This document shows positions 1 to 37,723 of a DNA stretch of 37,723 nt, piece by piece. Position numbers and translations under genes: made by a program. The DNA is from Candidatus Bathyarchaeota archaeon (GTDB taxonomy: Archaea; Thermoproteota; Bathyarchaeia; Bathyarchaeales; Bathycorpusculaceae). The stretch lies in contig JAOAIV010000002.1 of the NCBI GenBank assembly GCA_026414525.1, forward strand, positions 1-37,723, in the 5' to 3' direction. Each line of letters starts with the position of its first letter. Within the stretch, counting starts at the first letter, position 1. The notes beneath the pieces were generated by a model. It had not been told where the DNA came from. It worked only from the letters and a program-made list of their open reading frames with translations, and ran no database searches.

Positions 1-1
1 C

Positions 2-640
2 AACATTACTCTGCCAAATCAGGACATAATTAAAGTCCGCAGATCAGACAGCTCAGGCACGACTAACTGGTTCACTAAATACTTGAGCGCCGTAAGTCCA
101 GATTGGAATAGTCAAGTAGGCAGCGGCACTTCAGTTCAATGGCCAGGAGTAACAATTGGTGCAAGTGGAAACGCTAATGTCGCCGCTACAGTAAACCAAA
201 CGCAATATGCCATAGGCTACATTGAATTAGCCTATGCTCTGCAGAACAACATGCCCGTAGCTGCAATCCAAAATCCCGCTGGAAACTTTGTGTTGCCCTC
301 ACTCGCCTCGACAACAGCGGCCGCTGAGGCACTTCCAACAAGCGGACTGCCCGCAGGAAGCGGAGATTGGACAGGAGTAAGCCTTCTCAACACGCCCGGC
401 AGCCAAGCTTACCCAATAGTTACGCCAACATACTTGCTTGTGTATAAAGAACTCAACGTTATCCCGGGCATGACTTTAGACAAAGCAAGACAACTCGTGG
501 ACTTCCTCTGGTACGTTATACATGACGGCCAGCAGCTTGCGCCAAGCTTGCAGTATGCTCCACTGCCTTCAAACCTTGTTCAGCTAAACGAAGCGACGAT
601 AAGATCAATAACATTCAATGGGCAACCATTAATATCTTGA
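2..640 (+). CDS. pstS: Phosphate ABC transporter substrate-binding protein PstS (5' truncated by window edge)
   Basis: Frame is open from nt 2 (NITLPNQDIIKVRRSDSSGTTNWFTKYLSAVSPDWN...), typical PstS; followed by pstCAB-phoU. The track start at 83 (TTG) is internal. Confidence 0.93.
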   Translation, partial: NITLPNQDIIKVRRSDSSGTTNWFTKYLSAVSPDWNSQVGSGTSVQWPGVTIGASGNANVAATVNQTQYAIGYIELAYALQNNMPVAAIQNPAGNFVLPSLASTTAAAEALPTSGLPAGSGDWTGVSLLNTPGSQAYPIVTPTYLLVYKELNVIPGMTLDKARQLVDFLWYVIHDGQQLAPSLQYAPLPSNLVQLNEATIRSITFNGQPLIS

Positions 641-723
641 GGGGACGGGTAAGTAAATGCCCAAATAACCAAACTTTTTTTGTTGTTAATTATTATATTT
701 TAGATTACATAAAGGGGCATGAT

Positions 724-1668
724 ATGGTGCGAAAGAGCATAACCGGCGATACCGCATTCAAAATTGCTGCTGGAGCGTTAGCGGCTTCAGCCTTGATCAT
801 TTTATTTGCCACACTCTTTGTTTTATCAACAGGATCCACAATGGTTCTACAGCGATTTGGCTTAGGCTTTTTAACAGGAATAAACTGGAACCCTGTTGAA
901 GGCCGCGAATCTTTCGGCGTCCTTCCATATATCCTTGGAACACTTATCACTTCTAGCATTGCGCTCTTGATAGGCGTACCACTAAGCTTGGGAATAGCCA
1001 TTTTCCTAGTTGAAATGTCGCCGAAAGCTATCCGTGTGCCCGTGTCCTACCTAATTGAGCTGCTGGCCGCCGTGCCCAGCGTCATATTTGGCCTCTGGGG
1101 GCTGTTTGTCCTCCGTTTCTGGGTTCTAAATTACATTGAAACCCCATTAAATACCAATCTCGGTTGGATTCCAGTTTTCAGTGGAACACCTTTCGGGCTG
1201 GACCTATTAACTGCAAGCATAATCTTGGCTATAATGATTATCCCCACAGTTGCGTCCGTTTCTAGGGAAGTAATTAGCGCAGTTCCCAATTCCATAAGGG
1301 AAGCAGCTTATGGCGTAGGCGCAACCAGGTGGGAAGTTATTCGCCATTGGGTTCTAAGCTATGGGCGCTCAGGAATAGTTGGTGCAGTAATTCTTGGTTT
1401 AGGACGCGCGATAGGCGAAACAATGGCTGTTACCATGGTCATAGGCAACGCCATCGGCCCAAATGCTATGCCCGCTTCGCTATTTCAGCCTGGGCAGACT
1501 CTGCCATCGCTTATAGCTAACGGCTTTTTGGAGGCGCCTACACCTCTGGAGAAATCTGCTTACATGGGTGCAGGTTTGGTTTTGCTGCTAATAAGCCTAC
1601 TCATCAACATAATCGCTCGGGTAATGGTTACCCGTGTCTTAAAAATTAAAGGAGGCGCCGTAGAATAA
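724..1668 (+). CDS. pstC: Phosphate ABC transporter permease PstC
   Basis: Multi-TM permease with the EAAYGVGATRWEVI and GRAIGETMAV motifs; likely ATG at 724 rather than track start 637. Confidence 0.95.
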   Translation: MVRKSITGDTAFKIAAGALAASALIILFATLFVLSTGSTMVLQRFGLGFLTGINWNPVEGRESFGVLPYILGTLITSSIALLIGVPLSLGIAIFLVEMSPKAIRVPVSYLIELLAAVPSVIFGLWGLFVLRFWVLNYIETPLNTNLGWIPVFSGTPFGLDLLTASIILAIMIIPTVASVSREVISAVPNSIREAAYGVGATRWEVIRHWVLSYGRSGIVGAVILGLGRAIGETMAVTMVIGNAIGPNAMPASLFQPGQTLPSLIANGFLEAPTPLEKSAYMGAGLVLLLISLLINIIARVMVTRVLKIKGGAVE

Positions 1669-2499
1669 ATGTTCAGCAGCTATCGCTTCAGGAAACTCAA
1701 AGATAAGACTATTTATGTTCTTTGTTTTCTTTGCGTTATTATTGCAGTTATCCCGTTGGCAAGCATAATTTTTGAAGTGATTGCACGCGGCGCACCACAA
1801 TTAAACCTCCATTTTCTGACTGCTAATGGCCTAGAGGGCGGCATAGGTCCAGCGATGCAGGGAACACTAATTCTGATCGGGTTAACCAGCCTAATCGGTG
1901 TTCCCATAGGCATAATGTCCGGGATCTACTTAGCTGAATTTGGCGACAACAAATACGCTTCAGCAATACGAACAATCAATGATATACTAACAGAGTTCCC
2001 GTCCATAGTGGTAGGTATAACCGCCTTCAGCATTGTTGTAGTGGGTGTAATAGGAAGCTTCTCTCCGATTGCAGGGGCCGTGGCACTTTCCTTCATTATG
2101 ATTCCAATAGTGGCGCGAACAACTGAAGAATCACTGAAGCTTGTGCCTACATCAGTCCGCGAGGCCGCATTAGCATTAGGTTTGCACAAGTGGAAAACCA
2201 CTCTCCGTGTGGTGCTTCCAGCCGCTGGACAGGGATTAATAACAGGTGCTCTTCTTGCAATAGCCCGAATAGCTGGTGAAACTGCGCCGATTTTACTGAC
2301 GATTTTAGGAAATACGTACTTTTTTCAAGGCTTCAATCAACCAATGGATGCGCTTCCTTTAAGAGTATTCTTGAATTCACGGCAGCCTTCTCCAACAGTT
2401 CAAGCGCAAGCATGGGGCGCTGCTCTAGTGTTAATTTTAATAGTTTTGGTACTTAACATATGTGTTAGAATAGTAAGTCGCCGGCGGTTAAGGAGATGA
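1669..2499 (+). CDS. pstA: Phosphate ABC transporter permease PstA
   Basis: [23 protein letters not shown]...[11 protein letters not shown] motif; operon position. Confidence 0.95.
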
Positions 2500-2506
2500 A
2501 CTAGAT

Positions 2507-3271
2507 ATGACCGCAAGTGAAAAAATCAGAACTGAAAAACTGAATGCATGGTTTGGACAAAAGCAGGCTTTAAAGAACATTAATATCTCATTTAAAGCCA
2601 ATGTTGTGACTGCTATTATAGGACCTTCAGGATGTGGTAAGTCCACGCTGATTCGTACATTAAATCGCATGCATGAGCTAGTGCCTGAAGCGAAAATTTC
2701 TGGAAAAGTGTTTTTGGACAGAAAAAATATTTACGATGATGACGTTGATCCTGTTCTGATTCGCAGAAGAGTTGGCATGGTTTTTCAGAAGCCGAATCCG
2801 TTCCCCACAATGTCAATATATGACAATGTTGCTGCCGGCTTAAAACTTATGGGCGTAAAAAAAGGTCCACAGCTTGACGAAATAGTAAAAAGATGTCTTC
2901 AGCAAGCCGGATTATGGGATGAAGTTAAAGATGACTTGAAAAAGCCTGGGACAAGTCTTTCTGGCGGTCAGCAACAGCGGCTATGTATCGCTCGTGCCTT
3001 AGCGGTTAATCCCGAAGTTATTTTGATGGATGAACCCTGTTCTGCTTTGGATCCAATTGCAACTGCCAAGATTGAAAGTTTAATTCGAGATTTGGCCAAA
3101 GACTACACCGTAGTAATTGTCACGCATAACATGCAACAAGCCTCTCGGGTGTCAGATTATACTGCTTTCCTCTACCTCGGCGAGCTTGTTGAGTATGGAT
3201 TAACCAAAGATATTTTTGAAAATCCAAAGAATGAGCTTACTGAAAAATATATCACAGGAGAGTTTGGATAA
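2507..3271 (+). CDS. pstB: Phosphate ABC transporter ATPase PstB
   Basis: Walker [25 protein letters not shown] signature, Walker [14 protein letters not shown]. Confidence 0.97.
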
Positions 3272-3273
3272 GC

Positions 3274-3918
3274 ATGAGTAGATTAATCGATAAAGGCTTA
3301 GAAGAGCAATCCGCGATGCTTTGCAAGATGGCTGAACTAACCTATGAAACAGTAAACTTGGCAATTCAAAGCTACCTAAGCGGGGAAAATGTGCATCGGC
3401 AAGTGCAGGAAATGTCTGATCTTCTTATGTCAATGGCTGAAGAAATTGAAGATAAAACCTTCGAGCTTATCTCCAGATTTCAGCCTGTAGCCTCTGACCT
3501 GCGTATAATAAAATCTAACATGAAAATCGCCTATGATTTCAGTCGCTACAGCAGGTATGCACTTGATATTTCATATGTAACCGATAAGCTATGCGCGGTA
3601 GGGGCATGCGAAGCATGGATGGTCCCTTTAATTAAAGCTGTAAGCGAGAAAGTTCTGGAGATGGTAAGGATAAGCATCGACGCGCTTAAGACGTACGACG
3701 GAGCCTTAGCTAAAACTGTTTCTGCACTTGAACAAGACGTTGACAAAATGTATTTTGATTACCTCAACCGACTGATTGAAAAAACACATGTGCCAATCAA
3801 GTGTGTCATTTCTAGCGTTCTAGTAATGCGCTATTTAGAACGCATAGCTGACCATGCAACCTATGTTTGCGAGGCAATCGTGTATATAGCCACTGGCGAA
3901 AAAATATTACTAAGGTAG
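3274..3918 (+). CDS. phoU: PhoU-family phosphate regulatory protein
   Basis: PhoU helical repeats with acidic E/D clusters (MAEEIEDKTFELISRFQPVASDLRIIKSNMKIAYDFSRYSRYA); directly follows pstB. Confidence 0.9.
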   Translation: MSRLIDKGLEEQSAMLCKMAELTYETVNLAIQSYLSGENVHRQVQEMSDLLMSMAEEIEDKTFELISRFQPVASDLRIIKSNMKIAYDFSRYSRYALDISYVTDKLCAVGACEAWMVPLIKAVSEKVLEMVRISIDALKTYDGALAKTVSALEQDVDKMYFDYLNRLIEKTHVPIKCVISSVLVMRYLERIADHATYVCEAIVYIATGEKILLR

Positions 3919-4944
3919 CAATTCACTTTTCTTTACCGCGTCTATGGTTCTTCTCAATAAGAGATGTGCTGCTTCTTGGCTTGGCCAACTTCCAAGACCG
4001 CAGTCTGGGCCAGTGAAGGTCATTCGGTCTCCAAATTTCGCCTTAGCTTTCTCGTAGCGCTTTTTTATAGTTTTTTCATCCTCAACTAGCTGTTCCATTG
4101 TTGGCTTATCTACGCCTTTATCACGCAGCTCCGCCATAATTGAGTCTATATCCGTTCTCGATACGCCGACGCGTATCTGCTTATCTGCCTCTTCCAGCAT
4201 ACGTTGCGAGACGCTTTCAATGTTCCGCGGTGATGCAGCATACTCAAACGACACCACGTCAATGTTGCTTACCTCCAGCAATTCATGTAATCGCGCTGCA
4301 GAGTGAAGATGAATCTGCCGTATTGCGCCTTTAAAATCAAATGCTTTCTCCAACACATCACATATCAAATCTTTTTCAGCATTTATGTTTATAAAGCCAA
4401 AGCTCGGTTCATCTATGGACACCACTCGTGTTTCAATATGTTTGGCATTTAGAATGGAGTTCTTAGCGAAGCGGCGGATAGTTTCAGCAAAATTTTCAAG
4501 CACATCGGCATAAGGCGTGGTTCCTATCTCTCTCAAGTAAAGCTCCATCGGACCAAAAATTGATACACGAAGCAAAATTTTTTTACTGAATTCTTCACTT
4601 AGCGCCTTGGCCTCCGCGCTAATTAGGTTTACCTCAGGCAAAATAGCTTGTCTCTCCTCTACTAAGAATGTGCCCTTCTCCATTGACTTATGAATAAGGT
4701 CGCTGATCTGTCTTATTCCATCATACTGCTGTGGATAATTAACAACATCTAATCCTGACATGATTTTTTTCTTGAATGAGTTAAGTGTGACTTCGCAGAA
4801 ATTTTTCAGTATAAACGGGTCTTTTTTGAAGTCTCCACCGCTGATGATGGCGTCTCGTGCGCGCTGATACGCCTCATTGAAGCTGTCCCTTTTAATGTTT
4901 TGCGGAAGCGGAAAACTACCTATGTCGTCAACTAAAGTGCTCAT
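3910..4944 (-). CDS. Short MetE-like (cobalamin-independent methionine synthase C-terminal domain) protein
   Basis: DDIGSFPLP start, SIDEPSFGF, IHLHSAA and TGPDCGLGSWP zinc-site motifs; 344 aa, so only the catalytic C-terminal barrel is present. Confidence 0.85.
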   Translation of the reverse strand: MSTLVDDIGSFPLPQNIKRDSFNEAYQRARDAIISGGDFKKDPFILKNFCEVTLNSFKKKIMSGLDVVNYPQQYDGIRQISDLIHKSMEKGTFLVEERQAILPEVNLISAEAKALSEEFSKKILLRVSIFGPMELYLREIGTTPYADVLENFAETIRRFAKNSILNAKHIETRVVSIDEPSFGFININAEKDLICDVLEKAFDFKGAIRQIHLHSAARLHELLEVSNIDVVSFEYAASPRNIESVSQRMLEEADKQIRVGVSRTDIDSIMAELRDKGVDKPTMEQLVEDEKTIKKRYEKAKAKFGDRMTFTGPDCGLGSWPSQEAAHLLLRRTIDAVKKSELLP

Positions 4945-5037
4945 GAAGCTATATTACTTGTGGAATTCTTTTAAATCTATAGCTGCATTTTTTAACTCAA
5001 AAATCAGAGAATTACACTATTGAGTAGGTGTAACGTA

Positions 5038-5445
5038 ATGTCTGACTCATGCGTCTTCTGTAAGATAGTGCGTAAAGAAGCGCCGGCAAGCGTAGTCTAC
5101 GAGGATGAGTTTGTAATAGCATTTATGAGCATACAACCCGTAAATATCGGGCACACGCTTGTCGTTCCGAAGAAACATTACGCAAACCTCTTCGAGATTC
5201 CAGAAGAGGAACATGTTTACCTATACAAAATTGTTAAAAAAATAGCCCACGCCGTGCGAGAAGCTATGTCGGCAGCAGGCATCCGAATTGTGCAGAATAA
5301 TGGCGCCGCGGCGGGTCAAGTAATTTTTCATCTTCATGTGCACGTTATTCCCGTGAATACGCCGGGTTCTTTTATGCGGTATCCAGAATTGCGTGATGCG
5401 CAGGCGCTGGCACAAGATGCAGCACGAATAAAAAGGTTTGTTTAA
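5038..5445 (+). CDS. HIT family protein
   Basis: CVFCKIV start and histidine triad HLHVHVIP; ATG at 5038 likely. Confidence 0.93.
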   Translation: MSDSCVFCKIVRKEAPASVVYEDEFVIAFMSIQPVNIGHTLVVPKKHYANLFEIPEEEHVYLYKIVKKIAHAVREAMSAAGIRIVQNNGAAAGQVIFHLHVHVIPVNTPGSFMRYPELRDAQALAQDAARIKRFV

Positions 5446-5602
5446 AGCTGCTGTCTTGAAGGCTCTCTGAACTAGTGCTTACTAGCAGGTGATTGATGGT
5501 TAGTTTACAGAACGCCTCAAATGCAAAATCTATGTTATGTGTAAGGAACACATATAAAAGGAAGAAATACAAAATGGTAACCTGCGTAAAAGCGGGAAAA
5601 AT

Positions 5603-5938
5603 ATGAGTGAAGAACCTGACAAAAATGGCGTTACACAACCAAAGAAGCTTTTGATTGATGACGCCACGAATTTCCAGTTCCATGCCGCTTATTCGGTTTA
5701 TTCAGAGCTATTTGATGGAGCAGCAGATGTTACAGTTAAGGCTGACTTGAATCAGAACATTGAGGCACTTAAAGAGGGACGGATAGACTGCGAGACATTT
5801 TATCGAAATATCGCGCATTATCGTAACCTTCCTCCCAATCTGCCAAGTCCTAATAAGATTACATTTGAAACGCAGCGGAAGCGAGACTGGCGAATTAAAA
5901 CTCAAAGGCAAGAGCGGATTCGAAGACACAAAAAATAG
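5603..5938 (+). CDS. Hypothetical protein (111 aa)
   Basis: Stand-alone open frame with ATG and charged C-terminus; no family recognised. Confidence 0.5.
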   Translation: MSEEPDKNGVTQPKKLLIDDATNFQFHAAYSVYSELFDGAADVTVKADLNQNIEALKEGRIDCETFYRNIAHYRNLPPNLPSPNKITFETQRKRDWRIKTQRQERIRRHKK

Positions 5939-6062
5939 CGCGGGAACGCTGTTCATCTCGATGGCGATTCTGCTTAGTTTAAACTTGTATAAACAATACA
6001 TACGGAAGCCTTATTTAACATTGGTTCTTTTTTGCTTGTTTTAAAAAAAGGTTGCAGTTTAC

Positions 6063-6800
6063 ATGAAAACATTGCATGTGGCGATGACTGGTGTTAGCGC
6101 TGCACTTTACGCAGTAGTTGGAATTTTAACAAACATGGGGATAGTAAGCCCCGCCGTGGGCGTAGTCAGATTCTGGCCGGCGGTTATAGTTCCCGCAATC
6201 TTCGCGGTGCTTTTTGGTCCATGGGTTGGAGGAGCAAGTGCCGCCATAGGAATCTTCATAAGCGACATGATCCAGCCTGGCCACGGAATCGCCCTCTTAA
6301 GCCTCACGGTTGGCGTCCCATCAAATTTTGCAGGCTTCTATCTTATCGGTTTACTTTCAAGGAAAAAAATGAACATGCGCTACATCATTCTTGCATTGGC
6401 TGTGGGTAGTGCGGTGCTAACAGGATTGATTGGCTACCTCTTTATGATTGAAGTGTTAACTGTGGACTTGGCAGCTCTGTTTCTTGGTGTTCTCTTCATC
6501 AGCGTTGCATTGGTAATAGTCGTCGGATTATGGAAGCCAGAGTGGAAAAATTACGGTTTAGCAGCCGTTGTCGGTCTCCTCGTGGGCAGCGCCATCATAG
6601 GCGTCGGCCTCTGGGCGTATAGTCAATTCTTGCCTTTGCCTTTGACTGGTTTTGAACGCAACGCACCAGCGTTCGCAATTTTCCTCTGGCTCGTTTGGAC
6701 TTTCGCAACTGAAATTCCTTTCCTTGTGACAATTGTTCCGCCGATTGTGAAAGTATGCTACAGAGCTTTCCCATCATTAGCGGCGCCACATGAAAAGTGA
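6063..6800 (+). CDS. ECF-type transporter S component-like membrane protein
   Basis: Hydrophobic multi-TM protein with the FGPWVGGASAAIGIFISDMIQPGHG pattern typical of ECF S components; 12 nt before pantoate kinase. Confidence 0.7.
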   Translation: MKTLHVAMTGVSAALYAVVGILTNMGIVSPAVGVVRFWPAVIVPAIFAVLFGPWVGGASAAIGIFISDMIQPGHGIALLSLTVGVPSNFAGFYLIGLLSRKKMNMRYIILALAVGSAVLTGLIGYLFMIEVLTVDLAALFLGVLFISVALVIVVGLWKPEWKNYGLAAVVGLLVGSAIIGVGLWAYSQFLPLPLTGFERNAPAFAIFLWLVWTFATEIPFLVTIVPPIVKVCYRAFPSLAAPHEK

Positions 6801-6812
6801 GAGGATGCACTA

Positions 6813-7754
6813 TTGCCTAAAGCAAGCGCCTTTAGCCCCGCCGGCATCTCCAGCTTTTTTGAAATCTGCGACAGAACAGCAGACGGAGCGCCCATAGAGT
6901 ATTTAGAGAAGGTAGGCGCGAGGGGCGGCGGCTTCGGCATCCAGAAGGGCGTTTTCACCGAGGTCACAGTTTCCGAGGCAAAGGCAAACAACATCCGCGT
7001 TCTAATTAATGGCGTCAGCGCGCCAGAAGCAGAAACCTCAAAAACTGTCGCTGAGATGCTACTTCGCAGAAGTGGCAGATTTTACTATGTTACCATAAAC
7101 CACAAGGTTGATGTTCCCATAGGCGCGGGTTTTGGCTCTAGCGCAGCCGGCGCTTTAACCACGGCTATGGCGCTGGCGAAGGCTTTGGAGCTACCGCTTA
7201 CTTACAATCAAATCGGCAAAATCGCGCATGCCGCTGAAGTGCAGTGCCGAACTGGCTTGGGCACTGTTGGCCCGTTAATGCTTGGCGGCTGCATTCTCAC
7301 GGTCGAGCCTGGCGCGCCTGGAATCAGCGTAATCGACCGTATTCCTCTAAGCGATGAGTACGTGATTGTTGCCGGCGTTTTAGGTGCCATATCCACAAGG
7401 CAGGTTCTTGCGTCGGCTGAGAAGCGGCGTGAAGTTAACCTTTGGGGTAGAAAGACGCTAGAGGAGATTTTAGCTGAACCCTCCGTTGAGAACTTCTTGG
7501 CGTGCTGTTTGCGCTTCGCGGAGAAAGCTGGTTTTATGACGCCGCGCGTTAAGCGATTGGTGCAGTTGGCGGAGAAGGCTGGCGCCATCGGCGTTGCGCA
7601 GAACATGGTTGGCGAAGCAGTTCACGCGCTTACACATGAGGAAAATGCGGTGGAAATAGCAGAAGCTTTTAAGCAAGTTTTGCCCAACGAGAACATCCTC
7701 GTAGCCAAAATCGACTTCCAAGGCGCTAGGCTGGTAAGGCATGAAACGGTTTAG
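6813..7754 (+). CDS. Pantoate kinase (GHMP superfamily, archaeal CoA biosynthesis)
   Basis: SPAGISSFFEICD start, GHMP motif PIGAGFGSSAAGALTTAMAL; overlaps the PPAT gene. Confidence 0.88.
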   Translation: MPKASAFSPAGISSFFEICDRTADGAPIEYLEKVGARGGGFGIQKGVFTEVTVSEAKANNIRVLINGVSAPEAETSKTVAEMLLRRSGRFYYVTINHKVDVPIGAGFGSSAAGALTTAMALAKALELPLTYNQIGKIAHAAEVQCRTGLGTVGPLMLGGCILTVEPGAPGISVIDRIPLSDEYVIVAGVLGAISTRQVLASAEKRREVNLWGRKTLEEILAEPSVENFLACCLRFAEKAGFMTPRVKRLVQLAEKAGAIGVAQNMVGEAVHALTHEENAVEIAEAFKQVLPNENILVAKIDFQGARLVRHETV

Positions 7755-8220
7755 GAAAGTGGCGGTAGGCGGAACCTTCGACGAGTTACATAAAGGGCAC
7801 AAAGTGCTGCTCATGAAAGCATTCGAAGTCGGCAATCGCGTACTGATAGGCTTATGCACTGATGAGTTTGTGAAGAAAATGGGGAAGCCTCATGTAACCG
7901 CTTCGTACGAGGAACGATTAAGGGAACTACAAGTTTTTCTTAAGGCACATGGGCTAATTGACAGAGCAGAAATTATTCCGCTAAACGACCCTTACGGTAA
8001 CACTTTAACTGACAGGTACATAGAAGCGCTTGTTGTAAGCGAAGAAACAGAAAAGACCGCCATCAAAATTAACCAGAAAAGGAGCGAGGTTGGACTGCCG
8101 CCGCTTGAGATAATTACGATACACATGATCCCCGCGGAAAACTTCAAGCCCATTTCTACGACAAGAATTCGCCAAGGCGAAATTGACCGAGAAGGGCGCT
8201 TGCTAAAGAAAGCCGCATGA
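7741..8220 (+). CDS. coaD: Archaeal phosphopantetheine adenylyltransferase (PPAT)
   Basis: VAVGGTFDELHKGHKVLL nucleotidyltransferase motif and ISTTRIRQGEID; 14-nt overlap with pantoate kinase. Confidence 0.92.
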   Translation: MKRFRKVAVGGTFDELHKGHKVLLMKAFEVGNRVLIGLCTDEFVKKMGKPHVTASYEERLRELQVFLKAHGLIDRAEIIPLNDPYGNTLTDRYIEALVVSEETEKTAIKINQKRSEVGLPPLEIITIHMIPAENFKPISTTRIRQGEIDREGRLLKKAA

Positions 8221-8244
8221 ATTGCCCACTTAAAATTGGGGGTT

Positions 8245-9174
8245 TTAGATAATTTCACCTATTATTTTTGTTGGTTTCTGAATAGTCGCTGTTAGATCGT
8301 CAACTTTTTCCCGGTTCAATGTAACAAGCACGACTGTGGCGGGTCCAGCAGACTTGTTTAGGTCTATGTCGCCTGTTTCTGCGAGTTTTAATTGTCGCCC
8401 AACGCCGTGCGCAAGCACTCTCGCCGCGTAGCCTATGCCAAAGGTGCCTACGGGGATAACGTCATGAACAAAGCTTTTCTGGGAAAGCTGTATTACACTT
8501 TTGAGGTCTGCGATTTCGCCTTTAACTTCTGCGGGTATGACTTCGGCGCCAACTTTGGGCTTACCAACAGCTACTATCACGTCGCCTGGATGAGTCTTAC
8601 CTAGCCTAAGCTCCTCTTCGTTTGCAAATCCGATCACGGTTACGCCAGCGCCTGTTTGCGCAGTTTCAAAGTTGTCCTCAGTATTCTCCATCAGAACCTG
8701 GTTTGGATCAAGCCCGAGGACTCTGGATTCGCCTCTTATGCCTTCAATAATTTCGCGGCCAGTCGGCTCTTTCTCCACGCCAAGTGTGGCTGAAATGAGT
8801 AGCGGGTACGCTCCTGTGGCGGCAACATCCATCAGCGCTACCCTCGCGAGAAACTTGCCGAGAACATAGCCTTTAACCTTCACATGATCCAGCTTTTTCG
8901 GACCAACACTGCCTGAGGATGTAGAGCCCACCACAATGGCGTGCCCAGTTGGCACCTTCAAAATTGCCACGTCGCCTCTGCGCGTATACTCTATCTGCGC
9001 GGGCTTAACTTGGAAGGCTAACGGCCTCAGCATAACCCCAATGTTTTCCACAAGATGTAGATAAATTGTCAGAGCCTGCCTAATTATCTCCGATCTGCTA
9101 AGGCCGTGGCTTTTCGCTAGTTTGTCTATGTCCACCGCTATTTTTTCTGACAATCGAACATTCACGATTTCCAT
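8245..9174 (-). CDS. RHH (CopG/NikR-like) DNA-binding domain fused to PurM/AIR synthase-like domain
   Basis: N-terminus MEIVNVRLSEKIAVDIDKLAKSHGLSRSEIIRQALTIYLHL is a canonical RHH; residues ~65-309 are alignable by eye to the 9845 ORF (VVGSTSSGSVGPKKLDHVKVKGYVLGKFLARVALMDV vs VVGCDSSGGVGPKPLDKIKVDGFTLGKFIARVALMEV). Confidence 0.9.
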   Translation of the reverse strand: MEIVNVRLSEKIAVDIDKLAKSHGLSRSEIIRQALTIYLHLVENIGVMLRPLAFQVKPAQIEYTRRGDVAILKVPTGHAIVVGSTSSGSVGPKKLDHVKVKGYVLGKFLARVALMDVAATGAYPLLISATLGVEKEPTGREIIEGIRGESRVLGLDPNQVLMENTEDNFETAQTGAGVTVIGFANEEELRLGKTHPGDVIVAVGKPKVGAEVIPAEVKGEIADLKSVIQLSQKSFVHDVIPVGTFGIGYAARVLAHGVGRQLKLAETGDIDLNKSAGPATVVLVTLNREKVDDLTATIQKPTKIIGEII

Positions 9175-9187
9175 ACAGAAACCCCCG

Positions 9188-9207
9188 TGTATTACAAATG
9201 TAATACA
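9188..9207. promoter_or_regulatory. Candidate operator: perfect 20-bp inverted repeat TGTATTACA-AA-TGTAATACA
   Basis: 9-nt arms exactly complementary; each arm is itself a TGTA-w-TACA palindrome, 11-bp spacing; lies in the divergent intergenic region 14 nt upstream of the RHH-fusion start codon. Confidence 0.75.
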
Positions 9208-9265
9208 AATGGAAATGCTTTTATGAGTTTTCCTGTGGCCCTTTCAGAAAAAGAGAGGAGAAAAC

Positions 9266-9775
9266 ATGAGCGAAAAAGCAAATGCAAACGAAGCAATAAA
9301 GGCCTCGGCAAGCTGGATCATTGCGCGCATAGCCATTTTCTCCGCGCTAACAGTTGTCGGCTCCTTCATAAAAACTCCCAGCCCGATCCCCACAGTTGCC
9401 TTCGATTCAAGCCCCGGCTTCTTCGCGGCTCTTTACTTTGGCGTACTAGACGGCGCATTAGTTTGCGGCATCGGCCACATAGCCACATCAGTCATCAGCG
9501 GTTTCCCGCTGGGCATCTTACATCTTCCAATAGCACTGGGCATGACTGTAGCAGGCGCCGCCATCGGCTTCGTAAATAAACTAAACAAGAAATGGGGCTT
9601 CATTCCTGGCCTAATCGTTGGAGTAGCCATTAACACGGCGCTAGTGGTTTTGGCGGTGCCAGTTATAACATGGGCTGGAGCGATTGCCTTTGCACCTCTG
9701 CTACTTTTAGGTGCAGCGCTAAACGCTATCGTCGCTGCTATCGTGTACGTGGCTTTGCGAGGTAGGCTTCGTTGA
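9266..9775 (+). CDS. ECF transporter S component (CblT-like, substrate inferred)
   Basis: 169 aa multi-TM; KTPSPIPTVAFDSSPGFFAALYFGVLDGALVCGIGHIATSVISGFPLG; preceded by GAGAGGAGAAAAC ribosome-binding site. Confidence 0.82.
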   Translation: MSEKANANEAIKASASWIIARIAIFSALTVVGSFIKTPSPIPTVAFDSSPGFFAALYFGVLDGALVCGIGHIATSVISGFPLGILHLPIALGMTVAGAAIGFVNKLNKKWGFIPGLIVGVAINTALVVLAVPVITWAGAIAFAPLLLLGAALNAIVAAIVYVALRGRLR

Positions 9776-10537
9776 ACCGGTTCCCTGTCCCTGCTGTCAA
9801 CAAACAGGGATGTCCTCATTTTTCAATTTGACAATGGCACCGTCATGGTTGTTGGCTGCGACTCGTCAGGCGGAGTAGGCCCAAAGCCTCTTGATAAAAT
9901 CAAAGTAGATGGATTCACTCTTGGGAAATTCATAGCTCGCGTCGCTTTAATGGAAGTTCTAGCCGTTGGCGCGGCGCCTGCATGCATCGTTGACACCCTC
10001 TGCGTAGAGCCGGAGCCGCTGGGCGCCGAAATTTTGCGAGGCGTCCGTGCTGAAGCAGAAAAGGTGGGATTAGATCCGCGGCTGGCAGTAACCGGTAGCG
10101 CAGAGAAAAATTTTCAGGTTGAGCAAACAGGTATGGGCATAACCGTGATAGGCATATGCCGACGGGACGAGATGAAAATTGGGGTTTCTAGGTCAGGAGA
10201 TGTTGTCGCTGCTGTTGGTATCCCCTGCGTGGGCTACGAGGTTATTTCCGCAGAGAATATGCAACTTATCGCTAATGCAGAGGATATTTTGAGGCTTCGA
10301 GAAACAGCTTTTGTTCACGAGATACTCCCTGTAGGGTCAAGAGGCATAGCCTATGAAGTTAACGTCTTAGCTAAAGATTCCAGACTACGCTTCAAGTTGG
10401 CTGATAAAGTCACGGTTGACCTGAAAAAATCCGCTGGCCCGGGAACGGTTGTTCTTGCCAGCCTCGAAGCGTCCAAATTTGAAGAGCTCAAGGCTGTTGT
10501 TAACAAACCAGCTAATATTGTTGCGCATTTACTCTAA
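9772..10537 (+). CDS. Stand-alone PurM/AIR synthase-like protein (CblS-like candidate kinase), frame-disrupted near its 5' end
   Basis: Track ORF starts at 9845, but similarity to the paralog extends upstream (NRDVLIFQFDNGTV~MVVGCDSSGG). TTG at 9772 overlaps the upstream TGA and has GAGGT 8 nt upstream. Removing one G of GGG at 9807-9809 joins the frames (766-1 nt = 255 codons). Confidence 0.8.
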
Positions 10538-10580
10538 CGTAGACACGGCTTGAGTAGCGTTGGATGCCTAACTTCGTGTG

Positions 10581-11138
10581 TTAAATTAGTAAATGTTCTA
10601 GTAGTATTTTGATGCCAATTGCTATTAGAACGCCGCCGCCTACAATCTGTATTTTGTTTTTAAAAAAATTCCCAAGTTTGCTGCCAAAGCAAAAGCCTCC
10701 GAAAGATAATAGGAAGGTAACAATGCCAATTACAATCACGGGAATAACTATTGCCACTTGCAGCAGGGAAAAACTTAGACCAACCGCTAAAGCGTCAATG
10801 CTTGTCGCAACTGAAAGAATCAAAAGCGTAGCTGCCGTCAGCTTGCCACCCTTCTTTTCCTCACCGTCAGCTTTTGCGGAGTATATCATTTTTCCTCCAA
10901 CGAAGGCTAAAAGCCCAAAAGCCAGCCAATGGTCAAAATTGCCGATTACCTCTATCAGGCTTAAGCCTGCCAGCCAACCCAGCATGGGCATAAACGTCTG
11001 AAATGCGCCAAAAGAACTAGCCAACGCTAATCCTGTTTTGGCTCTGCGTTCCCTGTATGTCATGCCGTGCGCAATTGACACTGCAAACGCGTCGGTTGCA
11101 AGCCCAAGCGCAATTAAGAGTATAGTCGCAGCGTCCAC
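10581..11138 (-). CDS. mntP: Manganese efflux pump MntP
   Basis: ATDAFAVSIAHGM and ATSIDALAVGLSF repeated motifs with 6 TM segments. Confidence 0.93.
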   Translation of the reverse strand: MDAATILLIALGLATDAFAVSIAHGMTYRERRAKTGLALASSFGAFQTFMPMLGWLAGLSLIEVIGNFDHWLAFGLLAFVGGKMIYSAKADGEEKKGGKLTAATLLILSVATSIDALAVGLSFSLLQVAIVIPVIVIGIVTFLLSFGGFCFGSKLGNFFKNKIQIVGGGVLIAIGIKILLEHLLI

Positions 11139-11286
11139 TCTGCATCTGCCCGTTTTATGGCTTATTGGCAGTAAACCGTTAAACCTTAAAGGCTTTCGGT
11201 TTCATTCACCGAAGTTTCTTGAAAAAGGTAATATTTCAAGAAAAGCAAAAGACAATTCAGCGGAGAAATCAGTGGAGAAAGAACGT

Positions 11287-12042
11287 TTGAAGCTGAGTCT
11301 ATCCAATGGCATTTTCGCGCATTTGCCTTTAGCTGAGAACATTGTCGCTGTCCAAAAGCTTGGCTTCGAAAACTTAGAGTTTAACATGAAAAGCGTGGAA
11401 AAAGAGAATGATGATTCAGTTTACGTTGCGGAAAAACTTATCAAAATGCATGGACTGAGATGCTTAACGGTTCACGCCGCCTGCCTGCACGTTAAGGAAG
11501 AAAATGAAATCTCTAAGGCTGTTTATTACGGAAAAGTTTCTGCTGATTTCGCGCATCAGCTTTCAGCGCCTGTGCTCGTTGTTCACTCAGATATCAATAG
11601 GCGATTACCCAGCGACTTGAGAAAAAAGTTTCTAACAAGAATCTTCAGCGAGCTGAAGTCTTATGCGGAGAAGTTACGCCTTAAGTTGGCGTTGGAGAAC
11701 CTTTCTTACGCGTCAACAGGTTACGGTAAAAACGTTGATGAACTTGAAGAGGCCATATCCACAATAGGCAATGCCAATTTGGGAGTAACTCTTGATTTTT
11801 GCCATGCCGAAGCAACTGGGCAGACCCTGCGTCTGCTTAACAAATATTATGAGCGCTTGTGCAATGTTCACATAAGCAACCGTGCACACACACCCTTCAA
11901 GGAGGAAACATCGAACCTAAAGGCATTTCTCAGTAAGCTTAAGGATTACGGGTATGATGGTCCGCTTACCGTTGAGCTTAATAGAAAATGCTCGATGGAA
12001 GAAATCCAGCAAACAAAGACTGTGCTTCAAAAGCTGATTTAA
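11287..12042 (+). CDS. Sugar phosphate isomerase/epimerase-like TIM barrel (AP endonuclease 2 family)
   Basis: LKLSLSNGIFAHLPLAENIVAVQKLGFENLEF...LALENLSY...VTLDFCHAEATG...VHISNR; TTG 11287 with GGAG upstream. The track extension to 11038 runs antisense into mntP. Confidence 0.8.
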   Translation: MKLSLSNGIFAHLPLAENIVAVQKLGFENLEFNMKSVEKENDDSVYVAEKLIKMHGLRCLTVHAACLHVKEENEISKAVYYGKVSADFAHQLSAPVLVVHSDINRRLPSDLRKKFLTRIFSELKSYAEKLRLKLALENLSYASTGYGKNVDELEEAISTIGNANLGVTLDFCHAEATGQTLRLLNKYYERLCNVHISNRAHTPFKEETSNLKAFLSKLKDYGYDGPLTVELNRKCSMEEIQQTKTVLQKLI

Positions 12043-12068
12043 TAAGTGCAACCGCTTATTTTTAAGCC

Positions 12069-12293
12069 ATGAAACTTACAATCATAATTGCGGGAGAACT
12101 TATTCTGCTAATAGCTTCAGTGTTTGTTTTCAGAAGCCTCTGGACATTGCTCGACCAATACTTTGAGCAAACACACCTTTGGCTAATGCTAATAATAGGC
12201 TTAATCTTAACGGTGATAGCTTTGCTAATAGTGAATTACGAAGTCAAATGCGAACTAAACAGAAAAGAACAGGCTGCGGAATCAAAAAAATAG
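12069..12293 (+). CDS. Small membrane protein (74 aa)
   Basis: Two predicted TM helices, charged C-terminus. Confidence 0.5.
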   Translation: MKLTIIIAGELILLIASVFVFRSLWTLLDQYFEQTHLWLMLIIGLILTVIALLIVNYEVKCELNRKEQAAESKK

Positions 12294-12394
12294 CAAGTAA
12301 AGCAAAAGCAGATTCCAAATAGACCTAGGCTACGCTGCTTGCAGCACCTTGATATTAGCTACTGCACGTTCAATGTATTTGTTACCAAAATAGG

Positions 12395-12479
12395 CGCGGG
12401 GTGCGGGATTTGAACCCGCGCGGCCTTTTGGGCCACAGACTTAGCAGGCCTGCCCCCTACCAGGCTAGGGCAACCCCGC
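12395..12479 (-). tRNA. tRNA-Ser(GCU)
   Basis: Acceptor GCGGGGT/ACCCCGC; anticodon stem-loop CAGGC-CTGCTAA-GTCTG; long variable arm; T-loop GGTTCAAATCC; CCA not encoded. Confidence 0.95.
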
Positions 12480-12759
12480 CACATTTTCTCCATCATGCCA
12501 TGCTCCTTTTTTAGTTTTGCACATTTTTATTTATTGCCTTTCTGTTCACGTTTTTCAAGATGACTTATTTCCAAGTGGTGGCTATTCAATAGATCATGCG
12601 CTTGCATATTTGTCGCATATTAGAAATTCATTGCAGAAACCTTTAGAGGGTGGGTCTACAAGCAACCAGCGCCAGTCACTTTCAAGAAAACAAAAATTAT
12701 TGTTAACAGGAAAACTTTTATGCTTTAAATTAAGCTATAAGCTATGGAGATGTAATCTA

Positions 12760-13332
12760 ATGGATTTTAAAGGAAGTAGAACCGAACGTAATCTGTTGGC
12801 GGCTTTCGCCGGCGAATCGCAGGCTAGAACTCGCTACACCTTCTTCGCCAGTGTCGCTAAAAAGGAAGGGTATGAGCAGATTGCTGCTATTTTCCAAGAA
12901 ACCGCTGACAATGAGAAGGAGCATGCAGAATTGTTCTTCAAACATTTGAAGGGTGGGATTGTTGAGATTCAAGCTGCCTATCCGGCTGGAGTAATTGGTT
13001 CCACGGAGGAAAATTTGAAGGCCGCGGCTGAAGGTGAGAAAATGGAGTGGGGAACGCTTTACCCTAATTTCGCCGATGTCGCTGAGCAAGAGGGCTTCAG
13101 CGATGTGGCTCTTACTTTCCGCATGGTTGCCAAGGTGGAGGCCTATCACGAACGCAGATACCTGAAATTGCTGGAAAACCTGAAGCAAGGCAAAGTATTC
13201 CGTAAAGACATTTCAATAAAATGGAAATGCAGAAACTGCGGATTCGTCTATGAAGGCATTGAAGCACCTGAAAAATGCCCCGTATGCAGTCATCCGAGAG
13301 GCTACTTTGAAGTCTGGTGTGAAAACTACTAA
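12760..13332 (+). CDS. Rubrerythrin
   Basis: MDFKGSRTERNLLAAFAGESQARTRYTFFA...DNEKEHAELFF with C-terminal rubredoxin-like CRNCGFVYEG...CPVCSHPRGYF. Confidence 0.95.
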   Translation: MDFKGSRTERNLLAAFAGESQARTRYTFFASVAKKEGYEQIAAIFQETADNEKEHAELFFKHLKGGIVEIQAAYPAGVIGSTEENLKAAAEGEKMEWGTLYPNFADVAEQEGFSDVALTFRMVAKVEAYHERRYLKLLENLKQGKVFRKDISIKWKCRNCGFVYEGIEAPEKCPVCSHPRGYFEVWCENY

Positions 13333-13392
13333 CCCGCGCGTCCATTTAGTTTAAAGTCTACTTAATGATTCTTTTTTGCTTCAATTTGAAGT

Positions 13393-13839
13393 TCATAGGG
13401 ATCTGCGGTAAAGTCCCACAAGAGTGCCTTCAGCAATTACATGCCCCTGCATTGCTTTTTCCACATCCTTTTTTCTTGAGTTAGGCTTCAAATCCAATGT
13501 TGTATCCAAAGCGTAAACTTTGAAGAAATATCTGTGTGTTCCATGTGGCGGGCAGGGTCCACCATAAGAGTGCCTTCCAAAATCGTTCATGCCTTCGATG
13601 CCGGGCACGGTGTTCTCTGCTATCTGTCTTGTGCTTCCTGGAATGTTCCAGACGATCCAGTGATCCCAAGTGCCCATGGGCGCGTCAGGATCATCAACTA
13701 TTAGCGCCAGCGTTTTAGTTTCTTTTGGCACGTTCTCAATTGTTAAAGGCGGGTTTACATCTTCGCCATCGCAGGTGTATTTTGCGGGAATAAACTTGCC
13801 ATTTTCAAAAGCTGGGCTTGTTACGGACAACTTTCTCAT
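13393..13839 (-). CDS. YbhB/YbcL family (PEBP-like) protein
   Basis: FIPAKYTCDGEDVNPPLTIENVP, DDPDAPMGTWDHWIVWNIP, YGGPCPPHGTHRYFFKVYALD. Confidence 0.95.
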   Translation of the reverse strand: MRKLSVTSPAFENGKFIPAKYTCDGEDVNPPLTIENVPKETKTLALIVDDPDAPMGTWDHWIVWNIPGSTRQIAENTVPGIEGMNDFGRHSYGGPCPPHGTHRYFFKVYALDTTLDLKPNSRKKDVEKAMQGHVIAEGTLVGLYRRSL

Positions 13840-13938
13840 AATTCCGGCTTCCTGCTCAATAATAAAGAAACATTGCGCTGCATAAAAATCTGTCTAACTG
13901 CAGGAAAGGCGAAAAACCTTATAGAGAAATGACGCGGC

Positions 13939-13963
13939 CTCGCTAAAAAGGGCTATTAGCGAG
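13939..13963. promoter_or_regulatory. Inverted repeat CTCGCTAA-(9 nt)-TTAGCGAG upstream of class II amidotransferase gene
   Basis: Perfect 8-bp arms; ends 34 nt before ATG at 13998; TATA-like CCTTATAG precedes it. Confidence 0.4.
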
Positions 13964-13997
13964 AATCGACAAACTAATTTCAAGAGGGGACTTGATA

Positions 13998-14786
13998 ATG
14001 TGCGGAATATTTGGATTTGCACTTAAAACTTCAATTCACCCAGCTATAATTTTCCGTATCCTCAAAAAACTTGAAGTCAACCGTTATCCAGAAGAGGAAA
14101 AGCCCGTTGGTGGTTATGGTGCTGGTGTGGCTGTTCTGCGTAACGATGGCAGTGTTCTATTAGAGAAAATCGGTAAAATTGATGCTTCCCCAGCAGCGCG
14201 TCTTGAAGAAATTATGTTGCCAAAGCTTTCTGAGGTTTCAATCCTGATTGGGCATGTGCGTTATCCTAGTGCCAAATTTATGCAAACTGTAGAGTTCAAG
14301 GAGACTACCCAACCTTATGTTGAAAATTTTGGGTCATCATTGACTATAGTTTCGGCGCATAACGGTACTGTAGCCAATTATCAGCAGCTACAAGCGAGGC
14401 TGCATGGTCATTCTTTTGAAAGCTCTAAAGTCGAGTTAATTGATTCAGAAGTTATTCCCCACTATTTTTCAGAGCTGCTTAATGAAACAGGAAACGCGGA
14501 TAATGCCTTGCTTCAGCTTCTCTTTACCTTGCAGGGTTCCAACACCATCAGCATGCTTCATATAGATGATGAAGGCATGTATCTGCATTTGCTCCACAAG
14601 GGAAAAACTAGAGGCTTAACAGTGTGGACAAACAATAAAGATGAGATAGTTTTCTGTTCAAGGCCTGAACCTGTAATCGAAGAGTTTGGGCGGTTCTTAG
14701 TGCGAGACAAATTCAAAGAGAAAGTTTCTATTAAATGGCGTGAAGAAGCCGTTTTCAAGATGTCTTTTCCCATATCACTCCAATAA
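13998..14786 (+). CDS. Class II glutamine amidotransferase (Ntn-hydrolase) domain protein
   Basis: ATG directly followed by catalytic Cys (MCGIFGFALK), later GHVRYPSAK and SAHNGTVANYQQL motifs. Confidence 0.85.
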   Translation: MCGIFGFALKTSIHPAIIFRILKKLEVNRYPEEEKPVGGYGAGVAVLRNDGSVLLEKIGKIDASPAARLEEIMLPKLSEVSILIGHVRYPSAKFMQTVEFKETTQPYVENFGSSLTIVSAHNGTVANYQQLQARLHGHSFESSKVELIDSEVIPHYFSELLNETGNADNALLQLLFTLQGSNTISMLHIDDEGMYLHLLHKGKTRGLTVWTNNKDEIVFCSRPEPVIEEFGRFLVRDKFKEKVSIKWREEAVFKMSFPISLQ

Positions 14787-14876
14787 AAACAGGCCGCAGC
14801 AATAGCTCCGGCAATATTTGCAGGAAAAAACTTAAAATTCCACATGAGTCACTTGACTTCAAAAGAGGTTACGCCG

Positions 14877-15074
14877 CTATGTTTCCACCCATTTTTCTAT
14901 TATTAATTTGTCATCGCCTGGCTTGAAGCTTACGCGAACAGGTATCGAGCTTTCGCATTTAAATGGAAACATGCTGTCATCTGCTACGCGTACCGGTAGA
15001 TAAATTAGATATTTTGAGTCTTTTCTTCTAAACAAGGTTCCTTTCCCCTCATTTCCCACCACCGCCGCCTCCAT
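14877..15074 (-). CDS. Small hypothetical protein (65 aa)
   Basis: Compact ORF with beta-rich basic composition; no neighbouring competing ORF. Confidence 0.45.
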   Translation of the reverse strand: MEAAVVGNEGKGTLFRRKDSKYLIYLPVRVADDSMFPFKCESSIPVRVSFKPGDDKLIIEKWVET

Positions 15075-15268
15075 TAAAATTTTAGTTTTTTATTGAAAAA
15101 GTTGCACTATTATTAAAATTTGCGTTTTTTTCTGTAACTGTAATAATGATAGAAGGGGTATTTTTTCACGAAAAATGTTTTTCTCAATATCAATCCTTCT
15201 TGAAGGCAGATTCTGGCTAAAGCATATAAGCAAGACAAAGCACATGGGATTTACCGGGAGGAGTTTAG

Positions 15269-16128
15269 GTGCGTTTAACACCTTTAACATTTGCATCATT
15301 TTTGATATTCTCATTTTGCCTTTCATTTCTTGCTAATTCAGCAAACTACAAACTGTTTCCCTCTGCTCAAGCCCTTGAATCGAACGAATTGTCTGTAACA
15401 CTTTTCTGGTCGAACAACCTACTATATCAAGGTGACGTTGCAACAGTTAGGATATCATTAAAAAGCAGTTCCACTGAGCAACTTTTCATCTATTACATCG
15501 GCATACACTTCGACTGGATGGCTGAAGGCGGCTTCTACGGCTATGATTTATCAGACAGCCCAGTGCTCATCCCAGCCGGCGGCAGTAACATTTTTGATCC
15601 TATGTCAATTCAAATTCCAATAAACGTGACTGCAGGTGAACATACCTATTTTGTCGGCATAGAAGGAAGGCAAGGCGCAACAACAGCCTTCTCATGGGAC
15701 TCTCCAAAATACACTGTGAAAATTCATCCCTTCGGCTACGCAATCATGCTCACGCAGCTTGAACGCGAACTAAACGAGTCCATTCACAAAAACTATGAAA
15801 GCGCAGAAGCCCGATCACTGGTACAGCAAGCACAAAGCGAATTCGCAAAGGCACAACCATTGGCACTTGAAGGCAATTGGCAAGAAGCTCTGCCGCATTT
15901 GTATCTGTCTCTGACCTCTTGACTCAAGCAAGTCAGATAGAGCAGTTGAATGCGGAGCAGAAAGCAGCGCAGCAAACCCTCCTGGTGTATGGAATAATAT
16001 TAACTGTTGTGACTGTGGCCGTTGTTGCCATGATTCTTGTAGTGATGCGGAAAAAGCGGAAGCGCCTCGCCTCTGAAATTTCTCAACCAAACGAGGCGGC
16101 TGAAGAATTTAGCGCAGAGCAGACCTAA
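15269..16128 (+). CDS. Secreted, C-terminally membrane-anchored protein, interrupted by a frameshift
   Basis: GTG 15269 with GGGAGGAG RBS and signal peptide; track splits it into 15269-15922 and 15877-16128. Second part carries the TM anchor TLLVYGIILTVVTVAVVAMILVVMRKKRKR. 860 nt + 1 = 287 codons. Confidence 0.65.
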
Positions 16129-16246
16129 TGCTTTATCTCCTTTTCAATTGACAGCTAGCCGACTCCCAACAACACGCATTGAACGTGTCTTCCTACACGG
16201 CTGCATAATGCTTAAATGTTTTTTTGATTGTGCTTACTATGTTCGC

Positions 16247-16324
16247 GGGCTGGTAGATCAGTCTGGTATGATCGCCACGTTGGCATCGTGGAGGCCGCGG
16301 GTTCAAATCCCGCCCAGTCCACCA
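16247..16324 (+). tRNA. tRNA-Ala(GGC)
   Basis: Acceptor GGGCTGG/CCAGTCC with G3-U70; anticodon stem-loop CCACG-TTGGCAT-CGTGG; T-arm GCGGGTTCAAATCCCGC; encoded CCA. Confidence 0.96.
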
Positions 16325-16380
16325 TCGTACTCTTTTTGCTGTTTTTATCCGTATTTTAAAGGTAAATTGCTTGCTTCGTG

Positions 16381-16782
16381 CTATTCGCTTCCGCGGGTGG
16401 TGCGTCGTTCTTCGAGGAGAGGTAGTCGTATTCGAATGATTGTTTTGTTTCCGTATATGCTGTATTTATGAAGCTTCTTGCCTTCTGGTATTCTGTCCAC
16501 TAAGCCGCATTTTACGAGTTCATCTAAGTTTCGCCAAAGCCCTTTTTTCGCGCCTCTTTTAAGGCTCATCTTTTCGAATAGCTCGTTTACCGTCATCGGC
16601 GCACCATGCTTCTGGTAATGAGCGGCTAATTCCCGCAGGATTTGTCTGTTTCTCTTAGAGCCCAGTGCATCAAGCGTCTTCTCCGTGAGCTCTTCTGGAA
16701 CGAAAAGGCTTTCATGCGTGCCAAGAGTTATTTCCATCAGGTCGTAATATGGCTTTATGAAGTCCCAGTAGCATTTCAGCAC
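16381..16782 (-). CDS. Winged-helix DNA-binding protein
   Basis: SKRNRQILRELAAHYQKHGAPMTVNELFEKMSL...LWRNLDELVKCGLVDR pattern. Confidence 0.65.
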   Translation of the reverse strand: MLKCYWDFIKPYYDLMEITLGTHESLFVPEELTEKTLDALGSKRNRQILRELAAHYQKHGAPMTVNELFEKMSLKRGAKKGLWRNLDELVKCGLVDRIPEGKKLHKYSIYGNKTIIRIRLPLLEERRTTRGSE

Positions 16783-16845
16783 TGCACGTTTTAGTTCACG
16801 GGAGGCAGTTCCATCTGCGCTGCTTTTGCTTGCAGCAAATTTTTC

Positions 16846-17808
16846 TCAGCAGTAATCAAGATCCTTGGATGACTTGGAAAACGGGTAAATAATGTTGCGT
16901 ACAAGATATTCAAGGAATCGTGTAGACACATTTTCCTGCTCGTAAATTTTTCTGCTGACATCGCTGTAAGAATCTATTATGAAAAGTGTTTGGTCTGGGT
17001 TGAGGTCTCTTGAGTGTAGATAACGCATTGGCTTGCCTGAAATCGTAACGGGATCAGGTAAGACTATGGTTGCAGGATACTCAATGCCTTGATCTGCGCA
17101 GATCAATTTCTTAAGCACAGAGAGCCCCGCGTTTGACTCGTCGAAAATGTAGTATGACGCACCGAGGTAGCCAAGGGATTCTAGGCCCCAGCTTACATAG
17201 GGGTACTTCTTTATTTCAGTGCCCAACTTGTTTCTTTCAAAAAGATATATCCTGAGCAGTTCTTTCTCAAAATCAGTTACATTGTATGTACCATCTTTTA
17301 GTTTGATTGTTTTTCTTTCAAGTTTTTCAGGAGTGTTAATCTGTTCCAGTATTGCTTGAAGGCTTTTTTCGAATTCGAGTATTCGCAGGATGCTGTATAC
17401 GTCTCGCTGAATTTCAATTCTGTCCTCAATTATAACAACTTTCACGTTAGGCTTGAATACGCTTTGAAAGAATTTATGTGCTTCAGCGACACGTTCACTT
17501 ATGTCTCCGCGGTGGTAGCCGCGTCCTATGTCTCTTAATGCGCCGATGTAAACGACTGGATTAATAGAGTAGCCACTTTGTATTAGATGCTGCACAAGAA
17601 AGAGTGGGTAGAAATGCTTAAGCTGAGCTACTTCCAAGTCGGCATGGAATGCAACTACAATTATAGAATTTAATTTCCGCTTTTTCCAATGTTCACCTAA
17701 TCCATCTATGACTCGAATTTGTTCCATTTCCGGGAATCTTTGCTTGAACCATTCTTCTGTTAATAATGGAAGGGGTATGGCGCCTTGTGTTTCAGTTTTT
17801 TTGGACAT
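16846..17808 (-). CDS. Divergent class I aminoacyl-tRNA synthetase-like (TyrRS-like) protein, catalytic motifs degenerate
   Basis: C-terminal half: ADQGIEYPATIVLPDPVTISGKPM...LFIIDSYSDVSRKIYE...RFLEYLVRNIIYPF resembles TyrRS DQ...P.L.GL.G.KMS..I.L.DSPEEI..KI..VLEY...IIFP; no HIGH or KMSKS. Confidence 0.5.
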   Translation of the reverse strand: MSKKTETQGAIPLPLLTEEWFKQRFPEMEQIRVIDGLGEHWKKRKLNSIIVVAFHADLEVAQLKHFYPLFLVQHLIQSGYSINPVVYIGALRDIGRGYHRGDISERVAEAHKFFQSVFKPNVKVVIIEDRIEIQRDVYSILRILEFEKSLQAILEQINTPEKLERKTIKLKDGTYNVTDFEKELLRIYLFERNKLGTEIKKYPYVSWGLESLGYLGASYYIFDESNAGLSVLKKLICADQGIEYPATIVLPDPVTISGKPMRYLHSRDLNPDQTLFIIDSYSDVSRKIYEQENVSTRFLEYLVRNIIYPFSKSSKDLDYC

Positions 17809-18019
17809 TTTATTCAGCCTTTTTTTGTTACATTTATTTCAGTAATTATGGGTTAAAGTTACTTAAATTGTGACTAATCCTCGATATCATGTTAATTCGT
17901 TTGTTATATATAAGTTTTGGTAATAAAAAATGTTACTAATGTGGTGTTATGCTGTGTTTTTTATGACTGAAAGCATAACTCATACAGCCACAATTATAGT
18001 CAGTAAAGGATGTAACAAA

Positions 18020-18208
18020 ATGGCTGCAATAAACAATTATGATGCCCGCGAACTCAAAGAAGGCATAATACAGATACACCGAATGCTAGAGCTACGAAAA
18101 CTTCACATGAAGAATTTAGAAGCAGGGCAAATTTGCAGTACCTGTAGCAGCATCTGTAGTGAACTAGGCTTGCAAAAACAAACACTGCGCTTCTTAAACC
18201 GCCATTAA
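18020..18208 (+). CDS. Small Cys-containing hypothetical protein
   Basis: Likely ATG 18020 (MAAINNYDARELKEGIIQIHRMLELRK...ICSTCSSICSELG); track start 17930 is probably upstream of the true start. Confidence 0.45.
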   Translation: MAAINNYDARELKEGIIQIHRMLELRKLHMKNLEAGQICSTCSSICSELGLQKQTLRFLNRH

Positions 18209-18225
18209 AAGTAATGCCGCTAAAT

Positions 18226-19487
18226 TCAATATTTCCGTTCTTCTGCACTGGGCTCTGTTATCCGAAAAACTATTAACAACAGAATCGGAACCGTTAGTGC
18301 AATTGTCAAATAGAAGGGTAATTGCGGTAGCAGAGTGTATAGGAAGTTCCCAATCATCATACCCGCGCCAGTAAGGATGTAGCCCAAAGTTTACGCCGCC
18401 AACTATTTTCCCCCCGATTTTGCGGTTCAACTAAGCATGCGGAAAGTGCCATAGCCGCGGCCATCATGAAAAGCTGCACCAATCCAAGTAGCGCCATTGA
18501 CGCCATTACTGATAAGAGGTTGCCGTTTACGAAAAGCAGCATAGAAATCACGAGGATGCATGGGCCGATTGCTAACGGAAGCTTCATGCCTACCTTATCA
18601 ACCATCTTCCCTATTGGGAAAGACGCTATGACCATGATTATCATCATGGGAATGTACGCGAGAAACCATTGGTCCTGCGGGATGCCAAGCACATCACGGG
18701 CGTAAATGGCGTTGATAACATTTGTTAAAGCAAACAAAAACATGGTTGACGCTTGAACTATGAAAAGCCAGAAAACCGTGCGCGGCACAATCCTCCACAC
18801 TTGAAGATTCGCCTTGATCGCTTCCGGGTACTTTGAAATGAAATATCTGAAGCGTATTTTCTCCTCATTCACTACAGTTTCCTTTAGCTTTAACCTGCTA
18901 TCAGCAGCCATAAGAAAAAGAACCATTACGATGAAATAGACGGCTTGCATACCTGCGACTAAGCCAAGCGAAACAACGATAATTCCGCCAATCACCGTTC
19001 CAGGCGTGTTAAAGGTGCCATGTATCATGTTTATAAAAGAAGAGGCTACTCCACGCCGTTCAGGTGGAACAGAATCCTGAACCATGGCGAACAACGCTGG
19101 CTGATAAATTAGGCATAGACTTTGTATGACAGTGCCAATCAAAATTAGGTGCCAAGCGGGTGTTAAATTCCAAAAGGGCGCGAGCACAAAAAACAGGTAA
19201 GACAAGCCTATGCCAAACGTCATTGTAACGATAAGCCAGCGCCTGCCAAATTTATCTGCGAGAAAACCGCCGGGAACCGCCACAAGTGCCAGAGCAACGA
19301 AGTTTGCAAGGCCTATTATGCCTAGTGCCATGGGGAACGTGTTTCCACCTAGCGCGTCAACGTACTGCTGATAATAAGGGACAGGCATCTCTTGACCTAT
19401 ATCCATCAATATCCAACTGATTACAAGAATAAGATAATTTCCTTTCAAAAACGAAAACTCGCGCCGAAAGACTTCGCTAAACCCCAT
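18226..19487 (-). pseudogene. MFS transporter, frame-disrupted near the 3' end
   Basis: Track ORF 18357-19487 is MFS but ends in non-MFS sequence after VEPQNRG. Downstream TGAGMMIGNFLYTLLPQLPFYLTIALTVPILLLIVFRITEPSAEERKY* is the missing last TM part. Two 1-nt deletions in G runs restore one 419-aa frame (1262-2 = 1260 nt). Confidence 0.8.
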
Positions 19488-19682
19488 ATCAGCATTTCTT
19501 AAACCAGAAGATTCGCTTCTCTTACCTTAAACTTTTCCGCATCAGAAACAAGTTTTCTTTTATTAAAATGTAGGCACCTGCAACTTGATAATAAATTCAT
19601 GTGTATTTAAGTTGTACACATCTACAAAAACTGAATTTACAATACAAAATGCTTTTTTAACTTAAATACAAGGTAATGACTA

Positions 19683-19817
19683 GTGAAATCTAACTTGAAC
19701 AAGCAGACAAAACGTGCATTCAAAACAACACTTATCGAACAAGGCTATTCAAAAAAGGTTGCTGACGAGATTTGGAATTGGTACAATTTTTCACTAAAAG
19801 AAAATAAATGCTGCTAA
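19683..19817 (+). CDS. Small protein (44 aa)
   Basis: GTG-initiated frame VKSNLNKQTKRAFKTTLIEQGYSKKVADEIWNWYNFSLKENKCC*; below the track size cut-off. Confidence 0.55.
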   Translation: MKSNLNKQTKRAFKTTLIEQGYSKKVADEIWNWYNFSLKENKCC

Positions 19818-19932
19818 ATTTGGGGTAAAAACAAATAGGCACTGTAGCTTTCTAAAAACTCGATTTTCCGAACAGCTTAAATTACCTTCTTGCAACTTAA
19901 TTTGATGTATCAAGTTAAAGAGGAAAAAATTA

Positions 19933-22272
19933 ATGCTCTCTCATTCAGCAATAACCAAACTCAAAACAATACTTATAATCGACCTAATTATAGTAGCTTC
20001 AGCGGCTGGAGCTTACTTTTACCTTCAAGCAGAAGGGCTCATAGCATCACCACCAAAACCCGCCGAGTTTGTAGTAACCGGCCTCAGAATTACGCCTTCT
20101 GAAGTGGAAATTTTCGAGCCTGTATTGGTCACCGTGAATGTGACTAATATTGGCGACGAAAAAGGTGAATACATCGCGAATCTCACAATCAACGGCGTGA
20201 TAGAAGAAAACCAGACGGTCACGGTTCTCGGAAAAAACTTCACTATAGCAGAGTTTACCGTACTCAAAGAAACTGAAGGAATATACACTGTTGAAATAGG
20301 AGGGTTAACTGGTGTATTAACGGTTAAAACACCGCCTCCAACAGCAAGCAAAATTGGCTTATCCAAACTTACCATTAGCCCCTACGAAGCCTGGCCTAAT
20401 GAAACAATGAAAGCCACAGTTGTTGCAACAAACACTGGTGATGCACCAGACAGCCTTGCAGTCCGGTTTATGGTTGATGGTTCGCTGCTTGAGCGGCGTC
20501 TAATTGAATTAACCGCTAAAGAAACTAGAACCATTGAGTTCACATTCCCAGCACCAGCCGAGGGCAAGCACACTGTTCAAGTAAATTCTTTAACTGGAAC
20601 GTTCACAGTAGTTCCAACAGGATATCACACGCTCATTGTGGGCAGGTCAGGAGGAGGTTCTAAACCCTTAGAGTTCACCCTTAATGGTGTACCTCAAAAG
20701 ACCACCTATGTTGAACTTTTGCCGGTAGGTGAATACACAATCACCGTGCCAAAGATTGTTGATGTGGGAACAGGCATTCTGGAATTCTCCTTTTGGAGCG
20801 ATGGCTCCACGAGCACAACCATAACTTTTAAGCTAAATGAGCGGAAAGTTATAGTTGCCACTTACACCGTAATCAGCGGATACGCTTCTTGTCCCTCATT
20901 GTTTTATTGGAACGGGACAGATTACGTCTACGTTACCGAAATTTCAAATGCTGGCTGGCTAGGATACATTGATTATATTGATGAGAAAGGAAACATTGTT
21001 TTTGGCGGTGGAAATCCATGGGACACCATCAAGCTGGATGCGAAGCAACTTGCCATAAAAAGAGATAAGGACGGAGAATTTTACGACATAATCCTCCTAC
21101 AGAAATGGGACGAAATATTCTATTTGGACACTGCCTTCATGCTAGTTGTGGATCATCCAGCTGATGTAGATGTCTACTCAACAATGGTTAATTACGTTAA
21201 TAAAGCCTTTCCAAGCGAGATTTACACAGTCAGCAAAAATAACCTGCTAACCCCCATCTCTGCCGTAAATGAAAAAGGCGAAAACGTTTTACCTTACATT
21301 GCGAAACTCGATGGCATTTTTACTCCTGCTACCAATGGACTTGAGAGCCCATCATGGGATAAAATCCAACTAAACCAGCTAACCCTCAACTTAGGCGACT
21401 TATCTGGCGCAAAAGAAATTAAACTTGTACTCAATGGCATGGTAGATTGGGGTTCACCTGAAACTTATGAACCATGGATTGAACAATTCAAAGCCGCGGC
21501 TGCAAAGGGTCTTGTGCCTAATGGCACAGAAATTTACCCGCCACCCTACATGGAAGTGATGGATGCAAAAGGGAATTGGGTACGTGTACCCCAAGATAGG
21601 CAGATACCCATACCCTCAGATTATGTTCCACGTACCTTTGCAGTTAACCTAACTGGACTTTTCCCCGCTGGTGTCCGTGATTACAAGATTCGAATAACCA
21701 ACTTCTTCAATGTAACGTTTGATTACATAGGAATAGACATAACACCGCAGAGAGCCATTACAGTTCAGAAAATTAATGCCATCGCCGTGTTAGATCAAGC
21801 ATTTCAAAGTCTCTCTACATCTACAGGCGCTTTCACAAGATACGGCGACGTGACACAATTAATCCTAAACGAAGATGACATGTTTGTAATTGGACGCCAA
21901 GGCGATAATGTATCTTTACGTTTTCCAACAGCTAATTTAGCCCCGCTTGGTAAGGGAATGGAACGTTCGTATTTCCTATTCGTAGCATGCTGGTTCAAAG
22001 ATCCGCCTGGAAACTGGGGCTATGGCTTTAACTTTACTGTGGAACCGCTTCCTTTCCGAAATATGACCGGCTTTCCTTATCCTGCTACAGAGAGCTACCC
22101 CTATGACGAAGCGCATTTGAAATATCTGCGAGAGTACAATACTAGAGTAGTTAAAGCACCAGCCGAATCACTAACAGTGGGCGCTTTTGACATATGGGCC
22201 ATTTCAGTTGCAATACTTATAGCAGTTGTTGACTTGGGAGTTCTAGCCTACTTCAAAAAGCGCCAGCGTTAA
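19933..22272 (+). CDS. Membrane-anchored surface protein with CARDB-like repeats
   Basis: N-terminal TM, tandem CARDB-like domains (ITPSEVEIFEPVLVTVNVTNIGDEKGEYIANLTING), C-terminal TM + KKRQR; 779 aa. Confidence 0.8.
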   Translation: MLSHSAITKLKTILIIDLIIVASAAGAYFYLQAEGLIASPPKPAEFVVTGLRITPSEVEIFEPVLVTVNVTNIGDEKGEYIANLTINGVIEENQTVTVLGKNFTIAEFTVLKETEGIYTVEIGGLTGVLTVKTPPPTASKIGLSKLTISPYEAWPNETMKATVVATNTGDAPDSLAVRFMVDGSLLERRLIELTAKETRTIEFTFPAPAEGKHTVQVNSLTGTFTVVPTGYHTLIVGRSGGGSKPLEFTLNGVPQKTTYVELLPVGEYTITVPKIVDVGTGILEFSFWSDGSTSTTITFKLNERKVIVATYTVISGYASCPSLFYWNGTDYVYVTEISNAGWLGYIDYIDEKGNIVFGGGNPWDTIKLDAKQLAIKRDKDGEFYDIILLQKWDEIFYLDTAFMLVVDHPADVDVYSTMVNYVNKAFPSEIYTVSKNNLLTPISAVNEKGENVLPYIAKLDGIFTPATNGLESPSWDKIQLNQLTLNLGDLSGAKEIKLVLNGMVDWGSPETYEPWIEQFKAAAAKGLVPNGTEIYPPPYMEVMDAKGNWVRVPQDRQIPIPSDYVPRTFAVNLTGLFPAGVRDYKIRITNFFNVTFDYIGIDITPQRAITVQKINAIAVLDQAFQSLSTSTGAFTRYGDVTQLILNEDDMFVIGRQGDNVSLRFPTANLAPLGKGMERSYFLFVACWFKDPPGNWGYGFNFTVEPLPFRNMTGFPYPATESYPYDEAHLKYLREYNTRVVKAPAESLTVGAFDIWAISVAILIAVVDLGVLAYFKKRQR

Positions 22273-22319
22273 ACAGCATTTTCCATTTTTCTTTTATGCA
22301 GTAATGCATCTTGGCTTGT

Positions 22320-23642
22320 TTATGAATGCCAAGGCTCGATCAGCCTATCTACCGCAGCAGCCTGTTTTTCTATTCCATAGCGGCTTAGCGGCTTTGTCAA
22401 ATGCCTCTGCGATCTAGTCGATGTCGCGTATAAGCAGGTTTTTAAGCGTCTTTCTTCCACAACCAGCACTTTTTCGGCGTCTTTAAGCCTTAACCTGCAT
22501 TTCGAGCAACGAAAGCCTTTACCCTTCCCCATAGATTTTAACCGCTTGCCGCAGTTTGGACATACGGGATTTTGGTATGCAGTTTTCGGAGCAAGCTCCA
22601 GAATATTGATTTTTTCAAGGTTTATCGTTAATCGCTTTCCATCCTTGGGTTTGCGCGCGGCGCCATAAACTTCTACATTGTCTCCTACAATTAAGGCCAT
22701 AGCTACTTTGCGCAAAGCTCCTGTAGGCTCATAAGCGGCGCAGTCAACCTCGCCCGTTTCATCCTTAATGGAAAAAATCACGTGCCGCAGCGGAACCAGC
22801 TGGGGATTTCGTGATACCGTTCCACGTACGATAACTGAACTATAAGGTTGTATCTGATTCAAGGCTGCTACGCGCTTGAGATGCGCGTCTGTGCCTTGAT
22901 TTGTGCGAAAGATCAGCCATCTTTCCACAGGTTCCAGCGGTTTCACAAGTTCAAAGGCTTTTTTAACTATTTCAGCTGTTTCGCCTCTTATCCCGAAGAG
23001 AATAGGGTCAGGTCCTCTCGGTGTGATGATAACTCTACCCTTTTCCAAGTCCACGTTATTGAATGTGTATGGCCGTGTTAGCCTATCCATCTCAAAGATT
23101 GATGCTACATCAACTTTCCGCTTTAACCCACGGTTCTCTGCTATTCGGTATGCGATTAACTCGTAAGTGTGGTCAGCTTCAAGCGTCTCGCCAATAGCGG
23201 CCAATGCGCCGATGATTCCTCTGGAGGTGTTAAAGCCGACTGCTTCGCCTCTAAACTTTTTGACAAGTTTTACTGCTTGATTCAAAGTTACAATTCCGGT
23301 TATAGCCCTTTTAGCAAAAGTCTTGAGTTCGTTGGGCACTTGCCGTTGGGCTATGAAAACTATTCCTGGATCAGTGCCTTGGAAGCTTAGGTCAGAATGC
23401 TCTTCTACTAGACTTAGTGTAACGTCCTTTATCTTTTCCTTTAGCTTGGTATCATGCATAATTCTGAGGCATAAAGCACCATTGCCCCTTGTCTTCCAGG
23501 GCACATTAGGATTAAGCCTAATCAAATTTGGGTAATCCAGAAACTTGACGCCAAGCTTTTCAAGTTTTTCCACAAGCAGGGCAGCAACATAAGTCGTGCA
23601 GCCTTGTCTTGTCGAGTCAGTATCATCAATTCCGATATGCAT
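22320..23642 (-). CDS. tiaS: tRNA(Ile2) 2-agmatinylcytidine synthetase TiaS
   Basis: MHIGIDDTDSTRQGCTTYVAALLVEKL, OB-fold region and C-terminal zinc ribbon CPNCGKRL...CSKCRLRL. Confidence 0.93.
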   Translation of the reverse strand: MHIGIDDTDSTRQGCTTYVAALLVEKLEKLGVKFLDYPNLIRLNPNVPWKTRGNGALCLRIMHDTKLKEKIKDVTLSLVEEHSDLSFQGTDPGIVFIAQRQVPNELKTFAKRAITGIVTLNQAVKLVKKFRGEAVGFNTSRGIIGALAAIGETLEADHTYELIAYRIAENRGLKRKVDVASIFEMDRLTRPYTFNNVDLEKGRVIITPRGPDPILFGIRGETAEIVKKAFELVKPLEPVERWLIFRTNQGTDAHLKRVAALNQIQPYSSVIVRGTVSRNPQLVPLRHVIFSIKDETGEVDCAAYEPTGALRKVAMALIVGDNVEVYGAARKPKDGKRLTINLEKINILELAPKTAYQNPVCPNCGKRLKSMGKGKGFRCSKCRLRLKDAEKVLVVEERRLKTCLYATSTRSQRHLTKPLSRYGIEKQAAAVDRLIEPWHS

Positions 23643-23821
23643 TATTTGCTGATTGGTCAACTATAACTGGGCCTCAGCTCTTAGAGATGTGCTTGCGCAA
23701 ATAAAAAATACATTTGCAGTTCGCCATTCTTTTGCTTCATACGTTCAATGAGCATTTTTAAGCGTGCTTGGCAATACAGTTACGCGCACTTTGTACATTG
23801 AAAGAAAAAGGAAGTAGATGC

Positions 23822-24058
23822 TTATTTCTCTTCTATAACAATCATTGTTAGTGTCGATCTAACCTTGTCAAGTCGGCGGATACGCCACGTTACTATCTCT
23901 TTTAGCTTATCCATTGTTTCAGCTTTTACTCTTGCAACTATGTCATAGACTCCGTAAACTGCGGAGGCTTCCTCCACTCCTTCAACCTTTTTCAGTTCTT
24001 TCAGAACATCTGACTCTGAACCTATTTCAGTATTTATTAACACAAATGCGGTTGGCAT
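23822..24058 (-). CDS. Stand-alone Lrp/AsnC ligand-binding (RAM) domain protein
   Basis: AFVLINTEIGSESDVLKELKKVEGVEEASAVYGVYDIVARVKAETMDKLKEIV; no HTH. Confidence 0.9.
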   Translation of the reverse strand: MPTAFVLINTEIGSESDVLKELKKVEGVEEASAVYGVYDIVARVKAETMDKLKEIVTWRIRRLDKVRSTLTMIVIEEK

Positions 24059-24148
24059 ATAATCTCCTCAAGTAATGTTGACGCATTGAGCATTAAAATA
24101 TTTTTCTCAAAACCAGTTTCGCCGCCAGAAAAACCTCTGTAGTAACCG

Positions 24149-25144
24149 TTAAACCCTTCCAATACGTAGCCTTTCCACCTCATCGCGTGCTGGAATCTTA
24201 ACCGTTATCTCTTTGTCCAGGCGTTCTCGACCGAATTTAACTTTGACTTCGTTGCTTTTTGCATCTGAATAAAACGCTGTAAGCGCCGCTGCCGTTTGAA
24301 TAGCCTTTTTAGTTTTGGCGCCTTGAAGAATAGTTATTGGGCTGCCAACATTTGGAACCTCAAAATAATAGTCACTCTGTGATTTTTGCGCGATTAAAAG
24401 TTTATTTTCTTCCTCGTTTCTCCCTACTATTATCTTGTTTCCGTCAAGCCTGAAATGTCTTCCCACCTTTAATAGAAGGACATCCCGTATAGATAAGCGT
24501 TTTTTATGCTTGAACAGATCCCGCAGCTTATCAGCGTATTCTCTGCATGTAAGTAAGCATCCGCCGGCTGGCGAAGGGTAATCTTCAATGCTGAATTCCT
24601 TGGCAAGCTGTATCTGCTGCTTCCTAGACCTGCCGCGTATCGCTAAAAGTTTCTCTCTGTTTACTAAGCCGCGCTTTTCCGCATAAGTTTCTGGGAGTAA
24701 CCTTGCAGACAGTGGCCGCAGAATTTTGCCCTTCAATCTCGCTTCTTCTTCGATTAATTTTAAGGCGTCAAAGTGTTGCGACATGGGTCTTTCGTCGAGA
24801 ACTTCCCCCGTTACAATAAATGAGGCTCCTATCTCCTTGGCATACTTCTTTGCTTTTCGCAAAAAGAAAATTTTACAGTCAATGCAGGGGTTCATATTTT
24901 TACCGTACCCATGTTTTGGTTTTCGTATCATCTTTAAGTAATCATTACCGACGCTTACAACCTTAAGAGGTACACACAATTGCTTAGCTGCTTTCTTGGC
25001 GCTAGATTCGCCTGCTTTTCCAGAAGAAAAGGGCGTCGCAAAATATATGGTCTCAATGGCAATACCTTGGTTAAGAACGAGTTTAGCAGCTAAGAGACTA
25101 TCTAAGCCACCGGAAAGTAAAACTAATGCCTTAACCTTGGTCAT
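24149..25144 (-). CDS. Thiouridine synthase-like ATP pyrophosphatase fused to C-terminal NFACT-R (DUF814)-like domain
   Basis: PP-loop VLLSGGLDSLLAA, PCIDCK and GGCLLT motifs; C-terminus FRLDGNKIIVGRNEEENKLLIA...AAALTAFYSDAKSNEVKVKFG matches NFACT-R pattern. Confidence 0.82.
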   Translation of the reverse strand: MTKVKALVLLSGGLDSLLAAKLVLNQGIAIETIYFATPFSSGKAGESSAKKAAKQLCVPLKVVSVGNDYLKMIRKPKHGYGKNMNPCIDCKIFFLRKAKKYAKEIGASFIVTGEVLDERPMSQHFDALKLIEEEARLKGKILRPLSARLLPETYAEKRGLVNREKLLAIRGRSRKQQIQLAKEFSIEDYPSPAGGCLLTCREYADKLRDLFKHKKRLSIRDVLLLKVGRHFRLDGNKIIVGRNEEENKLLIAQKSQSDYYFEVPNVGSPITILQGAKTKKAIQTAAALTAFYSDAKSNEVKVKFGRERLDKEITVKIPARDEVERLRIGRV

Positions 25145-25312
25145 ACAGCAATCAAAGTATTTATCAAACGCGCAAATAAGAGCATATCGATAGCTTGCCA
25201 ATTCGAGTGTGCGCTAAAAATGGCCTATTCTGCTTTTTTACTTTTTCTTCATTGCAGATATTCAAAATAGACAGATTAGTTTTTAATAGTTCGGGCTTTT
25301 CAATGGGGACTC

Positions 25313-26185
25313 ATGTTTGGAGCCGCTTTGTCGCTGCTTGCAGCAGCAACCTCTGCTCTATCCGTTATATCGGTAAGAAAGTACGCAGCAGCGTCTAACG
25401 CTTTCAATATTAGCTTAGTTATCTCGCTATCTGGAATGGCCATTCTATGGCTACCTGCACTCCTCTTAACTGATAAAGGCGAAATAAGCGTAAGCGGCTG
25501 CTTACTTTTCGCTTTGAGCGGCTTGTTATCTCCAGCGATAGTGCGGCTACTCTATTACAGCGGACTAAGAAGATTAGGCGCGCCAGTGAACGCCTCTTTG
25601 TTTTCAGTTTACCCGATTTACAGCACACTTCTAGGCGTATCCTTACTTAACGAGCGTTTATCCATGAAAAATTGGGTAGGCATTATGGCAGTTATACTTG
25701 GCAGCATACTTGTCGCTGCAACAGCACCTAAAAACGGTTCAAACAGCGCATTTTCAAAAAAGTATTTGCTGCTTCCCTTGGTAGGCGGTGTAGCGCTTGC
25801 TGTTTCAAATATAATTAGAAAATATGCTCTAACTCTTTTCAATGAACCAGCATTCGGGGTAACCATAGCATACGCATCCTCGCTTTTCGCTTATTCCTTA
25901 GTGCTTGCGGGTCATAATTCAACACGAAAAGAATTATCCATAAAAAGAGATCTTCAACTCTTTTGGAAAGCAGGTGTTGGACAAGCTATTTCGTGGATTT
26001 TAATTTTTTACGCTCTTAGCTGCGAGCAAGTATCTACCGTAACTTCTCTGCTTGTCACAGAACCATTATTTGTGGCAATATTCGCGTATCTATATCTAAG
26101 AAAACTAGATAATGTTTCGCCTAAACTTATTATGGGTATTATTCTCATAGTTTGTGGGGTTGCTCTAATCATGGGGTTGCTTTAA
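25313..26185 (+). CDS. EamA/DMT family transporter
   Basis: Ten hydrophobic segments, ALSGLLSPAIVRLLYYSGLRRLGAPVNASLFSVYPIYSTLLG...LNERLSMKNWVGIMAVILGSILV. Confidence 0.9.
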   Translation: MFGAALSLLAAATSALSVISVRKYAAASNAFNISLVISLSGMAILWLPALLLTDKGEISVSGCLLFALSGLLSPAIVRLLYYSGLRRLGAPVNASLFSVYPIYSTLLGVSLLNERLSMKNWVGIMAVILGSILVAATAPKNGSNSAFSKKYLLLPLVGGVALAVSNIIRKYALTLFNEPAFGVTIAYASSLFAYSLVLAGHNSTRKELSIKRDLQLFWKAGVGQAISWILIFYALSCEQVSTVTSLLVTEPLFVAIFAYLYLRKLDNVSPKLIMGIILIVCGVALIMGLL

Positions 26186-26241
26186 AATTCTTTAGGTAAC
26201 CGCTTTATTTGGGAAAATAATAAATATCGATAAAGCAAAGT

Positions 26242-27381
26242 ATGGAGAAAAATGGAGCAGGCCCACGAGGTTGGATTGTGGCTGATATCAGCGTTTTCAT
26301 CCCCGTCTACAAAGAGTCTCAGCAATTGCTAAATATATTGGAGAAACTAATTGCGCAGGATAATATTAACAAAGAAATTTTTGTAACTATCGACGAACCT
26401 GAAACGCAATTCTTAGAAAAAATCCTGCGATTCATTGACGTTAAATTCATAATCAACAAAAAAAGAATTGGGAAAGCAAACGCACTTAACAATTCAGTCA
26501 AACTGTCCACAGGACAAGTTCTGTTATTCTTGGACGCTGATCTTGAATTACCCGATGACCCGAATTTTTTGAAGAAAATAATCGATGAAATGAGGCATAC
26601 GGACGTTCTTGACATAAAGAAAAGGGTAATTCGAAATTCATTCCTGTCCAAAATGACATATTACGAATACTTCACATTTAACATTAGCGCTTGGATAGCC
26701 TCCGAATATCTCCGCAAGTGCCCCGCTACCAACGGCGCGGCATTCGCCATCAGAAGAGAAACATTTGAAGCGATAGGCGGCTTCACCAATGTTGTTGCTG
26801 AAGACTTGGATATCGCCACAAGAGCTTTCCTCAAGGGCTACTCTTTTGCTTACACCAAAACAGTTGAAGTTCTCAATGTAGTCCACTCAAGCTGGCGTAA
26901 ATGGTTTAAGCAGCGACGCCGATGGGCGATAGGCCAAGCCTTATGGTTAAAGGGTTGCTACAAGGAATTATTCAGGGAGTGCATGAAGAAACCGCAGATA
27001 TTCCTTCCAGGCTTATTCTTCCTTTATCCCTCACTTGCAATGTTCTTTCTAACAATTATGGTGCCAAGCAGCTGGCTACAAGAGTCTGTTGTGATGCTCT
27101 CATTTCTCTTATCAATAAAGTTTAACATCGCATTACCCGTGTTTCTTGCATCCCTAGCCACCGCGGACCTGCTTAAGGCTTTATTGATCTCGCTGGTTAG
27201 TTTCGCAGTAACTGCCATAACTTTTTATATTTTCTCAAGAAAACTCACATTCGAAATCAAACTTCATGAGCTATTCGTCTATTATTTCTTCTACTCCATC
27301 GCGTGGTTGGCAATAATCGCCATCGGATACATTCAAGTTCTTGTCTTCAAGAAGAAAGCAGCACCTGACTGGGTAACCTAA
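26242..27381 (+). CDS. Glycosyltransferase family 2, membrane-associated
   Basis: DISVFIPVYKESQQLLNIL, LDADLEL, AFAIRRETFEAIGGF, EDLDIATRAFLKGY, KQRRRWAIGQ; C-terminal TM segments. Confidence 0.93.
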   Translation: MEKNGAGPRGWIVADISVFIPVYKESQQLLNILEKLIAQDNINKEIFVTIDEPETQFLEKILRFIDVKFIINKKRIGKANALNNSVKLSTGQVLLFLDADLELPDDPNFLKKIIDEMRHTDVLDIKKRVIRNSFLSKMTYYEYFTFNISAWIASEYLRKCPATNGAAFAIRRETFEAIGGFTNVVAEDLDIATRAFLKGYSFAYTKTVEVLNVVHSSWRKWFKQRRRWAIGQALWLKGCYKELFRECMKKPQIFLPGLFFLYPSLAMFFLTIMVPSSWLQESVVMLSFLLSIKFNIALPVFLASLATADLLKALLISLVSFAVTAITFYIFSRKLTFEIKLHELFVYYFFYSIAWLAIIAIGYIQVLVFKKKAAPDWVT

Positions 27382-27467
27382 CCATGCACTATTTTCTAAT
27401 GAAGAACGCGATGGGCAATAGGGTAAAATTTTATCTTTATGCATTTACTATTGAAGGCGCCGTAGAA

Positions 27468-27545
27468 GGGTCCGTGGCGCAGCACGGATAGCGCGTCAGC
27501 CTTCTAAGCTGAATGTCCTGGGTTCAAATCCCAGCGGACCCGCCA
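27468..27545 (+). tRNA. tRNA-Arg(UCU)
   Basis: Acceptor GGGTCCG/CGGACCC; anticodon stem-loop TCAGC-CTTCTAA-GCTGA; T-arm CTGGGTTCAAATCCCAG; encoded CCA. Confidence 0.96.
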
Positions 27546-27578
27546 GTCCTTTTTTTATTAAAAAAGTTTTAAATTTAA

Positions 27579-28883
27579 ATGAAGGCAAAGAATCGTTTTG
27601 ATGAACAATTGATTTTAGCGATAACCTGGCTATTTGCAGTAATGCTTGAGCAATTTTGGGGAAACTTTATTGATTGGCTTAATGGATTAACAATTATTGA
27701 TTTTCTTTTAATATTCTGGCCGTTAATTCTAATAGATTTTACTCGTTCAATTTTGAAATGTGTTCTGCTATTGCTTCACGCTTTGGTTATCAAATTCAAG
27801 CGGAAAAAGCAGTTGTGGGAGTATTTTGCCCCTTCGGTTTCTATAATAATTCCCGCCCATAACGAAGAAAAGGTTATCGAAAGAGCCATTATATCCGCTC
27901 TTGAGGTTGATTACTCAAATAAAGAAATAATTGTTGTTGATGATGGTTCTGCTGATAGAACCTACCACGTGGCTTATCCATATGCCCAAAGAGGCCTGAT
28001 AAAACTCTTACGCAGAAGGACGGCTAGCGGCTCGAAAGCCGGGGCATTGAATTATGGCATACTTTTCGCTTCAGGAGACATAATTATCACGGTGGATGCT
28101 GACACTCTTTTAGAACGGAATGCCATTCGAGAGGCAGTTAAACATTTAGCTGACCCTCAAGTAAGCGCGGTTTCTGGTAACGTGCGCATATTGGCAGGGG
28201 AGCATGGAGGAAGAAATTTATTGGTTAAGCTTCAAGCCTATGAATACTTGCTCTCCTTAGAGCTGGGACGACGATTCAACTCCCTCATAGGAACATTACT
28301 GATAATTTCAGGTGCGTTTGGCGCTTTTTGGAAAAGTCATGTGGAGCATCTGGGGCATTATGATAAGGACACTATAACTGAAGATTTTGATATAACCGTC
28401 AAGATGCGTAAGCTTGGCAAACGTTTAGTGTTCGCCGAAAGCGCAATTGCTTGGACATTTTGCCCAGAAACTTGGCGTGATTGGGTAAGGCAGCGAATTC
28501 GTTGGACAAGAGGACAGGTTGAAACGTTAAGGAAGCATAGTGACATATTTTCAAAGAGAAAATTTGACTTTCGCCTTGTAGCATCGGTCTACGATATGGT
28601 ATTCACTGACATAATCTTATTGTTCATACGTTTCTCATGGCTACTTTTTATCGGCATCTGTCTGTCATCAGCTTTCGTATACGCTTTGCTTTTGAGCGTG
28701 GTGTTTTACATAGCAATAGAATTTCTAACGATTATTACAGCCGGTTTCCTTTCCCCGAGAAAGGAAGATTTAAAAAAGGCTTATCTTGCGCCTTTGATTG
28801 TACTTTTTTATCGGCCTTTCTACGCTGTCGTTAGGCTCAAAGCTTACCTCGATTGGCTTCTGAAGAGACAATCTCGCTGGTGA
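27579..28883 (+). CDS. Glycosyltransferase family 2, membrane-integral
   Basis: VSIIIPAHNEEKVIERAI, VDDGSADRT, VDADTLLE, EDFDITVKMRKLG, RQRIRWTRGQ motifs. Confidence 0.95.
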   Translation: MKAKNRFDEQLILAITWLFAVMLEQFWGNFIDWLNGLTIIDFLLIFWPLILIDFTRSILKCVLLLLHALVIKFKRKKQLWEYFAPSVSIIIPAHNEEKVIERAIISALEVDYSNKEIIVVDDGSADRTYHVAYPYAQRGLIKLLRRRTASGSKAGALNYGILFASGDIIITVDADTLLERNAIREAVKHLADPQVSAVSGNVRILAGEHGGRNLLVKLQAYEYLLSLELGRRFNSLIGTLLIISGAFGAFWKSHVEHLGHYDKDTITEDFDITVKMRKLGKRLVFAESAIAWTFCPETWRDWVRQRIRWTRGQVETLRKHSDIFSKRKFDFRLVASVYDMVFTDIILLFIRFSWLLFIGICLSSAFVYALLLSVVFYIAIEFLTIITAGFLSPRKEDLKKAYLAPLIVLFYRPFYAVVRLKAYLDWLLKRQSRW

Positions 28884-30156
28884 AAACAGACTTTTGTTGA
28901 TGTGTATTGACTGTTATAATTTGTTTTCCCTTTTCATTTAGTTCATATTTTTTCTGTGTTCCAAGTTTAGCGCTGTCTAAGTCGAACTCATAACTACATT
29001 TTATGCAACTAAACTGTAATTGGACATTAGGCGATACATGCCCGGAGGTACATTTGTACCATGCGCCAACTTGCTTGTAGTCGACGCCTATTTGACGTAA
29101 TTCTCTGCGGCATTTTGGACAAACAAGTTTGCCTTCACGTTCAAAGTTGGGTCTAAATGCTATGTGGCCGCAGTTGAAATGTTCTAGGGTTTCGCCTTTC
29201 TCTAGCAATATTTCGTCGCAGTCAGGGCATTTCAAATAAAAGTATACTTCCTGCGAATCACAGTTTGGGCATGTTATGCTTGAGCAATATGGTTTTGCTT
29301 CGACGATCCCCTCAGGCTTGCTTAATTTTTCCAGTGCCTGCTTCACTTTTTCTATTGGTAAATCGATTTTCGGCGTTGTAGTCGAAGTTAAGGTAGGTTT
29401 CAGTGTTAAGCTCTGTGTTTTAGAAAAGGTTTCTTCAAGTTTGCCCATTATTTCCTCGCTTAAGCTTGACGGAAGTATGCGCCTTAAAACTAAGCGGCCT
29501 CGTTCATTTTTTGTTACTATTAAGCGTTCGCTACTGCTTATGGTTCCAAGGAAAGAGCTGACATGCAATGTGCTATTTTTGAATGTCAAGTTAGCATCTG
29601 AAACTGATCGAAGCATTTCCACAGTTTGGGCATCTAAGGGTGACGTATAAGCGATTGCAATAATTATTAGGTTGAAGGTTCTAGCCAAAAGCTTTAATGC
29701 CCTGGCAAATTCGTATGCTTTCTTAGTTTCCAAGTTTAATGTGAAAGTAGAAATTGTATCGATAATTAGGAAACCATTTTTAATCCAATCCATAAATTGC
29801 GCGATTGCCCTAAATGATTCATCAGGGTTATACAAAAGTGCGCTTAGCTGTGCAGAGTCAATTAATGCCTCTTTGCTTTGAGAAAAGAAATCAAGGAAAA
29901 ATAAACTATAATCCTCTGTAAAGTGGTCTATGTTGAATCCACACTCTTTAAAGTGTGCAATAGTTTCATCTGCAGACCTATCCAAGCAGATGTAGAGTCC
30001 TCTTAAACCATCTTGCAAAAAGGTATAAGCCATTTGAAAGACCAAGGGCGACATGTAGTGTGTAGACTCGCCAATCACACAAATACAACCGGGTTTTAAA
30101 AGTCCCCCATTAAAAACTTTATCTAATTCATGGAAACCTGTTGGAACTCGCGACAG
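28837..30156 (-). CDS. KaiC/RecA-superfamily-like protein with degenerate P-loop and C-terminal zinc ribbons; probable CTG start
   Basis: Extending the 28837-30078 ORF upstream gives LSRVPTGFHELDKVFNGGLLKPGCICVIGESTHYMSP, a KaiC-type N-terminus. First codon after the upstream TAA is CTG (30154-30156) with GGTGA 7 nt upstream. CxxC pairs in C-terminal half. Confidence 0.78.
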   Translation of the reverse strand: MSRVPTGFHELDKVFNGGLLKPGCICVIGESTHYMSPLVFQMAYTFLQDGLRGLYICLDRSADETIAHFKECGFNIDHFTEDYSLFFLDFFSQSKEALIDSAQLSALLYNPDESFRAIAQFMDWIKNGFLIIDTISTFTLNLETKKAYEFARALKLLARTFNLIIIAIAYTSPLDAQTVEMLRSVSDANLTFKNSTLHVSSFLGTISSSERLIVTKNERGRLVLRRILPSSLSEEIMGKLEETFSKTQSLTLKPTLTSTTTPKIDLPIEKVKQALEKLSKPEGIVEAKPYCSSITCPNCDSQEVYFYLKCPDCDEILLEKGETLEHFNCGHIAFRPNFEREGKLVCPKCRRELRQIGVDYKQVGAWYKCTSGHVSPNVQLQFSCIKCSYEFDLDSAKLGTQKKYELNEKGKQIITVNTHQQKSVFTSEIVSSEANRGKL

Positions 30157-30389
30157 TTATGTTTCACCTTCAGATTTTTACTTTAGCAAATTTCGCCATT
30201 TACAATTACAATCTTATTAATATTACGAAGGAATAATACTAATTATTTTACAATCTTATTGAAAATCTCCCTAAACCTGTCAGGTTTCAAGCGTATATCA
30301 CTCGAGGAGTAAAAAGAAATAATTAAAAACGGCAATAAGCAACGTTAAAGTTATTATTTAGATTTCTAATGTTTTGTTGCTTAATCGGA

Positions 30390-30465
30390 AGCCCGGTGGT
30401 GTAGCGGTCAAGCATAGGGGCCTCTGGAGCCCTAGACGAGAGTTCGAATCTCTCCCGGGCTACCA
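30390..30465 (+). tRNA. tRNA-Gln(CUG)
   Basis: Acceptor AGCCCGG/CCGGGCT; anticodon stem-loop GGGGC-CTCTGGA-GCCCT; T-arm GAGAGTTCGAATCTCTC; encoded CCA. Confidence 0.95.
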
Positions 30466-30712
30466 AAATCACGTTAAATTTTCCATTTCTAAGAGGCACC
30501 CTTTATTAAAACAGCTAATTAGAGGGTTCACGTCTAAGCACTTTGTAGAAAGTGTTAGCAAGGTAACAATAAATGAGCTAAGGCTGAGAAACCCTAAACA
30601 CATACTAACAGTAGCAAAGGTTAAGCCAAAAGTTACCGGGAAAAAGGAAAGGTATATTTAAACGGAAAACGTGGATAGCACTAATTTAGCCATAAACTAG
30701 GAGCGAAAGAAA

Positions 30713-31006
30713 TTGTCTTCGTCAGAAGATTTTAATCAGCTGATGAAAGAAAGCCGAGATGAGTTAGTTAATTTGAGAGCCCAATTGCAGAGTTTAATGG
30801 TGAAATTTGGTTTACGCGCATTAAAAACGTACCAAGCTGCAAGAATTGAGCCTCTCCGTGCTGCCGAGATCATATCGCTGATAAAGTATGAATTTGATAA
30901 TGTAATACAAGATTTGCAAGAACCAAAAAACATGGAGACGATAATCGCGCAGACTAAACAAGAGTGGGAAAAACTGCAAGAGGCAAAACAAAAGAAAAAC
31001 CAGTAA
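30713..31006 (+). CDS. Small coiled-coil protein (97 aa)
   Basis: Helical, charged sequence with upstream purine-rich RBS. Confidence 0.55.
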   Translation: MSSSEDFNQLMKESRDELVNLRAQLQSLMVKFGLRALKTYQAARIEPLRAAEIISLIKYEFDNVIQDLQEPKNMETIIAQTKQEWEKLQEAKQKKNQ

Positions 31007-31014
31007 TGGAGTAC

Positions 31015-31560
31015 CTAGCTGGGCACATCGATAGGCTTAAAAATTTCTTTTCGCCACTTCTGTTCCCAGCTTGCCCAGCCAGTCTTTACAAGTTTCTCTC
31101 GTAGGCGTGGCTTCTCAGCAACCCATTTCAGCATAGCCCAAAAACGCCTTTTGCTGTTAACAACTTCTTCAGGAACGCCAACCTCGTTACACCAGCGCAG
31201 ATACCCTCTTTCAACCATATTTCGAAGTTCCCCTGTAAACTCGGTTTTTTCCACTTTAAATCCCAGATCTTGCAAATGTTCACGAACACTTAAAAGTACA
31301 TAAGCCGTGGAAACTTTGAAGTGTGTTTCCTCGTCAGGGCGCATAACCTCAATTATCTCGTCAGCAATTTTCACAGAATCTTTTAAATACTTTTTATTCT
31401 TGAAATTCGGTGGCTGAAAAGAAGCTGTGGGAATCCGGCGTTCCATGTATCTTCGGTCAGGTGGCTTAAGCGCTCCAATCACAACACCTAATAGAAGATC
31501 ACCCCAACCTGCCGCGTCAATTATTATTTCTTTGGAACGTAAGAAGTGATCCAGCGTCAA
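31015..31560 (-). CDS. Hypothetical archaeal protein (181 aa)
   Basis: Coherent 181-aa ORF beginning MTLDHFLRSKEIIIDAAGWGDLLLGVVIGALKPPDRRYMERRIP; family not recognised. Confidence 0.6.
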   Translation of the reverse strand: MTLDHFLRSKEIIIDAAGWGDLLLGVVIGALKPPDRRYMERRIPTASFQPPNFKNKKYLKDSVKIADEIIEVMRPDEETHFKVSTAYVLLSVREHLQDLGFKVEKTEFTGELRNMVERGYLRWCNEVGVPEEVVNSKRRFWAMLKWVAEKPRLREKLVKTGWASWEQKWRKEIFKPIDVPS

Positions 31561-31746
31561 AGCGGTTCCACCTTTCTCAGGCTTTCGGTGAATATTAAGG
31601 AACCCCGCGCGCTATAAATAAATTATATGCCTAATATACGGTTAAATGAATCCCCTGATAACGTTGATGCTTGCAAAGAAAAAGCTTAAGAACAAAGTTA
31701 ACCTAAATGTTTACATCTGATTGAAGAAGCCTATGAGGAATGAAAT

Positions 31747-32865
31747 GTGAAAGGCCAAGCTATTTGGGCGCTGTGCTTCTTTTCCTTTCTTTCAGGACTT
31801 TTTTCGGTTCACTCCATAGTCTTATGGGCTAATTTGGGATTAAACGGCGTCTTCCAGCCATTTTTAAGCATTGGCGTAAGCTTTGGAATTCCTGTGTGGA
31901 GTTATCTTCTAATCACTATCTTCATGACACTGGCTTTCCTCGGCGCTGCCATTCATAAACTGGTAGCAGAGTTATCAACTAAAGCGTTGCTTGCGCAGAT
32001 AGATGCAAGAATGAATAATTTAGAAAGTGTGCAGAAAATACAGCAGCAAACTCTCGAAAGTCTACAGGCCCGTGTTTTTTTGGTGGACGAAAGCTTGAAC
32101 ATTATGCTCAAAGACGTTACAAAAGCCTTCAGCAGACAAGAAGAGTTACTTAAGCAAGTGCAAGAGAATCTGGCTAAAAAGTTTGACGGGGAACTATCTG
32201 CTGTAAAGGCGAGTCTCTTGCGTCACGTTACCGAACAAAACGAGGAGCTGAAAAAGAGCAATGCAATTTTGGAAGATATATTTGCTAAAAAATTAGCTGA
32301 TGCAAAGAATGAATTATCGGCGCCGCTTGCAAGATTAGAGAGTCTTATGGATAAGCATGAAGAGAGAAACAAGAAAACTGAAAAAGCCCTCCTAAAACAA
32401 GAAGACACAATTACAGAGTTAAGGTCCAGGATCGAACGATTGGAATTGACCTTTGTCGGACCTAAGCCTCAACTGTCCAGCCAAAGCAGCGTAGAAGACG
32501 TGAGAGGGATAGGGGAAAGTACCGGAAAGGAACTGCGCGCAATAGGCATAGCCACTGTCGGCGACCTACTTACGACTGACGCAGCCTCAATCGCGGCAAA
32601 AACTGGTATTTCTGAAAAATTGGTGGAAAAATTCCAAAGCCGTGCTCAGCTTGCGATGATTCCTGGAATAACAGATAAAGACCTGCTTTTGCTGGAGGAG
32701 GTGGGTGTTGCGAACCGTAAAGAATTGGCAGCGCAAGATCCATTTGAACTTGGTAAAAAAATAAACTTGATCGTGAGAACGTATGTTGCTGAAGGTAAGA
32801 TGAGTGAAGCTGATAGGCCGACAATTGAAACGATAGATGCTTGGATACGCTTTGCGAAAACTTAA
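31747..32865 (+). CDS. Membrane coiled-coil protein with C-terminal DUF4332-like helix-hairpin-helix repeats
   Basis: Two N-terminal TM segments, long coiled coil, then VRGIGESTGKELRAIGIATVGDLL...IPGITDKDLLLLEEVGVANRKELAAQDPFEL. Confidence 0.75.
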   Translation: MKGQAIWALCFFSFLSGLFSVHSIVLWANLGLNGVFQPFLSIGVSFGIPVWSYLLITIFMTLAFLGAAIHKLVAELSTKALLAQIDARMNNLESVQKIQQQTLESLQARVFLVDESLNIMLKDVTKAFSRQEELLKQVQENLAKKFDGELSAVKASLLRHVTEQNEELKKSNAILEDIFAKKLADAKNELSAPLARLESLMDKHEERNKKTEKALLKQEDTITELRSRIERLELTFVGPKPQLSSQSSVEDVRGIGESTGKELRAIGIATVGDLLTTDAASIAAKTGISEKLVEKFQSRAQLAMIPGITDKDLLLLEEVGVANRKELAAQDPFELGKKINLIVRTYVAEGKMSEADRPTIETIDAWIRFAKT

Positions 32866-32955
32866 ATTGCACTTAAGTATCGCCTCTCCTTTTTTTATTG
32901 CTTTAAATTCTGGGTTACAGGTCTTCTTCTGTTAACAAAAAGATTTGTTTGAAAA

Positions 32956-33906
32956 TTAGTAGTAGTAACGTGCCGTCAACGTTGCTGTAACTGTATCTCC
33001 TCGCTCAGTGTTACCCAGTATTATCTGTATGGGGCCAGGGAGAACGGGAAAGGCCGTTGCACCGTTTGTTCCCACAGTTACATTTTGGTCATATTTGACT
33101 TCTTTGTAGTAATAAATTATACGAACGTAAGTTGTTGTGCTGTTTGATTCAACGGCGATGGAAATGTAGCCGGCGTAGATCAGTTCTCCCTCGTAAGCAA
33201 CGGTTGTTGTGTTTGCCTCTTGAGTTATGGTCCGCACTGAAAATAAATACATTGACTCATTGAGGTAAACTATGCTGCGATAGGTCATTATCGCTGACTG
33301 AAGCGCCGCCATGCTTTCATTGGTTTGGTTAAGTTGCTCTTGAAGAGATGTAACCTGCGAGTTTAAAGTTGTGATTTGCCCGTTTAGAGACAAGATTTGT
33401 GTATTTAAAGATAAAATTGTACGGTCTTTTTCCGCTATTTGCCTTTCCAAAGAGCTTGTCAGCGGCATGTAGAGCGCCAGCGCACCAATTAAGCCTGCAG
33501 CTAGAGTAATGCATGCTAACCCCAAGACGATGTTTACTTTTTTATCAAAAGGTTTTCTCGTAAGCTTTTTATCGAGAATCTTCGCCGTTGTCATCTGCGA
33601 TGATGGCTTCGTGGAAATTTCAGTTGTAATTGTGTTAATAGGCGACGCTTTTGGTGTTGACTCTGAGGTTTTTGAAATAATTTCTGGAGCTTTAGCCGGA
33701 ACGTGCGTAATCTGGACTGAAGGTCCTATCGGCTTTTTTGTTTCCTGCAGGCTTTTTGTGAATTCAAGTAGATCTTTTCCCATTAGCTTTGTGATTTCTT
33801 CTGGTGTTCCTTCCATCTCAACTTGTATTTCGCCTATTCGCAATGAAATTTTTGAGCGCTCTTTTTTCTGTTCATCTGTCTCCGGCATAGACATCCCAGC
33901 ATTCAA
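32956..33906 (-). CDS. Membrane protein with single TM and coiled coil
   Basis: VNIVLGLACITLAAGLIGALALYMPL TM followed by heptad ILSLNTQILSLNGQITTLNSQVTSLQEQL. Confidence 0.7.
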   Translation of the reverse strand: MNAGMSMPETDEQKKERSKISLRIGEIQVEMEGTPEEITKLMGKDLLEFTKSLQETKKPIGPSVQITHVPAKAPEIISKTSESTPKASPINTITTEISTKPSSQMTTAKILDKKLTRKPFDKKVNIVLGLACITLAAGLIGALALYMPLTSSLERQIAEKDRTILSLNTQILSLNGQITTLNSQVTSLQEQLNQTNESMAALQSAIMTYRSIVYLNESMYLFSVRTITQEANTTTVAYEGELIYAGYISIAVESNSTTTYVRIIYYYKEVKYDQNVTVGTNGATAFPVLPGPIQIILGNTERGDTVTATLTARYYY

Positions 33907-34131
33907 TTGACAAGTTTTTATATAAAAAAACTGTGCATCAAGTGAGAGGCAACCTCTATTACTAGAGGTACTGTACTTTTCATTTTATCTATTGTTGCCC
34001 TCTCCACGCATTTTTTAGCTCATTTGCTTTATCTTAGAAGATATTAAAAGATTTTTCAAAATTAACTCCGAATCAAGTTCTTAATAAGGCTTAAATCTTT
34101 CGTATCCTACTGATGGACACGGAGATATGGT

Positions 34132-34458
34132 ATGGTTTATTGCTCAAATTGTGGAGAGAAACTTCCAGAAACCGCTAATTTTTGCCCTAAATGTGGCGTC
34201 AAAGCATTTAAAAACGTTGAGACAGCAGCGCAGCCAGTTTCAACAGAATTGAAAGACGCGTTTAATAAGATGAGCCAGGAACTAGAAAAGGCCTTTGAGA
34301 TTGCCGCCAAGGAAATAAGTGCAGCGTTTCAGACTGTAAGCGAGAACATTAAGAGTTCACTTCAAAGAGAGCTTTTGGCTTGCCCTAGTTGCGGCGCGAA
34401 AAATCCAAGTGATGCCGTTTTCTGTCATAAGTGTGGAAAAAGAATAAAAAGTGAATAG
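34132..34458 (+). CDS. Double zinc-ribbon protein
   Basis: N-terminal CSNCGEKLPETANFCPKCG and C-terminal CPSCGAKNPSDAVFCHKCGKRI. Confidence 0.88.
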   Translation: MVYCSNCGEKLPETANFCPKCGVKAFKNVETAAQPVSTELKDAFNKMSQELEKAFEIAAKEISAAFQTVSENIKSSLQRELLACPSCGAKNPSDAVFCHKCGKRIKSE

Positions 34459-34545
34459 TATAGCGCCTTCGCAACTTTCTTACCTACAATTCTTTGAAGA
34501 GGTAGTCTTAAGTTCTTGTTTGCCGTGAATAGCCTAGAAAGGTAC

Positions 34546-35469
34546 ATGTCTTCATCGGAAATTCTCATAAAAGCTCATAATCTGACCAAGAAATTTGGCA
34601 ACTTCACCGCAGTGGACCACATAAACTTTGAAATTTACAAAGGCGAATGTGTAGGCTTTTTAGGACCTAACGGCGCGGGAAAAACCACAACTGTGCGGAT
34701 GATTCACTGTTTTTGGCCCTTGACAGAGGGCAAGCTGTACGTGGCGGGATTTGATGTTTCTACGCAAGCACGTGAAGTAAAGCGCATAGTCAGCGTGGCA
34801 CCTCAAGAAGACAACTTGGACCCAGACTTTTCGGTCATAAAAAACCTCCAAGTTTACGCCCGCTACTTTGACATTCCCAAGGCTGAAGCCACAAAACGCG
34901 CTAAGGAACTGCTGAAATTTTTCCAAATAGAGGATAAACAAGATGTGCTTATCTCGGAGTTATCCACCGGCATGAAGCGACGCCTCATCTTGGCCCGAGC
35001 GTTAATTAATGAACCGCAAATTTTGCTTCTTGACGAACCTACCACTGGGCTGGATCCGCAAGCGCGCCATATGGTTTGGGAGGAAGTGCGTAGTTTGAGA
35101 AAACGAGGTGTTACCATAATATTAACTACGCATTATATGGAGGAAGCCACTGCGCTCTGCGATAGAGTGCTGCTTATGGATAATGGCAAAATCATTGAGC
35201 AGGGCAACCCGGTAGAACTCGTCAAGAAGCATATTGGTGCAGAAGTGCTTGAGATAGACAATGATGAAAAGTTATTGCATGCGCTTAAGGCGGAGTTTCC
35301 AGATGCCAGGTTTGAAGCCTTCGGCGATCGCATCCATGTTTTCACCATGCAGCCGCATGGCGTTTTTGAGCGTTTTCTCGAAAGAAATTCGCTGACAAAT
35401 GTTACAATTCGAAATGCCAATCTGGAGGATGTTTTTCTCAAGTTAACTGGGCGGAGGCTGCGGGAGTGA
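34546..35469 (+). CDS. ABC-2 type transporter ATP-binding protein
   Basis: GPNGAGKTTTVRM, LSTGMKRRLILARALI, LLLDEPTTGLDPQ. Confidence 0.95.
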   Translation: MSSSEILIKAHNLTKKFGNFTAVDHINFEIYKGECVGFLGPNGAGKTTTVRMIHCFWPLTEGKLYVAGFDVSTQAREVKRIVSVAPQEDNLDPDFSVIKNLQVYARYFDIPKAEATKRAKELLKFFQIEDKQDVLISELSTGMKRRLILARALINEPQILLLDEPTTGLDPQARHMVWEEVRSLRKRGVTIILTTHYMEEATALCDRVLLMDNGKIIEQGNPVELVKKHIGAEVLEIDNDEKLLHALKAEFPDARFEAFGDRIHVFTMQPHGVFERFLERNSLTNVTIRNANLEDVFLKLTGRRLRE

Positions 35470-36269
35470 CGAAAATAACCGATTCGCCTGCTAAATTCTC
35501 CCTGCCAAAATTGACTTACCGCGTGTGGCATGTTTGGCGTCGAAACTTTGACGTGTTCATGAAAACCATAAAAGTCAACTTTCTGCCTTCGCTTATAGAG
35601 CCAATCCTCTACCTATTAGCCTTAGGCTTCGGATTAGGCGGTTTCATCCAACCCATCGAAGGCGTACCATACATCAACTTCATCGCGCCTGCGCTAGTGG
35701 CTATCTCTGCCATGTACGGCGGCTTCTTCGAGTGCACCTACGCCTCTTTCGTGCGCATGTACTTCCAAAAAACCTTCGACGCGATAATCGCTACGCCTGT
35801 AAGCGTGGAAGAGGTCATAGCTGGAGAGTTGCTCTGGGGCGCAACCCGCGCAGCCCTAAACTCCACAACGGTGCTCGCTGTGATAGGGGCTTTTGGCCTG
35901 ATTTCAAGCCCGCTTGCGCTTTTGGTGCCGCTTATATCGCTCTTGGGCGGCTTGCTATTCGCTTCGTTAGCCATGTGTTTTACGGCGATTGCGCCGAACA
36001 TAGACTTCTTCAATTACCCAGCATTTCTGCTTATAACGCCAATGTTTCTGCTAAGCGGAACCTTCTTCCCGCTTTCGCAATTGCCGCCTGTGGTGGAGGT
36101 AGCCGCGCTGACGTTTCTGCCGTTAACTCACTTGGTGAACCTTATCCGGGGATTAGTCTCAGGCAGAGCCGAAGGTTTCATGTTGCTTAGCTTAGCATGG
36201 ATTACAGTTGTCACAGCAGCCTTATTTCTGTTGAGCATAAACTTAATGAAAAAGAGGTTGATAAAATAG
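35466..36269 (+). CDS. ABC-2 type transporter permease
   Basis: GTG overlaps upstream stop; multi-TM FLSGTFFPLSQLPPVVEVAALTFLPLTHLVNLIRGL typical of ABC-2 permeases. Confidence 0.93.
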   Translation: MTKITDSPAKFSLPKLTYRVWHVWRRNFDVFMKTIKVNFLPSLIEPILYLLALGFGLGGFIQPIEGVPYINFIAPALVAISAMYGGFFECTYASFVRMYFQKTFDAIIATPVSVEEVIAGELLWGATRAALNSTTVLAVIGAFGLISSPLALLVPLISLLGGLLFASLAMCFTAIAPNIDFFNYPAFLLITPMFLLSGTFFPLSQLPPVVEVAALTFLPLTHLVNLIRGLVSGRAEGFMLLSLAWITVVTAALFLLSINLMKKRLIK

Positions 36270-36502
36270 CTTGAATAGCGAGTTTCCTAACAAGTTACGC
36301 TTACTTGTTTAGGGCAATTGGAGCTAAAGTGAATAACAAAAATTAATGCAGGCTATTTCAATGCATACGGATGTTAAAAGTCAGATTTAAAAAAACGTAG
36401 ACTTTGTATGTGTTGAATTCTAATGCAATAAGCGTTGGTTTCTGCCTCAAAGAGATTATATATTTGTAGTGCGAATTCGTTAGTCTGGATGGAGGTTTAA
36501 CT

Positions 36503-36928
36503 ATGTCTATAGCGCAAAGAAAGTTTTTCACCGAAGTTGCTGCGCTGGCGGATAAACCAGTAAGCGTAATAACCACCACAGGGAAAGCGTTTACTGGCAC
36601 GCTTATCGGCATAAACCCTGATAACCTAAGCTTGTGCATAGCTGAAGCCAAAGATGAAGCGGGGCAAGTTTATCACCGCGTTTTTCTAAATGGAAGTGTC
36701 GTAGCCCAAATATTCAGTACCGAAAAACCCTTTGATCTGAAAGCTCTTGCTGCGCGTCTTGAGAAAGTTTTTCCAACAATGGTTAAGCTTTACGAAGATA
36801 AAGGCTTCATATGGGTCATGGATAAAATCAAGCTAACCGAGAAAGGTGTAGTAGAAGGTTCAGGGCCTGCTGCCGAGCGTGTGCAGAAAGTTTACGATCA
36901 ATTCATGAGCGAAATTTCTGCTAAATAA
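36503..36928 (+). CDS. Sm-like (SmAP3-type) protein with C-terminal extension
   Basis: Sm1-like KPVSVITTTGKAFTGTLIGINPDNLSLCIAEAKD followed by VFLNGSVVAQIF and a helical C-terminal domain. Confidence 0.72.
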   Translation: MSIAQRKFFTEVAALADKPVSVITTTGKAFTGTLIGINPDNLSLCIAEAKDEAGQVYHRVFLNGSVVAQIFSTEKPFDLKALAARLEKVFPTMVKLYEDKGFIWVMDKIKLTEKGVVEGSGPAAERVQKVYDQFMSEISAK

Positions 36929-37673
36929 ACCAGCGCATCTGCTGCTCCTCTTTTTTCCTTTCTTCGACAATATTTCTAATCAAACCGAATGGCTCAAGCA
37001 TTTTTTTCGTTTGCTCAAGCGTTGCATCTAGCCTTGATAAGTCAATGTTCAGATTCAAATATTTGACTAACATGGTTAAAGCATACCTTGTGGCGTTTAT
37101 ATCAGGATACAGGCCTGGTGTATCCACTAAAAGGGCAAATCCCTTCAAATCTCGCAATCTACCCAGGCCTATTAGCAAACCAGCTATGCCGAAAATGTGG
37201 CCCACCATTATTTTTGTTCCTAAGTTCACGGCTTCCTTCAAAGTGTCGCCGTCAGTGGCGGCACAGTAAAGCCCTGGAACAGGCTGAACTTCCCCCTTCT
37301 TATAGCCGCCGATGGATATAACAAAGCGGCAACCCAACTCCTGCGCTATGTCTAGCACTTTACCACATAATTCATACTGTCCGAAAGATGTCATAGCTTG
37401 AGTATTGCCGTACCATATGATTATATCGCGCCCTTTGTCTTCGCGTTTATAATAATAAAGCTCGCTTATTGGCGTGCGAACACCGCCCATGTCTGTTGTA
37501 ACCGCTAAATCTTGAAAATACGCGGAAACCACCTCTGCGAATCTTTGAGCCTTAAGCTCATTTATTAAATGTAAGCATGCAATGTTCGCTACGAAGCCTA
37601 TTCCAGGCAAGCCCTCAATTAATATGGGATCGTTAAGCTTCGGTTTCTCACTTATCTCGATAGTGCACGCCAT
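36921..37673 (-). CDS. PAC2 family / proteasome assembly chaperone-like protein
   Basis: NDPILIEGLPGIGFVANIACLHLINEL, GGVRTPISELYYY, ISIGGYKKGEV, GIAGLLIGLG. Confidence 0.9.
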   Translation of the reverse strand: MACTIEISEKPKLNDPILIEGLPGIGFVANIACLHLINELKAQRFAEVVSAYFQDLAVTTDMGGVRTPISELYYYKREDKGRDIIIWYGNTQAMTSFGQYELCGKVLDIAQELGCRFVISIGGYKKGEVQPVPGLYCAATDGDTLKEAVNLGTKIMVGHIFGIAGLLIGLGRLRDLKGFALLVDTPGLYPDINATRYALTMLVKYLNLNIDLSRLDATLEQTKKMLEPFGLIRNIVEERKKEEQQMRWFI

Positions 37674-37723
37674 GCTTTATCTCCTTGTCTAGGTGGTTAT
37701 TTAGAGAAAAAGCAAATATAAGG

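Follow-up and report, generated by a model that had tools for sequence, protein, structure and literature searches.

A ribbon-helix-helix protein with a CblS-like domain as a candidate regulator of cobamide lower-ligand genes in Bathyarchaeia

What is the function of a protein that joins a ribbon-helix-helix (RHH) DNA-binding domain to an AIRS/PurM-fold domain closely resembling an enzyme-like protein encoded next to it? The question is raised by a stretch of 37,723 nucleotides (contig JAOAIV010000002.1; hereafter the window) from a Bathyarchaeia metagenome-assembled genome (MAG) of 1.27 Mb, 85% complete, where the gene of such a fusion is divergent from those of an ECF S component and of a stand-alone AIRS protein (Table 1). 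We put a probability of roughly three in four (0.77) on the fusion being a CblS-derived RHH transcription factor that controls cobamide lower-ligand genes via a 20-bp palindrome; its DNA binding, its ligand and the direction of control are what we infer here.

Table 1. Features of the locus, in coordinates of the window
Feature	Position	Strand	Details
RHH + AIRS/PurM-fold fusion gene	8245-9174	minus	309-aa ORF, ATG start
RHH DNA-binding domain, fusion residues 1-43	9045-9174	minus	Pfam RHH_1, residues 4-39, E 6e-8
AIRS/PurM-fold CblS-like domain (probable sensor), fusion residues ~65-309	8245-8982	minus	Pfam AIRS, residues 68-154, E 7e-7
Candidate palindromic operator TGTATTACAAATGTAATACA, common to both divergent promoters	9188-9207		near-perfect inverted repeat
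BRE (GGAAAT) and TATA (CTTTTATG) of the S component-CblS operon	9211-9225	plus	TATA at +12 after operator end
CblT-like ECF S component (predicted alpha-ribazole transporter subunit)	9266-9775	plus	PF12822, E 2e-11
CblS-like alpha-ribazole kinase (predicted), stand-alone	9776-10537	plus	32% identity to Listeria CblS; expected start TTG 9772

The fusion protein, its relatives and its neighbours

The fused architecture, first proposed in a sequence-only reading of the locus, is borne out by the open reading frame and its Pfam matches, and the C-terminal part does closely resemble the stand-alone protein of the window, with 47% identity over fusion residues 66-308. In the RHH part, N5, R7, R27-S28-E29 and R32 are invariant across 32 orthologues. 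The AF2 model of the fusion (mean pLDDT 76) matched SelD (selenophosphate synthetase), ThiL, HypE and PurL with probability 1.00 in a fold search, and on these matches the modelled fold of the putative sensor domain is PurM/AIRS; the loops modelled with low confidence, 89-98 and 159-174, probably contain parts of the active site. Sequence searches of the PDB with the fusion, a stand-alone profile and a fusion profile gave no confident match for the AIRS part. The only curated cut-offs passed by the fusion, the S component and the stand-alone protein of the window were those of RHH_1, AIRS and ECF_trnsprt, while those of ThiL (17.6 of 184 bits), SelD (14.9-20.4 of 125), HypE and PurM were missed, and the likeness to these four families is one of fold only. 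In pairwise comparison, Listeria CblS is 35% identical to the fusion over 230 aa (E 7e-33) and 32% identical to the stand-alone paralog over 222 aa (E 1e-31). The earlier suggestion of a PurM-like, CblS-related enzyme domain thus stood as regards the fold and the homology to Listeria CblS; membership of the ThiL or SelD families, also considered then, did not emerge.

The Listeria homologue of the stand-alone AIRS protein was found in two plasmid-collection records, in one of which it lies directly upstream of cobU-cobS-cobC, a slot that we take to be the position of CblS (lin1110 in L. innocua). The window S component resembles that of a Cytobacillus cob cluster (40% over 67 aa) and weakly matches a Listeria S component located beside cobyrinate a,c-diamide synthase (cbiA) and cbiB. 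The S component and AIRS genes sit side by side among cob genes both in Cytobacillus and on a plasmid of L. plantarum, and the archaeal pair neighbours CobD, CbiB, CbiZ or CobS; when a genome collection was scanned with the alignment of stand-alone proteins, the relatives found were mainly from Bathyarchaeota and Firmicutes. The Listeria pair was reportedly characterized biochemically as an alpha-ribazole kinase and a transporter. CblS is named alpha-ribazole kinase and CblT its transporter in PMC6461909. The Listeria homology and the cobamide-gene context in archaea and Firmicutes support the earlier assignment of the stand-alone protein as CblS-like and of the S component as CblT-like: the L. 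innocua proteins are homologous to these two and likewise form an adjacent pair in cob clusters. The fusion differs from Listeria CblS in having an additional N-terminal RHH domain and in lacking the invariant Asp29 and Arg11 (see below), and it is predicted to be a regulator rather than a kinase.

The stand-alone gene had been read as a single open frame over 9772-10537. This does not hold: over that interval the frame of 9772 contains 18 stops, whereas the frame that encodes AIRS can be read without a stop from 9776. Its first ATG, GTG or TTG occurs only at 9845, too late for a start, since a protein begun there would lack the R-D residues that are invariant in the family. Among the relatives checked, most have a start codon that overlaps the stop of the S component as ATGA or TTGA; the equivalent here is TTG 9772. 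This start position in relatives indicates that a one-base frameshift lies ahead of the invariant Arg-Asp in the window copy, between 9776 and about 9806, to be ascribed either to an error of MAG assembly or to a recent lesion.

Of the 257 genomes of the class, 36 encode an orthologue of the fusion (that of G095 is truncated by the end of its contig) and about 19 a stand-alone paralog. A 31%-identical fusion is encoded in G355, a genome of another class, where it is also divergent from a CblT-like S component and a palindrome, CGTAACACATTTGTGTCACG, is located close to the fusion start. Because of the 36 orthologues and this distant relative, the RHH-AIRS fusion is not a product of chance. Its divergent arrangement, the conservation of which the sequence-only reading had put at stake, recurs in seven further genomes of the class (G051, G048, G210, G101, G072, G073 and G077), where, as in the window, the fusion is directly divergent from S component and paralog, and in similar form in G355. 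A survey of the architecture together with cobamide genes, also proposed then, showed that CobS is carried by 35 of the 36 fusion genomes versus 52 of 221 others (p 4e-18, related genomes being counted separately) and that CobT is also present in 33 of the 36, so that the regulator occurs chiefly in genomes that could both make the lower ligand and salvage it. The genome set is dominated by MAGs. Since related genomes are not independent, p values overstate the evidence. The idea that CblS simply replaces CobT was tried and set aside: stand-alone CblS was found in 5 of 13 genomes with CobS and no CobT and in 12 of 74 genomes with both, a difference (p 0.12) that is suggestive only.

Two other parts of the window deserve mention. 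At 6063-8220 the genes of an archaeal pantoate kinase and of phosphopantetheine adenylyltransferase (PPAT) come after that of an ECF S component, which may import a CoA precursor; this trio is convergent with the fusion in about 17 loci. At 11038-12042, near the CblS-like gene, there is a TIM-barrel (AP_endonuc_2) gene with a sub-threshold match (29.9 bits against a cut-off of 105) to CbiR, a cobamide-remodelling phosphodiesterase.

A shared palindrome and the genes that it marks

The 20-bp palindrome TGTATTACNNNNGTAATACA is conserved upstream of fusion orthologues and, in trans, of target genes. Its matrix and pattern were derived from the fusion upstream regions; the matrix matches 27 of 32 fusion promoters, the other five being without a good site at the standard place. 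In G128, G130 and G132 the S component-CblS operon is separate from the fusion and has its own copy of the operator, and no operator was found at the loci examined that contain stand-alone CblS without a fusion. In a class-wide pattern scan, exact sites away from the fusion gene were present in 13 of 36 fusion genomes versus 8 of 221 others (p 9e-8, with related genomes again counted separately). Operator-like matches in genomes lacking the fusion (e.g., G067, G114, G140, G247 and G253) were rejected: they lie near unrelated genes, at about the rate of a reversed-pattern control.

A second ECF S component, d0, which has no similarity to the CblT-like S component detectable by BLASTP, is preceded by the operator at 22 of 22 loci, the site being located before d0 itself or before a CobT-d0 operon (four of the 22 loci; CobT was identified by TIGR00303, 394 bits against a cut-off of 240). 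The fusion is present in 21 of the 22 d0 genomes, and the remaining genome is 82% complete. In the window's own genome the operator was not found at CobT. In four g5 genomes, which are without d0 (G082, G090, G102 and G108), the operator precedes an operon of a Zn-dehydrogenase and a TrpD-like phosphoribosyltransferase; we counted this placement against the cobamide explanation, and the operon may encode a further, undescribed route of lower-ligand ribosylation. With targets at CblT-CblS, d0, CobT-d0 and dehydrogenase operons, nearly every fusion genome has an identifiable target. The operator and its regulon in trans, newly described here with DNA binding as a prediction, support control of cobamide lower-ligand genes through the sites at CblT-CblS, CobT-d0 and d0. 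An Rfam scan of 5000-13000 of the window returned only a tRNA and no known riboswitch that could explain the promoter.

Several further observations were made at individual sites. In the four genomes without d0, the sites before the Zn-alcohol dehydrogenase and TrpD-like operon are at L102:4927, L107:4720, L112:4734 and L236:4113. A radical-SAM-like gene adjoins the operator in G095 (L230:4139) and G098 (L233:4413), and d0 (L103:5984-6972) is commonly followed by d1, for which no family was found, and d3, a PRC-barrel protein. Two operator-like palindromes, at L116:4634 and 5682, lie beside a small RHH-like gene in the fusion-less G247 and probably belong to an unrelated RHH operator.

Promoter geometry and the direction of control

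If the fusion binds the palindrome, as predicted, the consequences should depend on where the site lies in each promoter. Target promoters have a BRE-like GAAA after the operator and, beyond it, CTTTTAT, which nearly always stands exactly at +12 (+10 in the dehydrogenase (ADH) set). At divergent loci a single TATA element serves both genes and the geometry there is not independent, CATAAAAG, on the opposite strand of 9211-9225, being the probable TATA of the fusion gene; the same geometry is, however, found in 26 non-divergent target promoters, which is beyond explanation by a shared fusion TATA. In the fusion promoter ATAAAAG lies upstream, the operator is located between this TATA and the start codon, about 10 nt further on, and it covers the predicted start site. 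A repressor-type position is seen only here, at the fusion's own promoter.

For TrmBL1 it was shown that transcription is repressed from sites downstream of TATA and activated from sites upstream of BRE (PMC4706686), and the upstream-activation pattern was also described for TK0271 (PMC6737238) and CopR (PMC7830388). Because the operator positions relative to TATA and BRE match this rule, we lean, by this analogy, towards autorepression combined with activation of targets over repression of targets. Bound over the start site, the fusion would repress its own gene; bound just upstream of BRE/TATA, it would activate genes for acquisition and activation of the lower ligand, that is, CblT-CblS here and CobT and the second ECF S component in relatives. 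The sequence-only reading had the fusion repress the S component and kinase operon, a direction that the operator position, linked to activation in archaea, does not support.

The most serious competitor keeps the regulator and its regulon and makes the fusion a classical repressor of its targets, with binding next to BRE blocking TFB/TBP and the ligand altering affinity. The operator does abut BRE and could occlude TFB, it takes a repressor position at the fusion's own promoter, and regulators of the RbkR and ThiR types are described as repressors. The nearly invariant +12 spacing across unrelated target genes is harder to reconcile with simple occlusion, and all three archaeal examples given above link sites that immediately precede BRE to activation; we regard target repression as a possibility to be taken seriously, albeit a lesser one.

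A distance of 11 bp, or about one turn of the helix, separates the half-sites of the operator, and two RHH dimers are expected at half-sites so spaced. Since AIRS proteins are dimers and the half-sites are spaced for two RHH dimers, a tetramer of the fusion is plausible.

The enzyme-like domain, its ligand and known regulators

In a tree of 120 sequences, built by a quick ML method with no outgroup, the AIRS domains of the fusions form a single clade (SH-aLRT 97) inside the CblS-like tree, beside archaeal stand-alone proteins. Three residues, R11, D29 and E60, are invariant among 88 CblS-like proteins (88/88) and all are kept by the stand-alone protein of the window. In 32 fusions the same columns contain G in place of R11 (31/32), T or S in place of D29 (32/32; Thr85 in the window fusion) and D in place of E60 (31/32), and because these invariant residues are replaced we do not class the fusion as CblS. 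The Asp-to-Thr change recurs in the 31%-identical fusion of the other class, and a profile comparison places D29 opposite an Asp that is invariant in another AIRS family. (Cluster c12, considered as ThiL, proved to be a mixed AIRS set on alignment and was used for profile comparison only.) The fusions keep the fold residues and retain the equivalents of D12, E110 and K218, and elsewhere they are strongly conserved (80% mean column identity), which speaks against decay of the domain. On the aligned residues, the main active-site loss would be that of D29 and R11, the change of E60 to D being conservative. Because an Asp29 found in 88 of 88 CblS-like proteins is Thr or Ser in every fusion, the domain is probably a sensor and no longer a catalytic kinase, although the conservative replacement of E60 would be compatible with residual ATP binding or activity.

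A bifunctional protein, at once a regulator and an active alpha-ribazole kinase, would agree with the retention of most conserved residues, including the D12, E110 and K218 equivalents and the acidic residue at E60, and with the many fusion genomes in which no stand-alone CblS was detected; it is nevertheless unlikely, given the disappearance of the otherwise invariant Asp29 and Arg11 from essentially all fusions and the presence of a separate CblS of intact type in 13 fusion genomes.

For a sensor derived in this way, the simplest ligand is alpha-ribazole or alpha-ribazole-5'-phosphate, which we consider the probable one because the alpha-ribazole moiety is what the targets serve to make or import, and because the sensor domain is derived from a protein like alpha-ribazole kinase; the domain would bind one of these compounds and couple its level to DNA binding. 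More tentatively, the degenerate alpha-ribazole kinase might serve as the ligand domain of a dual-mode factor that senses the lower-ligand nucleoside and balances CobT against import by CblT-CblS or the second S component. A ligand from another cofactor pathway (thiamine, the main alternative of the sequence-only reading, or CoA), with an incidental cobamide context, could be argued from the PurM-like nature of ThiL, the roughly 17 loci at which the fusion is convergent with pantoate kinase-PPAT, and a ThiT-like S component near the fusion in three genomes, but it is very improbable in view of the operator sites at CblT-CblS and CobT, the lack of thiamine genes among operator-bearing targets and of a strong site at CoA genes among the scanned loci, the nesting of the AIRS domain in the CblS-like tree, its score far below the ThiL cut-off, and the near-perfect co-occurrence with CobS.

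The alpha-ribazole-sensing fusion proposed here has parallels in known regulators. RbkR consists of an HTH domain and a CTP-dependent riboflavin kinase, and ThiR of an HTH domain and ThiN. In both, as predicted for the fusion, a DNA-binding domain is combined with a domain resembling a cofactor enzyme and controls archaeal genes of the pathway of that cofactor: here a single ORF contains RHH_1 and AIRS, and the operator is found at CblT-CblS, CobT and d0. The fusion does not belong to the RbkR or ThiR families proper, since it has RHH and not HTH, and PurM/AIRS and not riboflavin kinase or ThiN; it also differs from them in its regulon, the cobamide lower ligand, and in a likely dual mode set by operator position. 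NikR, an RHH and ACT-domain nickel regulator with a palindromic operator, likewise has an N-terminal RHH and a C-terminal ligand domain, but the ligand domain of the fusion is a degenerate kinase-like AIRS domain and the sensor parts are without homology. The proposal that the locus encodes an enzyme-derived regulator is on the whole supported by the architecture, the clade and the operator at pathway genes. Another transcriptional regulon for archaeal cobalamin genes, the predicted 'CblrR' of Pyrococcus, is described with its transcription factor listed as unknown in PMC10746257, where both RbkR and ThiR are named. A search of the open-access literature found neither an RHH-AIRS regulator nor an archaeal alpha-ribazole regulator.

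For the most part, archaeal cobamide genes have no assigned regulator. For Bathyarchaeia there is now a candidate protein, together with an exact operator sequence, a small set of target genes and a likely ligand, and each of these is open to testing in vitro with no need to grow the host. The predicted CblT-CblS salvage route is extended to archaea, and the combination of RHH with a kinase-like domain joins the few enzyme-derived regulators of archaeal vitamin pathways. If the more tentative dual-mode reading is true, this archaeal regulator would read the lower ligand and not the whole cobamide.
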